Source of the DNA: Spirochaetota bacterium
GTDB taxonomy: Bacteria; Spirochaetota; Spirochaetia; Treponematales; UBA12059
Assembly: GCA_026398615.1 (NCBI GenBank)
Contig: JAPLSN010000012.1
Span: 1 to 64,000 of the forward strand
Reading direction: 5' to 3'
DNA: 64,000 bases
Positions 1 to 64,000 of this stretch are shown here, one piece after another. The notes under the pieces were generated by a model. That model ran no database searches. It was not told the origin of the DNA and saw only the letters and a program-made list of their open reading frames with translations. How positions within the stretch are numbered: position 1 is the stretch's first letter; each line of letters begins with the position of its first letter. The position numbers and the translations under genes were made by a program.

Positions 1-1
1 G

Positions 2-238
2 GACTCGGGCGGAGTGAAGGCGAAGCTCGGCTGGTCCGAACGCAGGGAACTCGAAGGGATCCTTGACGGGATCGAGGCGCTCGAGGACGAAAAGGCCGCG
101 CTCGAAGCCCTCTTTTCGGGAGCGAACCCCGATCCCGCGGAACTGGAAACGTCGGGCCGGCGCTACGCCGAACTCATCGGTCTCATCGACGCGCGGATCG
201 CCCGATGGGAAGACCTGTCCGCCCGCGACGGAATCTGA
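2..238 (+). CDS. ABC-F ATPase (Uup-like), C-terminal end only
   Basis: The window opens inside this gene; only the last 78 codons and the TGA are present. The visible part is a charged helical segment (KLGWSERRELEGILDGIEAL, then EKAALEALF and a final ARWEDL). It matches the C-terminal coiled-coil that ends Uup-type ABC-F proteins, soluble ribosome- or nucleic-acid-associated ATPases with two ATP-binding cassettes. Both cassettes would lie upstream of base 1 and cannot be checked. The frame is open from base 2, so the GTG at 14 is not taken as a start. The family call rests on the coiled-coil pattern alone. Confidence 0.6.
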   Translation, partial: DSGGVKAKLGWSERRELEGILDGIEALEDEKAALEALFSGANPDPAELETSGRRYAELIGLIDARIARWEDLSARDGI

Positions 239-264
239 ACCCGGGGCGCCGCCCATGAGCGGCC

Positions 265-1134
265 TCAGTTCCCGTGAGGATCGTCCCCTGGTTCCCGTTT
301 CGACGCGAATGAACCCGTGACGGCGCCGGCGACGATGAGCACCATCGCCGCCGCGGACGTCGCGGTCAGCCGCTTGCCCCCGAAGGCGACGAGGTTGAGG
401 GTGGAGAGGAGCGGCGTGAGGTAGGCGAGCGAGCCGATGATCCTCGGGTCGCCGCGCTTGATGGCCGCGTCCCAGGCATAGAACGCGGCTCCCATGGGCC
501 CCAGGCCGAGCAGGGCAAGGACGATCCAGTCGGCGCCCGATACCGAAAGCGGGGCGGGGGAAGCCGCGAACTCCACAGCGAAGCACGCGAGCGAGAGCAG
601 GCCGGACGCCAGGCAGAAGCCGCCGACGGCCGCGGTCGGGAAGGGCCGGACCCGCTTGGTCAGGAGCGAGTAGCTCGCCCACGTGAAGGCCGCGGCGGCC
701 GCCAGGAGGTAGCCGGGCAGGCAGGCGGGGTCGACCGCGATTCCGCCCCCCGAGATGACGAAGACGGCGCCTGAGAGCCCGAGGATGGCGCCGGCGACGT
801 GGCGGGCCCGGAGCCGGTAGCCGGAGAGATAAACGGGGGACAGTACGACGATGAGGAGCGGCCAGAGGTAGTTGAGCAGGTTGACCTCCACGGCCGGGGC
901 GAGCCTGAAGGCCGTGAAGAGCAGGAAGTGGTAGCCAAAAAGTCCGCTCACGCCGAGCAGGAAGGTGGAAGCCGGCACGCGCCAGTCGCGCGCGCGGAAA
1001 AAGCCGGCGAGACCTCCCAGGGTCAGGGAGATTCCCACCGTGAACAGGGGCGGGAGGTGCACGACCCGCGATCCGAGGACCGCAAGGCTGCTCCAGAGGA
1101 CGATGGACAACAGGGCGAGGAGGACGGAAGCCAT
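265..1134 (-). CDS. EamA/DMT-superfamily transporter
   Basis: A 289-residue inner-membrane protein with about ten hydrophobic helices arranged as two EamA repeats, typical of drug/metabolite exporters (usual length 280-310). Helices begin at once (MASVLLALLSIVLWSSLAVL). The second half carries WASYSLLTKR and a late GSLAYLTPLLSTL segment, both common in EamA proteins. I start at the ATG at 1134 because that gives the family length and begins with the first helix; the reading frame stays open upstream to 1347 but reads as unstructured sequence. The substrate cannot be told. It converges with the ABC-F gene at its left. Confidence 0.85.
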   Translation of the reverse strand: MASVLLALLSIVLWSSLAVLGSRVVHLPPLFTVGISLTLGGLAGFFRARDWRVPASTFLLGVSGLFGYHFLLFTAFRLAPAVEVNLLNYLWPLLIVVLSPVYLSGYRLRARHVAGAILGLSGAVFVISGGGIAVDPACLPGYLLAAAAAFTWASYSLLTKRVRPFPTAAVGGFCLASGLLSLACFAVEFAASPAPLSVSGADWIVLALLGLGPMGAAFYAWDAAIKRGDPRIIGSLAYLTPLLSTLNLVAFGGKRLTATSAAAMVLIVAGAVTGSFASKREPGDDPHGN

Positions 1135-1288
1135 GTGCGGACTATAACCGGCCCGGGCGCCCGGCGGCAAGCCGATCGGCCGGGCCCCCGGCGGCACCCG
1201 CTCGCGCATACCGCTTCCGTACGCTATCATTGGCCTGTGGCGGGAATCCGCGGCCTCGGGCGAGGCGGACTCTCGCAGGAGTACCGAT

Positions 1289-1711
1289 ATGACCATCACC
1301 AGGGCGATCGAGATCGCCAACGCGGCCCACGCGGGCCAGACCGACAAGGCCGGGGTTCCCTACATCCTCCACGCCCTGCGCGTCATGCTCCGCATGGATA
1401 CGGACGAGACGCGGATCGCCGCGGTCCTCCATGACGTCCTCGAGGACGGCCTGGAGGAATGGCAGGAGGTCGTCCGCCGGGAGCTGGAACCGCGGACGCT
1501 CGAAATCATCGGGTTCCTGACGCGAAGGAACGACGAGACCTACGAACGTTTCATCCAGCGGCTGGCGCCCGATACGATCGCGCGCAGGGTGAAGATGGCC
1601 GATCTCGAGGACAACCTCGACGTCAGGCGCCTCCAGCACCTGGGGCAGCAGGACGCGGAACGCATTTCCAAGTACCTGGCCGCCCTTTCCTACCTCAAGA
1701 TACGCGACTGA
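1289..1711 (+). CDS. HD-domain phosphohydrolase, small alarmone hydrolase-like
   Basis: A 140-residue cytoplasmic protein made almost only of an HD metal-dependent hydrolase domain. The metal ligands H28, H48-D49 and D105 are visible (ILHALR, VLHDVLEDG, KMADLEDNL). E52-D53 follows the HD pair as in the hydrolase domain of SpoT and Mesh1-type enzymes, which remove pyrophosphate from (p)ppGpp. It lacks the synthetase, TGS and ACT domains and is shorter than Mesh1. A ribosome binding site AGGAG lies 7 nt before the ATG. Activity on (p)ppGpp is inference; the metal-binding HD fold is well supported. It lies 20 nt upstream of the WD40-caspase gene on the same strand. Confidence 0.8.
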   Translation: MTITRAIEIANAAHAGQTDKAGVPYILHALRVMLRMDTDETRIAAVLHDVLEDGLEEWQEVVRRELEPRTLEIIGFLTRRNDETYERFIQRLAPDTIARRVKMADLEDNLDVRRLQHLGQQDAERISKYLAALSYLKIRD

Positions 1712-1731
1712 CCTTCCGGCCGAGGCGGATC

Positions 1732-4700
1732 ATGAACCAGTCGAAGCTTGCCTGTGCGTTGGCCCTCGTTCTCGGATCGTCGGCTGCCGCCGGCGCGGCG
1801 CCCGGGGACGAATGGTCGATGGTCGTCCAGCAGGGCCACGCCGCCATGGTCCTCGACCTGGCCGCGAACGGACGGGCCGGGATCGTCGCGTCGGCGTCGT
1901 TCGACAACACTGCCAAGCTCTGGAACGCCCGTGGCTACCTCCTGCGCACCCTGCGCGGGCATGCCGGCGCCGTCACGGGCGTGGACATCGATCCCGCGGG
2001 GCGCTTCGTGGCCACGGCATCGATGGATGGCACCCTGCGGCTCTGGAGGGCCACCGACGGCGAAGCCGTCTGGACGAGGTCTCCCGGCGGCGCCGACCAG
2101 GCCGGCGGATCCTCGATGATGCCCGCCCGCCGCGTCCGCTTCTCGCCGGACGGCGCGTCGATCGCGGTCGCCTTCTCGAACGTCCACCTCGTGTACGGCC
2201 TCGACGGCAGCCAGCGTTCCTCGATCCCCGGGGGCGGCGCCATCCATGGAAGCACGATCAACGACCTGGCCTTCTCGCCGGACGGGTTGACCGTCGCGAC
2301 GGCGTCGGACGACGGCAGGATCAAGCTCTGGAAGCCATCTGGCGAACTCGTCCGCACCATCGGCGACGGATCCGTCCCCTTAACCCGGATCGCCTGGAGG
2401 ACCGACGGGCGCTTCATGCTCGCCGGATCGGGCGATGGCGGCATATCCCTGTTCCGATCGGACGGGATGGTCGAGCGGACCTGGAGCGACCTGCGCTCGG
2501 GCAGGAAACCGGCGTTCGGGGAACTCGGGCCGTCCATCAGCGCGCTCGTCGCCGAGACCGGGGGCGACGGCTTCACCGCAGCCAGCGAGGACGGTTCCTA
2601 CGCGATCGTGGACGGACCCACCGGCTTCGCTGTCACCGGACGCATCCCCGGCGGCATGGGAATCGGCGCCATGACGTCCCTTGGCGACGCCATGGCGCTC
2701 GGGACTTTCTCGTCGATCGGCGTCATGGACCGCTCCGGCGCGCTGGCCCTGTTCCCGGGCGCCCGGGACGCCTTCTACGCGGTGGCGGCCAACCCGAAGT
2801 ACGACCTCGTCGCGCTCGGCGGTTTCGAGGGCCGCGTCGTCGTGCGCTCGATGGAAGGCAAGCTCTTCAAGGACATCGTCCCGCCGGCCGAGCGCCTGCC
2901 GGTCGATCCCGCCTCGCGCCTGGTGCGGGACATCGTCTTCCACCCCGGGGGGTACGGCTTCGCCCTGCTCATGGACAAGCCCCTGCTCATGGGCATCGAC
3001 GGCACGTTCCTGGGCGACTTCCAGAACGGCGGCGCGCCGGGCGGCGCCTGGAGCCCGGATGGCGTGCGCCTGTTCATGCCGGATTCCATCGGCTACGTCC
3101 ACGTGCGCGACCTGAAGACGGGCGCCTGGGACATGAGGGAACCGCCGAAACGGGACGGCCGGTACCCCGGCAGCGTCGCCATCGTCCAGGACAGTCTCGC
3201 AGCGTACGCGATGCCCGACGGCACCATCCTGGCCGGGCCCCGCGGCGGTCCCTACGCCGAGCTGCGCGGCCTCATCGACAGGTTTTCGTACGGGATCGAC
3301 TCCCTGGCCTTCAGCCCCGACGGCAGCCGGCTGGCCGCCATGGACGACATGGGCATCGTCAGGATCTGGGACGGGGCGTTCAGGAGCGTCGCCACCTTCC
3401 AGGCCTTCGACCTGGACAGCCTGGGGATCGAACCCGCCTTGCGCCGGCGCGCCGCGCCCGACGGGACGGTGATCTCCGTGCCCGCGCTGGAAGCCATGGA
3501 ATACTGGGACCGGCTCGCCTTCGGGAAGCCGCTGTACTTCCTGAAGAGCCGGCGCATCGCCTTCTCCAGCGACGGCAGGCTGCTGGCCACGGGGGCGTGG
3601 GACGGCACGGTCCGCGTGTGGGACGCCGCCGACGGCCGGCTCGTCCTCGGGGCGAAGGCGCACGACCGAGAAGTGACCGGGCTGGCATTCTCCGCGCGCG
3701 ACTCGCTCCTGTTCTCGGTGGACGGCGGCTGCGACGTCTCAGTCATGCGCGTCTCCACGGGCGACCGCGCCACCCTGCTGTCGGACGGCCCCGACTGGAT
3801 CCTGTACACGGATGACGGTTACTTCGACTCGTCGCGGAACGGAGGACGGCTCCTCTCCATGGTCCGCGGGACGCGCGCGGCCGCACCCGACCAGTTCGCC
3901 GTCGCGTCGAACCGGCCCGATATCGTCCTGGGGCGGCTGGGGATCGGCTCGCCGGAACGGCTCGAAACCTGGCGAATGCAGTACCGCAAGCGCGTCGCGA
4001 AGCTCGGTCTCCTGCCAGCCTCGATCCCGAAGACCGTCTTCGAGGGGCGCATCCTCGCCGCGGCGGACGGGGCCGGGAAGAAAGCTCTCCTGCGGGCATA
4101 CGCCTCACGCGGCGCGGAATGGGTTCTCGCCGAAGATCTCCTTCTGGTCGACAAGCTCGACCTCCTGGCGCTCGGCCCGTACTCGGCATACGTGGAGGAG
4201 ACCCTGCGCGCCGGTCGGCTGCTCCCGGAAGCGGAGATCGTCTCGAGCCGGCAGGACGGAAAATACCTCGACCTGGAATGCCGCGTCACCGCCGGGGGTC
4301 AGGCGCTCGCCAGCGTCGAGATCTTCGTCAACGACGTGCCCCTGTACGGGAACGGCGGGCGGAAGGCCGCGGGAAGCTCGTTCGCGTTCACCCAGCGCAT
4401 CGAGCTCTGCGCGGGGACCAACAAGGTGGAGCTGGGCTGCCGGAACTCGTCCTCGGTCGAATCGCCGCGCGACCTTCTGTACGCGCGTTGGGACGGAAAG
4501 GCGGCCGGCGACCTCTGGTTCATTGGATTCGGCGTCTCCGGCTACCGCGATCCGAAGCTCGCCCTGGGTTTCCCGGCCAAGGACGTGCGGGACCTGGCCG
4601 CGGCCTTCTCCGCGATGGAAGGCTCGTTCGGCGGGATCCACGTCCGGACTTTCGTCGACCGGGACTGCACCCCGCAGAACATGGCGAAGGCGAAAGACGC

Positions 4701-5358
4701 GTTGCGCGACGCCAAGGTCGACGATACCGTCGTCCTGTTCATCTCGGGCCATGGCATGCACTCGGGCGACGCCCTGGCCACGTACTACTACCTCACCTGG
4801 GACGCGGACACGGGCAACCTGCCGGCCACGGCCGCGGAGTTCGACCTGGTGGAGGGCATCCTCGACGGGATCGCGCCGAGGAACAAGCTCTTCCTGATCG
4901 ATACCTGCGAGTCCGGCGAACTGGACGAAGCGCTGTTCGCGGACTACATGAAGCGCTCGGAAGCCGCGGGCTTCAGGGCCAGGACGGCCCGGGGCACCAC
5001 CTTCGGGACCGCGGGGAAGGCCGTCGCGCCCAGGACCTGGTTGCGCGACCGGGACCGCTTCATCTGGAACGACCTGAACAGGCGGACCGGCGCGGTGGTG
5101 TTCTCGAGCTGCGGCGGCAGCGAGTTCTCGTACGAGCCGGAAGACTGGTCGGAGGATGGCAATGGCTTCTTCACCGCCGCCGTGCTGCGCGCGTTGCGCG
5201 ACAAGGCGGCGGACGCCGACGGCGACGGCTCCGTCGGCATCGAGGAGCTGCGGTCCTTCGTCACCGCCGCCGTGGCCGAGCGCAGCAAGGGCTTGCAGAA
5301 CCCCACCATCGACCGCGACAACCTGGCCGCGAGGATCTCGTTCCCGGCAAAACGGTAG
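1732..5358 (+). CDS. Exported WD40-repeat protein with C-terminal caspase (peptidase C14) domain
   Basis: 1208 residues. A signal peptide (KLACALALVLGSSAAAGA) predicts export. Residues about 30-700 hold many WD40-like repeats (SPDG...VATASDDGRIKLW, GTVRVWDAADG), a beta-propeller scaffold. The C-terminal third is a caspase-like cysteine peptidase: the catalytic His is H1007 in ISGHGMH and the Cys is C1059 in LIDTCESGE, with a p10-like FSSCGGSEFSYE segment after them. Near residue 1161 DADGDGSVGIEEL reads as a calcium-binding EF-hand-type loop. The ATG at 1732 is chosen because it creates the signal peptide; the frame is open further upstream but overlaps the HD gene. Protease substrate unknown. 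Prokaryotic caspase homologues often carry WD40 domains, but an exported one with a DxDxDG loop is less usual. Confidence 0.88.
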   Translation: MNQSKLACALALVLGSSAAAGAAPGDEWSMVVQQGHAAMVLDLAANGRAGIVASASFDNTAKLWNARGYLLRTLRGHAGAVTGVDIDPAGRFVATASMDGTLRLWRATDGEAVWTRSPGGADQAGGSSMMPARRVRFSPDGASIAVAFSNVHLVYGLDGSQRSSIPGGGAIHGSTINDLAFSPDGLTVATASDDGRIKLWKPSGELVRTIGDGSVPLTRIAWRTDGRFMLAGSGDGGISLFRSDGMVERTWSDLRSGRKPAFGELGPSISALVAETGGDGFTAASEDGSYAIVDGPTGFAVTGRIPGGMGIGAMTSLGDAMALGTFSSIGVMDRSGALALFPGARDAFYAVAANPKYDLVALGGFEGRVVVRSMEGKLFKDIVPPAERLPVDPASRLVRDIVFHPGGYGFALLMDKPLLMGIDGTFLGDFQNGGAPGGAWSPDGVRLFMPDSIGYVHVRDLKTGAWDMREPPKRDGRYPGSVAIVQDSLAAYAMPDGTILAGPRGGPYAELRGLIDRFSYGIDSLAFSPDGSRLAAMDDMGIVRIWDGAFRSVATFQAFDLDSLGIEPALRRRAAPDGTVISVPALEAMEYWDRLAFGKPLYFLKSRRIAFSSDGRLLATGAWDGTVRVWDAADGRLVLGAKAHDREVTGLAFSARDSLLFSVDGGCDVSVMRVSTGDRATLLSDGPDWILYTDDGYFDSSRNGGRLLSMVRGTRAAAPDQFAVASNRPDIVLGRLGIGSPERLETWRMQYRKRVAKLGLLPASIPKTVFEGRILAAADGAGKKALLRAYASRGAEWVLAEDLLLVDKLDLLALGPYSAYVEETLRAGRLLPEAEIVSSRQDGKYLDLECRVTAGGQALASVEIFVNDVPLYGNGGRKAAGSSFAFTQRIELCAGTNKVELGCRNSSSVESPRDLLYARWDGKAAGDLWFIGFGVSGYRDPKLALGFPAKDVRDLAAAFSAMEGSFGGIHVRTFVDRDCTPQNMAKAKDALRDAKVDDTVVLFISGHGMHSGDALATYYYLTWDADTGNLPATAAEFDLVEGILDGIAPRNKLFLIDTCESGELDEALFADYMKRSEAAGFRARTARGTTFGTAGKAVAPRTWLRDRDRFIWNDLNRRTGAVVFSSCGGSEFSYEPEDWSEDGNGFFTAAVLRALRDKAADADGDGSVGIEELRSFVTAAVAERSKGLQNPTIDRDNLAARISFPAKR

Positions 5359-5372
5359 GGAAGCGCGCTGCC

Positions 5373-8300
5373 TCACTTCCTCCGGACGAGCAGGACGGTG
5401 ATGTCGTCGTACTGCTCGTCCTCCATGACGCCCGTGTAGAGCAGGTACATGGGCGCCTGGCGGTCCAGGGAGAACTCCCCGCCGGCGTCTTCGACGGCTG
5501 CGCGCCGGCCCGTCTTCTTGCCGGGAGCCTTTTTCCGCCCCTCCTCGGCTTCGTCGAACTCTTCCGGGTTCGGGGCCTGGGCGCCGCAGTAGAGGCGGTA
5601 CTGGTCAAAGTGGTCCTGGAGGAACCCGTCGATGAGCGAGTCCACCTTCACGGTATCGGAAGGGCCCGCGTCGGGATGGCGATAGAGCCTGAAGATCTTC
5701 TCCACCGTGACGAGGGCCATGCCGACTTCCTCGAGCGTCCCCGCGCAGCCCCGGAAATCGAAGCTGAGCTTTTCGTCGGCGACGGGGTTGTGATCCTTGA
5801 CGAGCTCGAAGGTGCCTCGATTCATGACGGCTTCGATGACGGCGGCGGCGCGGTCGTTCCCGAAATCCTCGAAGACGTATTCCTTGTCCGGATTGTTGTC
5901 CGAGCTCGGATTCCGCTTCGTCGGGGTTTCTTCCGCCGTACCGTCGGCGTCCTGCTTCCGGATCTTGCGGAACTGCGGGTCGCGCCAGTAGCGCCTGGCT
6001 TCGTCGATGCCGTCGGTGAAGAGCACGAGGATGTCGCCCCTTGCCAGTTCGTGGACGGCCTGGGTAAAGGGGCTTTTCATCTCGATCATGAAATTGGCCA
6101 GGGGGCCGGCGGCCGGTGCGTCGCCCGGCATCCTCAGGGTGGCCATCCGGCCCTTCGACGCCTCGTAAGCCCTGTAGACCGAGTCGCCCGCATTGCAGAG
6201 CCAGGTCTTCCCGGTCGACGAATCGAGGATGCCCACGGTGAAGGCGGCGAACTTGCCGCGGAAATCGCAGACGTTGAGCGTGGCGTTGATGGTGTAGCTC
6301 AGCTTCGTGAGGTCGAAACCAGGCTTCGCGACGGTCCAGCCTTCGAAGTGACGCTTGAAGACGCTCGCGACGACGGCCATGATCATGGCTGCCGACACGC
6401 CCTTGCCCGAAACATCGCACTTGATGAAGGCGAAGTGCCGCCCGTCCAGGTCCAGGTAGTCGAGGTAGTCGCCGGAGACGAGCTTGGCTCCCTTGTAGTA
6501 GCCGAAGAACTCGACGTCCTTCTTGTCGAGCTTCGCGATGGCCAGCTTCTTGCTGCGTCCGCCCTTCCCGGATTCCAGCGGGAGTAGTTCGCGCTGGTCC
6601 TGTTCGCCGGCCAGGAGGTCGGCGTTGTCCTTCGCGCCGTGCACGAGGCCGCGGGTCATCTCGACGATGGTTTCCGCCAGTCCCTGGAGCTCGTCGCCGG
6701 TTCGGGTGCCGATCGTGAAGCCTTCGAGCTTCTCTTTCTTGTAGGTGTCCCTGATTTCCTCCACTTTTTTCACGATCAGGTTGATCGGTCGGACGATGAT
6801 GGACGCCAGTACGACGGCGCCGGCGATGCCCAGGCCGAGGGCGGCGAGGGCGATGACGAGGATCAACCCGAGCAGCGTGTCCCGCGACGCCGCGATCTTG
6901 TCGACGATGCCCTTCGTGTTGACTTCGAGGCGGACCAGGCCGCGGAAGAAGACGTCCTGGCCGCGGACGGTGTACAGGACGGGCTTGTAGAAGAGGAAGT
7001 CCGACGGCGTCGAGGGCGTGTTCACCGAATCGAAGACCGGCAGGGACGCGACTTCCTCGTCCGCGATGCGGTCGAGCTCGGTCCGGAAGCGCCGCTCCTT
7101 GGCGATGGCGCTCTCGTTCTCCTGCCGGAACCGGGCCTGGCTGGCCGGGTCGTTCTTCCCGATGAGCGCGGCCGCGTTGGCCTGGTGGTCCTTGATTTCC
7201 GACCAGAGCGTCCCCTGTTCCGTCGCGATCCTCCGGTCGATCCTGGCTTGGAGTCCGAGGACGGCGGCGCCCAACTTGTCGGAAAGGACGGCAACGCCCT
7301 GCGTCGAGCTGTCGAAGGGCTTCCGGTCGATCTTGTCGTTGATGCGGGGATCGTTGGATGACCACACCACGTCGGGGTTCGCCGTGCCGGATTCCATGCC
7401 GGTCACCGTAATGTAGTTGGCTTCCGCGCCCATGGCTCGCGACTGGCTCGCGAGTTCGCCGAGGGTGGTCTTGAGGTCGCCGGAGAAGGTCGTCGCGCGC
7501 GCCCCGGCGGCCACTCCCTCGAGGAGGACGCGGGCCCGTTCTTCGAGGCCCGTCGCGAGGGTTATTCGCTGCGTCCCGATGAAGTTGAGGCCGAGCGGCA
7601 CGGCGAGCAGGGCGACGACGAAGATGACGAGGAAGGAAATGGTAAGGGTGAACTTGATGACGAGTCCGCCCTGGCGCCGTTTCAGCGTGCGGGCAACCGT
7701 CTTCTTTTCCTCGGTAGGCATGGGGCGTCCCTCCAGAAGCGCGGCGGCTTCGAGTCGTATCGATTCGGCCTCGCGCACCGTGCCGAACGCGGCGCGCAGG
7801 GAAAGCGCGAGTCCCGCCGCCGCGAACGCGAAGGCGAGCCAGGCGAACGCATCGAAGGGCGATATGATCCAGCGGCCCGCGGAGCGCGAAGACCAAGCGG
7901 TCGCGGTTTTTTTCCCGTAGTCCCCGAATTTCACGTTGCCGGACTCGTCGACGGTCAGGACAGCCCCGGTGAAGAGCCAGCCGCGGCGCTCGTGGAAGAC
8001 GCCGACGCGGTAGCTGGCCTTTTCCAGGTCGGGAAGGGCGATGCCCTCGATGAGCCGGTCGCCCGTGATCGAGTACTCGCCGCGGTCGAGGCTGAGCCCG
8101 GCGTCGTACGGTTCAGCGCCGTCGCGGTCCACGACGATCCGGGTGACGAGGCCGTCCTCGCGGAAGCCGCGGCCGGTGACGGTCAGCGTCACCTTGCCGA
8201 AGTCGTCGCGGACGGAGCGCACGTCCGTGATGGCCGTGTAGGGAACGAACTTGTCGGCGCGGAGCAGGACCCTGGCGGGCGATCCCACGTTGCCCACAGA

Positions 8301-10259
8301 GTCGATGGCGGAAACGAGGAAGAGGTAGTAGCCGTCGTCCACGTTGGAGAACGACGCCGTACCGGCCGCCGAGCGCAGTATGGGCGCGGGACCTGCGTCC
8401 CCCGCGGCGGCGACGAGGGTGCGTTCATAATCGGTGACGGGGCTGAAGTCGTAGGTCGGTTCGGCGACGGTGGTAACCGTCGCGCCCGTCGCCATTGGTT
8501 CCGTCTTCGGGCGTTTTCGGGCGGGAAGCCGGTCCAGCGGCCCGATGCGCCTGAGCTCCCACGCGTATCCGGAGACGATCTCCTCCGGATCGTCGGCGTG
8601 TTTCCAGGAGAGCGCGAAGCTGTTGGATGACAGGAAGCCGTCGGCACCCGCGGCGGGCGCCCCGGGCACGGGCGGCGACGGGGGCGTGGTGTCGCGGTAG
8701 AATTCCAGCCTTGACGCCGCCGACCAGTTGCCGGCGTAATCGACCGCCCGCACCGACGCGTACCAGAGGCCGTCGGCGTCGGCGACGCCCGCGGCCGCAT
8801 TCTCGTCGGCGCCCGCGTTCGGCGTCTCCGGCGGGACGGCGTTCGGGTCGCGGGACAGGAGCCAGGAATAGCCGCGGATGCCCGACGAATCGTCGGGCCT
8901 CGTCCAGCGGAACGCGATCGCGTTCCGGCGCGTGCGTTCTCCGGGGACGAAGTTGGCTGCCTGGATCGCGGGGCTGGGGACGGACGTGTCCGGCGCCAGC
9001 ACCATGATACCGGAGCCTTCGCCATGCCTGCTCTGCCAGAAGGCCCAGAGCTTGCCCGAGGAGTAGACGGGGCGGGCGAACGATGCGTTTTCATTCGGCC
9101 TGGAGAGGACGATGGGATTCGCCAGCGCGCCGCCTATCCCCGTCCAGGAAACCCGTTCCCTGTCGGAAATCTTGTCGAACCAGACGACCGCGGGTTTTCC
9201 CGCCAGGTCGAAGACCCGCGGCTCGTAGGCGGCAACGTTGCCGGGCGAGACCGCTTCGGCCGTTCCCTTGACGACTGTGCCGTCCCTGGCCAGTTCCGCG
9301 GACCAGATGCGTGGAACGCCGCCCTGCCAGGCGCGTTCCCATGCCAGCCACATCCTCCCGCCCGCGAGAGCAAAGTGGGGCCGCTGGTTGTTGTACAGCG
9401 TGGCCGCGTTCGCGCCCGGGTCGGAAAGGTCTTTCGTGACCGCGGCCGCCGTGGACCAGGTCGCGCCCCGATCATCGCTGTATTTGGAAAAAAGCTGGTC
9501 GACCAGGTCGCCCGTCGGACCCATGGGGATGCGGGACTGGAACAGCACGAAATCGCGGACGCCCCAGGTTTCGACGGACGGCAGGAAACTCATCCTGAGT
9601 CCTTCGGCCTCCGTGGTCAACGGATCGAAAGGCGTCCACGACCCGTTTCCATCCGTTCGGGATATGTAGCTGCTCAGGAACTGCTCGCCGCGGCTCAGGG
9701 ATATGAAAAGATACCACCCGCCGCCCCTGCGCGGGAAGATCCGCGGTGAAATCATGGTCATGCCGGACCCCTCGGCGGTTCCTGCCGTGGCGGTTCCTGC
9801 CGTGGCTATCGTGATCGGGACGCTCTGCGATCGGAAGGTCGCGCCGGAATCGTTCGTGGTCCGGATGACGATTTCCGTTTCGGAAGCCGCAGCGGCTATC
9901 GCGATCTCGCCCTTCGCGGATATCGCCGCCGAGTAGGCCGGAGGTTCGGCGTCGCGGAACGTGAAGGGACCCGCGAAACGCTTCCCGGTCACGCGCACGG
10001 AGCCGCCGGAAAGCCTGGCCATGGTCAGGAAGATCCGGCCGGACCCGTCGACGGCCTTCTCCGATTCCTGCCAGATCGCCGTGATCCCGCCCCCGGAAGC
10101 GAAGGCGGACGGGTAGCGCTCCTGGCCGTCGGCGAGGGGCGTCGGGTATTCCCACCAAAAATCGGCGGCCGGCGCCGTGGCTGTGGAGCTTGCCGCGAGC
10201 GCGCACAGGATCGCTGCGCAAAGAAGCGCGGCTTTCCCCGGCAACGGTTGCTTACGCAT
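5373..10259 (-). CDS. Receptor-type SpoIIE/PP2C serine phosphatase with large periplasmic propeller and Fn3 domains
   Basis: 1628 residues. Order: signal peptide (AALLCAAILCALAASS); a periplasmic region to about residue 800 with sialidase/BNR-like propeller repeats (SKYSDDRGATWS, NDSGATF) and fibronectin-III-like segments (DTTPPSPPVPG); a membrane helix near 804-821; a second helix near 865-885; a second periplasmic sensor domain to about 1120; a third helix near 1127-1147; a HAMP-like linker (IIVRPINLIVKKVEEI); and a PP2C/SpoIIE phosphatase domain from about 1250 to the end. The phosphatase shows SGDYLD, KCDVSGKGVSAAM, FTDGIDEARR and YDDITVLLV, the metal-binding Asp motifs of the family. A His/Ser partner switch (anti-anti-sigma factor) is the usual target, none is seen nearby. 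It starts 9 nt after the TPR gene and is probably translated from the same mRNA. Confidence 0.88.
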   Translation of the reverse strand: MRKQPLPGKAALLCAAILCALAASSTATAPAADFWWEYPTPLADGQERYPSAFASGGGITAIWQESEKAVDGSGRIFLTMARLSGGSVRVTGKRFAGPFTFRDAEPPAYSAAISAKGEIAIAAAASETEIVIRTTNDSGATFRSQSVPITIATAGTATAGTAEGSGMTMISPRIFPRRGGGWYLFISLSRGEQFLSSYISRTDGNGSWTPFDPLTTEAEGLRMSFLPSVETWGVRDFVLFQSRIPMGPTGDLVDQLFSKYSDDRGATWSTAAAVTKDLSDPGANAATLYNNQRPHFALAGGRMWLAWERAWQGGVPRIWSAELARDGTVVKGTAEAVSPGNVAAYEPRVFDLAGKPAVVWFDKISDRERVSWTGIGGALANPIVLSRPNENASFARPVYSSGKLWAFWQSRHGEGSGIMVLAPDTSVPSPAIQAANFVPGERTRRNAIAFRWTRPDDSSGIRGYSWLLSRDPNAVPPETPNAGADENAAAGVADADGLWYASVRAVDYAGNWSAASRLEFYRDTTPPSPPVPGAPAAGADGFLSSNSFALSWKHADDPEEIVSGYAWELRRIGPLDRLPARKRPKTEPMATGATVTTVAEPTYDFSPVTDYERTLVAAAGDAGPAPILRSAAGTASFSNVDDGYYLFLVSAIDSVGNVGSPARVLLRADKFVPYTAITDVRSVRDDFGKVTLTVTGRGFREDGLVTRIVVDRDGAEPYDAGLSLDRGEYSITGDRLIEGIALPDLEKASYRVGVFHERRGWLFTGAVLTVDESGNVKFGDYGKKTATAWSSRSAGRWIISPFDAFAWLAFAFAAAGLALSLRAAFGTVREAESIRLEAAALLEGRPMPTEEKKTVARTLKRRQGGLVIKFTLTISFLVIFVVALLAVPLGLNFIGTQRITLATGLEERARVLLEGVAAGARATTFSGDLKTTLGELASQSRAMGAEANYITVTGMESGTANPDVVWSSNDPRINDKIDRKPFDSSTQGVAVLSDKLGAAVLGLQARIDRRIATEQGTLWSEIKDHQANAAALIGKNDPASQARFRQENESAIAKERRFRTELDRIADEEVASLPVFDSVNTPSTPSDFLFYKPVLYTVRGQDVFFRGLVRLEVNTKGIVDKIAASRDTLLGLILVIALAALGLGIAGAVVLASIIVRPINLIVKKVEEIRDTYKKEKLEGFTIGTRTGDELQGLAETIVEMTRGLVHGAKDNADLLAGEQDQRELLPLESGKGGRSKKLAIAKLDKKDVEFFGYYKGAKLVSGDYLDYLDLDGRHFAFIKCDVSGKGVSAAMIMAVVASVFKRHFEGWTVAKPGFDLTKLSYTINATLNVCDFRGKFAAFTVGILDSSTGKTWLCNAGDSVYRAYEASKGRMATLRMPGDAPAAGPLANFMIEMKSPFTQAVHELARGDILVLFTDGIDEARRYWRDPQFRKIRKQDADGTAEETPTKRNPSSDNNPDKEYVFEDFGNDRAAAVIEAVMNRGTFELVKDHNPVADEKLSFDFRGCAGTLEEVGMALVTVEKIFRLYRHPDAGPSDTVKVDSLIDGFLQDHFDQYRLYCGAQAPNPEEFDEAEEGRKKAPGKKTGRRAAVEDAGGEFSLDRQAPMYLLYTGVMEDEQYDDITVLLVRRK

Positions 10260-10268
10260 GGCAGGCCA

Positions 10269-13200
10269 TCAGTATCCCCGCGCCTTGAGCCGCGCGTCGA
10301 TGTCGATGCACGCCTGGTAATTCCTGGCTTCGGGATACTGCGCGAAGAGCTGGGTCAGACCGTTGCGCGCGTTCAGGTAGTCGCCTCCCTGGAAGAACCC
10401 GATGACCTCGTTGAGTCGCGCGCGTGCCGCCGCGGCGAGTTCGAGGACGACGGACGCACCCCTGCGTTTCGCGATCTCGTCGAGGAGCCTGCCGGCTTCC
10501 GTATCGATGGCCTGGGCGGTCCTGTCGCCGCGGTTATTCCTGAGCCTGGCCCTCGCCTGGAGGAGGAGCTGCTGCGCCTGGCCCAGGTCGCCCGAATCGA
10601 CGAGGCGGCGGGCGGAAGCGACCTGCGCCCGGGCGTCGGCGATGTCCTTCGGGTTGGCGGGGGGATCCTTGATGCCGAGGATGATTTCGGCCCGGGTGAT
10701 CTGGTCCTGTATGCCCGGGTACTTCGGGTCGAGAGCCTTGAGGACTTCGAGCATGGCGAGGGCGTCCCTCGTCGCCGCGTCACGCTGCCCCTTGTCCAGC
10801 TGGGCTTTCGCGTCGTTCACGAGGTTCCTGAAGATCAGGGAGAATCTCTCCGGTTCGTTGCTCTGGGAGATGCGGAGCTCGAGGACGCGAGCTTCCTGAT
10901 TGTAGGGGAAGATGCGCTTGACATCCTGGATCTTCTTGAGGGCGGCGGCGAAGGACCGTTCCATCCCGTCGATGTTGCCGGATTTCTTGAACGCCAGTCC
11001 TTCTGTGTAGTAGCGTTTCGCGAGGGAGAGGAGCTGGGAGATCTCCGGGTAGAGCGCGTCGGTTTCCGGCACCGTCCGGTCGCTGCGCGCAGAGATGATG
11101 GTCTGGACGTAGGCGATCTGGGCTTCCAGGTCGGCGTTCGGGTCGTTGTCCGCGTGCGTCGTGCTCCACCGCGCCCTGGCTTCCAGGTACCGGTTCCGCG
11201 CGTCGGCGTAGCTCTCGGCGTCCATGAGCGCCCTGGCCTGGTCCATGAGCTTGCGCGTGTCGTCGATCACCTTGTTGTTCTCGGCGGTCTTGATTTCCAC
11301 CTGAAGGCCGGCCACCAGCCTGTCCTGGCCGGCCAGGAGCTCGGGATCGTATTCGTTCCGCAGGCTCTCGTCGAAGCGTTCGGTCGCCTGCGTCAGGCGC
11401 TGCTTCGCCGTCGCGAAATCCTGCTTGGCGAGCGCCGCTTTCGATTCGCTTATTCTCGCGTTTCCCTCGTCCCGCGCCTTCTTCGCCAGCTTGATGAGCT
11501 CTTCAGCCGCCGCGAGCGCCGTTCCGTTCCGTGCCGCCGATCCGGCGGTGGCGGCATCCAGCGCCGCCGCCTTGTCGAGCCAGGCCGCGAGTTCCGCTGA
11601 CGCGGCGACGTACGGCTTTTCCCCCGAGTAGCGGGTTTGGAAGGATTCAAGCTGCAGGCGGAGGTCGCGGAGCTTCCTGCCGTTCGGATCGAGGATGTTC
11701 CTGGCTTTCGTCGGGTACTTTTCCAGGAAGACGTCGCCTTTTTTCCCTTGGATGAATTCATCCGTCTCCGCGATCGCCGAAACCATGGATGCATGCTGGC
11801 TTTCGTAGATCCCGTACTCGTAACCTGCCGCCATGACGACCGCCCGGGTTTCGGTGGCGGCCGCGTCGGCGCCGGTCGATTCGAGACGGGCATCCAGCGC
11901 GGTCTGACGCACCACCGGGTCGGCCGAGCCGAAGCCTGCGTCGGTCCATGCCGTGAACCTGGCTTTGAGTTCGGCCGCCGCGGCCGTCTCCCGTCCGGCG
12001 AACGCGACTTCGCCCGCCGCGGATTTCCTGAATCCGTCGAAGGTCGAAAGAGCCGCGCCGAAGGCCGGGATCCCGGGCGCCGCGGGATCCGGCGCGTACT
12101 CGTCGAGTGCGGCGGCCGTTCCCGCCAGGCGCGCGCGCGAATCCGACATGCGTGAGAAGGCCAGGCTCGCGTCGCGGAGGGCTCGCAGGCGCAGGAGATC
12201 CGCGGCGACATCGGGGAGGGCTGCCCTGGAAAAGACGATCGCCCGGCCGCGCAAATCGTCAGGAGCGTAGAGAACCCACAAGGCGAGGGATGCCAGGGCG
12301 CGATCGGCGTGCGCGGCGTAAAGAGCGTACCCGGTTTTCGCCTCCGTGAAATTTCCGCGTTCGAGGTTCGCGTCAGCCTCCCCTGCGACTGCCTGCAGCC
12401 CGCGGTCGAAGCCTGCGCGGACCTGGGTCTGGATCGACGCCCAGAACGCGTCCACCGCGCCCACGATGCCTTCGGATTCCCTCGAGATCTCCGTGCCGAG
12501 GGTAAAGCGGTAGGCGAAGGACAGGAAAGAGTTGTCGTTGAGATCCTTGTTTTTTTCCCTGAAAAGCTGGAAGAGGTCGTGCAGGTACCAACCCGCTTCG
12601 TATGCCCGCATCCTGAGGCCGTACAGGACGCGGCTTTCCCGCTCGAAGGCCGGCCACGCGGCGTCCACGCGCGCTGGGTCCCCCGAGCCCGCCGCGTCGG
12701 CCATGGCGACGGCCGCGGCGACCAGTCGCTGCCGACCCGCGGCCAGCTCGCGCGAAACGGCGCTGCCCGAGTCCACCGCGGCTATTACGGCGCGCAAGGT
12801 AGCCTCATCATGCCCTTCCTGGCCGAATTCCGGCCGATACAGGACATACCCGCCTGCGTAGGCAGCCGCGGCGCCGGGATAGTCACCCGAAGCTGTCAGC
12901 TGCCTGCCCTTCGCCATGATATCTTCGCGCTGGGCATTGTTGTAGGTGAAGAGGGCCGCGTCCTTCGTGTCCTGGACGAAGCTCTTGACCTGGTCGTTCG
13001 GGTTCGGCTGGAGCCGTTCCAGCTCTCCGATCTTGTCGAGCTTGCCCTTCTGGTTGGTCGGATCCTGCACCATCTGGTCGAGCAGCTTCCCTGCCGTGTC
13101 GTTGTAGGCTTTCCGTATCTCGTTGATCCGCCTGAGCCTGGTCTGGGCTTCGTCGAAGCGCTCCGGGTACTTTTTCATGAAATCCGTCAGGTACTTGATG

Positions 13201-13343
13201 GCTTCGTCGTAACGCTTGGCATCGATGAGCCTGTCCGCCTCGAGCAGCGGGTCTTCGCGCGTTCCCATGGCCGAAACGACGCCAGCCGCGACGAGAAGTA
13301 TGATGATGACGACCGCCACCCGGCGGCTCAGCGCAAGACCCAT
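10269..13343 (-). CDS. Large exported or membrane-anchored TPR-repeat protein
   Basis: 1024 residues with one N-terminal hydrophobic segment (VAVVIIILLVAAGVVSAMG), a signal peptide or anchor without a lipobox Cys, then an almost wholly helical protein. TPR-like units are clear at both ends (DEAIKYLTDFMKKYPERFDEA; GGDYLNARNGLTQLFAQYPE) and in the middle (ESYADARNRYLEARARW). It looks like a periplasmic scaffold. The ATG at 13343 has AGGAAG 11 nt upstream; a TTG at 13397 would only add residues before the signal segment. It is the first gene of the operon with the SpoIIE receptor, which suggests that the two work together in envelope sensing (inference). No enzymatic motif is visible. Confidence 0.75.
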   Translation of the reverse strand: MGLALSRRVAVVIIILLVAAGVVSAMGTREDPLLEADRLIDAKRYDEAIKYLTDFMKKYPERFDEAQTRLRRINEIRKAYNDTAGKLLDQMVQDPTNQKGKLDKIGELERLQPNPNDQVKSFVQDTKDAALFTYNNAQREDIMAKGRQLTASGDYPGAAAAYAGGYVLYRPEFGQEGHDEATLRAVIAAVDSGSAVSRELAAGRQRLVAAAVAMADAAGSGDPARVDAAWPAFERESRVLYGLRMRAYEAGWYLHDLFQLFREKNKDLNDNSFLSFAYRFTLGTEISRESEGIVGAVDAFWASIQTQVRAGFDRGLQAVAGEADANLERGNFTEAKTGYALYAAHADRALASLALWVLYAPDDLRGRAIVFSRAALPDVAADLLRLRALRDASLAFSRMSDSRARLAGTAAALDEYAPDPAAPGIPAFGAALSTFDGFRKSAAGEVAFAGRETAAAAELKARFTAWTDAGFGSADPVVRQTALDARLESTGADAAATETRAVVMAAGYEYGIYESQHASMVSAIAETDEFIQGKKGDVFLEKYPTKARNILDPNGRKLRDLRLQLESFQTRYSGEKPYVAASAELAAWLDKAAALDAATAGSAARNGTALAAAEELIKLAKKARDEGNARISESKAALAKQDFATAKQRLTQATERFDESLRNEYDPELLAGQDRLVAGLQVEIKTAENNKVIDDTRKLMDQARALMDAESYADARNRYLEARARWSTTHADNDPNADLEAQIAYVQTIISARSDRTVPETDALYPEISQLLSLAKRYYTEGLAFKKSGNIDGMERSFAAALKKIQDVKRIFPYNQEARVLELRISQSNEPERFSLIFRNLVNDAKAQLDKGQRDAATRDALAMLEVLKALDPKYPGIQDQITRAEIILGIKDPPANPKDIADARAQVASARRLVDSGDLGQAQQLLLQARARLRNNRGDRTAQAIDTEAGRLLDEIAKRRGASVVLELAAAARARLNEVIGFFQGGDYLNARNGLTQLFAQYPEARNYQACIDIDARLKARGY

Positions 13344-13587
13344 GGTTTCGTTTGCTTCCTGCCGGTATCGGACCGGAACCATCAATATCGTGAACAATAC
13401 GGTAGCGCGCGGGTTTCCCTCTTCACCGGAATGAAGGCCCGAGGGCCCGGGGATTCGCCCGGGGACGCGGCAACCCGCTTCATTTTCGGCGGAATTCGCT
13501 CCCGTTTGAAGCTACTCCGCTTGGTCCCGATGTTTTCCCGCTACCGGCGGAAGCTTCGGAACGCCGATGTAGTTTTTCGGTATTCGC

Positions 13588-13600
13588 TATAGTATAGTAT
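13588..13600 (+). promoter_or_regulatory. Overlapping -10 boxes upstream of UPF0164 gene
   Basis: TATAGTATAGTAT gives three overlapping -10-like hexamers (TATAGT twice, TAGTAT once) ending 10 nt before the ATG at 13611. No good -35 is visible (TAGTTT at 13570-13575 is 17 nt away) and there is no clear Shine-Dalgarno, so the leader would be very short. Confidence 0.4.
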
Positions 13601-13610
13601 GGATTGAACA

Positions 13611-14864
13611 ATGAAGCGCTCCCGGTTGCTCCCCGCAGTCCTGATCCTCGCCTGTGGAACCGCTTGGGGACAGTTCCCTGATGCCTACCAGGCCATATCC
13701 GGACTTCTGGGCGTCGACCCGAACGAAGGGCTCACCGTGTTCCTCTCCACGCTCGTCCCGATGGGCGGGCTCCAGGAAAGCATGGGCATGGCGTACACGG
13801 CGGTCGCTCGCGACGCTTCCTTCCTCGAGTCCAACCCGGCCGGGTCGAGCGTCCTGGAAAAAACCGAGCTTTCCCTGTTCCACAACAACTGGATCCAGGA
13901 TACCCGCATCGAAGGCGCGGTATACTCGGTGCGTTTCGGGCAGTTCGGGGTTTCCTTCGGCGGCAAATGGCTCTATACGCAGTTCACGGAGCGCGACGAT
14001 TTCGGGGACCGGGTCAACTCGGGTTACTATTCCGAGGCCATCGGGATCGCGAACGGCTCCATACGGCTTTTCCCCGGCTACTATTTTTTCGGTATGGCCC
14101 TCGGCGGCAACATCAAGGCCGCATTCCGCTCGGTTCCCGACTACGGGGACGAGAACGGTGTCCTCATCCCGGGATCGGGAGCGTCCCAGTCGGCCTTCGG
14201 CGTGATGGCCGATTTCGGGCTCCTCACGAAGTTCAACCTGCTGAAATTCTATTCTTCGCGCGAAAAAAACCTGTCCATCGGCCTCGCCTTCAAGAACGTC
14301 GGCGCCCCGGTCATGGGCGAACCCCTGCCCACGGTCGGCAGCGCCGGCATCGCGTACTCCCCGTTCAGGCCCATCCTGGTGTCCCTTGATGTCTCCCTGC
14401 CGGTCAACCTCGTCGATCCGGCGTCGAGCGAACGGCCGTATGCCGGCATCGGCGGCCTCGTCCAAGTCACCGAAAGCATCGCCATGCACGGCGGGATCCT
14501 CGTCAAGGGGGGGAATCCGCGCATCTCGCTCGGATCGTCCCTGGGCTTCGCGCCGATGACCCTTGTCGTCAACTGGACCGTCGACCTCACCACCCAGCTG
14601 GCGCCGCTCAACCGGCTCAGCGTGCAGGTGCGCTTCGACATGGGAGACCTGGGCCGCGGCGCGGTACGGTCGCAAGTGGACGCCATGTACCTGGCGGGGC
14701 TGGAAGCCTATGCCGCGGGCGAACTGGAAACGGCCATAGGGTTCTGGGAAGAGGCGCTCAATCTGGACCCGAGCTTCGATCCGGCCCGCGAGAACATGGA
14801 AGCCGCGCGCGGCGTGCTCGAGCTCCAGGATCGCATGAAGGACATCCAGACCATCAAGCCCTGA
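13611..14864 (+). CDS. UPF0164/PorV-like outer-membrane protein with C-terminal TPR
   Basis: 417 residues. Signal peptide (LLPAVLILACGTAWGQ), then a FadL/PorV-like beta-barrel of about 330 residues with alternating hydrophobic strands. It includes MAYTAVARDASFLESNPAG, a segment typical of UPF0164 and PorV/PorQ proteins, and GLAFKNVGAPV. The last 60 residues form one TPR-like helix pair (AYAAGELETAIGFWEEALNL). UPF0164 proteins are a spirochaete paralogous family predicted to be FadL-like barrels that move hydrophobic ligands. It is divergent from the TPR/SpoIIE operon. As far as I recall Treponema has a similar arrangement; that should be checked by synteny. The start is preceded by overlapping TATAGT boxes. 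Confidence 0.82.
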   Translation: MKRSRLLPAVLILACGTAWGQFPDAYQAISGLLGVDPNEGLTVFLSTLVPMGGLQESMGMAYTAVARDASFLESNPAGSSVLEKTELSLFHNNWIQDTRIEGAVYSVRFGQFGVSFGGKWLYTQFTERDDFGDRVNSGYYSEAIGIANGSIRLFPGYYFFGMALGGNIKAAFRSVPDYGDENGVLIPGSGASQSAFGVMADFGLLTKFNLLKFYSSREKNLSIGLAFKNVGAPVMGEPLPTVGSAGIAYSPFRPILVSLDVSLPVNLVDPASSERPYAGIGGLVQVTESIAMHGGILVKGGNPRISLGSSLGFAPMTLVVNWTVDLTTQLAPLNRLSVQVRFDMGDLGRGAVRSQVDAMYLAGLEAYAAGELETAIGFWEEALNLDPSFDPARENMEAARGVLELQDRMKDIQTIKP

Positions 14865-14879
14865 GGGGGGAATCCCCCC
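14865..14879 (+). terminator. GC-only hairpin after UPF0164 gene
   Basis: GGGGGG-AAT-CCCCCC directly follows the TGA. It is a perfect 6-bp hairpin but has no T-run, so it may stabilise the 3' end or give factor-dependent termination rather than act as a classical intrinsic terminator. Confidence 0.35.
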
Positions 14880-15023
14880 GGCCGTTCCCCAAGACCCCGC
14901 TCCCGTGCTACTACGTTCCCCAGTCAGGCTGTTGAAAAATCCGGCATGTTACGGCACCCTGCCTGTCGAGAGCCGGCGAATTCCGTTTTCCTCGGGGAGC
15001 GGCGCCGCTTTCGGAAAGGTTTC

Positions 15024-15623
15024 ATGATGAGCGTAGTACAGGTCTTCGGGTTCCTCGGGTCCCTCGTGACAGTCTACATGATACTCTGCATGCTCAGGAT
15101 AGCGCTGGCCTGGTTCGGGCCCGCCGCGGCGAACGGAGCGGCAGCCAGACCGCTCGTGGCAATCGTCGACCCCTACCTGGCCTTTTTTTCGCGCATCAAG
15201 CGGCTCCGGGGCGAGCGCATCGATTTTTCGCCCATCGTCGCGATAACCGCGCTGTGGTTCGTATCGCAGATCTTCTATTCGATCGGCGTGAGCGGGAAGG
15301 TTTCCCTCTCGGCGGTTCTGGCGATAGCGCTCTCGGGCACCTGGTCGGTTTTCGCCTTTCTCCTCGACATGTTCGCGATGCTCATCCTGCTCCGGGTCGT
15401 GGCCTATTTCGCCCGATGGAACAGCCTGCATCCCGCGTGGCAAGCCATCGACGCGACGATCAACCCGATCGTATTCAGGATCAAGCGCACGGTCTACCGC
15501 GACCGCATCGTGAAGTACCAGGCGGGGCTCATTACCGCCCTGGCCGTCATCGTCGCGTTCCGCGTCATCCTCGGCTTCGGCGTGAACCTCCTCTCGAACC
15601 TGCTGGTCAAACTGCCGTTCTAG
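15024..15623 (+). CDS. YggT family membrane protein
   Basis: 199 residues with two YGGT repeats, each a pair of helices: VYMILCMLRIALAWFGP ... DPYLAFFSRIKRL and MLILLRVVAYFARW ... DATINPIVFRIKR. YggT proteins are small inner-membrane proteins linked to cell-division-site or osmotic-stress functions in other bacteria; the molecular role is not settled. GGAAAGG at 15013-15019 is 4 nt before the ATG at 15024 and 7 nt before the next ATG at 15027, so 15027 may be the real start. It stands alone between two intergenic gaps. Confidence 0.85.
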   Translation: MMSVVQVFGFLGSLVTVYMILCMLRIALAWFGPAAANGAAARPLVAIVDPYLAFFSRIKRLRGERIDFSPIVAITALWFVSQIFYSIGVSGKVSLSAVLAIALSGTWSVFAFLLDMFAMLILLRVVAYFARWNSLHPAWQAIDATINPIVFRIKRTVYRDRIVKYQAGLITALAVIVAFRVILGFGVNLLSNLLVKLPF

Positions 15624-15640
15624 AGAATCACCGTGGAAGA

Positions 15641-15671
15641 TTTGCCACGAAGTCACGGAGTCACGGAGAAG
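15641..15671. repeat. CACGGAG intergenic element, single arm
   Basis: TTTGCCACGAAGTCACGGAG followed by a second TCACGGAG. It matches the outer arm of the longer inverted repeats at 21906, 46505 and 61807, but I see no complementary arm before the next gene, so it is a half element. It sits in the gap between yggT and the histidine kinase. Confidence 0.7.
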
Positions 15672-15799
15672 GGCGGGGAGAAGGTGAAGAGCGAGAAGGG
15701 GGCGAAGGCGTACCACTGGTATCTTCGGAACGCAGTATCGCCAGACCCGGCGTACGGGACACATGAATCGTCGTAATTCCCGAGCCGGCCGTTCGCGCG

Positions 15800-15805
15800 T
15801 ATACT
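15800..15805 (+). promoter_or_regulatory. -10 box of histidine-kinase gene, probably leaderless
   Basis: TATACT ends 6 nt before the ATG at 15812 and no Shine-Dalgarno is present. TTCCCG at 15777-15782 is a weak -35 with 17-nt spacing. Transcription would start at or next to the A of ATG. Confidence 0.45.
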
Positions 15806-15811
15806 GTCCCC

Positions 15812-17635
15812 ATGGCTCCCGCTCCCCGCGCACCTCGCCTGAAACGCCGCTACTACCACCGGGTCGTGGGCCTCTTCCTGGCCGCCGCCCTCGTTCCCGT
15901 GTTCGCACTTTCCGTGGCCCTGACCGGCATCGTCACGAGCACCCTCGAGCGGGCGGCCGACGAACGCGGAAGGGCGGCGCGCGACGCGTTCGCGAACGGT
16001 TTCGCGGCGCTCCTCGACGATGCCCGGGGCGCGATCGGGTCCGTCGCGAATGCTCCGGAAACGAAGGCTGCGTTCGACCGCCCGGCGGATGAGGGCGCAG
16101 GCAACGATCTCGCACGCCTCCTGGCACGGGAGGCCGCGAAATCAGGCGCCTTCGTCCTGTCCGCCGTCGGGGAAGACGGACGGGTGTTCTCGTCAAAGGA
16201 TGCGCCGCCGGACCTGGACCCCGGGCTCTACGGCAGCTGGGGGCTCCTGCGCATGATCGGCGAGAATCCGGCCCGCGTCGCGATCACGGGACGCCGCCGC
16301 GTCGCGGGCGACGGCACCGTGCTCTCCGTGCTGGCCGGGCGGGCCTTGCCGTCGGCGGCGGGCGGGAGGGCGGCAGTGGTCGCCTGCGAACTGCGTCGGG
16401 ACGCCGTGGCCCATGCGGCGGCATCAGCGAGGGATTACCTGGTCTCCGAGGCGCTCATCGCCGACCGCGACGGCATCATCGTGTTCAGCCTCGCGGACCC
16501 GGCCGGGGAAGGCGGTTTCATCTGGGAACCCGCCGTGGCCGACCGGACCGGGGAGGGGCGCGCCACCTTGGCCTATGACCGCGAGGTGGACGGATTTTCC
16601 GTGCGCGTGGAAATTTCCGTGGCGCTCGTGGCCGGGCTCGTCGCAGCCATGCGGGACGCGTCCTGGGTCGCCCTGGCGGTATTCACGTTCCTCGCCGCGG
16701 GACTTGCGCTGTTCGCGTCCCGGCTCGTGACGCGGCCCGTGGAGGCGCTCTCGTCGTCCATGCTTCTCGTCCGGTCGGGCGACCTGAGCGCTCGGGTCAG
16801 GCCGGCGTCCGACGACGAGCTCGGGGACCTCGCCCATTCCTTCAACGCCATGGCCTCTGAAATCCATGCCCTAATGCGTTCGTCCGTGGAGCGGCAGGAA
16901 TTGCTCCGCGCCGCCGAACTCAAGGCACTGGCCGCGCAGATGAATCCCCACTTTCTCTACAATTCCCTCAATTCGCTGCGCTCCCTGGCCAAGCTCGGCC
17001 GGAGTTCAGAGATCGTGGAGACCGTCACTCTGCTCGGCAAGCTCCTCAGGTCCGCGGCCGAAACGAGGGGCGACCGCACCACCGTGGGCGCGGCGCTGGA
17101 CTTCGCGCGGCAGTACGTGGCGCTGGAACGCGTGCGTTTCGGCGGGCGGCTGCGCTTCGAGATCGATGTCGATCCTTCCCTTTCCCCCTGCCTCATTCCC
17201 GGCCTCGTCCTGGAGCCGCTCGTGGAAAACGCCCTCATCCACGGGCTGGAGCGCAGCACGGGACCATGGACGCTCCGCGTCTCCGGCCGCGTCGAAGCCC
17301 GCCGGGAAAACGGGGCGGGCGGGGACAGCGATCTCGTCCTCGTCGTGGAGGATGACGGCCCCGGGGCCGATCCGGAAGCGCTCGCCGCCATCATGCGTGT
17401 CCTCGACTCGGGTGAACCGCCCGAAGGGGGCGCGCACCTCGGACTCGCCGCCACGAACCGCCGGCTCAAGCTGAGCTTCGGACCCCATTACGGGCTCTCC
17501 GTGTGTTCCGGGGCGGGTGCGGGAATGGACGGGGAAGGTCGCCGGGGATTTTCCGTCATCGTCCGTATCCCCGGCTCGGCGGGGCGGAATCCCATCAGGC
17601 CGGCCGCAGGCGGGGGAGAAACATGTTCGGTTTGA
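15812..17635 (+). CDS. Sensor histidine kinase, LytS/YesM type
   Basis: 607 residues. A first membrane helix (VVGLFLAAALVPVFALSVAL), an extracytoplasmic sensor to about residue 270, a second helix (WVALAVFTFLAAGLALFA), then HAMP (RLVTRPVEALSSSMLLVRSG). The kinase core is the His_kinase type of YesM/LytS: phospho-acceptor H380 in QMNPHFLYNSLNSL, N-box VLEPLVENALIHG, and G-boxes VVEDDGPGAD and GAHLGLAATNRR. It autophosphorylates and passes phosphate to the regulator whose start codon lies inside its own last codons. Such pairs commonly control carbohydrate uptake genes, and a sugar ABC operon lies convergent downstream; the link is inference. Confidence 0.9.
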   Translation: MAPAPRAPRLKRRYYHRVVGLFLAAALVPVFALSVALTGIVTSTLERAADERGRAARDAFANGFAALLDDARGAIGSVANAPETKAAFDRPADEGAGNDLARLLAREAAKSGAFVLSAVGEDGRVFSSKDAPPDLDPGLYGSWGLLRMIGENPARVAITGRRRVAGDGTVLSVLAGRALPSAAGGRAAVVACELRRDAVAHAAASARDYLVSEALIADRDGIIVFSLADPAGEGGFIWEPAVADRTGEGRATLAYDREVDGFSVRVEISVALVAGLVAAMRDASWVALAVFTFLAAGLALFASRLVTRPVEALSSSMLLVRSGDLSARVRPASDDELGDLAHSFNAMASEIHALMRSSVERQELLRAAELKALAAQMNPHFLYNSLNSLRSLAKLGRSSEIVETVTLLGKLLRSAAETRGDRTTVGAALDFARQYVALERVRFGGRLRFEIDVDPSLSPCLIPGLVLEPLVENALIHGLERSTGPWTLRVSGRVEARRENGAGGDSDLVLVVEDDGPGADPEALAAIMRVLDSGEPPEGGAHLGLAATNRRLKLSFGPHYGLSVCSGAGAGMDGEGRRGFSVIVRIPGSAGRNPIRPAAGGGETCSV

Positions 17636-18444
17636 TCGTCGCCGAGGACGAGGAACTGTTCAGGAAGGAACTGTCCACGGCCACCGACTGGGAAAAATCC
17701 GGATTCCTGCTCGTGGGCGCCGCGAAGGACGGCGAGGAAGCCATGGATCTCGTCCGGTCGGTCCGGCCCGATGCCGTCGTCACCGACGTGCGCATGCCCG
17801 TCCTGGACGGCCTCGGCCTGCTCGCGGCCATCCAGGAGCTTCCGGAGGAACAGCGGCCCCTCGTCGTCATGCTTTCCGGGCATTCGGAATTCGAGTACGC
17901 GCGCAAGGCGATGCGGCTCGGCGCCTTCGACTACCTCATGAAGCCACTCGACGACGCCGAGCTCGAGGGCACGATGACCCGGCTCGCGGACGCCCTCGCG
18001 GAACGGTCGAGGAAACGGGCGCTCGACGAAGTCGCCGCAGCCGATCCGGCCATCGCCTTCTTTGCCGAATACGCGCCTTCGGGTCCCCGTGACGCCGCCG
18101 ACTCGTACGTCGAACGGGCTGTCGCCGAAATTCGGGAACGCTACCTCGTCGACCTTTCCGCCGGGGACGTGGCGGCGCCGCTGGGGATATCGGGCGGCCA
18201 CCTCGCCCGGATCTTCAGGACGAAGACCGGGCTGACCTTCGCGGAGTACCTCGCCAGCTACCGCATGAAGCGGGCATGTGAACTCCTGCGCGACCCCACG
18301 ATCCGCGTCGGCGAAGTCGCCGACCTCGTGGGCTACCTCGACCAGCGTCACTTCGCCCACGTGTTCCGCAAGTACGTCGGGACGACGCCGACGGGGTTCA
18401 GGGAAGGACGTTTCGCCGCGGGGCGACGGGGCGGGGACCCATGA
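17623..18444 (+). CDS. Response regulator, receiver plus AraC-type HTH (YesN-like)
   Basis: 273 residues. Receiver domain 1-120 with acidic pocket E9-D10-E11, phospho-acceptor D55 (VVTDVRMP) and conserved Lys in LMKPLDD. The C-terminal 100 residues hold two helix-turn-helix units of the AraC family (VAAPLGISGGHLARIFRTKT; VADLVGYLDQRHFAHVFRKY). The ATG at 17623 precedes the kinase TGA by 13 nt, so the two genes overlap and are probably translationally coupled. It should bind DNA as an activator of nearby transport genes; the sites are not identified. Confidence 0.92.
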   Translation: MFGLIVAEDEELFRKELSTATDWEKSGFLLVGAAKDGEEAMDLVRSVRPDAVVTDVRMPVLDGLGLLAAIQELPEEQRPLVVMLSGHSEFEYARKAMRLGAFDYLMKPLDDAELEGTMTRLADALAERSRKRALDEVAAADPAIAFFAEYAPSGPRDAADSYVERAVAEIRERYLVDLSAGDVAAPLGISGGHLARIFRTKTGLTFAEYLASYRMKRACELLRDPTIRVGEVADLVGYLDQRHFAHVFRKYVGTTPTGFREGRFAAGRRGGDP

Positions 18445-18459
18445 CCTGGCGGGAGGATT

Positions 18460-19506
18460 TCATTCCCCCGCGGCGGCTTTCATGGCCGCCGCGAAACGGG
18501 CGAGCGTAGCCGCCTTGTCCCGCGACGCTTCGTCGATGTCGTAGGGCGCGATCGCGATCGAAGAGAGCTCGGGCAGTCCCTGGGGCGTCGGCGAAAGCCC
18601 GAGCGCCGGCCGCCGTCCGAACCTGCCGGCCATGACCTTCGCGACATCCGCTCCCAGGACGAAATCGATGAACTCCAGCGCTTCGTCACGGGTCGGCGCC
18701 CCGCGCACGAGGGCCACGCCGTCGGGAACCGCGCTTGTGCCGTCCGACGGATAGACAACGCGAAGGTCAGAACCCGCGGCCATGATCTCCGCGGCCGAGG
18801 ATTCGTAGGTGAACCCGACGAGGCTTTCCCCGGACGCGACGGCCCGCGCCACGAGGGCCGATTCCCGCATGCTCCGTCCCTTCAACGCGCGCGCGAAGGC
18901 CGCGTCGGCGCCGGCACGGTCGGGTGCCAGGCCGTCGCGCACGAGCGCCTCCTCGACGGTCCGCAGGATGGTATAGGCGCTGCCGGATACCGTCGGGTCG
19001 GCGAAGGCGACGAGCCCGGCGAACCAGGGATCCATCGCGTCCTTCCAGGATCGCGGAGCGCGTTCGGCGGGTACGAGCCTCGCGTTCCAGACGATGACCA
19101 TGGGAAGCACCGTGAAGGGCGACCACGACCGTCCGGAATCGGCTTGAGCCGGAATGGGCTCGAAAAGGTCCGTGTTGGCCTGAAGGCTCTCCGCCCCTCC
19201 GCCCCAGAAGACGCTCGCTTGCGGGGCCGCGGATTCTTCCTTCAGCCTGGCGAGGAGTCCGCCCGTGCCGCCCTGCACGACGCGGATATCCCTTTTCGAG
19301 CGGCTTCGGAACTCCGCGGTTACGAAGCGGACAATGTCGAGCTCGTGCGGCGAGTACACGACCAGGGTGTCGGCGGGAAGTACCGGTTTTTTTACCTGCG
19401 AGCACGAGGCGGTGCACGCGAGGGCAAGGAAGATCGAAAGACTTGTCAGCAGGGTTTTCCCCGGCCGCGCAGCGCCGCCGATGCGGGCTCTCACTGCCTC
19501 AGGCAT
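18460..19506 (-). CDS. ABC transporter substrate-binding lipoprotein, Fe/phosphonate/polyamine-type (family 1)
   Basis: 348 residues. Signal peptide with lipobox LALACTASC, so a lipoprotein. The mature part is a type-2 periplasmic binding fold: it begins TLVVYSPHELDIVRFVTAEF and has VFWGGGAESLQAN, FADPTVSGSAYTIL and VPDGVALVRGAPT, a layout found in ferric-iron, thiamine and 2-aminoethylphosphonate binding proteins. It is the last gene of the sugar ABC operon, and its start overlaps the HAD gene end by 16 nt. No permease of its own class is next to it. Ligand unknown. It converges with the response regulator 15 nt away. Confidence 0.8.
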   Translation of the reverse strand: MPEAVRARIGGAARPGKTLLTSLSIFLALACTASCSQVKKPVLPADTLVVYSPHELDIVRFVTAEFRSRSKRDIRVVQGGTGGLLARLKEESAAPQASVFWGGGAESLQANTDLFEPIPAQADSGRSWSPFTVLPMVIVWNARLVPAERAPRSWKDAMDPWFAGLVAFADPTVSGSAYTILRTVEEALVRDGLAPDRAGADAAFARALKGRSMRESALVARAVASGESLVGFTYESSAAEIMAAGSDLRVVYPSDGTSAVPDGVALVRGAPTRDEALEFIDFVLGADVAKVMAGRFGRRPALGLSPTPQGLPELSSIAIAPYDIDEASRDKAATLARFAAAMKAAAGE

Positions 19507-20072
19507 TCCGCCAGGTCCCGTCCGAGGACCGACTCGTCGACGTAGAGCCGCGCGTCGATGCCGATGGATTTCGCCGCCTCGACGTTCTCCGGGTAGTCGT
19601 CCACGAAAAAGGCGCGTTCAGGCCTCACGCCCTCGGCATCGAGGATGCGGAGCCAGAAATCCGGATCGGGTTTGGCCACGCCCATGAGGTGGGACGCATA
19701 GACTCCGTCGAAGCGCTTCGGGAGTCCCAGCTCGCCCATGCGTGCGAAATGCGTGTCGATGGTGTTCGTGCCGGCGACGGCGCGCGCACCGGCCCGGCGG
19801 ATGCCGTCGACGAGCGCCAGGGTCGGTGCGTGGAGGCTCGGCCTGAAGAGGGTGTCGATATAATCTTGGCCCGCCCTGATGCCCTGTTCCCGTTCGAACC
19901 GGTCCCAGAACTCGGGGGCGCCGATCGAACCGCGCATGTAGTCCCGGAACGCGCCGCGCGTCGCCAGGCGGAATTCGTCCTCGGATATCCCGAGAAGCCG
20001 GGCGGCTTCGGGGCAGACGTCGAAGTCGCGCACCACCACGCCGCCCCAGTCGAAGATGTAGAGTTCGATCAT
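19491..20072 (-). CDS. HAD-superfamily hydrolase (YihX-like phosphatase)
   Basis: 193 residues. HAD motif I is ELYIFDWGGVVV, with the nucleophile Asp kept and the usual second Asp replaced by Gly as in YihX-type sugar-phosphate phosphatases. Motif II is AGTNTID, motif III the Lys of GVAKPDPDFW, motif IV FFVDDYPENVEAA. Start ATG at 20072 overlaps the upstream permease stop by 4 nt (ATGA), so it belongs to the transport operon and may dephosphorylate the imported sugar or a derivative (inference). Confidence 0.85.
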   Translation of the reverse strand: MIELYIFDWGGVVVRDFDVCPEAARLLGISEDEFRLATRGAFRDYMRGSIGAPEFWDRFEREQGIRAGQDYIDTLFRPSLHAPTLALVDGIRRAGARAVAGTNTIDTHFARMGELGLPKRFDGVYASHLMGVAKPDPDFWLRILDAEGVRPERAFFVDDYPENVEAAKSIGIDARLYVDESVLGRDLAECLRQ

Positions 20073-20929
20073 TCCTTGCCGGCCGAGTAGACGGAGGCCC
20101 CTCCCAGGAAGTACTTGGACAGGGTCAAGAATAGCGCGAAGACGGGAAGCGAGGCTATGGCGGCCACGGCCATCATAGCGCCTTCGTCCGAGCTCTTCTC
20201 CGCGGCGAATTTCACGATGTACGCCGGGATGGTCTTCATCTCCTCGCTCTGCGCCACGAGGAGCGGCCAGAGGAGGTTGTCCCATTGCTGGCGGAAGGCG
20301 AGTATCGCGAGGGTGGCGGCGGCGGGACCTGCATTCTTGAACACGATGGAAAAGAAGATCCGGGGTTCGGAACAGCCGTCGATGCGCGCGGCGTCGAGCA
20401 TCTCGGAGGGGAACGACAGGAGGTATTGCCGCATCAGGAAGACGCCGAAGGCGTTCATGAGGAAGGGGAGGATGAGGCCGCCGTAGCTGTTCTGCAGCCC
20501 GAGGCGCACGATGATGATGTAGAGCGGAATCATCACGGTCTCGAAGGGAATCATCATCGTCGCCATGATCCCCATGAAGACGGTATTCCTGCCGCGGAAA
20601 CGGAACTTGGCGAGTCCATAGCCGGTGAGCGCCGACAGGAACACCGTGCTCGCGGCGATGGACAGCGACACGACGAGGGAGTTCAGGATGTTGCGCGGGA
20701 AAATCCATTGCCCGTCGTTGCCGGCGAGAGCCTGGAGGAAGTTGGCCCACTTCGGCGAGCGCGGGAGCCAGCCGTAGGGCATCTGCATGATGTCGGCGGA
20801 ATTCATGAGCGATGCACCGGCCATGAAGGCGATGGGCACGAAGATGACGGCCGCCGCAGAGAGGAGGATGACCCACGTCAGGGACGAAAACGCCACGGCG
20901 GGAAACGAGAACGCGCGGGAGCGCCTCAC
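20069..20929 (-). CDS. Sugar ABC transporter permease (MalG/UgpE type)
   Basis: 286 residues, six membrane helices; the EAA loop contacting the ATPase is MLDAARIDGCSEPRIFFSIV. Belongs to the CUT1 family of carbohydrate importers. The GTG start at 20929 forms a GTGA overlap with the stop of the first permease, which fixes the start; the frame is open upstream but only as the other permease's antiframe. It forms the channel with the 20926-21837 gene and receives substrate from the 22068-23363 binding protein. Confidence 0.92.
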   Translation of the reverse strand: MRRSRAFSFPAVAFSSLTWVILLSAAAVIFVPIAFMAGASLMNSADIMQMPYGWLPRSPKWANFLQALAGNDGQWIFPRNILNSLVVSLSIAASTVFLSALTGYGLAKFRFRGRNTVFMGIMATMMIPFETVMIPLYIIIVRLGLQNSYGGLILPFLMNAFGVFLMRQYLLSFPSEMLDAARIDGCSEPRIFFSIVFKNAGPAAATLAILAFRQQWDNLLWPLLVAQSEEMKTIPAYIVKFAAEKSSDEGAMMAVAAIASLPVFALFLTLSKYFLGGASVYSAGKE

Positions 20930-21837
20930 GACTCGAGCTCCCCGCTCCGGGAAAAACGGATCTGGGTCCAGGACAGGAGCAGCATGAAGGCGAAGAGGAG
21001 CACCGCCATCACGCTCGCGCGGCCGAGGTTCTGGTCGCGCAGGGCGGTGTTGTAGATGTTGAGGGTCAGCACGTTGATGGGCCCGAGCGGAGCGCCGCGC
21101 TGGGTGAAGAGGTACTGGGTGCTGAAGGTCTTGAGGCACTGGATGAGGATCATGACCGAGACGAGCACCGTGGTGGGCTTGAGGAGCGGGAGCGTGATGC
21201 GGAAGAAACGCTGGAACGCGTTGGCCCCGTCGATCACCGCGGCCTCGTTGACGCTCTGCGGTATCTTGCCGATGCCCGTGACGAAGAGGATGGTGAAGTA
21301 GCCGACGTACTTCCAGACGTAGACGACGATCGTGGAGATGCGGACCATCGTCGCGTCAGCCAACCACTTGTGGTCGATGCCGGGAGTCCTCATGAGGGCG
21401 TTGGCCATCTGGTTCGCCAGCCCCCTCGGGTCGAACATGAGCAGCCAGATGAGGGCCGCCACCACCGAGGACAGCACCGCCGGCGAGTACAGCGCCATCT
21501 GGATGCCGCGCCGCCATCGCGTCCTGGACGTGACGAGGACGGCGAACAGGAGCGACAGCAGGAACATGGGCACGAAAGCGCCCGCCGCGAAAATCGCGGT
21601 AGCCCCCACGGAGTTCCAGAAATCGGGGGACGAGAGGACCTTCCCGTAGTTGTCCAGGCCGATGAATTTCGGCGGCTTCAGCGAGAGCAGCTTCTTGTTG
21701 AAAAAGCTCGTCCAGAAGGCGTTGAGGATCGGGTAGAGCGAAAAGGCCGAGAAGAACAGCACGCCGGGGGCGACGAAAAACCACCCCCATCTCGCCGTCT
21801 TCCGCTCGAGCGACTCGCCGGATCGTCCCTTGTTCAT
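20926..21837 (-). CDS. Sugar ABC transporter permease (MalF/UgpA type)
   Basis: 303 residues, six helices with first helix WGWFFVAPGVLFFSAFSLYP, and EAA loop SVNEAAVIDGANAFQRFFRI. The ATG at 21837 has AGGAAG 6 nt upstream (positions 21843-21848), which decides the start over an open frame running to 21906. It pairs with the second permease. No ATP-binding gene is in the cluster, so an ATPase encoded elsewhere must serve it, as MsmK-type shared ATPases do in other bacteria. Confidence 0.92.
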   Translation of the reverse strand: MNKGRSGESLERKTARWGWFFVAPGVLFFSAFSLYPILNAFWTSFFNKKLLSLKPPKFIGLDNYGKVLSSPDFWNSVGATAIFAAGAFVPMFLLSLLFAVLVTSRTRWRRGIQMALYSPAVLSSVVAALIWLLMFDPRGLANQMANALMRTPGIDHKWLADATMVRISTIVVYVWKYVGYFTILFVTGIGKIPQSVNEAAVIDGANAFQRFFRITLPLLKPTTVLVSVMILIQCLKTFSTQYLFTQRGAPLGPINVLTLNIYNTALRDQNLGRASVMAVLLFAFMLLLSWTQIRFSRSGELES

Positions 21838-21905
21838 GAATCTTCCTCGTTGGTACGGATCGGAACGGGAATCATGCCACGGAACCGCCTGGCTGGGAAG
21901 GGACA

Positions 21906-22050
21906 ACCACGAAGGTCACGAAGGGGAGGGGAGAAAGCGCACGAAGGAAGATGGCGGGAAGGAATCGGGAGGACGGGGAAGGATAAATTCCCGCATCATC
22001 CATCTCCATCGCTTCATCCGTCTTCCTCCGTGCCTCCGTGGCAAATTCCC
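21906..22050. repeat. Inverted-repeat element between sugar binding-protein and permease genes
   Basis: Left arm CCACGAAGGTCACGAAGGGG at 21906; right arm CCTCCGTGCCTCCGTGGCAA ending at 22044 and followed by ATTCCCTG. The arms are complementary in opposite orientation with about 95 nt between them, and fill nearly the whole 230-nt gap. The right arm is almost identical to that of the element at 61807-61992. In an mRNA it would form a long imperfect stem just after the binding-protein gene. Confidence 0.75.
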
Positions 22051-22067
22051 TGTCGGTGAGCTGTCGG

Positions 22068-23363
22068 TTATTGCTCGGCGAGGGCCGCGGTGACGTCCTT
22101 GCGGAGCTTGTCGAGGGCTTTCTGCGGTTCGACGCCCGCGAGCATCACCGATTCGAAGGCTTCCTTGAGCATGGCATCGATCTTCGAGCTGGACGCGCCG
22201 TAGTACACCATGTGGGCGGCGTTCATGTCCTTGACGAACACGTCCGAATAGGGCATTGCCTTCAAGGTGGCAGATTCCATGAGGGCCTTCATGGGCTGGA
22301 CGATCGCGACCTTCTCCAGGTATTCCTGGCCGTGCGAAAGCATGTACGAAAGGAGGGCCCACGAGGCCTGCTGCTCGATTTTCGGCGACTGCGCGTTCAC
22401 CATGTAGTAGTGGCCGTAGTAGTTGTTCGGCACCTTCTTCTTGGCGTCCTTCCACTGCGGGAAGGGGATGACCATCCAGTCCTTCGAATTGTAGAACGCC
22501 GGGTTCGCATTCTTCATCCGCGCTTCCTGGTAGAGCCCGGAGAGGGACATGGCTATCTCGTTCTTGTCGTTGTCGAAGAGCTTGCGCGCGTCGGTGTACG
22601 TGGGGGATCCGAGGTTCTTGCCGTTCGGCCCGAAGTCCTTGAAATACTGGAGGACCTTGAGCCAGGCCGCGTCGTTCAGGATCGCCTTCCCGTCCCTGGA
22701 GACGAGTTCGCCGCCGAGCTGCTCCACCATCGGGACGATCGAGGTGAGGTAGTAGGGATAGCGGAAATCGAAGCCGCGGCGCGTGATGATCTGCCCGTCG
22801 CGCTTCACGAGCTTCTCGGAGACCGCCATGACGTCTTCCCAGGTCTTGGGCCAGTCCTTGTCGGGGTCGAGTCCGGCGTCCCGGAAGATCTTTTTGTTGA
22901 GGTACACGCACCAGTTGGTGAGCTCGACCGGGAGCCCGTAGGCCTTGCCGCCATCGATGACCGAGGTCAGCATGCCCGGCAGGTATTTCGATTCGAGATC
23001 CTTCAGGTCCTTCGATCCGGCCATCTTGAAGTCGACCGGCGCGACGCGCCCGTTCGTGATGAAGGGATACTCGTCGAAGAGCTCGAGGTTGAAGATGTCC
23101 GGGCCCTGGTTGGCGGCGAAGCCCGTGGTGATGATCTCGCGGATCTTCGCCGACGGGTAGGTGACGTAGGTGACCTTGACGCTCGGGTTGGCGGCCATGA
23201 ACTCGGCGATGTAACGCTGTTCGATGGGGACCCGGTTGGGGTCCTCGTGGGTCCAGATCGTGATCTCCATTGCCTTTCCCTTGAGTTCCGGGATTACCGG
23301 CGCCTGGGCGAAGGCCGACGCTGCGAAGATCGCGAACGCGGCGAGAGCTGCCATTCGTTTCAT
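22068..23363 (-). CDS. Sugar ABC transporter substrate-binding protein
   Basis: 431 residues, secreted by a cleavable signal peptide (MAALAAFAIFAASAFAQ), with no lipobox. It is a family-1 extracellular binding protein for mono/oligosaccharides: ITIWTHEDPNRVPIEQ at the start, FNLELFDEYPFITNG, NKKIFRDAGLDPDKDWPKTW, and NYYGHYYMVNAQSPK. A perfect AGGAGG lies 5 nt before the ATG, the strongest binding site in the operon, as expected for the most abundant component. First gene of the five-gene operon running down to 18460. Confidence 0.9.
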   Translation of the reverse strand: MKRMAALAAFAIFAASAFAQAPVIPELKGKAMEITIWTHEDPNRVPIEQRYIAEFMAANPSVKVTYVTYPSAKIREIITTGFAANQGPDIFNLELFDEYPFITNGRVAPVDFKMAGSKDLKDLESKYLPGMLTSVIDGGKAYGLPVELTNWCVYLNKKIFRDAGLDPDKDWPKTWEDVMAVSEKLVKRDGQIITRRGFDFRYPYYLTSIVPMVEQLGGELVSRDGKAILNDAAWLKVLQYFKDFGPNGKNLGSPTYTDARKLFDNDKNEIAMSLSGLYQEARMKNANPAFYNSKDWMVIPFPQWKDAKKKVPNNYYGHYYMVNAQSPKIEQQASWALLSYMLSHGQEYLEKVAIVQPMKALMESATLKAMPYSDVFVKDMNAAHMVYYGASSSKIDAMLKEAFESVMLAGVEPQKALDKLRKDVTAALAEQ

Positions 23364-23530
23364 TGAAACCTCCTCGTGGATGATCCCCCATGCTCCCCCC
23401 GCCCGGGAATATCCGCAATGCCGCTATCCCGGCATCGTGTGCACGAAACCGGCGTCGGGCGGGCAAGAGGGGAAGAGGGCGATCTTCGGGGTACGAGGAA
23501 AAAGGATGCGCGCGGGGCTCACGGGGTTCG

Positions 23531-23609
23531 ACCGGAACGGCGCGGCGTGTCGGAGAAGAAACCCGGCCGCGGTTCCACGCGGATACGTGGACATGGCGGG
23601 TGGCGTCGC
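23531..23609 (+). repeat. 79-nt dispersed repeat, copy A
   Basis: The first 40 nt match the copy at 54024-54063 with three differences (core GGCGCGGCGTGTCGG and AACCCGGCCGC). The last 14 nt (GGCGGGTGGCGTCGC region) are also alike, and the 25-nt middle differs in sequence but not in length. Both copies are intergenic and in the same orientation. Confidence 0.75.
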
Positions 23610-23643
23610 GAACAAAGGGGCGCTTGCCGCTCCTTTGTTCGCG
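23607..23643. terminator. 16-bp stem-loop downstream of DUF1015 gene
   Basis: Stem 23607-23622 pairs with 23628-23643 (CGCGAACAAAGGGGCG with CGCTCCTTTGTTCGCG, one G-T pair) around a 5-nt CTTGC loop. It lies 56 nt beyond the stop of the minus-strand DUF1015 gene. No T-run follows on either strand, so it is a possible factor-dependent terminator or processing/stability element. Confidence 0.5.
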
Positions 23644-23698
23644 AGCGACAGGCCCCGTCCGCCAAGATTCGCTCAGTGGCAAAATATCCTGTCAATGC

Positions 23699-25039
23699 CT
23701 ACCTGACGATCTTGCGGGCTTCCACGTAGAAGCGCTTTTCCGGCGCCTCGCCCATGGAAAAGGTTTTCCTCGGCATCACGCCGTCCCTGATGACCGTGCC
23801 GAAGAACCCGCCCTTGTCGATCGGCGGCAGGTAGAGGCCGAGGTTCCCCGGCTTGGTCGCCAGGGAGAGGAGGCTCTCCGTGCCGTGGATGTAGTCGATG
23901 CCGACTCCCGGGTTGGACTGGAGGAAGGGGTCGATGAATGCCTGGATGGTTCCCGCCGCCAGGTTGGCCTCAGGCTTCGCAAAGCGGATCACGCCCGAGC
24001 CCTTTGCGCTGGCAAAGGCCATACGGTGCTCCTTTGTCGGCTCGCCGGCGAAGGAGAAGGCTTTTTCCGAGCTCGGGAAGGACTCGACCGAGCATTCCCG
24101 GTAGCCCTTGAGATTCCCGAAGAACCCTTTTTCATCGACGCCGAAGAGCACGCGGTGGATGGGGTGGAAGGGCAGGCCCTCGTCGTAGATGTTGACGAGT
24201 TCGACGAGCGCATACCGGGCTGGATGATCCATGAGCCCGGCTTCCCCGGCCCTGTCCTTCTTGATCTCTTCCCAGATGGCCTTGGCCGTGGCCAGGGAGT
24301 GGTTGCCGTCGCCCACCGCGAAGAGGAGGACCTCGTCCCTGCCGTATTTCGACTTGAAGGCGGCCGGGTCGGCGAGCTTCTGAAGCGCGTTGGCGAAGCC
24401 GTCGAGGAGGGCAGGCTCCTTCACGTGCCAGCCGCGCAAGCGCCCGGAATCCGACATGAGCCCGAAGTCGTAGAGCTTCGGGAGCCTGTCGCGCCCGGCG
24501 TAGAGCGGTTCGATGACGGTGCGGTGCGGGTCGTCGATGAGGAGCATGATGTGGGGCAGTTCGAGGGGTGCGCCGCGGCGGATCTGCATCCGGGGCGGGA
24601 GTCGCTCGACGATCGTGCCCTCGGTGGGGCGGATGAGGGAGGCGGAGCCCGTGCCATACTCGTATTTTTCAAGGTCCACGGCCATCACGAGGCCCTTGCG
24701 GGGCTCCTTTTCGAAGGGCGTGGTCCGCTCGACGACGATGAAGCCTTCCCCCCTGTTTTCGACGACGCCTTTCGCGAGATAGTCGCGCATGGCGGCCTGG
24801 ATGCGCTGCACGCGCTCGGCCTTGTCGGCGTCTTCCAGGTAACATTCCGGGAAGATGAGGTTGAAGGTGCTCGGGCGGGAACCGACGCGCCGCTTGACGC
24901 CTTCCCAGTATTCCCGTTCGCTCGAGTACTGGTCGCAGGCGACCACGGCCCAGTCCTGGTAATCCGTGCCGGCGGCCGGCAGGTAGGTTTCGGGCACGCG
25001 GACTCCGAGCCGGGCGAGCGTGTCGGCGCAGTTCGCCAT
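23699..25039 (-). CDS. DUF1015 family protein
   Basis: 446 residues, soluble, no signal peptide. The family hallmark LLFAVGDGNHSLATAKAIWE is present, with the early AVVACDQYSSEREYW, LPHIMLLIDDPHRT and MDHPARYALVELVNIYD blocks. DUF1015 proteins are widespread, are often near serine/phosphoglycerate metabolism genes, and have no firm biochemical role; I do not assign one. The ATG at 25039 has AAGGAG 8 nt upstream, which selects it over an upstream ATG at 25057. It has its own promoter (25083-25111). Confidence 0.9.
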   Translation of the reverse strand: MANCADTLARLGVRVPETYLPAAGTDYQDWAVVACDQYSSEREYWEGVKRRVGSRPSTFNLIFPECYLEDADKAERVQRIQAAMRDYLAKGVVENRGEGFIVVERTTPFEKEPRKGLVMAVDLEKYEYGTGSASLIRPTEGTIVERLPPRMQIRRGAPLELPHIMLLIDDPHRTVIEPLYAGRDRLPKLYDFGLMSDSGRLRGWHVKEPALLDGFANALQKLADPAAFKSKYGRDEVLLFAVGDGNHSLATAKAIWEEIKKDRAGEAGLMDHPARYALVELVNIYDEGLPFHPIHRVLFGVDEKGFFGNLKGYRECSVESFPSSEKAFSFAGEPTKEHRMAFASAKGSGVIRFAKPEANLAAGTIQAFIDPFLQSNPGVGIDYIHGTESLLSLATKPGNLGLYLPPIDKGGFFGTVIRDGVMPRKTFSMGEAPEKRFYVEARKIVR

Positions 25040-25082
25040 CGTTGTCTCCTTGCACATTCATGAACGTTGATTCGGTCGTCCG

Positions 25083-25111
25083 AGTATGCCCGGATTTCCG
25101 GGAATCGTCAA
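25083..25111 (-). promoter_or_regulatory. Sigma-70 promoter of DUF1015 gene with inverted repeat in spacer
   Basis: Reading the minus strand: -35 TTGACG (25106-25111), 17-nt spacer, -10 CATACT (25083-25088), about 44 nt before the ATG. The spacer is mostly an inverted repeat CCCGGA-AA-TCCGGG (25089-25102), a candidate operator that would lie under RNA polymerase. Confidence 0.65.
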
Positions 25112-25127
25112 ACGAAACAGCTGAGCG

Positions 25128-26414
25128 TCAGCGGGTCGTCAGCATCACCTGCACGATCTGGATGATGGGGAAGACGATGCACACGATGATGAAGATGATC
25201 TCGAGGACCATGGTCCGCTGTTCGCTGATGTCTCCGCGCACGATCTCGAAGATGTCCTGGAGGACGTCGAGGCGGCGCTCGATGCTCCACTTCCACCCGG
25301 CCGTGTTGAAGATGCTGCACAGGTGCTCGTAGATCTGGCCGAAAAAATAATCGCCGATGATCTTCGAGCTGTTTTCGAGGTTCTCGAGGATGAAGAGCGC
25401 CTCGATGCGGAGTGCCTGCATGTCCGCGAACTTCCTCTGGAGGGCGTTCGTCCGCTTGCGGCGATGCGAGCCGATGTAGAGCATGCGCAGGTCGCGCTCG
25501 GATTCCTCCAGCCAGCGGTCGAGGAGCCTGTCCAGCGCTCGGAGCTCGAGGAGCTGGTAGTTCGCGTGCTCGATGATGAGGAGGAGGTCCTCGTAGTCGT
25601 TGGACGGGTCGATGATGAGGCAGCGGTCCATGTCGAACAGGGCGAAGTCGTTCGTGAGGTAGGAGAAGGGGTTGTTGAGCGTCCGCCAGAGCTGGCGGAC
25701 GTGGAGCGGGGCTCCGGGCGGCTCGCCGGTGAGCAGGGTCGCTATCATGGAGCGGTTCAGCTCGAAGAAGGTTTCGGGATCGGACTCGATCCCGAAGAAG
25801 CGGTACGCGACGTAATGTTCGCTCTCGTGGAGTATGTCCGACTCGTAGCCCTCGCGCCCGATGGCCTCCACGATGTGCTCCGCGATGGAGCGGGCCTTGG
25901 TTTCGACGAAGCGGGTGACCGTGGTGCGGACGCCGCAGGTTTCGAAGGAGGACCTTTCCATGCCGTGGAGGCCGCGCAAGGTCGTCGAGACGCGCCGCCT
26001 GAGTTCGACGCAGATGACGCCCTCGTCGAAGAGCTTGGCGATCGCGGAAAGGCCGGCACGGGGAACAGGGTCGGCGCAGGAAGCGGTGTCGATCGGCCCG
26101 GGCGTGGAGCCGATCTCGACGATGAGGGGCTTGGGGAGCGTGAAGGAGTCCGGGGCGTCGCGCTTTTTCAGGGTCGCCGTCTCGGTGCGGCAGGGGAGGA
26201 TCTCGGCCGCCATCTCGAGATCGATGTCCACGCCGACGTCGTAGAGGGCCATGTAGACGATCTCGACGTCATAGATCTTCTCCGCGGACTCAGGCAGCTC
26301 GACGGGCAAATCCCCGGATTCGGGCTGCGAGCTGACCTTCACGACCTCTTTCGGCCGTAGAGGCTTTTCCGACCTCGCCGAAAGCGGGGTGAACCCTGGT
26401 TTCCTGTCCGGCAT
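25128..26414 (-). CDS. RMD1/DUF155-like membrane-anchored protein
   Basis: 428 residues. The N-terminal 45 residues are polar; the middle is a soluble domain with no motif I know. The C-terminal part resembles the DUF155/RMD1 family: a long helical stretch (NYQLLELRALDRLLDRWLEE), then WSIERRLDVLQDIFEIVRG and a final membrane segment EIIFIIVCIVFPIIQIVQV. In yeast RMD1 proteins are mitochondrial and function in bacteria is unknown. Its start is 18 nt downstream of the PASTA gene stop, so it is probably the last gene of the def-fmt-PASTA transcription unit. The family call rests on the C-terminal pattern. Confidence 0.7.
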   Translation of the reverse strand: MPDRKPGFTPLSARSEKPLRPKEVVKVSSQPESGDLPVELPESAEKIYDVEIVYMALYDVGVDIDLEMAAEILPCRTETATLKKRDAPDSFTLPKPLIVEIGSTPGPIDTASCADPVPRAGLSAIAKLFDEGVICVELRRRVSTTLRGLHGMERSSFETCGVRTTVTRFVETKARSIAEHIVEAIGREGYESDILHESEHYVAYRFFGIESDPETFFELNRSMIATLLTGEPPGAPLHVRQLWRTLNNPFSYLTNDFALFDMDRCLIIDPSNDYEDLLLIIEHANYQLLELRALDRLLDRWLEESERDLRMLYIGSHRRKRTNALQRKFADMQALRIEALFILENLENSSKIIGDYFFGQIYEHLCSIFNTAGWKWSIERRLDVLQDIFEIVRGDISEQRTMVLEIIFIIVCIVFPIIQIVQVMLTTR

Positions 26415-26431
26415 GGCGATTCCCCTCCCCC

Positions 26432-27466
26432 TTACGGAGCGGACTTGGCTTCGAACCTGAGGATGTCGCGTCCGAGCACCGCGAGCGAGATGACGGATCC
26501 GTCAGGTACGAGGTACGGGATCGTGAATTCGCCGCCGGAGTGGAGGAGTTCGGCCAGCTTGACCGACTCTCCCGTGGGATACTTCGCCGTCACCGCCACC
26601 TTGAGCGGGTAGGGGTACTCCGGCAGGGTCTGGCGGATCAAGCCGGACGCCATGCCCTCCGCGGGAAGGGGAAATGCCCACACGATGGCCACGGGCTGCG
26701 CCCGGCTGACGAGGACGCCGGCGGCCGGCAGCTGGGAGACGACCGTTCCTGGCTTTTCCTTCCCCGTCGCCTCGCGCGCCTGGAACGAGAAGGGCACGCC
26801 GGAATTCCCGATCTGGACGATGGCGTCGGCGAGCTGGAGCCCGAGCATGGCCGGGACTTTCATCTTCGCTTCCTCGGGGCCGCGGCTCACGATGAGCTCC
26901 AGTGCGACCGGCCCTGCGAGGTCGGTTCCGGCCGGGGGTTTCTGTTCGAGCACCATGCCGGCCCGGGCTTTCGCGTTGTAGACGTAGATGGGAGGCTCCC
27001 TGACGGTCACCAGGGGACGGGCGGAGCTGAAGACGGTCTGCAGGTGCAGCTTGACCTCGTCGATGTTCATCCCGATGAAATTCTCGATCTTGTCCACCGC
27101 GACGCCCTTCCCGACGGTGAGGGAGATTCGCCGTCCCGCCTTGACGATGCTGCCGGCGGGCGGCCGCTGCTCGAGGATGCGTCCCTTGTCCTCGGACCTG
27201 TTCGTGACGCGCAAGGCTATGCGCGGGTAGAGTTCCTTTTCCTGGAGCTTGATCAGCGCGGTGGTGAGCTCCATGCCGCTCACGTTCGGGACGAGCGTCT
27301 GCTCCTCCCCGCGCAGGGACATGAAGAAGGCGATGAGCCCCGAGAGGGTCATGAGCACGACGATGCCGAAGAAACCGATGGCCGCGAACTTGTAGGAATC
27401 GCGGTCGAGTTCGCCCAGTTTCCTGAATCCCGAGGCAATATTCCTGAAGTCAAATGACAGTTTCAT
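26432..27466 (-). CDS. Membrane protein with three PASTA domains
   Basis: 344 residues: a short cytoplasmic N-terminus, one helix near 30-50 (IGFFGIVVLMTLSGLIAFF), then three periplasmic PASTA repeats (about 56-120, 124-196, 203-268). Each has the typical ending, e.g. RILEQRPPAGSIVKAG and VLEQKPPAGTDLAG. A further domain follows. PASTA domains bind peptidoglycan fragments. There is no kinase or transpeptidase domain, so this is a stand-alone PASTA protein. It overlaps the end of fmt by 17 nt, and the same fmt-PASTA adjacency is one I associate with spirochaetes. Confidence 0.85.
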   Translation of the reverse strand: MKLSFDFRNIASGFRKLGELDRDSYKFAAIGFFGIVVLMTLSGLIAFFMSLRGEEQTLVPNVSGMELTTALIKLQEKELYPRIALRVTNRSEDKGRILEQRPPAGSIVKAGRRISLTVGKGVAVDKIENFIGMNIDEVKLHLQTVFSSARPLVTVREPPIYVYNAKARAGMVLEQKPPAGTDLAGPVALELIVSRGPEEAKMKVPAMLGLQLADAIVQIGNSGVPFSFQAREATGKEKPGTVVSQLPAAGVLVSRAQPVAIVWAFPLPAEGMASGLIRQTLPEYPYPLKVAVTAKYPTGESVKLAELLHSGGEFTIPYLVPDGSVISLAVLGRDILRFEAKSAP

Positions 27467-28421
27467 CTTTTTTTCCGTTCGCGCAGGCGGCGATCCCGAG
27501 GACCGCGCCGGGCAGGCCCCGCGTACCGTTCGCGAAATCCCGGTGCGGCAGGGCCTTTTTGGACTGAAGTTGAAGGCGAAGCAATGCGAGAAGTCCCTTT
27601 CCGGTTTGTACCATTATTCCCCGGGACTTGTCTAGGGCGACGACGGTGCCGGGAAGCGCCCGGGCATCCTCGTCGGGATACGGGAAGGACTCGATGACGG
27701 CGAGCCTCACCCCGCCGAATGCCGTGCACGCGCCCGGCCAGGGATGGAAAGCCCGTACGCGCGCGTCCAGGTCCAGGGCGGACGAGGCGAAATCCAGGAT
27801 GCCGTCCTCCTTCCGCAGCTTGGAGCAGTAGCTCGCCCCGGAACCGTCCTGCGGTTCTCCTGGGACGGGGCCGAGCGCGAGGCGGTCGACCGTCGAAAGG
27901 AGGAGGCGCGCGCCGGTTTCCGCGGCGATCGCGGAGAGGCTTTCGGCGGTTTCGCGGCCGCCCAGCGGCAGGACTTCGCGGGCCAGCAGCTCCCCCTCGT
28001 CCATGCCCAGGGAGACGCGCTGGACCACGACGCCGGTCTCGCGGTCGCGGGCCAGGATGGCGGCCGGGATGGGGGCGCAGCCCCGCCAGCGCGGGAGGAG
28101 CGAGGGATGTACGTTGACCGATCCCGAGGGGAAGAGGGAGAGGAATTTCGGTCCGAAGATCTTGCCGTAGGCGTAGACGGCCATGAGTTCAGGACGAAAG
28201 CCGGCCACGGTCTCCCTGGCATCCGGGTCGAGCCGTTCGGGCGCCAGCACAGGTATGCCGAGGGCGCAGGCGGCTTCGGCCACGGGCGTGCGCGAGCCGC
28301 CCATGCCGCGGCCTTTATGCGAATCGGGGTTCGTGAGGACCGCGACGATTTCATGGACCCGGGCGAGGGCGAGGAGGCCGGGTACGGCTATCCCCGGACT
28401 GCCGGCGAAGAGGATGCGCAC
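27450..28421 (-). CDS. fmt: Methionyl-tRNA formyltransferase
   Basis: 323 residues (family about 310). It formylates the methionyl initiator tRNA with 10-formyl-tetrahydrofolate. Visible: MRILFAGSPGIAVPGLLAL at the start of the Rossmann-type domain; the HxSLLPRWRG active-site block, here SVNVHPSLLPRWRGCAPI with catalytic Asn and His; and MDEGELL carrying the conserved Asp. The OB-like C-terminal domain includes FHPWPGACT. It lies 4 nt after def, the usual def-fmt pairing, and overlaps the PASTA gene downstream. Confidence 0.95.
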   Translation of the reverse strand: MRILFAGSPGIAVPGLLALARVHEIVAVLTNPDSHKGRGMGGSRTPVAEAACALGIPVLAPERLDPDARETVAGFRPELMAVYAYGKIFGPKFLSLFPSGSVNVHPSLLPRWRGCAPIPAAILARDRETGVVVQRVSLGMDEGELLAREVLPLGGRETAESLSAIAAETGARLLLSTVDRLALGPVPGEPQDGSGASYCSKLRKEDGILDFASSALDLDARVRAFHPWPGACTAFGGVRLAVIESFPYPDEDARALPGTVVALDKSRGIMVQTGKGLLALLRLQLQSKKALPHRDFANGTRGLPGAVLGIAACANGKKDETVI

Positions 28422-28425
28422 CGCG

Positions 28426-28914
28426 TCAGATCCTGAGCTTCTTCTCGTACTCCTCGAGGGCCCGGCGTTTCGCTGCCGGGAGGAGGCGGTCGACGAAGAG
28501 TATCCCGTTGAGGTGGTCGAACTCGTGGAGGATCACGCGCGCGAGGAGCCCTTCGGCTTCGAGGTTGAAACGCCGGCCGCGCTCGTTCCAGGCCTGGACC
28601 TTCACGAACTCGGGCCGTCTCACCTTCTTGTACAGGCCCGGGATGGAGAGGCAGCCCTCCTCGAGCACGACCTCCTCGGGCGACGTGAAGACGATCTCAG
28701 GATTGATGAAGGCGCGCGGGCCGTCCCCGTCGATCGAGGCTATGAACATCCGTTCGCTCCTGCCCACCTGCGGCGCGGCCAGGCCGAGGCCTCGGTGGGC
28801 GCGCATGGACTCGAACATGTCAGCGATGAAGGACGCGACGGATGCGTCGATCTTTTCGACGCGTAAGGCTTTTTGGGTCAGTATCCCGTTTCCCATGGTG
28901 GCGATCTCGAGCAT
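28426..28914 (-). CDS. def: Peptide deformylase
   Basis: 162 residues. It removes the formyl group from nascent proteins. All three metal-enzyme motifs are present: GLGLAAPQVG, EEGCLSIPG (Cys metal ligand) and HEFDHLNGILF (two His ligands and catalytic Glu). Three in-frame ATGs are close together (28932, 28920, 28914). GGAGGA lies 6 nt before the one at 28914, and that start gives the standard MLEIATMGN beginning, so I choose it. First gene of the def-fmt-PASTA unit. Confidence 0.95.
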   Translation of the reverse strand: MLEIATMGNGILTQKALRVEKIDASVASFIADMFESMRAHRGLGLAAPQVGRSERMFIASIDGDGPRAFINPEIVFTSPEEVVLEEGCLSIPGLYKKVRRPEFVKVQAWNERGRRFNLEAEGLLARVILHEFDHLNGILFVDRLLPAAKRRALEEYEKKLRI

Positions 28915-29017
28915 CTCCATTCCTCCGCTCATGGCGAACCCCCGCCCGGGGACCCCCGGCGGGGAAACATCCTTGTTAAACTACGGACGGGAACCCGCGA
29001 AGGTCAAGGCCGGCGGC

Positions 29018-29554
29018 TCAGGGCGAGCGGGCTTCCGGGGGCAGGTCAACCCGGTCGCCGACCTGGATGCCGACCCTGCCGAACCAGCCGCGGGGAACTT
29101 CGAGGGCGTACCGCAGGCTCGTTTCGGAATCGATCGAGGCAAGGGAATAGGGTTCCATGTCATGGATCTCGCGGATGACGCCCGAAGAATCGATGTAGGC
29201 GATCGAAAGCGGCAATTTCGTGTCTTTCATCCAGAAACCGAGCCGACGGTCGCGGTCGTTCACGAAGAGCATGCCGTGGCCGTCATCGAGCTTTTCGCGG
29301 AACATGAGTCCGCGGGACTGCTGGTCGGGGGCGATGGCCAACTCGGCTGCGATTTCGACCTCGCCGATCCTCAGCACGGCTTCCTTCAGCCGCGGCTGCG
29401 CCGTTTCAGGCCGGTTTCCCGCGCTCTGGGATCCGCGCGCGCAGGAAACGGCCAGGGCGGCCGCGACGATCGTCGCCAAAATCAAGCGATGCCCGGCGGG
29501 CAGTCGGCGAAAAAAGGCCGCCGCGGCGGCGGGAATGCCATGACTCGGGTACAC
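29018..29554 (-). CDS. DUF192 lipoprotein
   Basis: 178 residues. Signal peptide ending in a lipobox (ATIVAAALAVSC), then a DUF192 domain: IAPDQQSRGLMFREKLDDGH, GMLFVNDRDRRLGFWMKDT, SIAYIDSSGVI, ALEVPRGWFGRVGIQVGD. DUF192 proteins are small secreted proteins of unknown biochemical role. GGAGGAGG at 29561-29568 is 6 nt before a GTG at 29554, which decides the start; the frame is open further upstream but no better start exists. It lies between rpsU and def on the same strand. Confidence 0.88.
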   Translation of the reverse strand: MYPSHGIPAAAAAFFRRLPAGHRLILATIVAAALAVSCARGSQSAGNRPETAQPRLKEAVLRIGEVEIAAELAIAPDQQSRGLMFREKLDDGHGMLFVNDRDRRLGFWMKDTKLPLSIAYIDSSGVIREIHDMEPYSLASIDSETSLRYALEVPRGWFGRVGIQVGDRVDLPPEARSP

Positions 29555-29595
29555 GTGGTGCCTCCTCCGGTTTGGCTTCAGCCCGGTCGGGCATG

Positions 29596-29629
29596 AAAAA
29601 AGCCTTAAAGGACGAACGTCCCTCAAGGC
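29596..29629 (-). terminator. Rho-independent terminator after rpsU
   Basis: On the minus strand GCCTTGAGGGACG-TT-CGTCCTTTAAGGC forms a stem with a small internal loop, followed by six T (29596-29601). It stops transcription coming from rpsU just before the DUF192 gene. A second hairpin with flanking A/T runs (AAAAAGGCTCCATGGCCTTTT, 29692-29712) lies closer to the rpsU stop. Confidence 0.8.
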
Positions 29630-29744
29630 CGAGAATTCCTCTGCAATTCCTCGCGGTTTTCCGCTCAACTGCATTCTCAAAGACAGTGTTGAAAAAGGCT
29701 CCATGGCCTTTTCCGGCACTCTATTGGGCGCTATGCCGATTGGA

Positions 29745-29966
29745 TCAGTACTTTCCGTCCTTGCCGCCCTTTCCGCGGGTTTTCTTGAGAAGCTTGCGGA
29801 CGAGGGCTTTCTGTTTCCGGTTCTTGACGGCGGAAGGTTTTTCGAAGAATTCGCGTTTCTTCCATTCCCGGATGATGCCCTCTTTCTCCACCAGGCGCTT
29901 GAAGCGCTTGATGGCTTTTTCGAGCGGCTCGTTGTCGTCGACGATGATCTGGTTCAGGTTGATCAC
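29745..29966 (-). CDS. rpsU: Ribosomal protein bS21
   Basis: 73 residues, the usual size. [20 protein letters not shown] and [16 protein letters not shown] are the family signature, followed by a very basic tail ([19 protein letters not shown]). bS21 sits on the 30S platform near the anti-Shine-Dalgarno end of 16S rRNA. Initiation is odd: the GTG at 29966 lies inside the Shine-Dalgarno AGGGAGGTGATC, so spacing for GTG is too short. A CTG at 29957 is 8 nt after the GGAGG core and would give [11 protein letters not shown]. The true start may be CTG or another rare codon. It has a strong promoter and terminator of its own, and its start overlaps the M23 peptidase stop. Confidence 0.9.
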
Positions 29967-29973
29967 CTCCCTT
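29961..29973 (-). promoter_or_regulatory. Extended Shine-Dalgarno of rpsU
   Basis: The mRNA reads AAGGGAGGTGATC. Ten consecutive bases (GGAGGTGATC) are the exact complement of the general bacterial 16S 3' tail GATCACCTCC. It contains the stop codon of the upstream M23 gene (29963-29965). No other binding site I looked at in the window is as long. Confidence 0.75.
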
Positions 29974-30955
29974 CGGACGAGGCGTTCATATTAACCAAAC
30001 GTCGGGCTTTGTCAAGCGGGCCCTCCCCGGCGAGGGCTTCGGGATCGCAGGGCGTCATGGCGACGCGGAGCTCCCAGTGGAGGTGTGGCCCCGTCGAAAA
30101 CCCCGTGCTTCCTACCGTCCCGATCCGCGCCCCGCGCCGGACCACGTCTCCCGGGGCGACTTCGATCGTGTCCATGTGCATGCAGATCGAATAGACGCCG
30201 GGCAGGTGTTCGAGGATCACCGTGTTGCCGGTCAGGATGCGCAAGCCCGCGAAGGCCACCCGCCCGGTGCCGCAGGCGAAGACGGGCGTGCCCCGGGGCG
30301 CGGACAGGTCGAGGCCGAGGTGCCTGCCGATCGAGGTCTTTCCGTTCGAGTAGATGTACTTCCGCGCGTCGCCGAATGTGGAAGTCCGCCTCGTGTCGAC
30401 CGTGGGAAGGATGAAGGAATCGCGGAGGAAGACGGCCGCGGGATCGAAGGATTCGAGGATGGCGATGTAAGCCTTGGACTCTTCCGCCTGCTTCGGGTCG
30501 GGAGCCGTGCGCAGTTTCGTGAGGGTTGGGGAGAGCTTGATCGTTTCCAGGGGGAATTCGCGGCTTTGCACCTTGAGCTGGCTTTCGTGGCGCAAGGGCA
30601 CGCCGTCAAGCCCGCCTTCGAAGACCAGGATCCATTCTCCCTCCGCACCGTCGGTCGAGACGCCCAGGGCGAAACCCTGCAGGTTCGACGCTTCAGGAAC
30701 GGGGCAGGGAAAGGGGGAGACCCTCGCCGCCGTCGTCCCGCCGGGGGTGATGAGGGAAAACCAGCCCTCGAGCCGGGATCCGGCGGGCGGTATGGCCCAC
30801 ACGAAGACGGGATCGCCCTGGCGCGCCGATTTCGGCGCCAGCCAGCGCACGGGAGAAGCCGCATCGGCCTGGACCGGATCGGACCGGGTTTGGGCGGGGA
30901 GGAAGCATGCTGAAACGACCAAGGCAGCCGTGAGGACGCCAATGCGGTGGTTCAT
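29963..30955 (-). CDS. M23-family peptidase (LytM-type)
   Basis: 330 residues, exported by a signal peptide ([17 protein letters not shown]; the Cys is not in a good lipobox). A beta-rich middle precedes the M23 domain: [20 protein letters not shown] with the first His-Asp zinc ligands, [16 protein letters not shown], and the final [11 protein letters not shown] with the second HxH. The first His is in a [11 protein letters not shown] context, compatible with an active zinc endopeptidase that cuts peptidoglycan cross-bridges. The ATG at 30955 gives the signal peptide and is near a TATCTT box. An ATG at 31027 with GGAA upstream is an alternative that adds 24 residues. Confidence 0.87.
29988..30015 (-). 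promoter_or_regulatory. Sigma-70 promoter of rpsU inside the M23 peptidase gene
   Basis: Minus strand: consensus -35 TTGACA (30010-30015), 16-nt spacer, -10 TAATAT (29988-29993). The predicted RNA start is near 29981, about 15-25 nt before the start codon. It lies in the last codons of the M23 coding region, so rpsU has an independent transcript. Confidence 0.8.
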
Positions 30956-31110
30956 CGAGGATGAAGATAGCGAAAGACCGGGAACACGGTAAAGCGAAAG
31001 GAAGGCAAATCGGCGCCCGGCGGTCATATTCAGTTCCTTGATGCTCAACCGCCGAGGCTGGAGCGACAGGCGCTCCGCACGTCTTTGCCCGAGGTTTACG
31101 GAACCATACG

Positions 31111-31644
31111 TTATCGGACAGTGCCTCGGCAGAGTACCAGCATAGTGTGTTCCGGGAACAGGAGCCTGGCCCATTCCGGCATTTCATCGAGCAGCTCGCG
31201 GCATCCCGCCCGATCATGGGCAAGGCCTCCGTACCGCCACTGCCGGCGATCCGCCACCTGGCTGGCCTCCACCGGATTGTCGTCGATGTACTCGAATACC
31301 TGCATGAATTCCCGAAGGCTGGCGATGATCCGCGAAAAGAACCGGCATCCCCACACGTGCCCGGTGAAGCCTGAGATCCTGTTGTAGGCCATCGCGAAGA
31401 CGCTCAAGATCCATCGCATGATCGCTGAAAGGCTCTCGCCGTGGATGGGCTGTATGATGAAGTGGAAATGGTTGCCCATGATGCAGAAGTTCTCGATCCG
31501 GAAATAGTACTTCGTCTTCGCCCGCCTCACCACCGACAGGAAAAGTTCCTTCATCTGCCCCTTGTCGAGGATCATCTCCTTGGGGTTCGCCCGCGCCGTG
31601 ACGTGATACCGGGCGTCGTCCTTTAGCTCTCGTGGCTTTCGCAT
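31111..31644 (-). CDS. REP-associated tyrosine transposase (RAYT, Y1 family)
   Basis: 177 residues. N-terminus RYHVTARAN (the YHV/T-R motif of RAYTs); the HUH metal site is MGNHFHFIIQP; a late helix EFMQVFEYIDDNPVEASQVA carries the catalytic Tyr/YIxxNPV motif. RAYTs are single-copy domesticated IS200-like enzymes that cut and join REP sequences. It is flanked by oppositely oriented REP-like sequences (31116-31129 and 31675-31754). The ATG at 31644 is chosen as it gives the standard N-terminus; the frame extends upstream into the REPs. Confidence 0.9.
   Translation of the reverse strand: MRKPRELKDDARYHVTARANPKEMILDKGQMKELFLSVVRRAKTKYYFRIENFCIMGNHFHFIIQPIHGESLSAIMRWILSVFAMAYNRISGFTGHVWGCRFFSRIIASLREFMQVFEYIDDNPVEASQVADRRQWRYGGLAHDRAGCRELLDEMPEWARLLFPEHTMLVLCRGTVR
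31116..31129 (-). repeat. REP-like sequence, left of RAYT (inverted)
   Basis: GGACAGTGCCTCGG on the plus strand, i.e. CCGAGGCACTGTCC on the minus strand. It is the complement of the GAGCACTGTCC core on the other side of the transposase, with one inserted base, and overlaps the last codons of the RAYT. Confidence 0.6.
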
Positions 31645-31674
31645 ACCACTATTACGCACACGACGGCCATTCCT

Positions 31675-31754
31675 GATTGAATCGCGAGCACTGTCCCCCG
31701 TGGGAGGATTGAATCGCGAGCACTGTCCTTCGTCGAGCACTGTCCCTCGTGGAG
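31675..31754 (+). repeat. Three tandem REP sequences upstream of RAYT
   Basis: Copies at 31675-31706, 31707-31732 and 31733-31754. The first two begin GATTGAATCGCGAGCACTGT; the third is TCGAGCACTGTCCCTCGTGG. The core GAGCACTGTCC is identical in all three. They fill the gap between the RAYT start and the propeller gene stop. A fourth solo copy is at 34466. Confidence 0.8.
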
Positions 31755-31776
31755 TACGCGTGAAGTTCGCCAAGCC

Positions 31777-33198
31777 TTATGGTGCGGGTTTCGACCTGCG
31801 AACCGGCCTCGATTCGAACGTGACGTCGTCCCACCACGCCGATCCCGGGCCGATGAGCGAAAGGGTTACGCCGATGACGGCGGCGCCTTCGGGAACCGGT
31901 GCGATGATCACGGTTTCCTTCCAGTCGGAATCGCCGGAGACGGCGACGGAATTGACGCCTCCCTGGATGCCGCCGGTCCTGTCCACGAAATTGACCGAGA
32001 GCCCGGCACCTTGTGCGACGGATTCCGTTTTAATATATGCGCGCAGGACAATGGTTTCGCCGGCATTTGCCTTGATATATTGCCCCCAAAACCTGTTGAG
32101 CCCCTCTCCTTCGTTTCCCCGGATCGAAAAACTCGAATGACCACTGCGTTTTATCACGGTATCCCCGGTCCATACGCCGGCGTCGGGTGCGAGCAGGTCG
32201 CACGCGACCCAATCGGATGGTACGCCTGTTCCATTCACGGCTTCAGCGCCGCCATTTACCAGTATGCCCGGCATGGAAAGCCAACGCTTCAGGAGATTCC
32301 GGCGCCGGTAGGTCCAGACAACCTTTTTCGTGCGATCGATTTCAACGAGCCTTCCGTGCTGGGCATCCGCGATGAGTATGGTTCCTCCGGGCAGTTCCTC
32401 GACCTGGTAGGGTTTCGAGAGCACGCCGCGTCCGTACTCGAAAACCACGTCGCCCGTGGGAGTCACTTCGAGGATGCGGTCATTGTCGGAATCGGCGATG
32501 AGCGTGTTCCCGTCAGGAAGGCGCTGGGCGAACCTGGGCCAGTTCAATCCTTCCGAGTAACTCCAGACGATGGCTCCAGAATTATCGATTTCGATGATCC
32601 GGTTTCCGTCGGAATCGGCGATGAGGGTATTCCCGTCAGGCAAGCGCCTCGGCGCATGCTGTCTTTTTGCTCCGCGGAAAGCCCAGAACACGGTTCCTTC
32701 CCGGTCGGTCTCGAACACGAGGTCGTTGTACCTGCCGCTCACGAGGAAGTGCCCGTTCGGCAGTTCCGTAGCGTGGTTGGGATAGTCGAGCTTCGTCCCG
32801 TCGGAGAGGAGGCCGGTTCCGCCTCCCCATGATTGGCTTGTCCAGGCCACCTTCCCCGCGCCGTCCAGCTCTACGAGGCGGTCGGCGTTGGTATCCGGAA
32901 CGAGGACGTGGCCGTTGGAGAGCATGACCGCAGAATGGGCGAACCGAAGGCGCGTCTTTGCCTTCCATGTCACCCTGCCGGAGCGGTCGATGATGAAAAC
33001 CTTGCTGCCAGTGTCGCTGAAATCGGCTCCGCCACCGTCCGTGACGAGAATCCTGCCATCCGGAAGGACCTGGAACCCGAGAGCGCGCTGGAATTCGAAA
33101 TCGTCGAACCACCAGAGGAAGAACAGAGAGGCTATTATGACTGCCGCCCCGCTCAAAATAAGGCCAATTTTCGGAAATCGGCCCATTACCGGTTTCAT
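31777..33198 (-). CDS. Membrane-anchored beta-propeller protein with C-terminal carbohydrate-binding-like domain
   Basis: 473 residues. One N-terminal helix (IGLILSGAAVIIASLFFLWW) anchors it or acts as an uncleaved signal. Then five or more propeller blades with the repeated pattern RLPDGNTLIADSDNDRILEV / ELPNGHFLVSG, as in NHL and arylsulfotransferase-type propellers. Residues from about 325 form a jelly-roll-like module (SFSIRGNEGEGLNRFWGQY ... SAWWDDVTFESRPV) like family 4_9 carbohydrate-binding modules. No catalytic His of arylsulfotransferases is evident. It is 3 nt downstream of the truncated surface-protein gene and lies beside the RAYT/REP patch. Confidence 0.7.
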   Translation of the reverse strand: MKPVMGRFPKIGLILSGAAVIIASLFFLWWFDDFEFQRALGFQVLPDGRILVTDGGGADFSDTGSKVFIIDRSGRVTWKAKTRLRFAHSAVMLSNGHVLVPDTNADRLVELDGAGKVAWTSQSWGGGTGLLSDGTKLDYPNHATELPNGHFLVSGRYNDLVFETDREGTVFWAFRGAKRQHAPRRLPDGNTLIADSDGNRIIEIDNSGAIVWSYSEGLNWPRFAQRLPDGNTLIADSDNDRILEVTPTGDVVFEYGRGVLSKPYQVEELPGGTILIADAQHGRLVEIDRTKKVVWTYRRRNLLKRWLSMPGILVNGGAEAVNGTGVPSDWVACDLLAPDAGVWTGDTVIKRSGHSSFSIRGNEGEGLNRFWGQYIKANAGETIVLRAYIKTESVAQGAGLSVNFVDRTGGIQGGVNSVAVSGDSDWKETVIIAPVPEGAAVIGVTLSLIGPGSAWWDDVTFESRPVRRSKPAP

Positions 33199-33201
33199 GG
33201 T

Positions 33202-34143
33202 CTAGTAGCCATCAAATCTGAAATCCAAAACGGAAATTACGCCTGGGGAAAGAATCAAAGCTTCATATGTCATTGTAGGGTAGGAGTAAATCTCGAGCGA
33301 TGACCATGTACCGGAATCCAATCGGAAATCCGCCGAAGAAATCATGTCCCCCCAACGAGGATTTACAGGCAATGTAAGTTCAGCATTATATGTCCCGGCG
33401 TTTGCGCTCCCGAAAACAAAGTTTCCCAACGGATCCGTTATAGCAGTGTAGATCGCAGGACCTCCCTGATTCAATTCAAGGTCTACGTCCTCAACTGCCA
33501 ACATGCCAAACTCGTCATTCATCGAGTCACCGGTGACATTCCCCGACAGCGTCGCGCCGTCGTACACGAGGCAGCTCGCATCGGCGGGCAGCGCGTCCGA
33601 CAGCACGGCGGAAGAGCCGGGCCAGGATACGACGAACCAGTAGTACAGTTGTTCATTCCCGAGCGCCGTACCAGCGGGCACGCTGCCGGAAATGTCAAGG
33701 GTGCTTTCGACGATTTCCGAACTCGCCGAACGGTCGACCGGCGCGTCGTCCCAGAAATTCGGCAGGGAATTCAGCTTTGCGCGGAGCCGGGGTGTGCCGG
33801 ACAGGAGGTAGGGCCAAAAATCGGGGGGTATGCCGCTCACGGACCGGCTCACGGGTTGTGCCGATGGATCGCCGGGACCGAGAAAGTATTGGTTGCTGGG
33901 TTCGTAGAACGAGATCGGGCTCATCGTCAGGGACAGGGTGGTCGTCTGCGCCGCGGCCAGGACGACATCGTTCTTCACGGCTATCCCGGTTATCACGTCC
34001 CCCTCGACGGCGAACACCAGGACCGAGAAGGTTCCCGACGGGACATCCAGGGACAGGGTGATCGTGCTGCCGGGACTCGCGGATTCCCTGGCCTGGAATG
34101 CGACATCGGTGCCCCTGACGAGCTGGACGTGGATGCCGTCCAT
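33202..34143 (-). CDS. Surface-protein-like gene lacking its signal peptide, probably 5'-truncated
   Basis: 313 residues from the ATG at 34143. The protein is beta-rich: a Big/PKD-like N-terminal part (TITLSLDVPSGTFSVLVFAV), a central FYEPSNQYFLGPGDPSA segment, and a C-terminal carboxypeptidase-regulatory-like repeat (DPLGNFVFGSANAGTYNAEL). Such proteins should be exported, but no signal peptide or lipobox is found. Immediately upstream the sequence reads as the 5' end of an unrelated gene on the other strand. No good ribosome binding site precedes 34143. I infer loss of the 5' end by rearrangement. Part of the gene (33200-33520) is visibly poorer in GC than its surroundings. Confidence 0.5.
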   Translation of the reverse strand: MDGIHVQLVRGTDVAFQARESASPGSTITLSLDVPSGTFSVLVFAVEGDVITGIAVKNDVVLAAAQTTTLSLTMSPISFYEPSNQYFLGPGDPSAQPVSRSVSGIPPDFWPYLLSGTPRLRAKLNSLPNFWDDAPVDRSASSEIVESTLDISGSVPAGTALGNEQLYYWFVVSWPGSSAVLSDALPADASCLVYDGATLSGNVTGDSMNDEFGMLAVEDVDLELNQGGPAIYTAITDPLGNFVFGSANAGTYNAELTLPVNPRWGDMISSADFRLDSGTWSSLEIYSYPTMTYEALILSPGVISVLDFRFDGY

Positions 34144-34158
34144 GAAGGAAGCCGCCTC

Positions 34159-34465
34159 ATGCGTTCGCGTTACTTCGGTCTCGATCTGCTCCGGGGCCTT
34201 GGCGTGTTCGTCGTCATCGCCCTGCACTCGGTGTTCTACCGTTTCGGGGCCTCTACGACCTGGATCTGTCCGACCCGCCCGTCGTGGTGACCGTCATCGG
34301 CCTCCTCCTCATGTTCGCCGGGCTGTTCGCCATGGTGAGCGGCGTGTCTCACGGCGTTCGCACGATCGCGAACCTCGAAGCGGGCATGACCCGACGGAAG
34401 CTGGCGCTGCGCTTCCTGGCGTATGGCGGGCTCACGCCGGCGGTGGCCGCATCCGCGGCGGCTTG
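34159..34465 (+). pseudogene. Frameshifted, truncated acyltransferase-like membrane protein
   Basis: The ATG at 34159 opens MRSRYFGLDLLRGLGVFVVI followed by ALHSVFYRFG, a typical N-terminus of DUF1624/acyltransferase membrane proteins. At about 34246-34249 the frame breaks in a run of four G; one more G would restore LYDLDLSDPPVVVTVIGLLL and MFAGLFAMVSGVSHGVRTI in the next frame. The reading continues to about 34460 and stops at a REP sequence, far short of the family's 350 or more residues. So it carries both a frameshift and a 3' truncation. The precise family is uncertain. Confidence 0.6.
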
Positions 34466-34487
34466 CCGAGCACTGTCCCCCATGGAG
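34466..34487 (+). repeat. Solo REP sequence
   Basis: GAGCACTGTCCCCCATGGAG, the same core as the three copies beside the RAYT 2.7 kb away. It lies at the broken 3' end of the acyltransferase remnant. Confidence 0.75.
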
Positions 34488-34554
34488 TGCGGACTCTCGA
34501 CCCGGCGGAAGCGGCGCTTGAGTCCCCGGGCGGTTTCATGCTACTTGATGATGC

Positions 34555-35235
34555 ATGGAACTAGCCCGCAGCTGCCTCGTCATCGACCACGACGATACCG
34601 CGGTGATGAGCACCCCCCTGATCCACTATCCGGCCCACGTCGAAGCCATGCGCCGCCTCAGGCCGGGCGTGGCGGCCATCAGCCTGGACGGGTGGTTCCG
34701 GAAGAATTTCCACCCGGGCCTCAATGAATTCCTGTGTGACGAGCTGGGCATGTCGGACGCCGAGCTGGCCGAAAGCCAGCGGATATGGCGGGAGTTCACG
34801 GCCTCCCGCGCGGCGGAGTTCTTCCCCGGCATGCTCACGGCGCTTTGCGAATTCAAGCGGCGCGGCGGCGTCCTCGTCGTCGTTTCCCACTCGGATGTCG
34901 GAACGATCGAACGGGACTACCGCGCGGCGGCGGCGTCCGGGCTCGGGGCCGTCGTTCCCGATCTCGTGTTCGGCTGGGACGAGGATCCGGAACGGCGGAA
35001 ACCCCATCCCTGGCCCGTCCTGGAAACCATGTCGCGATTCGGCTTCAAGCCCGGAGAGCTGCTCGTGCTGGACGACCTTAAACCGGGGGCGGACATGGCG
35101 TACGCGGCAGGCGTCGACTTTGCGGCGGCGGGTTGGGGCCACGCGATCCCGGAGATCAGGGCGGCGTTCCGCGAACGGTGTTTCCGCTGGTTCGAAACCG
35201 TGGGGGATTTTTCGGGTTATCTTCTTGGATGCTGA
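34555..35235 (+). CDS. HAD-superfamily hydrolase
   Basis: 226 residues. HAD motif I is CLVIDHDDTAV (DxDxT-type with both Asp), motif II VVVSHSDVGT, the Lys of motif III in RRKPHPWPVLE, and motif IV LLVLDDLKPGADMAYAAG. The cap lies between residues 20 and 90. It is a phosphatase-type enzyme, substrate unknown. There is no Shine-Dalgarno before the ATG. It is unrelated to the 19.5-kb HAD gene. Confidence 0.85.
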   Translation: MELARSCLVIDHDDTAVMSTPLIHYPAHVEAMRRLRPGVAAISLDGWFRKNFHPGLNEFLCDELGMSDAELAESQRIWREFTASRAAEFFPGMLTALCEFKRRGGVLVVVSHSDVGTIERDYRAAAASGLGAVVPDLVFGWDEDPERRKPHPWPVLETMSRFGFKPGELLVLDDLKPGADMAYAAGVDFAAAGWGHAIPEIRAAFRERCFRWFETVGDFSGYLLGC

Positions 35236-35247
35236 CCATGACAGTCT

Positions 35248-35272
35248 GCCGACAGGCGGGATGCCTGCCGGC
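35248..35272. repeat. GC-rich hairpin between HAD and GGDEF genes
   Basis: GCCGACAGGC-GGGAT-GCCTGCCGGC, a 10-bp stem with one mismatch, 13 nt after the HAD stop. No T-run follows, and it may be a terminator remnant or a small dispersed palindrome. Confidence 0.5.
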
Positions 35273-35365
35273 AAGCGGCCGAGGCAGCGGCGAATTCCGC
35301 CGTGGCGCGGTAAAAAAAGCCTATATTGGGATCCGCATCGCCTGATGCGGGAGGGGAATCGGCGC

Positions 35366-36250
35366 ATGAGAATCCTCGTGATCGAAGACGATCAGTCGCA
35401 AAGGATGCTCCTTTCGGGGTTGCTCCTGCACAACGGGCACGAAGTGATCGAAGCCGCCACCGGCGCCGAGGCCTGGGACGTGATCGCCTCGGGCGGAATA
35501 CGCGTTCTCATCGTCGACCGGCTCCTTCCCGACATCGACGGGCTGTCCCTGCTGAGGCGCATCCGCTCCGTCCCGCTGCCCGGCTATGTCTACGCCATCG
35601 TCATCACCTCGGTGGAAGGCCGGGATTCCCTGCTCGAAAGCCTCGACGCGGGGGCCGATGACTACATCGCCAAGCCCTTCGACAAGAGCGAGCTCGTCGC
35701 GCGGCTCAAGATCGGCGAACGCATCCTCAGGCTCGAAACCAGACTCACCGACCTGGCGAAGAAGGATTATCTCACCGAGCTCCTCAACCGCTACGCTTTC
35801 ATCAAGCAGGCGGAGATCGAATTCGATCGAGCCAGGCGCGAAAATTCCCGCTTCGGGCTGATCATGATGGATCTCGACCACTTCAAGCTGGTCAACGACC
35901 GCCACGGGCACCTGGCCGGCGACGAGACGCTCAAGCTCGTCGCCGACACCTTGCGCTGCACTTGCAGGCCGTACGACATCATCTGCCGATGGGGAGGGGA
36001 GGAATTCCTCATCCTCACGCCGGGCTGCGACCTCACCAACACCGCCAGGACCGCGGAGCGTCTCAGGGCCGTCCTCCCGACCAAGGCCGTCGGCCTTCCG
36101 GGCGGCGGGTCGGTTTCCGTCACGGGCAGCTTCGGAGTGGTGGCGTATGTCCCGGGCGCGGATGACGAGGTGGCCGACATGATCGGAAGGGCGGACGAAG
36201 CGCTCTACGACGCGAAGAACGCCGGCCGCAACGCCGTGCGCACCGCCTGA
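35366..36250 (+). CDS. Response regulator with GGDEF diguanylate-cyclase output
   Basis: 294 residues. Receiver domain 1-118 with acidic residues EDD at 7-9, phospho-acceptor D51 (LIVDRLLPDID) and Lys of IAKPFDKSE. GGDEF domain from about 125: DYLTELLNRYAF, MMDLDHFKLVNDRHGH, and the active-site GGEEF near 210-214, so it should make cyclic di-GMP. The inhibitory I-site RxxD is present as RPYD five residues before it. The ATG at 35366 has GAGGGGA 9 nt upstream. The HPt gene follows 5 nt later. The cognate kinase is not in the window. Confidence 0.93.
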   Translation: MRILVIEDDQSQRMLLSGLLLHNGHEVIEAATGAEAWDVIASGGIRVLIVDRLLPDIDGLSLLRRIRSVPLPGYVYAIVITSVEGRDSLLESLDAGADDYIAKPFDKSELVARLKIGERILRLETRLTDLAKKDYLTELLNRYAFIKQAEIEFDRARRENSRFGLIMMDLDHFKLVNDRHGHLAGDETLKLVADTLRCTCRPYDIICRWGGEEFLILTPGCDLTNTARTAERLRAVLPTKAVGLPGGGSVSVTGSFGVVAYVPGADDEVADMIGRADEALYDAKNAGRNAVRTA

Positions 36251-36255
36251 GCGTC

Positions 36256-36636
36256 GTGGACGACCACCGCGCCTTCCTTGCCGGCCTCCCCGGCATCGAT
36301 CCGGAACTCGCGGCAGAGCGCCACGACGACGACATGGAGCTCTACCGGGAACTGCTCGTCCTCTTCCTCGAGGATTACGCCGGCGTGACAGACCGGGTCC
36401 GCACGGCGCTGGACCGGGGCCAACGCGCCACTGCGGTCAAATTGGTCCACAACCTTAAGGGCGTTGCGGGCAACCTGTGCGCCCAATCCGTCTACGGTCT
36501 CGCGTCGAAGCTGGGGTCGGCCGTGGCGGCAGGCGACGATCCGGCATGCCGCAGGCTGCTGGCGCAGGCGGACCTTGTCCTCAAGCCTCTGTTCGAACGG
36601 CTTGCCGTCCTGAAAGCGGAGAGCGGCGCGGACTGA
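36256..36636 (+). CDS. Histidine phosphotransfer (HPt) protein
   Basis: 126 residues, one HPt four-helix bundle. The phospho-His is H65 in KLVHNLKGVAGNLCAQSV; the flanking pattern YRELLVLFLEDYAGV and LVLKPLFERL is typical. It starts with GTG 5 nt after the GGDEF regulator, so the pair is probably co-translated and forms part of a phosphorelay in which HPt exchanges phosphate with the receiver of the GGDEF protein (inference). Confidence 0.88.
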   Translation: MDDHRAFLAGLPGIDPELAAERHDDDMELYRELLVLFLEDYAGVTDRVRTALDRGQRATAVKLVHNLKGVAGNLCAQSVYGLASKLGSAVAAGDDPACRRLLAQADLVLKPLFERLAVLKAESGAD

Positions 36637-36760
36637 CGGGCCTTCCGCGATCCGGCGGCGGGGGAACGCCACCATCCGGGAATTCCTGGCCATGGCTCCC
36701 GAATTGAAGGCCGGACTGGACGCGATCGCCTCGTCGAGGGCATGACGCTTGAAATAACGC

Positions 36761-36789
36761 TTGTGCCACCCGCGATCGTATCGTAGTCT
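36761..36789 (+). promoter_or_regulatory. Promoter of antiporter gene, probably leaderless
   Basis: -35 TTGTGC (36761-36766), 17-nt spacer, -10 TAGTCT (36784-36789), then 6 nt to the ATG at 36796. No Shine-Dalgarno. Confidence 0.5.
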
Positions 36790-36795
36790 GGACGG

Positions 36796-38553
36796 ATGGG
36801 TAGTTTCGGTATATTGAGCGACCGCTCGATCCTCTCGTTCCTCGTCCAGCTCCTTGTCATACTCGGGACGACGAGGATAGTCGGTTCGTTTTTCAAGCGC
36901 GTCTCCGGGTCCCGGCTGCCGGCCGAGATACTCGTCGGCATCGCCCTCGGCCCGACCTTGCTCGGCCGTTTCTGGCCCGCGGCCTTCGAAGCGCTTTTTC
37001 CCCGCGATATCGAACGAAGGCTGCCCCTCGAGATCACCGGCTGGATCGGGATACTTCTCTTCCTGCTGACCGTGGGCCTCGAAATCAACGCGCTGTCCGC
37101 GTGGCGCATGCGCCGCCAGGTGGCGCGCCTCTCCGCCGTCAGCCTTGCCATTCCCCTCGCGGGAGGGGCGGCGCTGGCGTTGTTCATCCCTCCCGAAGCC
37201 TTCGGACCCGCCCACGACGGCGTCCTCACCACCATGATCGCCGCCGGCTTCCTCGCGGTGGCGGCCATGCCCGCGGCCATGCGCGCGCTCTCCGAATCGG
37301 GCATCCTTGCCTCGGACCTGGGCGCGATGACGGGCACCGCCCTTTCAATCAATGAGCTCGCAGGATGGGTCTTCTTCACGACGGCCATCTCCTCGGTGGT
37401 CAGGGGACGCATCGATTCGATCCTCCTGGCGCGGGAAGCCATCCTCGTGCCGACGCTCATCGCGGCGGGGATGCTCCTCGGGAGGAAGGGCTTGCGCCCC
37501 CTCGCGCTGAGGCTCCGGGGCGGCAACGACGAGGAGACCGGTGCGGCCGTGTCCATCGTCGTGCTGACCGGCATACTCTGCGGCGTGCTGACGACGCTCA
37601 TCGGCGTACACGCCTTCTTCGGCTTTTTCCTGGCGGGTCTCGTCGTCGACATGAGCGGAACGGCGAGCGCGTCGGTGCGCTCCACGATCGGCAGGACCAT
37701 GGACGCCGTGTTCGTGCCCGTCTTCTTCGTGACCATCGGCATCAAGGTGGACGTGTTCGGCTCGTTCGACTGGCGCATCGTCGTCCTCGTGACCCTTGTC
37801 GGCCCCGCGCTCCGTTTCCTGGGCGCGTGGATCGCCGCCGCCGTCTCCGGCGTCCCGCGCTCCAACCGCGCGCTCTTCGCTGCATGCAACACGCCCTCGG
37901 GGGAACTGCACGTGATCATCGCGGCGGTCGCCTGCGAGGCGGGCGCCCTGGGCGAGCCCTTCCTGGCCGCGGTCCTCGTCAGCGTCCTCGTGAACACGAC
38001 GATACTTGGCCCCTGGGTCCGCTTTCTCCTCGACCGCCGCGGGGAACGTTCCATCATCGACCTGCTGCCGCCCATCGGCACGGACGCGGCCGTGTCCGCG
38101 TCCGATCGCGACGACGCGATCCGCGAGCTGTCAGACCGGGCGGCCGCCCTTGCCGGGATCGACGGGGGAACCATCCGCGCCGCCGTGCTCGAACGGGAGG
38201 CCAGCATGGGGACGGCGTTCGGCGACCGCGTGGCCTTTCCGCACGCGCGGATTCCCGGCCTTCGGAAACCGGTCATCGTCCCGGGATACTCGATCTCCGG
38301 GATCAGGGGATGGAACAGCCCGGATGGGCGGGATGTCCGCCTTGTGTTCCTCATCCTCACGCCGGAAGACGACCAGGATCTCCAGCTGCGGATACTCCGC
38401 GGCATCGCGGTGCCGCTGCACCGTCCCGGCGCCATCCCGCGCCTCGCGTCGGCGAGAAACGAGGAAAGTTTCCAGCTGGAACTCCGTTCCCTGCTCGGGG
38501 ACCAGCATCTTGAACTCAAGGGGCGTCCCGCGGATGCACACGGGAACCGGTAA
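36796..38553 (+). CDS. Monovalent cation:proton antiporter (CPA2) fused to a PTS EIIA-like domain
   Basis: 585 residues. About 12 membrane helices up to residue 410 form a CPA2/KefB-type exchanger: LPAEILVGIALGPTLLGRFW early, GTALSINELAGW (in the place of the ND motif) and GVHAFFGFFLAGLVV. A cytoplasmic domain from about 430 resembles EIIA of the mannitol/fructose class: AVLEREASMGTAFGDRVAFP followed by HARIP, with the phospho-acceptor-type H483, then LVFLILTP. EIIA-type domains on transporters suggest control by PTS phosphorylation. No PTS gene is in the window. The exchanged ion is not clear. Confidence 0.85.
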   Translation: MGSFGILSDRSILSFLVQLLVILGTTRIVGSFFKRVSGSRLPAEILVGIALGPTLLGRFWPAAFEALFPRDIERRLPLEITGWIGILLFLLTVGLEINALSAWRMRRQVARLSAVSLAIPLAGGAALALFIPPEAFGPAHDGVLTTMIAAGFLAVAAMPAAMRALSESGILASDLGAMTGTALSINELAGWVFFTTAISSVVRGRIDSILLAREAILVPTLIAAGMLLGRKGLRPLALRLRGGNDEETGAAVSIVVLTGILCGVLTTLIGVHAFFGFFLAGLVVDMSGTASASVRSTIGRTMDAVFVPVFFVTIGIKVDVFGSFDWRIVVLVTLVGPALRFLGAWIAAAVSGVPRSNRALFAACNTPSGELHVIIAAVACEAGALGEPFLAAVLVSVLVNTTILGPWVRFLLDRRGERSIIDLLPPIGTDAAVSASDRDDAIRELSDRAAALAGIDGGTIRAAVLEREASMGTAFGDRVAFPHARIPGLRKPVIVPGYSISGIRGWNSPDGRDVRLVFLILTPEDDQDLQLRILRGIAVPLHRPGAIPRLASARNEESFQLELRSLLGDQHLELKGRPADAHGNR

Positions 38554-38693
38554 CCGCCGCAGGCACGGCGGCGATGCCTCCGAGTTGACCGCAGGGCCGA
38601 ATCGGCCTATCATTGGGGACAGGCGGTGAACCGCCTGAAAATGATCGAAAGTCAGGGACGTTCCGGTTTTCAAGCCGGGAACGAGGCGATCCG

Positions 38694-40238
38694 GTGAAGC
38701 GAAAATCCGTCAGGGTCTCATACTTCCTCTCGGTCTTCGTCCCGTCATCCGCCGCCTGTCTCCTTTCCATCGCCGTCCTGATCGCCAGGGACGTCGTGTC
38801 GGGCAGCTTCGGCTCCGGATCGATTCCCTTCCTCGCCACCCTTGTCTCGGCGATGGTCGGCGGGTCCGCCCTCGTCGCCGCGCTGGTCGGGTCTTCCCTC
38901 GCCGAACCCGTGCTCGGGCTCGCCGCCGCGTCCAGGTCCCTTTCGGGTCTCGAAAACGGTTCCAGCACGGCGGGAGCCAGCCGGGGCGACGAGTTCGGCG
39001 ACATAGCGGGCGGCGTGGACAAGCTCGCCGCCGACCTCAAGGAAAACATGGCGCGGCTCGACGAACTCGTCAGCGACCGTACCGAGGAACTCTCGAGCGC
39101 CTACAGCGAGCTCCGCAAGCGGAACGAGACCATCCAGCGCGAACTCCGCATGGCCCACCGCGTCCAGCTCAAGATGATCCCGAGGCTCGAGGACCTGCCC
39201 GAGCGGCCGGAACTGTCCATGGCCGCCTGGTACGGCACCAAGGAAAATGTCGGCGGCGATCTCTACGATGTCCTGCGGATCGGACGGAACGCGTACGGCC
39301 TCCTCGTGGCCGACGTCTCGGGACACGGCGTACCTTCGGCCCTCATCACGGCGATGGTCAAGTCGGCGTTCCGGAACCGCGCGCGATGGGGCGTTCCCGC
39401 CGCCGTCGTCCTCAAGGACGTGAACGACGAGCTGGTGAAGGTCATCAGCGAGACGAACCACTACGTCACCGCGTATTTCGGGATCATCAACCTGGAAGAC
39501 GGTTCCTTCGAATATTCCTGCGCGGGCCATCATCCCGCCCTGCTCCGCACGCCGTCGGGGGAGATAGCGCGCCTCGACTGTCCCGGCAGCTTCCTCGGCG
39601 TGTTCGAGGACGCATCCTTCGAATCGCGGACGATACGCGTCGGATCGGGATCGAGGATCCTCATCTATACCGACGGCATCATCGAAGCCAGGAACCGCGC
39701 GAACGAAGACTACTCGATAAGGCGCCTCGAAGCTTTCTTCTCCCGCGAAGCGGACGCATGCCCGAGGGATTTCATCGATGCGCTCATGAAGGATGTGGAA
39801 AATTTCACGGGGGGCGCGCCGCGGCACGACGACCAGGCGGTCATGCTCATGGAGCTGAAAGGGCTGTGCGATGTCCGGGCGGAAGCGCAGGAACTGGAAC
39901 TCCTGCCTCCGGCGGGCGAACCCGGCGACTTTCCCCCGCCCGGACCGTCCGCTGAGCCGCCTTCCCGTCCCACCGAGTTGTTGACCCGCGGGCGTTTCGA
40001 CGAGGCCAGGACGATGCTCCTCGGGATGCTCGAACGCCGCCCGGCCGATCCCGGGATCCTCAACGATCTCGGCATAGCCGAATACCGCCTCGGTCGATTT
40101 GCCGAAGCCCGCTCGGCTTTCGCGAGGGCGGCGGAACTCGATCCCGGCGAAGCGCGCATCGCGCGCAACCTGGAGCTGGCGCGGCGCGGGCGGACGGAGC
40201 GCGGTCCAGCGGGCGCCTCCGGGAAAGGCAGGTCATGA
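38694..40238 (+). CDS. SpoIIE/PP2C serine phosphatase with HAMP-like linker and TPR tail
   Basis: 514 residues from a GTG. Two membrane helices within the first 70 residues (YFLSVFVPSSAACLLSIAVL; ATLVSAMVGGSALVAALVG) with almost no periplasmic loop, a HAMP-like segment, a coiled-coil (SDRTEELSSAYSELRKRNET), and the SpoIIE domain with GGDLYDV, LVADVSGHGVPSALITAMVK, SCAGHHPALLR, YTDGIIEARN and HDDQAVMLM. A Pro-rich linker leads to two TPRs at the end (GRFDEARTMLLGMLERRPAD). ATG codons upstream are out of frame; the GTG at 38694 fits the start of the first helix. It dephosphorylates an unknown Ser/Thr-phosphoprotein, typically an STAS anti-anti-sigma factor. Confidence 0.87.
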   Translation: MKRKSVRVSYFLSVFVPSSAACLLSIAVLIARDVVSGSFGSGSIPFLATLVSAMVGGSALVAALVGSSLAEPVLGLAAASRSLSGLENGSSTAGASRGDEFGDIAGGVDKLAADLKENMARLDELVSDRTEELSSAYSELRKRNETIQRELRMAHRVQLKMIPRLEDLPERPELSMAAWYGTKENVGGDLYDVLRIGRNAYGLLVADVSGHGVPSALITAMVKSAFRNRARWGVPAAVVLKDVNDELVKVISETNHYVTAYFGIINLEDGSFEYSCAGHHPALLRTPSGEIARLDCPGSFLGVFEDASFESRTIRVGSGSRILIYTDGIIEARNRANEDYSIRRLEAFFSREADACPRDFIDALMKDVENFTGGAPRHDDQAVMLMELKGLCDVRAEAQELELLPPAGEPGDFPPPGPSAEPPSRPTELLTRGRFDEARTMLLGMLERRPADPGILNDLGIAEYRLGRFAEARSAFARAAELDPGEARIARNLELARRGRTERGPAGASGKGRS

Positions 40239-40786
40239 TGCAGGTATCCCTGTCGCTGGCGATACGGAAGGACGGAACGGTCAGCTACGGCATGCCCTTG
40301 TGGTTCAGGATCTCGTCGCTGGCCATCATGCTCGTCGTGGCGGGCACCTTCGTGGTCAACGGGTCGTACGGGCCGGTCGGCGTGATCGTGATTGCCGCGT
40401 TGGCCGCCGGCATCGCGTACGAAGAATGCTGGATCGTCGATCCCGCGGCCCGGAAGGTCCGGCACGCCGCCGGATTCATGCCCTTTCCGAGACGGATGGA
40501 TATCGGCTTCGACGAGGTGAAGCGCCTGAAGGTGGACGCGGTGGCTTCGGGAACCGCGCCCGGCACGGAATCCGAGCGGGCCGCCATGGCCGAAGCCCTG
40601 AATCCGGCTCCCGGCCGCTTTCCCCCGGAATCCGGGCGCAAGCGCCGGAAGGTCATCCTCAAGCTGCTCCTGGAAACCGCGGACGGCGGCGAATATCTTG
40701 TCGACCTGGCCCCGGCTTCGAAGCTGGAAGCATTCAGGAAGACAGCCTCCGTAATCGCCGCCGCGATCGGCGTCCCGGCCGAGTGA
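40235..40786 (+). CDS. Membrane protein of unknown function, PH-like layout
   Basis: 183 residues. Starts within the phosphatase stop (ATGA overlap), so it is in the same operon. Two adjacent hydrophobic segments (ISSLAIMLVVAGTFVVNG; VGVIVIAALAAGIAY) are followed by a soluble domain of short beta strands (CWIVDPAARKVRHAAGFMPF). The two-helices-then-strands layout is like bacterial PH-domain membrane proteins, but I cannot confirm that. It may be a partner of the SpoIIE phosphatase. Confidence 0.7.
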   Translation: MMQVSLSLAIRKDGTVSYGMPLWFRISSLAIMLVVAGTFVVNGSYGPVGVIVIAALAAGIAYEECWIVDPAARKVRHAAGFMPFPRRMDIGFDEVKRLKVDAVASGTAPGTESERAAMAEALNPAPGRFPPESGRKRRKVILKLLLETADGGEYLVDLAPASKLEAFRKTASVIAAAIGVPAE

Positions 40787-40862
40787 GGAAGCGGCCGGAA
40801 ACTTCCCTTGACAGGATCCGGAAATGGTTGTGAACTGGGTTTCTCCGAAGGGGAGGATCGCC

Positions 40863-41966
40863 ATGTTCGCCCAAAAGGCCGTCCCGGGGCGATTCCATCT
40901 TGCCGCTGGAACCCGGGGGCGGCTGCTCATCGCATTTTTTTTCGCTTCCGCGCTCCCGGTCGTGACGATAGCCGTCCACCGGAACGCTTCGGGCGCTCCT
41001 CCGCCATCCCCGTTCTCCTCCAACGCAGCCGCCACGGCGACGGCGGCCGCCTTGGGGCTCGCCATGCTGGCCGCGTACCTTGCCCTCCTGTCCGCGAAGG
41101 GAAAACGGAGTTTCATGCCTGCGGCGTTTTCCGTCGCCGCGCTCGAAATCGTTCTCACGACAGGTCTCGGTCTCGTCCACCAGGACTACTCGGTACACTG
41201 GTTCCAGCTGGTGTGCGCCTTCATGTACATCCTGAACACCCGCCTCGACCTGATCGTTCCGGAGCGGTCATACCGGGGCGCGGCGCGAACCCTGTTCTCG
41301 GCGAGCCTCCTCCTCTTCCTCGCCATGTGCGTGTGGATCATGATCGCCGGGTTTTCCATCGTGAGCCGCATCGAACCGAGGCTCAACGAAAGCATCTGGT
41401 ACAACAGCTACAACGCGATCTTCATCCCGGTCCAGGCTGTCGCCATACTGCGGCTCAGGACCGAAGGATACCGTACGGTCAGGCTCGGGGTGACGGGATT
41501 TTCGGTCGATGGCCATGATTTTTCCGGGTACCTTGGAGCGGTCAACGCGGGGCTCGCGCGGGAATTCCTCGGGAACGCCGGGGCGGAACTCAACTGCGCC
41601 GCCCTCGTGTCGTCCGTAAACCGGGGAATCCGGGACAACGGGGATTCGAGGCCCGATCGGCTCGATGCAGCGACCGACGATCTCCGCGATCTCCAGGAAA
41701 CCGGCAATCCGGGCGATGATCCGAATGATTCCGCAACGCTTCCCGACGCGGCCTGCGCGGGCTGTCTCGTCGAGCCGCTGAAAGCCACCGGGTGCAGGAC
41801 CTATCGCAAGGTCTACAAGCGGGTCAACGACATACGGAAACTCTTCGAAGCCCTCGAGATCGGCACTGTCCTGAACCCGGACAACAAGATGAAGATCGTG
41901 GAACGGGGATGGAAGCTGCGGCTTTTCGACGACGTTCGCGTTGTCGACGACCGTTTTGGACGCTGA
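40863..41966 (+). CDS. Integral membrane protein of unknown function
   Basis: 367 residues. Five to six hydrophobic segments in the first 210 residues, including RLLIAFFFASALPVVTIAV, AAALGLAMLAAYLALL and ASLLLFLAMCVWIMIAGF. A soluble C-terminal half contains DAACAGCLVEPLKATGCRTY, with a pair of Cys-containing turns that could bind metal. GGGGAGG precedes the ATG at 40863 by 5-6 nt, which decides the start. It lies 76 nt after the PH-like gene. I do not recognise a family. Confidence 0.65.
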   Translation: MFAQKAVPGRFHLAAGTRGRLLIAFFFASALPVVTIAVHRNASGAPPPSPFSSNAAATATAAALGLAMLAAYLALLSAKGKRSFMPAAFSVAALEIVLTTGLGLVHQDYSVHWFQLVCAFMYILNTRLDLIVPERSYRGAARTLFSASLLLFLAMCVWIMIAGFSIVSRIEPRLNESIWYNSYNAIFIPVQAVAILRLRTEGYRTVRLGVTGFSVDGHDFSGYLGAVNAGLAREFLGNAGAELNCAALVSSVNRGIRDNGDSRPDRLDAATDDLRDLQETGNPGDDPNDSATLPDAACAGCLVEPLKATGCRTYRKVYKRVNDIRKLFEALEIGTVLNPDNKMKIVERGWKLRLFDDVRVVDDRFGR

Positions 41967-42055
41967 GCTTCCGCCTTGCGGACTCGAAAATCTCCATCAT
42001 CGCCAAAAGCTCCAGCGTACGGGTTCGACAAAACTGACCGGACACTTATTGGGGC

Positions 42056-42083
42056 TTTTCGAAACGACCGCGAACGATATGAT
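42056..42083 (+). promoter_or_regulatory. Promoter of candidate RNA
   Basis: -35 TTTTCG (42056-42061), 16-nt spacer, -10 TATGAT (42078-42083). Expected RNA start near 42090. The -35 is weak and the -10 good. Confidence 0.45.
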
Positions 42084-42089
42084 TGCCGG

Positions 42090-42280
42090 AAAGCAGGCAA
42101 AACCCCCTGGGCTTTTTACCTGTCCGTCGGGCAATTACCCGAACCCCGTGGTATATCCGCATAACTGCGGACATCAGGGTTGCCCGACATGGCAACGGAC
42201 ATTCGTTCAATAATTTATGAATACCATATGAAAAATGCCGTTGGCCGTCCTGGTACCCCCCAAGGACGGCCCATTTTTTT
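42090..42280 (+). ncRNA. Candidate structured RNA with mutually exclusive helices
   Basis: About 190 nt from the predicted start to the terminator. Helix A: GTCGGGCAA (42126-42134) with TTGCCCGAC (42180-42188), 9 perfect pairs, enclosing hairpin TCCGCA-TAAC-TGCGGA (42156-42171). Helix B: GTTGCC (42179-42184) with GGCAAC (42191-42196), which uses the 3' side of helix A. Helix C: CAACGG (42193-42198) with CCGTTG (42238-42243), which uses part of helix B and touches the terminator stem. Competing helices before a terminator are what an attenuator or riboswitch shows, but a stand-alone small RNA is equally possible because the MFS gene has its own promoter. I match it to no known RNA family. Confidence 0.5.
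42243..42280 (+). terminator. Rho-independent terminator upstream of MFS gene
   Basis: GGCCGTCCT (42243-42251) pairs perfectly with AGGACGGCC (42263-42271), loop of 11 nt, then CA and seven T (42274-42280). It ends the candidate RNA, not the gene at 40863-41966, which stops 276 nt earlier. Confidence 0.88.
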
Positions 42281-42295
42281 GCCCGTGCGCCGAAC

Positions 42296-42324
42296 TTGAG
42301 TCGGGACCGGCTTCCGTGTAGTAT
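42296..42324 (+). promoter_or_regulatory. Promoter of MFS gene, probably leaderless
   Basis: -35 TTGAGT (42296-42301), 17-nt spacer, -10 TAGTAT (42319-42324), then 7 nt to the ATG at 42332. No Shine-Dalgarno, so the mRNA should begin at or next to the start codon. Confidence 0.6.
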
Positions 42325-42331
42325 CTCCGCC

Positions 42332-43573
42332 ATGACGACACAACCAGTCGCCCGCGGCCTGCCCCGTACCATCTACGCGCTCTTCTTCGTCAGGTTCATC
42401 ATCTCGGCGGGCAGCTTCGTCAATCCCTTCCTCGCCATGATGCTCACCATCAAGCTCGGCTGGGACGAAGCCAGGGCCGGCGGTTTCATGTCGGTCGTGG
42501 CGATCGTCTCGGCGCTGGGGCTCGTCGTCGGCGGGCGGCTCGGAGACCTTCTCGGGCGCAGGGTCACGATGACACGGCTTCTCGCCCTGACCGCGGCCGC
42601 GTACGCCGTCTGCGCGGGTGCCGGTTTCAGGCCCTTCGTCCCCTTCATCATCGCCTTCGCGCTCGGATGCATGAACGGCGTGTGGCCCGTCCTCAACGCT
42701 GCCGTCGCGGACATGGCGCCGCCCGAACGCCGGAAGGAGGCCTTTTCGCTCATCTACTGGGGCAACAACGTCGGATTCTCCGTCGGGTCGGTGACCGCCG
42801 GGTTCCTCTTCAAGAGAGCGCCCCTCCTCATGTTCGCCGGGAACGCCCTCGCGGTCGCGATGGCTGCCGCCACGGTCTTAGCCTTCGTCCCGGAGAGCAG
42901 GCCCGCCACGGAACCGGGCTGCGGGGGGAAGGACCTTGCCGCCGATGATGACGTGCTCGAGGGAACCCTGCGCGTCCTCCTCCGCACGCCGGCGCTCATC
43001 TGGTTCGCGGTCACCGCCGTCCTCACGGCCTTCGTGTACAACCAGCAGAATTTCGCCCTGCCCGTGCTGCTCGGGAAGCTCTTCGGCGACGACGAGGGAC
43101 CCCGCAACTACGGGTTCCTCATGATGACCAACGGCCTCACCGTCGTGGCTTTCACGGCGGCGGTCACGCTGGTCTCGCGGAAGTTGCCTTCGCTCGCCAG
43201 TTGCGGGCTCGGTTCGGTTTTCTACGCGGTGGGATTCGGGGCCTACGCCTTCGCCACGGGATTGCCCTCGGTGCTCGTCTTCACGTTCATCTGGACCCTC
43301 GGCGAGATACTCGGCGCGACGAACTCCAACGCCTTCATCGCCGAGCGGGCGCCGCCGAGCCACCGGAGCCGGATCAACTCGATCATCTCGTTCTGCTATG
43401 TGGCGGGCAACGCGCTTTCGCCCCTGGCCGCGGGTTTTCTCGTCAGGCTGGCCGGGCCGCGCGCGGTATGGCTGCCCGTCGGCGGCATCGCCGCGCTGAC
43501 CGCGGCGGCCATCTTCGTTCTCCTGTGGTTCGACCAGCGGCGGACGTTCGGGGACCGCGGCAATCGGGCGTGA
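42332..43573 (+). CDS. Major facilitator superfamily transporter
   Basis: 413 residues with 12 predicted helices and the MFS loop 2-3 signature GGRLGDLLGRRVTMTR. NGVWPVLNAAVADMAPPERR and FLFKRAPLLMFAGNALAVAM fit drug- or metabolite-exporter subfamilies. A central loop (TEPGCGGKDLAADDDVLEGT) joins the two halves. Substrate unknown. The start is fixed by the promoter 7 nt upstream and by the protein beginning. Confidence 0.88.
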   Translation: MTTQPVARGLPRTIYALFFVRFIISAGSFVNPFLAMMLTIKLGWDEARAGGFMSVVAIVSALGLVVGGRLGDLLGRRVTMTRLLALTAAAYAVCAGAGFRPFVPFIIAFALGCMNGVWPVLNAAVADMAPPERRKEAFSLIYWGNNVGFSVGSVTAGFLFKRAPLLMFAGNALAVAMAAATVLAFVPESRPATEPGCGGKDLAADDDVLEGTLRVLLRTPALIWFAVTAVLTAFVYNQQNFALPVLLGKLFGDDEGPRNYGFLMMTNGLTVVAFTAAVTLVSRKLPSLASCGLGSVFYAVGFGAYAFATGLPSVLVFTFIWTLGEILGATNSNAFIAERAPPSHRSRINSIISFCYVAGNALSPLAAGFLVRLAGPRAVWLPVGGIAALTAAAIFVLLWFDQRRTFGDRGNRA

Positions 43574-43617
43574 CGCGGCACGGCGCTGCCGGCATGGGGA
43601 CGCTGACGGAAACCCGG

Positions 43618-43899
43618 TCAGGGGCGGGGAGCGGACGGACCCTTGCCGAGCCCGAGCCTGTCGACCAGGCCGAAGCGGCGGTCCAGCGCCTTGAACAGGA
43701 AACGGTACGCGAGCGCGGCGATGCCGACGGCGAGCGCGAACGCGGCCAGGATCACGAAACCGGATGACCGGAGCCTGAGCAGGGGCGCGATCGCGAGCCC
43801 GTACAGCGCCAGCAGGCCGAAGAACGCGCACGCGGTCAGGACGAAGTTGAAGGCCGTGGCGCCGACCATGAACAGCGCGAAGGCGAGGCGGGTTTTCAT
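43618..43899 (-). CDS. Small membrane protein after lspA
   Basis: 93 residues, two to three hydrophobic helices (FALFMVGATAFNFVLTACAF; VILAAFALAVGIAALAYRFL) and a basic cytoplasmic end. Its ATG overlaps the lspA stop by 4 nt, so it is translated with lspA. No family recognised; possibly an accessory of lipoprotein processing (inference from position only). Confidence 0.72.
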   Translation of the reverse strand: MKTRLAFALFMVGATAFNFVLTACAFFGLLALYGLAIAPLLRLRSSGFVILAAFALAVGIAALAYRFLFKALDRRFGLVDRLGLGKGPSAPRP

Positions 43900-44426
43900 T
43901 CGCGTCTGGCGGGCCGGGCGACGGGGAAATCAGAGGCAATGGCCGCGATGACCAGCAGGATGCCGCAGACAACGACCGAGGAATCGGCGACGTTGAAGGT
44001 CGGCCAGCGGTCCAGCCCGAAGAGGCCGTAGAACTTCACGCTGACGAAATCCACCACGCCCTGGGGTCTGATCACCCGGTCGATGATGTTGCCGAAGCCG
44101 CCCCCCACGATGCCGGCGGCGGCCCAGCGCTGGATGGCGCCCATGTCCGCGGCGCGGATGCACCAGGCGACGATGGCCACGAGGATGGCGGAAGGGATCG
44201 CGATGAACAGGACGGCCCGGAGCCAGTCTGGAAACCCGGCGCCGAGGCTGAAGGCGACGCCCGTGTTGCGCTGGTGGACGATCCACAGGAAATCGCCGAA
44301 CAGGCGCGCTCCCAGGGTATTCGGCCGGATGAGGGTGATGATCGCGGCCTTGACGGCCTGGTCGGCGACGATGACCGAGGCGGTCAGGGTGAATGGCAGG
44401 AGTCTCTTGGCGAGCGACGGTTCCAT
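43896..44426 (-). CDS. lspA: Lipoprotein signal peptidase (signal peptidase II)
   Basis: 176 residues, four helices. It cleaves signal peptides of lipidated prolipoproteins. Visible: VIVADQAVKAAI with the conserved Asp, HQRNTGVAFS, GGFGNIIDRV and the catalytic-Asp motif FNVADSSVV. GGAG lies 7-8 nt before the ATG at 44426. The same frame is open far upstream, but that reading is antisense to the NIF3 frame and is not coding. Needed for the many lipoproteins in this window. Confidence 0.95.
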   Translation of the reverse strand: MEPSLAKRLLPFTLTASVIVADQAVKAAIITLIRPNTLGARLFGDFLWIVHQRNTGVAFSLGAGFPDWLRAVLFIAIPSAILVAIVAWCIRAADMGAIQRWAAAGIVGGGFGNIIDRVIRPQGVVDFVSVKFYGLFGLDRWPTFNVADSSVVVCGILLVIAAIASDFPVARPARRE

Positions 44427-44437
44427 GGATGCTCCGC

Positions 44438-45199
44438 TTACAGCCCGGTGGGCAGGTCGATGAAGATGGTGGAGAGCCCCGTTTCCGAGGCCAGTTTTTC
44501 GGCCACGGCCCTGACGCCGTGGACTTCGGTGGCATAGTGCCCCGCACAGAGTACGTTGATGCCGGCTTCCTCGACCAGCCGGTAGATCGAGTGCGTGGTT
44601 TCCCCCGTCACGTACAGTTCGAGGCCCTGTTCGATGGCCTGGAGGGATTCGAACGCGGCGCCGCCGGAGATGACGCCGGCGGTCCTGACGACCCCTGGGC
44701 CGAAGGCCAGGAGGCTCAACGGCGGGGAACCGTCCGGCAGGACGCGGCGGACGGCTTCGTCGAGCGGAACCGGTTCGGGGAAGCTTCCCTTGAAGCCGAG
44801 CGGGATGCCGTGGAAGGTGCCGAAGGGTTCGAGTCGTTCCAGTCCCAGCGCGCGGCAGAGCACGGCGTTGTTCCCGACCACGGGATGCCGGTCGAGCGGC
44901 AGGTGGCACGCGTAGAGCGCGATGTCGTTTTCGAGCAGGAAACGGATACGTTCGAGGGTCGAGCCGACCAGCCGCCCGGGTTTGCCCCAGAACATCCCGT
45001 GGTGGACGAAGAGGACCTGGGCTCCCGCGTCGCGGGAGCGCCGCATGGCTTCGAGGCAGGCATCCACGGCGAAAGCGACTTTCGTGACGGGTCCGTCCGA
45101 TCGCCCCGCCTGGATGCCGTTGAGGGAGTCGTCGATGCCCGCCAATCCGTCGATCTCGAGGAAGGAACGGCACCATGCGTCGAATTCCTGCAAGTCCAT
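44438..45199 (-). CDS. NIF3 family dinuclear-metal protein
   Basis: 253 residues. Metal-binding pattern of NIF3/YbgI proteins: QVLFVHHGMFWG (two His), LYACHLPLDRHPVVGNN, and the C-terminal CAGHYATEVHGVRA with His and Glu. DSLNGIQAGR near the N-terminus is typical. Members form toroidal hexamers and some have GTP cyclohydrolase or phosphatase activity; the function is not settled. The ATG at 45199 has no Shine-Dalgarno but a TATACT 7 nt upstream. It lies 11 nt before lspA. Confidence 0.9.
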   Translation of the reverse strand: MDLQEFDAWCRSFLEIDGLAGIDDSLNGIQAGRSDGPVTKVAFAVDACLEAMRRSRDAGAQVLFVHHGMFWGKPGRLVGSTLERIRFLLENDIALYACHLPLDRHPVVGNNAVLCRALGLERLEPFGTFHGIPLGFKGSFPEPVPLDEAVRRVLPDGSPPLSLLAFGPGVVRTAGVISGGAAFESLQAIEQGLELYVTGETTHSIYRLVEEAGINVLCAGHYATEVHGVRAVAEKLASETGLSTIFIDLPTGL

Positions 45200-45206
45200 G
45201 CGGCCC

Positions 45207-45236
45207 AGTATAGCTTCCCGATCCGCCCGAAGTCTA
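45207..45236 (-). promoter_or_regulatory. Promoter of NIF3-lspA operon, probably leaderless
   Basis: Minus strand: -35 TAGACT (45231-45236), 18-nt spacer, -10 TATACT (45207-45212), then 7 nt to the ATG at 45199. No Shine-Dalgarno. Confidence 0.55.
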
Positions 45237-45268
45237 CCCGACGGCGCTCCCCGCCGTATCCCCCTCGC

Positions 45269-45298
45269 TTGACGCCTTCGCTCCCCGACGGCTATTGT
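45269..45298 (+). promoter_or_regulatory. Promoter of BMP lipoprotein operon
   Basis: -35 TTGACG (45269-45274), 18-nt spacer, -10 TATTGT (45293-45298). The RNA start would be near 45305, with a 50-nt leader and AGGGGG before the ATG. It is back to back with the NIF3 promoter. Confidence 0.6.
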
Positions 45299-45354
45299 AT
45301 CCCGTCGGACGCGAGACACGCGTCCCCGCATCATCTATCCTAGGGGGTTCCTAA

Positions 45355-46467
45355 ATGAAGAAAGTAACGCTCGCTGCCGCGATTACCGTCGCGGTGACAC
45401 TCCTGTTCTCCTGCGGCGCGGCCAAGAAGCCGGAAGCGCCCAAAACCGAAGCGCCCGTCGTCACGTCGCGGCTGCTCACCGACGCCACCGGCGTCGACGA
45501 CAAGTCCTTCAACGCCGCCGGCTGGCGCGGCATCCTGGACTTCTACGGCGATACCTGGGCCGATCCCAAGGGCAAGGGCAAGTCCTACGATTTCGTGACC
45601 GCCCAGACCATGGACTTCTACGTCCCGAACCTCAAGCAGGCTTCCGACGAAAAGTACGGCCTCATCATCGTGACCGGCTTTACCTGGGCCGACGCCCTGG
45701 CCGAAGTCGCGCCGATCTACCCCAACCAGAAGTACCTGATCGTCGACGTCGACTGGGTCGCCAAGCCCAACGTCATGCAAGCCGTCTTCGCCGAGCACGA
45801 GGGTTCCTACCTCGTCGGCGTCGCGGCCGCGCTCAAGGCCAAGGCCGACGGCATCAAGAACCCGAAGTTCGGCTTCATCGGCGGCATTCCCAGCCCGGTC
45901 ATCACCAAGTTCGAGATGGGCTACATCCAGGGCATCCGCTCCGTGCTGCCCGACGCCAAGGTCGTGGACTATTACGCCAACGACTGGGGCAAGCCCGAAC
46001 TCGCCAAGACCCAGGCCAAGAACTGGTTCGACTCAGGCGTCTACGTGATCTTCTCGGCCGCGGGCGGAACCGGCTCCGGCACCATCGCCCAGGCCAAGGA
46101 ATACCGCTCGCAGGGCAAGAACGTCTGGGCCATCGGCGTGGACTCCGACCAGTATGCCGACGGCGAATACGCCACGGGCAAGTCCGCCGTGCTCACGAGC
46201 ATGATCAAGCGGGTCGAGGCTTCCACCAAGTACGCGCTCCAGGCCGTCAAGGACGGGACCTTCAAGGCCGAGACCATCACCTTCGGCACCAAGTCCGGCG
46301 GCGTGGACTTCTCGAGCGCGAACCCCGAACTGGGCGCCGATATCGTGGCCAAGGTGAACGAGGCGAAAAACGCGATACTCGCAGGCGGCGTGAAGGTGCT
46401 CCCCACCTACGCGGAAGCCAAGGCCGCCGGCCTCGTTCCCGCGGGACTCCAGGCCAGCGACAAGTAA
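45355..46467 (+). CDS. BMP/PnrA-family nucleoside-binding lipoprotein
   Basis: 370 residues. Lipobox TLLFSCGAA gives a lipoprotein. The BMP fold is clear: VTSRLLTDATGVDDKSFNAA, GLIIVTGFTWADALAEVAP, FAEHEGSYLVGVAAALKA, FGFIGGIPSPVITKFEMGYI, WAIGVDSDQYADG. Such proteins bind purine nucleosides for ABC import, as PnrA (TmpC) of Treponema pallidum does. AGGGGG is 7 nt before the ATG. It is the first gene of a complete importer with the ATPase and two permeases downstream; long repeats lie between it and the ATPase gene. Confidence 0.94.
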   Translation: MKKVTLAAAITVAVTLLFSCGAAKKPEAPKTEAPVVTSRLLTDATGVDDKSFNAAGWRGILDFYGDTWADPKGKGKSYDFVTAQTMDFYVPNLKQASDEKYGLIIVTGFTWADALAEVAPIYPNQKYLIVDVDWVAKPNVMQAVFAEHEGSYLVGVAAALKAKADGIKNPKFGFIGGIPSPVITKFEMGYIQGIRSVLPDAKVVDYYANDWGKPELAKTQAKNWFDSGVYVIFSAAGGTGSGTIAQAKEYRSQGKNVWAIGVDSDQYADGEYATGKSAVLTSMIKRVEASTKYALQAVKDGTFKAETITFGTKSGGVDFSSANPELGADIVAKVNEAKNAILAGGVKVLPTYAEAKAAGLVPAGLQASDK

Positions 46468-46864
46468 GGAAACCTCCGTACGGAGGCGACCCCGCGGGAA
46501 TCGAACCACGGAGTCACCGAGACACGGAGTCACCGAGACACGGAGCAGGATGGAGAAGCAGGGAAGGGGGAGAATCGAATGGAATCGGGGGCTCTTTCAG
46601 GATGCAGATGTATTTTGAAAGAGCTGCCTTCCTGATGTGCGATGTGCACGGCGGTCCATCCAGATGTCACGAACCGCGAGCGCCGGCATTCCGGCGACAA
46701 TCGCAGAGTCAATTTCATGAGTAATCCGAGCCGATTTCAAAAGACCGTTGCTTTGGAATTGGCTCATCCAATCCCGCTTGTTTCTTTCCCCTGTTCTTTC
46801 CGTGCCTCCGTGCCTCCGTGGTGAATTCTTTCGATCTTTTTCCGGGTGTCGGGAGGCGGTGGGC
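46468..46864. other. 397-nt intergenic region inside the BMP operon
   Basis: A perfect 14-nt palindrome CCTCCGTACGGAGG (46473-46486) follows the BMP stop. The rest is the inverted-repeat element 46505-46830 and its 230-nt interior. I see no gene in the interior: short frames on both strands are not convincing. Confidence 0.7.
46505..46836. repeat. Inverted-repeat element in the BMP operon
   Basis: Left arm 46505-46549: CCACGGAGTCACCGAGACAC with two and a half units of a 17-nt repeat. Right arm 46798-46830: CCGTGCCTCCGTGCCTCCGT followed by GGTGAATTC. The arms are complementary and about 250 nt apart. Same family as the elements at 21906 and 61807. Confidence 0.78.
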
Positions 46865-48598
46865 ATGAATGACGATTACGCGATCGAGATGATCGGCATC
46901 ACGAAGGCATTTCCCGGCGTCCTCGCGAACGACCGCGTCAGCTTGCGCGTTCGCCCGAATTCCATCCACGCCCTCCTCGGCGAGAACGGGGCGGGGAAGT
47001 CGACGCTCATGTCCATCCTATTCGGGATGTACCGACCGGACGCCGGAATCGTCCGCGTCGGGGGGCGCGACGTCACGATACGGGACCCGAACGACGCGAC
47101 GGCGCTCGGCATCGGGATGGTGCACCAGCACTTCAAGCTCGTGCGCGCATTCACCGCGGCGGAGAACGTCGTGCTTGGCGCCGAGCCCAGGACGAAAGAC
47201 GGATCCCTCGACCTCGCGACGGCCGAGGAGCGCGTCGCGGCGCTGTCGGAGCGCTACGGCCTGGACGTGGACCCGCGCGGGCGCGTTGAATCGATGTCCG
47301 TCGGCGCCCAGCAACGGCTCGAGATCCTCAAGCTGCTGTACCGCGACGCGGACACGCTCATCCTCGACGAGCCCACCGCCGTGCTGCGCCCGCAGGAAGT
47401 GGACGACCTCCTCGGGATCATGCGGCGGCTCAAGGCCGAAGGCAAGACCATCATCCTCATCACGCACAAGCTCCGGGAGATCAGCGAGACCGCCGAGCGT
47501 TGCACGATCCTGCGCCGCGGCCGCGTGGCCGGCGACGTGGACGTGGCAGCGGTCACGGAATCCGACCTGGCCGCCCTCATGGTCGGCAGGAACGTCGACT
47601 TCTCCGTCAGGAAGGGACCGGCCAATCCGGGAAAGGTCGTGCTCAGCGTGGAAAACCTCTCGGTGCGCGACGACAAGGGCGTCGAGCGCGTCCGCGACCT
47701 GTCCCTGGACGTCCGTGCGGGGGAAATCCTCGGGATCGCGGGCGTGGACGGGAACGGCCAGGGCGAACTCGTGGAGGCCATCGTGGGCTTGAGACCCGCG
47801 GCGTCCGGCAGGATCCTCATCGGCGGAACGGACGCCACGAAGGCCACCGTGCGCGAGCGCATACTCCTCGGGGTCGGCCACGTTCCCGAGGACCGTCGCA
47901 AGCACGGGCTCATCGCCGAATTCCGCCTGGACGAGAATCTCGCGCTCAAGAGTTTCCGGGAGGAGCCGTACTCGAACCGGTTCGGCTTCATCGACCGCAA
48001 GGCCACCGCCGCCAGGGCGTCCGTCCTCATCGAACGCTTCGACGTCAGGGCGGGCGAGGGACCGGCCACCCTGGCCGGTTCGATGTCCGGCGGCAACCAG
48101 CAGAAGGCCATCCTGGCGCGCGAGATCGACGGAGCGCCCGCCCTTCTCGTCGTGTCGCAGCCGACGCGGGGACTCGACGTCGGCGCCATCGAGTACGTCC
48201 ACGAGCGCATCGTCGCGGAGCGGGACGCAGGCCGCGCCGTGCTCCTCGTGAGCTTCGAGCTCGACGAGATCCTGGCGCTCTGCGACCGCATCGCCGCCAT
48301 CTCTCGGGGAGCCATCGCGGGCATCGTGGATGCCGCGGACGCGGACGAACGCCGCATCGGCGCGATGATGGCCGGAGCGGCTGATCCCGGCGCTCCGACC
48401 GCCGCTGCCGCGAAGCCCGCCGCTGCCGCGAAGCCCGCCGCTGCCGGGCGGAGCGCCGGCTCGAAAAAGGCGCCCGCGACCGAAAAATCCTCCGGCGGGT
48501 CGCAGTCGGCGAAGGCCACACGGAAGGCGAACTTCACCAAAAACCCCTCGGGCGGCAAGCGCCGGAAAAATGCCGGCAACGCGGGAGAAGAACGATGA
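46865..48598 (+). CDS. Nucleoside ABC transporter ATP-binding protein with basic C-terminal tail
   Basis: 577 residues, two ATP-binding cassettes in one chain as in NupO/RbsA-type proteins. First: LLGENGAGKSTLMSILFGMY (Walker A), SVGAQQRLEILK (signature), TLILDEPTAVL (Walker B). Second: GVDGNGQGELVEAIVGL (degenerate Walker A, normal for the family), SMSGGNQQKAILARE. After residue about 505 comes an extra Ala/Lys-rich tail of some 70 residues (AAAKPAAAAKPAAAGRS ... GGKRRKN) coded partly by an 18-nt tandem repeat. GGGAGG is 8-9 nt before the ATG. The next gene overlaps by ATGA. Confidence 0.93.
   Translation: MNDDYAIEMIGITKAFPGVLANDRVSLRVRPNSIHALLGENGAGKSTLMSILFGMYRPDAGIVRVGGRDVTIRDPNDATALGIGMVHQHFKLVRAFTAAENVVLGAEPRTKDGSLDLATAEERVAALSERYGLDVDPRGRVESMSVGAQQRLEILKLLYRDADTLILDEPTAVLRPQEVDDLLGIMRRLKAEGKTIILITHKLREISETAERCTILRRGRVAGDVDVAAVTESDLAALMVGRNVDFSVRKGPANPGKVVLSVENLSVRDDKGVERVRDLSLDVRAGEILGIAGVDGNGQGELVEAIVGLRPAASGRILIGGTDATKATVRERILLGVGHVPEDRRKHGLIAEFRLDENLALKSFREEPYSNRFGFIDRKATAARASVLIERFDVRAGEGPATLAGSMSGGNQQKAILAREIDGAPALLVVSQPTRGLDVGAIEYVHERIVAERDAGRAVLLVSFELDEILALCDRIAAISRGAIAGIVDAADADERRIGAMMAGAADPGAPTAAAAKPAAAAKPAAAGRSAGSKKAPATEKSSGGSQSAKATRKANFTKNPSGGKRRKNAGNAGEER
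48400..48447 (+). repeat. 18-nt tandem repeat coding Ala/Lys tail
   Basis: GCCGCTGCCGCGAAGCCC occurs twice in tandem plus a partial third unit inside the ATPase gene. Each unit encodes AAAAKP. A slippage-prone spot within the nonconserved tail. Confidence 0.75.
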
Positions 48599-49749
48599 AC
48601 CGGAAACTGCCGCTCGGCGACAAGGTCCTCGACGCCTTCGTGGAATCCAGGGCTGCCGTATCCGTGCTCGTCGTGGCCCTCGGGTTCGCGTGCGGCACCG
48701 TCCTCGTCCTCGCGGTCGGGAGGAATCCCGCCGGCATGTACGCGGGCATCCTCCAGACCCTGTCGGGCTGGGACCTGACGCGCGGCACGTGGAACGCCCG
48801 CTACATCGGCGAATGGATAGCCACGTCCATGCCCCTCGTCCTCTGCGGCCTGTCCATGGCCTTCGCCGCCAGGACGGGGCTCTTCAACATCGGGGCCGAG
48901 GGGCAGTACATAGCCGGGCTGACCGCCGCGCAGTTCGTCGCCCTCCTGGGGCCGGGGATACCCGGCCTCCACTGGGCCCTCGCGCTCGCGGCAGCCGTCG
49001 CCGCTGGCGCCGCCTGGGGCGCGATAGCCGGCGCCCTGAAGGCGCGCTTCGAAGTGTCCGAGGTCGTGGCGACCATCATGCTCAACTACGTCGCGTTTTT
49101 CCTCTCGCGGTGGATGACGGGGCTCATCCCCGGCGCGAACACCTACCGCACGCCGGACTTCCCGCTCACGGCGCGGCTCGACGACGCCTTCCTGCGCTCG
49201 ATCACCAACGGATCGAGGCTCAACATCGGCCTCTGGTTCACGATCGGATCCGTTCTCGTATTCTGGCTGCTCATGGAACGCACGCGCGCCGGGTTCGCGT
49301 TGCGCGCCACAGGGTTCAACCGCGAAGCCGCGAGGGCCGCCGGGATATCGGTGCGTTCGGCGACGGCGGCGTCCATGGCAGTGTCCGGGGCCTTCGCGGG
49401 ACTCGCGGGCGCCGTGGTCGCGCTCGGATCGTTTTCCTACGGACGCGTGCTCGGCGGCCTGGACAACTACGGTTTCGACGGGATCGCCGTGGCGCTCGTC
49501 GGCGGGAGCACCGCCTTCGGGACCGCCGCGGCGGGGCTCCTCTTCGGCATGCTCAGTTCCGCGAGGCCCCTCATGCAGTCGAGGGGCATACCCAAGGAGA
49601 TCGCCCTCATCATCTCCGGACTCGTTGTCGTATTCGTGTCGCTCCGCGCGGCGTTCAAGGCCGCCGGGGACCTCATGGCAGCCAGGACGGCCGCGGCGGC
49701 GGCGAGCACCGGCTCAGAAAACCCGGAAATCGAAGGAGGCGCGGCATGA
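48595..49749 (+). CDS. Nucleoside ABC transporter permease 1 (NupP type)
   Basis: 384 residues with about ten helices, belonging to the branched-chain-amino-acid/nucleoside permease family used with BMP proteins. Marks: AARTGLFNIGAEGQYIAG, VSEVVATIMLNYVAFFLSRW, LDNYGFDGIAVALVGGSTAF. The end (AARTAAAAASTGSENPEIEG) is a nonconserved tail. The ATG overlaps the ATPase stop by 4 nt and its own stop overlaps the next ATG by 4 nt. Confidence 0.93.
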   Translation: MNRKLPLGDKVLDAFVESRAAVSVLVVALGFACGTVLVLAVGRNPAGMYAGILQTLSGWDLTRGTWNARYIGEWIATSMPLVLCGLSMAFAARTGLFNIGAEGQYIAGLTAAQFVALLGPGIPGLHWALALAAAVAAGAAWGAIAGALKARFEVSEVVATIMLNYVAFFLSRWMTGLIPGANTYRTPDFPLTARLDDAFLRSITNGSRLNIGLWFTIGSVLVFWLLMERTRAGFALRATGFNREAARAAGISVRSATAASMAVSGAFAGLAGAVVALGSFSYGRVLGGLDNYGFDGIAVALVGGSTAFGTAAAGLLFGMLSSARPLMQSRGIPKEIALIISGLVVVFVSLRAAFKAAGDLMAARTAAAAASTGSENPEIEGGAA

Positions 49750-50648
49750 ATGCTTTTGCCGGATTTCTGGCAGCCGTTCTCATGATGGCGTCCCCCATCC
49801 TCATCGCCGCGACCGGCGGCATGATCAGCGAACGCTCGGGCGTCGTCAACATCGCGCTCGAGGGGCTCATGGCCATCGGCGCCTTCACGGCGGCTACCGC
49901 CCATTATTTCCTGGAACCCTCGGTCCCGGGATCCGTCTGGCTGTCGCTCGTGCTGGCCTGTGCGGCGGGGCTCGCATTTTCGGCGATCCACGCGTACTCG
50001 TCGGTCATCCTGGGCGCCGACCAGGTGGTCTCGGGGACGGGCGTGAACCTGCTCTCGACGGGGCTCACGGTCTTCCTCGCGCAGATCCTCTTCGGCCGCG
50101 AACGGACCGAACCCTTCAGGCTCGGCATCATGCCCGGGGTTTTCGGGATCTACCCGACCGCCATTGTCGCCGCTGCCGTCATCGTCGGCGCCTGGTACGT
50201 CATCTATCGCCGTCCCATCGGGCTCAGGCTGCGCGCCTGCGGGGAGCATCCGCACGCGGCGGCGAGCGCCGGCGTCGACGTGAAGCGCGTGAGGTTCGGC
50301 GCGGTGCTGGCTTCGGGAGGCTTGGCCGGTCTCGCAGGAGGCTGCCTCGTCCTCACGCAGACGATCCAGTACACGCAGAACACGATCAACGGCGCGGGAT
50401 TCATCGCCCTCGCGGCCGTGTCTTTCGGGCGTTGGCTGCCTGAGGGCGTCGCGGGAGCCTCCGCGCTCTTCGGGGCGGCCGTCGCCCTGGCCATCTACAT
50501 GGTCAACGTGGAAGCGCTCCGGGGCCTGCCGTCAGAGTTCTTCAGCGCGATGCCCTACGTCATCACCCTCGTCACCCTCGTGCTCTTCTCGGGCAGGAAT
50601 TACGCGCCCGAGGCGGCCGGGAAGGCGTGGGAACCGGGCGGGAGCTGA
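49746..50648 (+). CDS. Nucleoside ABC transporter permease 2 (NupQ type)
   Basis: 300 residues, about nine helices. GGMISERSGVVNIALEGLMA is the family signature; GADQVVSGTGVNLLSTGLTV and LRACGEHPHAAASAGVDVKR follow. It forms the channel with permease 1. Start fixed by the ATGA overlap at 49746. Last gene of the four-gene operon. Confidence 0.93.
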   Translation: MNAFAGFLAAVLMMASPILIAATGGMISERSGVVNIALEGLMAIGAFTAATAHYFLEPSVPGSVWLSLVLACAAGLAFSAIHAYSSVILGADQVVSGTGVNLLSTGLTVFLAQILFGRERTEPFRLGIMPGVFGIYPTAIVAAAVIVGAWYVIYRRPIGLRLRACGEHPHAAASAGVDVKRVRFGAVLASGGLAGLAGGCLVLTQTIQYTQNTINGAGFIALAAVSFGRWLPEGVAGASALFGAAVALAIYMVNVEALRGLPSEFFSAMPYVITLVTLVLFSGRNYAPEAAGKAWEPGGS

Positions 50649-50693
50649 AACCCAGTCCACCGGGAGAGATTCTTCGCGAAGGAGCATTCCACC

Positions 50694-51071
50694 ATGAATC
50701 CGAAGCTCGACGGGAGGAGCGGATCCATCCGCATGTCCTTCCGCGCCGGGCGCGGCGAGTACGTCCTCACGGCGAACGACGACGGCATCGGCGTGTCGGA
50801 GGGCATGGATCCCGACCGTTCACCGGGCCGTGCCGTGCGTTCAGAAGGGGGAATCTTCCCCGGAACGACTGTCCTCCTCATCGAGGGCGTCCGGGAGATG
50901 CCGCTCCATGGACACGGACGCTTCCTTGTCGAGGCCGTCGAGGTCGCGGCCGGTCCGGTCGTCGTTCAAGGTGTCCATATCCACCTGATACTATCATGCA
51001 GGGTATCCCCATCCGCAGGAGGAGGGGGAAGGATCCCCGGCGTGCGCCGGGCGTGTGCCTCGCCCGCCTGA
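50694..51071 (+). CDS. Small protein of unknown function, possible GHKL-ATPase remnant
   Basis: 125 residues. The segment GEYVLTANDDGIGVSEGMDP looks like the G1 box (DDGIGV) of a histidine-kinase ATPase domain, but the other boxes are missing and the rest (LPLHG-like end, Gly/Arg-rich tail) fits no domain. AAGGAG lies 8-9 nt before the ATG. It may be a decayed fragment or a small real gene. It fills the gap between the nucleoside transporter and the TtcA-like gene. Confidence 0.35.
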   Translation: MNPKLDGRSGSIRMSFRAGRGEYVLTANDDGIGVSEGMDPDRSPGRAVRSEGGIFPGTTVLLIEGVREMPLHGHGRFLVEAVEVAAGPVVVQGVHIHLILSCRVSPSAGGGGRIPGVRRACASPA

Positions 51072-51103
51072 CGCCTTGAGGAAGTCGGGTGATTGCGGAT
51101 ACC

Positions 51104-51832
51104 ATGCCGACCGTCATGAAGAACGCGGAAACCACGATAGCCAAGCTCGTTGAAATCGCGATCAGGCACTACGGCATGATCGAGGACGGGGACCGGATCC
51201 TGATCGGGGCGTCGGGCGGCAAGGATTCCACAGCCCTCGTCTACGATCTGGCCCTCAAGCGGCGCTGGTGGCCGGCGAAATACGGGCTGCTCGCCCTCCA
51301 CGTGGAAACCGACTCCGGCGAGCGGCACGACATGGCGCCGCTGCGCGGGCTGTTCGGGTCATGGGGGGCGGAATACCGTTCGATCGAAGTGCCCGTCATC
51401 GGCCGCCTCAAGCCCGGCGAATCCATGAACTGCTGGTGGTGCTCCACCCAGCGCCGCACCGAGCTCATCCGCTACGCCCTGGCCAAGGGCTTCAACAAGA
51501 TCTGCCTGGGGCACCACCTCGACGACATCGTCGAAACCCTCCTCATGAACATGCTCCACAAGGGGCAGATATCGACGATGCCGCCGGTCGTCCGCTACGC
51601 GAAGTATCCACTCTCGGTCATCCGCCCGCTCGCACTCTGCGAGGAACGGCAGATCATCGCATTCGCGCGCGAGAAGGGCTTCGCGTCGGTTTCGTGCACC
51701 TGCGGCTTCGACGGTGCGTCGCGGAGGAAGGAAGTCCGGCGGAAGGTGGAAGAACTCACGGGCGGGTCGTCGGCGCTCAAGCGCAAGCTCTTCGCTTCCA
51801 TGTCGGATATCAGGGACGAATACCTGGCCTAG
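51104..51832 (+). CDS. TtcA-like tRNA 2-thiocytidine/thiouridine biosynthesis protein
   Basis: 242 residues. PP-loop ATP pyrophosphatase motif ILIGASGGKDSTAL; the Fe-S/Cys pair MNCWWCSTQRR; KICLGHHLDDIVETLLMNML; and a third Cys region VSCTCGFDGASRR. These are the TtcA arrangement: ATP adenylates a tRNA base and sulfur is delivered via a [4Fe-4S] cluster. The exact tRNA position modified is not certain. Two possible starts, 51104 and 51116 (MKNAETT), lie close together; no clear Shine-Dalgarno is present. Confidence 0.88.
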   Translation: MPTVMKNAETTIAKLVEIAIRHYGMIEDGDRILIGASGGKDSTALVYDLALKRRWWPAKYGLLALHVETDSGERHDMAPLRGLFGSWGAEYRSIEVPVIGRLKPGESMNCWWCSTQRRTELIRYALAKGFNKICLGHHLDDIVETLLMNMLHKGQISTMPPVVRYAKYPLSVIRPLALCEERQIIAFAREKGFASVSCTCGFDGASRRKEVRRKVEELTGGSSALKRKLFASMSDIRDEYLA

Positions 51833-51934
51833 CGCGACGGCACGCGGGGAACCCCGCCTCCGGGCCCTGTACCCCGGGGCGTCGGGACGCCATGGTCGCG
51901 CCGCGAAAATCTACGGGGAAAAGGCGGGAAAACG

Positions 51935-53296
51935 ATGAGGGATCTCACGAAGGGGAAGGAGACGGCGACGATCATCGCCTTTGCCCTGCCCATGCTCCTC
52001 GGCAACCTGTTCCAGCAGTTCTACAACATGGTCGACAGCATCGTGGTGGGGCAGTTCGTGGGCAAGGACGCGCTGGCCGCGGTCGGCGTGAGCTTCCCGA
52101 TCCTCTTCATGATGATCGCCCTCGTCATGGGCGTGACCATGGGATCGACCATCCTGATCGCCCAGTTCTTCGGCGCCGGGGACCTGAAGAAGGTCCGCGC
52201 GGTCGTCGACACGGCCTACGTCTCCCTGTTTTTCGCGGCCCTCGCGCTCACGGTCATCGGGCTTCTCGCCGCCGACGCCATCCTGGACGCGCTCGACGTC
52301 CCGCCCGGGATACACGCGGCGGCGGCCGTCTACCTGCGCATCCTGTTCGCCGGGTTCCTGCCGATGTTCGGCTACAACACTGTTTCGGCGATCCTGCGGG
52401 GCCTGGGCGATTCGAAAACCCCGCTGTACATCCTAATGGCCGCCACGCTGCTCAACATCGTCCTGGACCTGCTGTTCGTCGTGGCCTTCGGCTGGGGCGT
52501 GGCCGGCGTCGCCTGGGCGACCGTGATCGCGCAGGGCATGTCCTTCGCGGGCGGCATCATCCTCATCGACCGGCGGAACGAGCTCGTGCGCCTGCGCGTA
52601 CGGGAGCTGAAATTCGACCGCGACATGTTCGCCCTGAGCCTGAAACTGGGACTGCCGTCGGGCATCCAGCAGACCCTCGTGGGCCTGGGCATGACGGTCC
52701 TGTCGCGCGTGGTCAACGCATTCGGCACCGACACCATCGCCGCCTTTGCCGCAGCCGCACGGCTGGACAACCTCGCCTCCCTCCCGGCGATGAACCTGAG
52801 CCAGGCTCTTTCCACCTTCGTCGGGCAGAACATGGGCGCCGGGAAGACGGAGCGGGTGAAGCGCGGCCACCTGTCCGCGGTCATCGTGGGAGTCGGCATC
52901 TCCATCGTCATCGGGCTGGCCGTCGTGTTCTTTGGCAAACCCATGATGGCGATCTTTTCATCCGACGCATCCGTCATCGCGATCGGGGCGCGCTACCTGT
53001 TCATCGTGGGCCTGGGGTACTGGCTGTTCGCGCTCATGTTCATCAACAACGGCGTCGTGCGCGGCGCGGGCGACGTGATGATCCCCATGATCAATACGCT
53101 GCTGGCGCTCTGGGTCGTCCGTCTTCCGCTGGCGTTCTGGCTGTCAGGGTTCATGGGCTCCGACGGCATCTGGCTGAGCGTGCCCGCCGGCTGGGTGGTG
53201 GGGGCCGTCTTCTCGACCTGGTACTATCTCGGGGGAAGGTGGAAGACGAAGATGATCGCGCGGAAGGCGCCGCCGTCCGAGGCGGCTGCGGACTGA
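51935..53296 (+). CDS. MATE family efflux transporter
   Basis: 453 residues, 12 helices. Opens with the usual LTKGKETATIIAFALPMLLG and LFQQFYNMVDSIVVGQFVG; the repeat half-site in the second half is LSQALSTFVGQNMGAGKTER. MATE proteins export cationic drugs or metabolites using Na+ or H+. The ligand cannot be inferred. Only a weak purine-rich stretch (GGCGGGAAAAC) precedes the ATG. The unit stands apart from the TtcA gene by 102 nt. Confidence 0.93.
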   Translation: MRDLTKGKETATIIAFALPMLLGNLFQQFYNMVDSIVVGQFVGKDALAAVGVSFPILFMMIALVMGVTMGSTILIAQFFGAGDLKKVRAVVDTAYVSLFFAALALTVIGLLAADAILDALDVPPGIHAAAAVYLRILFAGFLPMFGYNTVSAILRGLGDSKTPLYILMAATLLNIVLDLLFVVAFGWGVAGVAWATVIAQGMSFAGGIILIDRRNELVRLRVRELKFDRDMFALSLKLGLPSGIQQTLVGLGMTVLSRVVNAFGTDTIAAFAAAARLDNLASLPAMNLSQALSTFVGQNMGAGKTERVKRGHLSAVIVGVGISIVIGLAVVFFGKPMMAIFSSDASVIAIGARYLFIVGLGYWLFALMFINNGVVRGAGDVMIPMINTLLALWVVRLPLAFWLSGFMGSDGIWLSVPAGWVVGAVFSTWYYLGGRWKTKMIARKAPPSEAAAD

Positions 53297-53439
53297 GTGC
53301 CAAGAAACCCCAGTAGCGAGAGCGTCCGCCTGAATCAGGTATTTAAACGATTAGCCCTGCCCGCTCCCGATTCATTGCTTTACCGCTCTCATCCTTCTTC
53401 TCTGTCCCCCGGAGTTCCCGTGACCGGATTCCCCGGTTG

Positions 53440-53901
53440 TCACCGTCCCGGTCCCATCATGCGCCTGGGGGCTTTTTTCTTCTTGTACTTGGCGCCGGGT
53501 TTCCGTACAGCGGGTTTTCCCTTTCCCGCGCCGGATTTCCTGTCGTCCTTCGAGCCCGCTTCGGGTTTCTTGCGGATCGACCGCGGCTTTTCCGGGGGAA
53601 GCTCCTCGTCGAGGAGTCCCTTCCGCCGTTCGGGGACCGTGCTTTCCCGCCAGAAGACCGCGACGTTGCCGATGATCCGGACGAGTTCCGCCCCGATCGA
53701 TCCCGCCAGGTCCAGGGCCAGGGCCCGTTTTGCGCCCTGGAAGTCGACGAAGCGCAGCTTGACGAGTTCATGATCGTCGAGGGCCGTCGCGAGCCTGGCC
53801 TTCACCGCGTCGGTGAGGCCGCCCTTGCCGAGATGGACGATCGGGTCGAGGGTGCCGGCGAGGGCCGCGAGCCTGGCCCGCTGTCTGGATGTGAGCATCA
53901 T
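53440..53901 (-). CDS. YhbY/CRM-domain RNA-binding protein
   Basis: 153 residues. Residues 1-95 are a CRM (YhbY) domain: LTSRQRARLAALAGTLDPIV, then HLGKGGLTDAV (the GxxG loop GKGG), DDHELVKLRFVDFQG and ELVRIIGNVAVFWRE. YhbY acts in 50S ribosome assembly. The C-terminal 60 residues are a lysine/proline-rich tail (KKPEAGSKDDRKSGAGKGKP) not found in the E. coli protein and probably RNA-binding. Start between 53898 and 53913 is uncertain; ATG at 53901 is used. Confidence 0.88.
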   Translation of the reverse strand: MMLTSRQRARLAALAGTLDPIVHLGKGGLTDAVKARLATALDDHELVKLRFVDFQGAKRALALDLAGSIGAELVRIIGNVAVFWRESTVPERRKGLLDEELPPEKPRSIRKKPEAGSKDDRKSGAGKGKPAVRKPGAKYKKKKAPRRMMGPGR

Positions 53902-54023
53902 GTCTTGTACCACGGGAAGCGCGTGCGGCTCAATGGCGCTCGGTGCCGTCGGGAAGATCCATGCCCGGGAAGGATCGGGCGAAATCCAACTCGTCGCTCG
54001 CGGAGAAGCGGCAGCCGTCGACC

Positions 54024-54102
54024 ACCGGAAGGGCGCGGCGTGTCGGTGAAGGAACCCGGCCGCCGAATCCCCCCGCCCTGGTGGCGCGACGGGTGGCGCC
54101 GC
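54024..54102 (+). repeat. 79-nt dispersed repeat, copy B
   Basis: Same orientation as copy A at 23531-23609, with 37 of 40 bases identical in the left half and the right end alike. It occupies the gap between rpiB (stop at 54139) and the yhbY start. Confidence 0.75.
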
Positions 54103-54138
54103 TTTCTCCCCGCATCGGCTTCCAGGTGGAAGGCCGCT

Positions 54139-54585
54139 TCAGGTCTCCCGGCGCTCCAGCGCGGTGATCTTGTCCACGCGGGCCTGGTGCCTGCCCCCTT
54201 CGAATCTTGCTGCCATGAAGGCGTCGACGATCGCCTCGGGCGGGATGGCGTAGTCGACCCGGCCGCCGAGGGCCATGAAGTTGGCGTCGTTGTGGCGCTT
54301 CGCCATCTCCGCGGTGAACGCGTCGTGGACGAGGGCGCAGCGGATGCCGGGCAGCTTGTTCGCGGCGATGGAGATGCCGATGCCGGTGCCGCACAGGAGG
54401 ATGCCGAAGTCCCAGCCGCCCTTCCCGAATTCCCCCGCGGCCAGCGCCGCCATGTCGGGGTAGTCCACGGAATCGGATGAATCGACGCCGAGATTGCGCA
54501 CGTCGTGGCCTTTCGATTCAAGGTGACGCATGAGGAGCAGTTTGAGTTCCACGGCGCCGTGGTCATTGGCCATGAGAATTTTCAC
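54139..54585 (-). CDS. rpiB: Ribose-5-phosphate isomerase B
   Basis: 148 residues (family about 145-150). Interconverts ribose 5-phosphate and ribulose 5-phosphate. Motifs: KILMANDHGAVELKLLLMRH at the start (with the substrate-binding DH), GILLCGTGIGISIAANKLPG (catalytic Cys region), and CALVHDAFTAEMAKRHNDAN. The GTG at 54585 gives the standard M-K-I start and has GAGG 8 nt upstream; an ATG at 54600 would add five residues. It supplies ribose phosphates together with the transketolase genes just upstream. Confidence 0.94.
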   Translation of the reverse strand: MKILMANDHGAVELKLLLMRHLESKGHDVRNLGVDSSDSVDYPDMAALAAGEFGKGGWDFGILLCGTGIGISIAANKLPGIRCALVHDAFTAEMAKRHNDANFMALGGRVDYAIPPEAIVDAFMAARFEGGRHQARVDKITALERRET

Positions 54586-54717
54586 CGATGTACCTCGCAT
54601 GACGGGAACTCCGCCGGGCCGCGGTTGGCACCGCGCGGGAATCGGGGCAAAGCCCCGAAGATGGGGGAAGCCCGAGACCCTGGCTCGGGCGGGGGGGAAG
54701 GCTTTTCCCCCCGTTTT

Positions 54718-55656
54718 CTAGAAGAGCTTTTTCACCGTCGCGGCGATGTCGGCGGCCGTGAGCTTGTAGCGCGAAAGAAGCCAGTCCTGGGTTCCCACTT
54801 CGCCGAACTCGTCGTCGATGCCCATGCGGGCGAACCTGACGGCGATGCCGGCTTCCGCGATCGTTTCGGCGCAGGCGGAGCCGAGGGCGCCCGCACGCTG
54901 GCCGTTTTCCAGGCTGACGAAGCGTCCGCACTTTTTCGCGTACGAAAGCACGAGCTCCGCATCGAAGGGTTTGAGCGACAGGGCGTCCACGACGGCGAGG
55001 TCGATGCCCTCGGCTTTGAGCAGGTCGGCGGCCTTGAGGGCTTCGCCGGCCATGAGCGCGCCCAGCGACACGACGGCCGCGTCCGTGCCGTCGCGCAGGA
55101 CCTTGCCCCTGCCGAACTCGAATTGTTCCGTCTCGGGGTAGAGTACCGGGGAGGACTTGCGCTGGAGGCGCAGGTAGACGCAGCCTGGGTACGCCGCCGC
55201 CCGGGTCACCATGGCCTTGAGGGAAACGGGATCGCTCGGCTCGACGATGACGAGCTTCGGGATGGCCCGCATGAGGACGAGGTCTTCGAAGGGCATGTGC
55301 GTGCCGCCGTTGAAGGCCGCGCAGACGCCGGGGTCCGTGCCCACGAGCTTCACGTTGAGGCGGGCGTAGTTGCCCGAGATGAAGAACTGGTCGAAGGCGC
55401 GGCGGCTCGCGAAGCAGGCGAACGTGGCCGCGAAGGGTATCTTGCCCGAGGCGGAGAGCCCGGCCGCGACGCCGACCATGTTGGCCTCGGCCACACCGAC
55501 GTTGAAGGTGCGGTCCGGGTAGGCTTTCTGGAAGGGTCCGGTGCCGGTGGCTTTCATGAGGTCGGCTTCGAGCACGACGATGTTCCTGTTTCCCGCGCCG
55601 AGGGCCACGAGCGTTTCCGCGTAGACGGCGCGCATTTCCTTGGGAGCTTCTGCCAT
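54718..55656 (-). CDS. Transketolase, C-terminal (pyrimidine-binding) subunit
   Basis: 312 residues, equal to the C-terminal half of transketolase. Contains the pyrimidine-binding and C-terminal domains: VVLEADLMKATGTGPFQKAY, FNVGVAEANMVGVAAGLSAS (with the catalytic Glu), PFAATFACFASRRAFDQ, VSLENGQRAGALGSA. It needs the N-terminal subunit encoded 15 nt upstream to bind thiamine diphosphate. Split transketolases like this are common in bacteria and archaea. Confidence 0.93.
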   Translation of the reverse strand: MAEAPKEMRAVYAETLVALGAGNRNIVVLEADLMKATGTGPFQKAYPDRTFNVGVAEANMVGVAAGLSASGKIPFAATFACFASRRAFDQFFISGNYARLNVKLVGTDPGVCAAFNGGTHMPFEDLVLMRAIPKLVIVEPSDPVSLKAMVTRAAAYPGCVYLRLQRKSSPVLYPETEQFEFGRGKVLRDGTDAAVVSLGALMAGEALKAADLLKAEGIDLAVVDALSLKPFDAELVLSYAKKCGRFVSLENGQRAGALGSACAETIAEAGIAVRFARMGIDDEFGEVGTQDWLLSRYKLTAADIAATVKKLF

Positions 55657-55671
55657 GTCTGTTCTCCTTCC

Positions 55672-56493
55672 CTAACGGCCGAGCGCGGCGCAGGCTTCTT
55701 TCACCTGTTCCGGCGTGATGTTCATGTTGTGGCTGCCGACCTGGCCTTCGCAGAAGGAGCAGCCTTTGCCCTTGATGGTGTGCATGACGATCATCGACGG
55801 TCCGTCGGTCCTGGCCTTCGCGAGCGAGATGGCTCCGTCGAGCTGGTCCAGGTCGTGGCCGTCCACCTCGTCGACCGCCCAGCCGAAGCTTTCCCACTTT
55901 TCGCGCAGGCGCTCCAGGTCCAGGATGTCGGTCGTCGTGCCGTCGATCTGCATCTTGTTGTAGTCGGTGAACGCGACGAGGTTGTCGATCTTCCGGTGGG
56001 CGGCGAACATGGCGGCTTCCCAGTTCTGGCCTTCGTCGCTCTCGCCGTCGCCGATGATGCAGAAGACCGTGGCCTTCGAGCCGTCGAGCTTCAGCCCCAG
56101 CGCGAGGCCGCAGGCCGCCGAGAGCCCCTGCCCGAGCGAGCCGGTGGTCATGTCGATGCCCGGGGTCCGGTTGCGGTCGCAGTGGGAGGGCAGGTTTGTG
56201 CCGCCCTTGTTGAGGGTGTCGAGCCATTCGAGGGGGAAGAAGCCTTTCCTGGCGAGTGTGGCGTAGAGCGCCGGTCCGGCGTGCCCCTTCGAGAGCACCA
56301 GGCGGTCGCGCTCGGCCATCTTCGGGTTTTCCGGGTCCACCTTCATGTGCCGGTAATAGAGCAGGGTCAGCAGGTCGACGATGGACATGGCCCCGCCGAT
56401 GTGGCCGACGCCCAGGGTCCCGATCTCCCTGATGGTCAGCGCGCGGATGTCCTTCGCCGTCTCCTCGAGAGCCTTTCGTTCACGTTCGTCCAT
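55672..56493 (-). CDS. Transketolase, N-terminal (diphosphate-binding) subunit
   Basis: 273 residues, equal to the N-terminal half of transketolase. Marks: GHIGGAMSIVDLLTLLYYRH, RDRLVLSKGHAGPALYATLA, GIDMTTGSLGQGLSAACGLA, the thiamine-diphosphate motif CIIGDGESDEGQNWEAAMFA with GDG. AAGGAG is 6 nt before the ATG at 56493. Operon: 55672-56493, then 54718-55656, then possibly rpiB. It links pentose phosphates and glycolysis. Confidence 0.94.
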   Translation of the reverse strand: MDERERKALEETAKDIRALTIREIGTLGVGHIGGAMSIVDLLTLLYYRHMKVDPENPKMAERDRLVLSKGHAGPALYATLARKGFFPLEWLDTLNKGGTNLPSHCDRNRTPGIDMTTGSLGQGLSAACGLALGLKLDGSKATVFCIIGDGESDEGQNWEAAMFAAHRKIDNLVAFTDYNKMQIDGTTTDILDLERLREKWESFGWAVDEVDGHDLDQLDGAISLAKARTDGPSMIVMHTIKGKGCSFCEGQVGSHNMNITPEQVKEACAALGR

Positions 56494-56549
56494 GGAAACT
56501 CCTTGTCGCGCGGTCCGGCGGCCGCCGGGGAGGCGTCCCGCCGCGTGGT

Positions 56550-59288
56550 TCATTTTTCGGTGAGGTTGAACACGCCGTCCCAGGTGTCGGACGGGGCTTT
56601 CTTGAGGAAATCCTCGCAGCGGTGCTGGTAGTATTGCGACGGTCCGTCGACCGGGTCCCGCTTCACGAGATCGTCGAAGGCGGATCTCGCCTTCTGCCAA
56701 TCCTTGGCCTCGAAGAGGTCCAGGGCGTCATGGAAGCCGGAGAGGTAGTCGACCCTGGCGGGGTCGGCGTCGGCCTTGAGGTCCACGATCTCGTAGAGCT
56801 GGACCGGCGTATTGATGCCGACCACGCGGACCCGGTCCATGCGACGGGCGAGGAAGTCGTCGCCGGCCTGCGTGACCGTGGTTTCGCTGGCGAGGATCCA
56901 GCTGCCGTAGCGCTTGTTGACGCCTTCCAGCCGCGCGGCCAGGTTCACCGCGTTTCCCATGATCGTGTAGTCCATCTTCTTCTGGGTGCCCATGTTTCCG
57001 ACGACCATGTCGCCGGTGTTGACGCCGATGCGGGTGAACAAGGGCAGGGGCGAAAGCTTGCTTTCCATGAACTGGGTGTTGAGCACCGCTTCCTTGCGCT
57101 TCATGAGCACGGCCGCGCGACAGGCCGCCCGGGCGTGGGTCGGCAGCGGGAGCGGGGCCCCGAAGAAGCTGATGATGGCGTCGCCCTCGTACTTGTCGAT
57201 GGTGCCCCGCTCGTCGAGGATCGTGTCGCTCATCGTCGAGAGGTAGGCGTTGAGCAGGTCCACGAGCTGGCTCGGGTCGAGCTGCTCGGAGATCGTGGAG
57301 AAACCGCGGATGTCCGTGAAGACCGCCGTCAGTTCGCGCCGGTCGCCGCCGAGCTTGAGCCTGTCGGGGTCGGCGATGAGCTCCTCGATGACGTCGCCGG
57401 AGAGGTAGGTGGAGAAGGCTTTCCTCAGGAAGCTCTTCTCGCGTTCGTTCGAGAGGAAGGCCATGATCGAGTGGACCAGGAAGGAGAGGAACACGGCGAT
57501 GGCGGGGGACAGCACGGCGACGTACACTCCGGTGGCCAGGAAGACCGCGAAGGCCGCGACGAGGATGCCCAGGGTCGCACCGATGCCGATCACGTTCTGA
57601 AGCGCCGGCTTCATGCGGCGGATGACGGCCACGAGGCCGATGGCCAGGATGACGGACAGGATGCCCGAGAACCACACGGGCGTCGCGTCGAGGAAGGCGC
57701 GCTCGAGGATGGTGTTGGCGACCGTGGCATGCGTGCCCACGTTCGGGTATTCGCTCTGGAAGGGATTGACCCCGATATCCGTGGAGCCCGTGCCCGTGTA
57801 GCCGATGACGCACATCCTGCCGGACAGGGTCGTGCCGAGTCTGTCCCGGAGTTCCGCCACCGCGTCCTTGCGCTCGCGGGCGCCGGCCACGAGCGCGATG
57901 AAGGACGCGGCGTCGGCCTTGGCCTTGGCGAGCAGTTCCGGACCGAGGGCGTTGGCATCGAGGCCGGCCACCGCCTTGTCCATCGCTCCAGCGATGTCGG
58001 CCCTGAGGAAGTCCGAGATGTCCGCCTGGCAGGCCTTCTTGGCCGCGAGGTAGAGACCGAAGTCACCGTCGGAACCCGAGGCGATGGCCGCCCGCCGGAG
58101 ACCGTCGACCTCCAGGGCTTCGTCCTTGAGCGCCGTGGCCTGCATGAGGAAGGCATCTAGGCTGCCGGAGCCGTCGGGGATCTTCCACGCTTCACCCTGG
58201 GCGATGTTGGACATGACCACCGAAAGGTCGGATTCGCGGCGGCCAAGGTCGACGAGATGGTAGAAACTCACGTGTGAATAGCTGTCCACGAATTTGGATT
58301 TCGGCCAGTTGAGGAGCATGTTCCCGCCCTCGTCGAGGGGGATGGCGACGGTGCGGACCGTGCCGTCGGGGAATCTCGCGTCCTTGAGCGTGATCGCGGA
58401 CCGGCCGATCTCGACGACGGGCATGCCGAACAGGTCGAGCAGCGGCGCGAGCACGAGCTGGGGGTACCACCTGCCGCCGATCTTCTTGAAGAGGTCGATC
58501 CGGCGGCGGGTGCCGTCCCCGTCGATGAGCACGTTCGTGTACCCGAGCTTCCGGCCGCCGGCCAGGACCGGCTCGATGGGAATGAAGAAGTCCTTGCCTT
58601 CCTCGGGCAGGACGCCCTTTTCGGTCGCACCCGCGTACGAGTAGCGATCGGCCACCCTCGAGCGGAGCTCGGGGCTGTTCAGCGCGACCAGGGACTGCTG
58701 GACGTTGAGGGTCGGGAAGCTGGCACCGAAGAGCTTCATGGCCTGGCCGAGGAAGATGTCGTTGTCGACCGCCACGGAACGGGCTCGCTCGAGAAGGGTT
58801 TTCCCGGTTTCGTCGATGAAGGCGTTGAGATCGCCCATGTAGGCGAGCGCGTCGCGGGGCTTGAGCTGGCCGTTGGCGACGGCCTCGATGAGCTCCGATG
58901 CGCTGGAGGAGATGTCCGCGAAGCCGGTGGCGAAATCGTTTTTCAACCCGTTTTCCAGGTACCAGGTGTCCACGCCCGCCGGGCTCCTGTTCAGGTACTC
59001 GATATCGAAGACGGCGTAGCGCGCGTCGAACTCCCGCAGGAGCACGAGGCCGTCGCCGATGAGGCTGCGGGGCCAGGGCCATTGTCCGACGTTGTCGATC
59101 GACTGGTCGTCGATGTTGAGGAGCACGATGAAATCGTTGTTACTGACGGCGGGCTTGAGGCGGAGGAAGATGTCGTAGACGCCGTTTTCCAGGTTCGCGT
59201 AGAAGGGCAAGGCATAGAGGAGGGCCAGGAACAGGCCGATGCCGAGCGGCACCAGCAGCAATCTGGGATTTCCTCGTTTCGTGGCCAT
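56550..59288 (-). CDS. CHASE2-domain adenylate cyclase
   Basis: 912 residues. One membrane helix (LLLVPLGIGLFLALLYALPF), an extracytoplasmic CHASE2 domain to about residue 530 (FIVLLNIDDQSIDNVGQWPW; VIGYTGTGSTDIGVNPF), three helices, and a class III cyclase domain from about 660: AVFTDIRGFSTISEQLDP, KYEGDAIISFFGAPLP (metal Asp residues; the Lys before the motif fits adenine specificity), IGVNTGDMVVGNMG, GNAVNLAARLEGVNKRYG. A short TPR-like tail follows. AGGAG is 7 nt before the ATG. The operon with FecR and barrel proteins is divergent to its right. Confidence 0.93.
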   Translation of the reverse strand: MATKRGNPRLLLVPLGIGLFLALLYALPFYANLENGVYDIFLRLKPAVSNNDFIVLLNIDDQSIDNVGQWPWPRSLIGDGLVLLREFDARYAVFDIEYLNRSPAGVDTWYLENGLKNDFATGFADISSSASELIEAVANGQLKPRDALAYMGDLNAFIDETGKTLLERARSVAVDNDIFLGQAMKLFGASFPTLNVQQSLVALNSPELRSRVADRYSYAGATEKGVLPEEGKDFFIPIEPVLAGGRKLGYTNVLIDGDGTRRRIDLFKKIGGRWYPQLVLAPLLDLFGMPVVEIGRSAITLKDARFPDGTVRTVAIPLDEGGNMLLNWPKSKFVDSYSHVSFYHLVDLGRRESDLSVVMSNIAQGEAWKIPDGSGSLDAFLMQATALKDEALEVDGLRRAAIASGSDGDFGLYLAAKKACQADISDFLRADIAGAMDKAVAGLDANALGPELLAKAKADAASFIALVAGARERKDAVAELRDRLGTTLSGRMCVIGYTGTGSTDIGVNPFQSEYPNVGTHATVANTILERAFLDATPVWFSGILSVILAIGLVAVIRRMKPALQNVIGIGATLGILVAAFAVFLATGVYVAVLSPAIAVFLSFLVHSIMAFLSNEREKSFLRKAFSTYLSGDVIEELIADPDRLKLGGDRRELTAVFTDIRGFSTISEQLDPSQLVDLLNAYLSTMSDTILDERGTIDKYEGDAIISFFGAPLPLPTHARAACRAAVLMKRKEAVLNTQFMESKLSPLPLFTRIGVNTGDMVVGNMGTQKKMDYTIMGNAVNLAARLEGVNKRYGSWILASETTVTQAGDDFLARRMDRVRVVGINTPVQLYEIVDLKADADPARVDYLSGFHDALDLFEAKDWQKARSAFDDLVKRDPVDGPSQYYQHRCEDFLKKAPSDTWDGVFNLTEK

Positions 59289-59350
59289 GTGATGCTCCTG
59301 TTCGGGACGACAAGAATCCGGCGGATTTCACCGTCTCCGCGGCCGGTGGA

Positions 59351-59379
59351 TTGAAACCCGGCGCGTGTATGAGTATAAT
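59351..59379 (+). promoter_or_regulatory. Strong sigma-70 promoter of the FecR operon
   Basis: -35 TTGAAA (59351-59356), 17-nt spacer, perfect -10 TATAAT (59374-59379). The RNA start is near 59386, in a palindrome TGCAATTGCA (59383-59392) that could be an operator. It is the best promoter match in the window. Confidence 0.85.
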
Positions 59380-59409
59380 TGTATGCAATTGCACGCACAA
59401 GGACGGTAT

Positions 59410-59859
59410 ATGTCTAAAAACGTCGTGATCATGCTTGTCGTGATCCTTTGGGCGGCGGCCGCCATGTATGCCCAATCCAACGAAGCCATCGACCGCATCC
59501 TGGCGGCCGATGCCGTGGATTACGGCAAGGTCGCCTACCTGGTGCTCGTCGCTTCCGACAATATCGCGGAAGACGCCGGCGAGTCCCGTTCCTTCGAGAT
59601 GCTCAAGGAACTCAAGTGGGTAGATCCCGGGGTCGCCGAAACCGACCCGGTTTCCCTGTCCGAATACGCGTATTTCCTCATGAAGGCGTTCGGATTGCGC
59701 GGCGGGCTCATGTATTCGCTGGTCCCGGGCAAGCGCTACGCCTACCGGGAACTCGTCTCCAGGAAAGTGATCCAGGGAAGGGCCGATCCGGCGGACCGGG
59801 TCACGGGGGACCGCGCCATCCGCGTGCTCGGGCGCATCCTCGACCTGGTGGGGGACTGA
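59410..59859 (+). CDS. Small exported protein of unknown function
   Basis: 149 residues. Signal peptide (VVIMLVVILWAAAAMYAQ), then a small helical domain: DRILAADAVDYGKVAYLVLV, DPVSLSEYAYFLMKAFGLRG, YAYRELVSRKVIQGRADP. The ending, with a Tyr-rich YRELVSRKVIQG segment, is reminiscent of SLH-type or DUF helical repeats, but no family is recognised. AAGGA precedes the ATG by 6-7 nt. It leads the operon with the barrel and FecR proteins, ending 1 nt before the next ATG. Confidence 0.75.
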   Translation: MSKNVVIMLVVILWAAAAMYAQSNEAIDRILAADAVDYGKVAYLVLVASDNIAEDAGESRSFEMLKELKWVDPGVAETDPVSLSEYAYFLMKAFGLRGGLMYSLVPGKRYAYRELVSRKVIQGRADPADRVTGDRAIRVLGRILDLVGD

Positions 59860-59860
59860 C

Positions 59861-61078
59861 ATGAAACGGATCGCATTGACCCTCCTGTGCGCCGGCTTCG
59901 CGGCCGCGGCGTTCGCCGCCGATTTCGGCCTTGTCTTCGACAACGTCAGTTCCTACGCGTATTCCGGGGAAGGTACCTTCTTCCAGAAGGATCGCGCCAC
60001 GCTCTGGCTGTCCATGCCGGTATCTGCGGCCTTCGACTTCTACGGCTCCCTGCGCACGGATTACCGGTATCCGGACGCTTCCTCGCCCTTCGGGCAGTCC
60101 GCTTTTTCCGTCGACGTGGGCAGACTCGAGTTCAAGGGTTCCCTGCCGATGGGCTCGGGATCTCCCTTGGCGCTCACCGCGGGACGCTTCCTGCTGGCCG
60201 ACGACGGCACCAGGCTGCTGTCCGGCCGCATGGACGGCGCCACGCTGTCGTACTTCCTGCCCGGGATGTCGATCGACGGCATGGTGGGCTACATGGGCCT
60301 CCTTCCCAAGGAAGACGCCAAGGTGCTCGTGTCGGTCGACGATATCGCCGACTACGAGGACGCCGATCTGTACTTCGCCGCCCCCCGTGTCGTCGCGACG
60401 GCCCGGGTCCGGTTCACGGAGCTCTTCGCGCGGCACGATCTGTCGGTGACACTTGTCGGCCAGTTCGATCTCCGGAGCCTCGCCGAGGCGGATCCGGACG
60501 AAATCGTCCACAGCCAGTACCTGGCGCTGTCCCTCAAGGGTCCGATCGCCAGGCTTCTGTACCACGAAGCCTACGCCGACCTCGGCACCGGGGAACGGAC
60601 GAGCGGCTTCGCCCTCATGGGAGCCGCCGGGTATGCGCTCAAGTTCTTCATGCCCGAAGTCGCCCAGCTCAAGCTCGCATTCTCCGCGGACTACGCTACC
60701 GGCTCCTCGGGGGTTTTCGCCCCCTTCGTCCCCATCAGCCAGCGCCAGGTCGGGTTCGCCTTCAACGCACCCCTCGGGAACAACCTCATTTTCGGGCTCG
60801 ACGCCTCGATGAAACCCGTTTCGGTGCTCACCTTCGGGCTCAAGGGCAATGCCTTCCTGCGGGCGTCGACGCAGAAACTCGAGGATCCGGATTTCTCGGA
60901 CGGTTCGAAGGAACTCTACCTGGGCGTTGAAGCCGACGCGTATGCCTACCTGGATATCGCCTCGGACGTTTCCCTGTCCCTGTCCGGCGGCGCTTTCGTG
61001 CCGAACGCGGGCGGAACCTATGTTTCCGGCTCCCCGGTGCGATATATTGCATCTGGTACCGCGACCCTTTCGTTCTGA
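59861..61078 (+). CDS. Predicted outer-membrane beta-barrel protein
   Basis: 405 residues. Signal peptide (LTLLCAGFAAAAFAADF), then a long run of alternating strands with aromatic ends (FDFYGSLRTDYRYPD; ALTAGRFLLADDGTRLLSGR; GVEADAYAYLDIASDVSLSL), ending in the C-terminal aromatic TATLSF typical of outer-membrane proteins. Porin-like or assembly factor, substrate unknown. It begins 1 nt after the small exported protein and precedes the FecR protein. Confidence 0.75.
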   Translation: MKRIALTLLCAGFAAAAFAADFGLVFDNVSSYAYSGEGTFFQKDRATLWLSMPVSAAFDFYGSLRTDYRYPDASSPFGQSAFSVDVGRLEFKGSLPMGSGSPLALTAGRFLLADDGTRLLSGRMDGATLSYFLPGMSIDGMVGYMGLLPKEDAKVLVSVDDIADYEDADLYFAAPRVVATARVRFTELFARHDLSVTLVGQFDLRSLAEADPDEIVHSQYLALSLKGPIARLLYHEAYADLGTGERTSGFALMGAAGYALKFFMPEVAQLKLAFSADYATGSSGVFAPFVPISQRQVGFAFNAPLGNNLIFGLDASMKPVSVLTFGLKGNAFLRASTQKLEDPDFSDGSKELYLGVEADAYAYLDIASDVSLSLSGGAFVPNAGGTYVSGSPVRYIASGTATLSF

Positions 61079-61106
61079 CGGCTGTCGACGTGGGAGGAAC
61101 ACTGTA

Positions 61107-61769
61107 ATGAAGAAAGTCATATTGTCGCTGTTGGTCGCGGCCGTCTTCGCCGCGTCCGTCTTCGCCCAGGGGGCGGTTTTTAAGGAAGTCAGCGGCAAGG
61201 TCGAGTACCAGCTGCCCGGAAAGGAGTGGCGTCCGGCCAAGGCCGGCCTGTCCCTGCCCGTCGACGCGGTCGTTTCCACGGGCTTCAAGAGCTTCGCGAC
61301 CGTGACCCTCGGGTCGTCGCTCGTGACCATCAAGCCGCTCACACGGCTCACGTTCAAGGAAATCGTCCAGCGCGAAGGGTCCGAATCCTCCAAGCTCTAC
61401 CTGACGGCGGGCCGTATCCGCGCCGAGGTCAACACGGCCAGCGGCCAGAAGGTCGATTTCACCGTCCAGAGTCCGACCGCCACGGCTTCCGTCCGGGGCT
61501 GCACCATCGAATTCGACTGCGTCAACCTTTCTGTTATTGATGGGATCGTCGTTTATACGAACTCTACCGGTCAGTCCCGCACCGTCAGCCAGGACGAATC
61601 CACCTCCCTCGGTTCCGACGGCGAGGTCGAAGTGCCTTCCCAGGTCCAGGAGCTCGCCGCTACTGCCGGCGGCGTGAGCGATTTCGATTTCGGTTCCGGC
61701 GACTCCGGCGGAGGCATCGCGCCGCCCGTCGTCCTGCCGGTCGCCACGATTTCCATAATCATCGACTGA
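61107..61769 (+). CDS. Exported FecR-domain protein
   Basis: 220 residues. Signal peptide (VILSLLVAAVFAASVFAQ), then a FecR domain: AVFKEVSGKVEYQLPGKEW, GFKSFATVTLGSSLVTIKPL, TRLTFKEIV, GRIRAEVNTASG and SPTATASVRGCTIEF. The last 50 residues are acidic and Gly-rich. In other bacteria FecR domains of this stand-alone type occur beside CHASE2 cyclases and are thought to give envelope-located ligands or scaffolds. GGGAGGA is 8 nt before the ATG. Last gene of the 59410-61769 operon. Confidence 0.88.
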   Translation: MKKVILSLLVAAVFAASVFAQGAVFKEVSGKVEYQLPGKEWRPAKAGLSLPVDAVVSTGFKSFATVTLGSSLVTIKPLTRLTFKEIVQREGSESSKLYLTAGRIRAEVNTASGQKVDFTVQSPTATASVRGCTIEFDCVNLSVIDGIVVYTNSTGQSRTVSQDESTSLGSDGEVEVPSQVQELAATAGGVSDFDFGSGDSGGGIAPPVVLPVATISIIID

Positions 61770-62081
61770 CGGCCAAGGACGAAGGATAGACTCCTCGGCA
61801 CGGGAAACCACGAAGGGCTTGAAGGGACGCGAAGGATACGAAGGGGAAGCGGAAAGGGAACAGGAAGGATGAAATGGGCCAATGACTCATTTCTTTCCTG
61901 ATCCCGATCACCTCTCCCTGTTCGATTCTTTCGCGTCCTTCGTGTTCCCATTTTCCTCATGTGCCTCCGTAACTCCGTGGCAAAATTCCCTGTTGATCCT
62001 TTATGGCGATTTTTACCAGACCCGGGCTTGCGAAATACCCGCTGAAAGCGTAGATTTGACGTATATACGGAGGAACCAAAC
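61770..62081. other. 312-nt gap with inverted-repeat element
   Basis: No gene seen. The inverted repeat occupies 61807-61992, and the last 90 nt are the probable promoter region of the amino-acid ABC operon (TTGCGA ... TAGATT, 17-nt spacing, and CGGAGG before the ATG at 62082). Confidence 0.65.
61807..61992. repeat. Inverted-repeat element before amino-acid ABC operon
   Basis: Left arm CCACGAAGGGCTTGAAGGGA and GCGAAGGATACGAAGGGG; middle segment TTTCGCGTCCTTCGTGTTCC; right arm GTGCCTCCGTAACTCCGTGG then CAAAATTCCCTG. Arms are complementary. The right end is nearly the same as that of the 21906-22050 element. Confidence 0.78.
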
Positions 62082-62903
62082 ATGAAGAAAACCCTTGTTG
62101 CCATCGTAGCCATCGCCGTCCTGACGCTCGCGGCCGCCTGCACCAAGCCCGCCGGCGCGGTCGCGTCCGGCAAGGCCATGGCCGGCTTGCCCGACCTCAA
62201 GGGCCGTACCGTCGTCGCGGTCACCGAGAACGCCTATACTCCCCTCAACTTCGTCGATCCCAAGACCGGGACCGCGATGGGCTGGGAGTACGACGCAGTC
62301 AACGAGATCGGCAAGCGCCTCAACGCGAAGGTCGAGTGGAAGGTCACGAGCTGGGACGCGATGATCCAGGCCGTGCGCGACGGACAATTCGACGTCGGGA
62401 TGGATGGCATCACCATCAACGACGAGCGCAAGGCCCAGATCGCCTTCTCCGATCCCTACATGGTCAGCCAGCAGTTCATGCTCGTCCGCGCCGACGAGAA
62501 ACGGTTCGGCGACGAGAAGGCTTTCGCCGCGGACCCGAAGCTGCTCGTCGGGGCGCAAGCAGGCACCACCAATTTCTACGTCGCGGTCTACAGCGTGCTC
62601 GACGGGGACGAGAAGAACAAGCGCATCAAGATCTTCGAGACCTTCGGGGCGACCGTCCAGGCGTTGCTCGCCGGAGACGTCGACATGGTCCTCATGGACG
62701 CCGCGTCGAGCAAGGGCTACATCGGCGCCAACCCCGGCAAGCTGAAATCCGTCGGTGGCCCCCTTGGAACCGAGGAGTTCGGCTTCATCTTCAAGACGGG
62801 CTCGGACCTCGTCGTGCCCTTCAACGCCGCGATCGCAACCATGAAGGCCGACGGCACACTGGAGCGCCTCACCACGAAGTGGTTCTTCGAGTACAAGCAG
62901 TAA
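62082..62903 (+). CDS. Amino-acid ABC transporter substrate-binding lipoprotein
   Basis: 273 residues. Lipobox VLTLAAAC, then a family-3 binding domain: [20 protein letters not shown] and [66 protein letters not shown]. This family binds polar amino acids or similar ligands. CGGAGG is 8-9 nt upstream of the ATG. The permease and ATPase genes follow without gaps. Confidence 0.93.
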
Positions 62904-62916
62904 TCCCGTGCCACCC

Positions 62917-63747
62917 ATGAACGCCAGTGCCCGACCGCCCTCCGGGGCGTCCACGCTCGCATCAAGAATCCCCTGGTGGCTCGCCGCCCTCGTCGGGTTC
63001 GGTGTCCTCGCGGTCGCGGGGGCGCTGGCGGACGACGGCTACCGCGTCATCTTCGGGGCGGTGGCCTCGGGTTTCGGCGTCACCCTGACGGTGGCGCTCG
63101 TCTCCTACGCTTTTTCGCTCGCCCTCGGACTTCTCTTGGGCATGCTGCGGGTCTCGACCTTCCGCCCGGCCATGGAAGCCGCCACCTTCTACGTGGAGCT
63201 CGTGCGCGGCCTGCCGATGCTCGTCATTCTCTACTACGTCGCCTTCGTGGGGGCGCCCGCGCTCGCGGGCATCCTCAACAGCCTCCTGGCGCCGTTCATC
63301 GCCCGGGGCGTCATCGAACCCTTCCAGGGGCGGAGCTTCGACTTCGCGACGCGCGCGGTCCTGGCACTGACCCTGGGCTACGCGGCCTTCATCTCGGAGA
63401 TCTTCCGCGCCGGCATCGAGAGCGTCGACAAGGGGCAGATCGAGGCGGCGCATGCCCTCGGGTTCTCGGGCGCCCAGACCATGGTCCGCGTGGTGCTGCC
63501 CCAGGCGGTGCGCAACGTGCTGCCGGCCCTGGCCAACGAGTTCGTCGCGATCATCAAGGACTCCGCGCTCGTCTCCGTCCTCGGCGTCCAGGACATCACC
63601 CAGCTGGGCAAGGTGTACGCCGCCTCCACCTTCAAGTTCTTCGAGACGTACAACGTCGTCGCCTTCCTGTACCTCTGCATGACCGTGAGCCTTTCGCTCC
63701 TCGTGCGGGTGCTCGAACGCCGCCTCAAGGGGGAGGTTGCCCGATGA
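62917..63747 (+). CDS. Amino-acid ABC transporter permease (HisM/GlnP type)
   Basis: 276 residues, five to six helices: [20 protein letters not shown], the periplasmic-gate [15 protein letters not shown], and the EAA loop [24 protein letters not shown] at 62908 would add three residues; neither start has a clear Shine-Dalgarno. It lies 13 nt after the binding protein, and its stop overlaps the ATPase ATG by 4 nt. Confidence 0.92.
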
Positions 63748-64000
63748 GCGCCTTCGTGGAGATACGCGACGCGGTGAAGACCTTCGGCGATCCGGCCCGC
63801 GGCGGCGTCCTGGCCCTCGACGGCGTGTCGCTCGACGTGGGCCGCGGCGACGTGGTCGTGATCATCGGTCCCTCGGGGTCCGGCAAGAGCACCCTGCTGC
63901 GATCGGTCAATTTGCTCGAGCGCCTCGACTCCGGGAGCATCCGCATCGGGGACGACCTGGTGACCGCGCGCGGCGCCGACCTGCGCAGGATCCGCGAGGA
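63744..64000 (+). CDS. Amino-acid ABC transporter ATP-binding protein, N-terminal part
   Basis: The first 85 codons before the window ends. [19 protein letters not shown] then [20 protein letters not shown] is the Walker A region of a GlnQ/HisP-type ATPase. The start overlaps the permease stop (ATGA). The rest of the protein is outside the window. Confidence 0.92.

Follow-up and report, generated by a model that had tools for sequence, protein, structure and literature searches.

The HRC-28-1 motif, an RNA of several stems of which the last is an intrinsic terminator, is known from 33 examples, mostly in Polynucleobacter, and was attributed by its authors, on the grounds of gene orientation, to the upstream gene's 3' UTR (PMC8632094); many intergenic regions compared in the same work have a terminator without evidence of further complex structure (PMC8632094). 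Here, we describe a noncoding stretch with multiple possible folds and a strong terminator at its end, located between a gene at 40824-41966 and an MFS transporter gene in a 64-kb window (the whole stretch of DNA analysed, contig C38; the genome, of 3.38 Mb, is the single representative of its genus in our comparison set). Like HRC-28-1, the stretch carries several stems ending in an intrinsic terminator—a likeness of description, the sequences having been compared via the Rfam scan alone—but it is represented by one example compared to 33, and its downstream gene lies on the same strand. At about 190 nt, a noncoding RNA from this locus would be similar in length to 6S RNA (RF00013), although its predicted ends form no rod with a central bubble and it has no Rfam match. 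The order of multi-helix junction, terminator and transporter gene is shared with terminating riboswitches; in contrast to these, there is no terminator/antiterminator exclusivity here, the gene has an apparently independent promoter, and conservation is absent. Of the features listed below, sequence and computation establish the terminator and helices as well as the independent −10 box of the MFS gene:

40824..41966, + strand: upstream gene of unknown family, without a Pfam match; the interval may be its 3' UTR
42078..42083, + strand: weak −10-like hexamer TATGAT; best −35 match is 3/6, at 42056 or 42057
42093..42123, + strand: 5' hairpin GCAGG/CCTGT, −9.0 kcal/mol; takes up part of the P1 5' arm
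42121..42201, + strand: four-way junction (P1-P4), when folded alone; no homologues
42126-42134/42180-42188, + strand: 9-bp perfect inverted repeat GTCGGGCAA/TTGCCCGAC; excludes P2 and P4 and wins the full-length fold
42156..42171, + strand: 6-bp tetraloop hairpin TCCGCA-TAAC-TGCGGA, −8.4 kcal/mol
42179-42184/42191-42196, + strand: competing helix GTTGCC/GGCAAC; shares bases with the 9-bp repeat
42194-42198/42238-42242, + strand: competing helix AACGG/CCGTT
42194-42203/42234-42242, + strand: anti-P1 helix AACGG(a)CATT / AATGCCGTT; captures the P1 3' arm
42243..42280, + strand: intrinsic terminator, stem GGCCGTCC/GGACGGCC, then CA and seven T (CATTTTTTT), −20.4 kcal/mol
42296..42331, + strand: putative MFS gene promoter TTGAGT-17-TAGTAT, after the terminator; its −10 box is 7 nt ahead of the ATG, with no SD
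42332..43573, + strand: MFS transporter gene, the downstream neighbour

The terminator and the flanking genes

The strong intrinsic terminator reported by the first-pass annotation is confirmed at 42243-42280 by sequence and computation. A scan of the 64 kb for stems of 7 or more uninterrupted Watson-Crick pairs plus a T run picks out this site alone, and in all complete folds computed, from three start points, the terminator forms with a probability of 0.91-1.00 whichever upstream helix forms, with no helix competing appreciably with it in these folds. The interval thus has at its 3' end the intrinsic terminator that is looked for in an sRNA. Elsewhere in the window, the hairpin GCCTTGAGGGAC-GTTC-GTCCTTTAAGGC followed by TTTTTT (29599-29636, − strand) is strong and probably another intrinsic terminator, which the strict Watson-Crick scan missed because its stem has G-T pairs.

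Beyond the terminator, the stretch 42319-42334 holds TAGTAT 7 nt before the ATG of the MFS gene, for which a leaderless promoter of its own had been claimed, and the claim looks sound: in L027, L028 and L029 (MFS proteins 51-52% identical), TAGAAT likewise lies 7 nt ahead of the start codon. The equal −10 spacing in the four MFS loci suggests a conserved leaderless promoter, and the MFS gene looks independently promoted. Other relatives, e.g., L024, have an SD-like sequence before the MFS start instead of a −10 box. Most homologues of the MFS protein, including all of the closest, belong to spirochaete assemblies; for the upstream gene, homology is limited to weak partial matches in other genera.

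Within the interval, the overlapping frames have no convincing protein family match, in line with the earlier statement that it holds no protein gene. A decayed protein gene was rejected, the single poor match (E 0.016) being to a eukaryotic family. A repeat or mobile element was likewise rejected: the interval is single copy, has no plasmid match, and has just two phage matches, both short and weak. An exact 17-mer present in two viral contigs has flanks with little similarity and was taken as chance.

Alternative folds and their strength

Both the 9-bp closing helix and the perfect 6-bp tetraloop hairpin that it was said to surround were verified in the sequence. Folded alone, 42119-42206 prefers the four-way junction (−36.2 kcal/mol), in which P1 is TGTCCG/CGGACA, within the 7-bp repeat TGTCCGT/ACGGACA, P2 is TCGGG/CCCGA, P3 carries the tetraloop hairpin, and P4 is TTGCC/GGCAA. 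Once the RNA is extended, the junction gives way to the 9-bp helix and the helix 42194-42203/42234-42242; if forced in the full-length RNA, the junction costs 4.0 kcal/mol (−66.8 compared to −70.8). The 5' hairpin forms with a probability of 0.91-0.97 in those complete folds that span it; because five consecutive T lie within it (42113-42117), it may be a weak terminator for the upstream gene.

These alternatives had been read as switching helices. The competing helices exist and share bases with the 9-bp repeat, but the count of mutually exclusive helices, on which the switch idea is based, does not differ significantly from that in shuffles (P 0.059 and 0.078), and the alternatives leave terminator formation unchanged. 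The anti-P1 helix reaches only as far as 42242, one base short of the terminator stem, which it adjoins but does not enter. No SD or start codon is sequestered in the folds, and no SD precedes the MFS ATG. With termination ungated and neither an SD nor a start codon available for masking, the rearrangement has no evident output. Of the marks of a riboswitch or attenuator, we found neither a helix that would exclude the terminator or an SD nor a match to an aptamer family known to Rfam.

The fold energy of 42090-42280 is better than that of shuffles, with z about −4.0 (−3.6 to −4.0 for stretches that include the terminator), and is thus compatible with a structured RNA under selection. The terminator contributes part of this value, since 42090-42240, which lacks it, has z −2.4. 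The core at 42122-42204, best-chosen and selected after the fact, reaches −3.7, and the four-way-junction interval −3.45 to −3.74 on the + strand; beyond the terminator, the signal is moderate, at z of roughly −2.4 to −3.7 according to the ends chosen. The reverse strand folds equally well or better across nearly all stretches tested, and among 1,280 85-nt windows of the 64 kb, z −3.5 or beyond occurs in 0.5%, intragenic ones among them. For the 9-bp repeat and for the 6-bp hairpin, the shuffle probability is about 4-6% each, and 0.4% jointly, in a test chosen after the fact; both are present in 1.4% of equal-sized windows of the 64 kb. The two strongest background values, −5.9 and −5.5, belong to windows 1601-1685 and 51501-51585 on the − strand, which oppose long + strand reading frames and probably reflect codon composition, not RNA.

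Search for relatives

The description of the RNA as new holds insofar as Rfam gave no match at gathering or loose thresholds, the single weak one being to a miRNA model below the cut-off. The covariance search in related genomes that had been proposed as a check found no homologue in the family or order: a single-sequence covariance model run on 394 genomes of the order, with low power on diverged RNAs, recovered only the query itself (E 5e-25, next E 0.06), as it did, with the same low power, in the family genomes under laxer filters. The matches in G380, G237 and G003 (E 0.06-0.45) are weak and look like chance. The same model gave no match on 30 loci around homologues of the MFS or upstream gene, and the readable upstream regions of MFS homologues contain no such element, several of these loci having been read on the opposite strand, so that their true upstream regions are covered by the model search alone.

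A blastn search against the 22 other genomes of the family returned nothing credible. Terminator-like matches in relatives lie mostly within coding sequence; one, in L021 (G018:C57:22314-22350, positions of the relative), is a terminator (GGCCGCCCGG...CCGGACGGCCCATTTTTT) closely like that at 42243-42280, and it sits after the apparent end of a different, sigma-70-type gene. As to known noncoding RNAs, the Rfam model of 6S RNA has no match above the gathering score in the genome itself and is above the cut-off in 0 of 23 family genomes, and ARAGORN detects no tRNA or tmRNA, which the cloverleaf-like fold might have indicated.

Competing explanations of the interval

We lean toward assigning the interval to gene 40824-41966, as the noncoding tail (3' UTR) of its transcription unit, which would end at 42243-42280, with the option that it is a lineage-specific sRNA, either released or separately started. 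Transcription, which we infer, would read through from the upstream gene to the terminator; the 5' part would fold by ordinary base pairing, its main fold being the tetraloop hairpin enclosed by the 9-bp helix; the terminator hairpin would set and protect the RNA 3' end; and the MFS gene would be transcribed separately from its own leaderless promoter. The terminator and the upstream gene share a strand, the Watson-Crick scan shows no other strong terminator in the gap up to the MFS gene, terminator formation is indifferent to the upstream helices, the MFS −10 box is independent, the candidate sRNA promoter is weak, and no such element is present in the readable upstream regions of MFS homologues. 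Against this reading, about 310 nt is long for a 3' UTR, TATGAT stands at a fitting position, the fold energy is better than in shuffles, and a weak terminator-like hairpin (42090-42117) could end the upstream transcript earlier. A stand-alone lineage-specific sRNA of about 190 nt, starting near 42090 from TATGAT, ending at the terminator and presumed to act in trans, is a doubtful though tenable alternative. The −10-like box at 42078, the strong terminator and the z value of 42090-42280 speak for it. Of the promoter-like site claimed earlier, the hexamer is indeed present, but its −35 is only 3/6 and the standard promoter scan does not report it; in a looser count, TATGAT-type sites number 2 in the gap compared to 0.49 in shuffles, with 13 on the + strand of the window. 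Also against such an sRNA, searches across the family and the order yielded no homologue, and no match to the Hfq family occurs in the genome, though many sRNAs act without Hfq.

Chance folding of ordinary intergenic sequence with a terminator, the upstream helices having no role, we consider unlikely. The near-chance helix conflicts, the missing conservation, the background windows with equal z and the reverse strand all fit it, whereas the joint shuffle probability of repeat and hairpin, albeit a post hoc choice, does not; moreover, it overlaps with the 3' UTR reading, where the helices may likewise have no role. Less likely again is a riboswitch-like leader, in which the four-way junction would be the aptamer, the 9-bp and anti-P1 helices the alternative state, and the MFS gene would be controlled via the terminator. 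The preference of 42119-42206 for the junction, its replacement in the full-length fold and the riboswitch-like order of aptamer, terminator and gene would fit; however, the terminator is present in both states, the predicted MFS promoter follows it, the MFS gene has no SD, and neither homologues nor conserved nucleotides nor an Rfam riboswitch were found. More improbable still is a genus-restricted bistable RNA in which the junction and the rearranged full-length fold would be two functional states, for example, sensing a substrate of the neighbouring MFS transporter; we keep the switch reading at low probability because it is based on the folding of one sequence. Of the earlier suggestion of a small RNA or a regulatory leader, a noncoding transcript that stops at the terminator is plausible, whereas a leader for the MFS gene is unlikely. 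As a whole, the first-pass annotation is partly confirmed: repeat, hairpin, competing helices and terminator stand, but the promoter is weak and the helix-conflict count is not significant.

Since no relative has the element and there is no sign of an RNA switch, the interval is for now an ordinary intergenic gap, at most an orphan sRNA. The main lesson of this case is that base pairing seen in a single sequence is not enough to establish an RNA switch: the competing helices are near chance in number and leave the terminator untouched. Should the sRNA or the structured 3' UTR prove real, spirochaetes would gain a further lineage-specific noncoding RNA.
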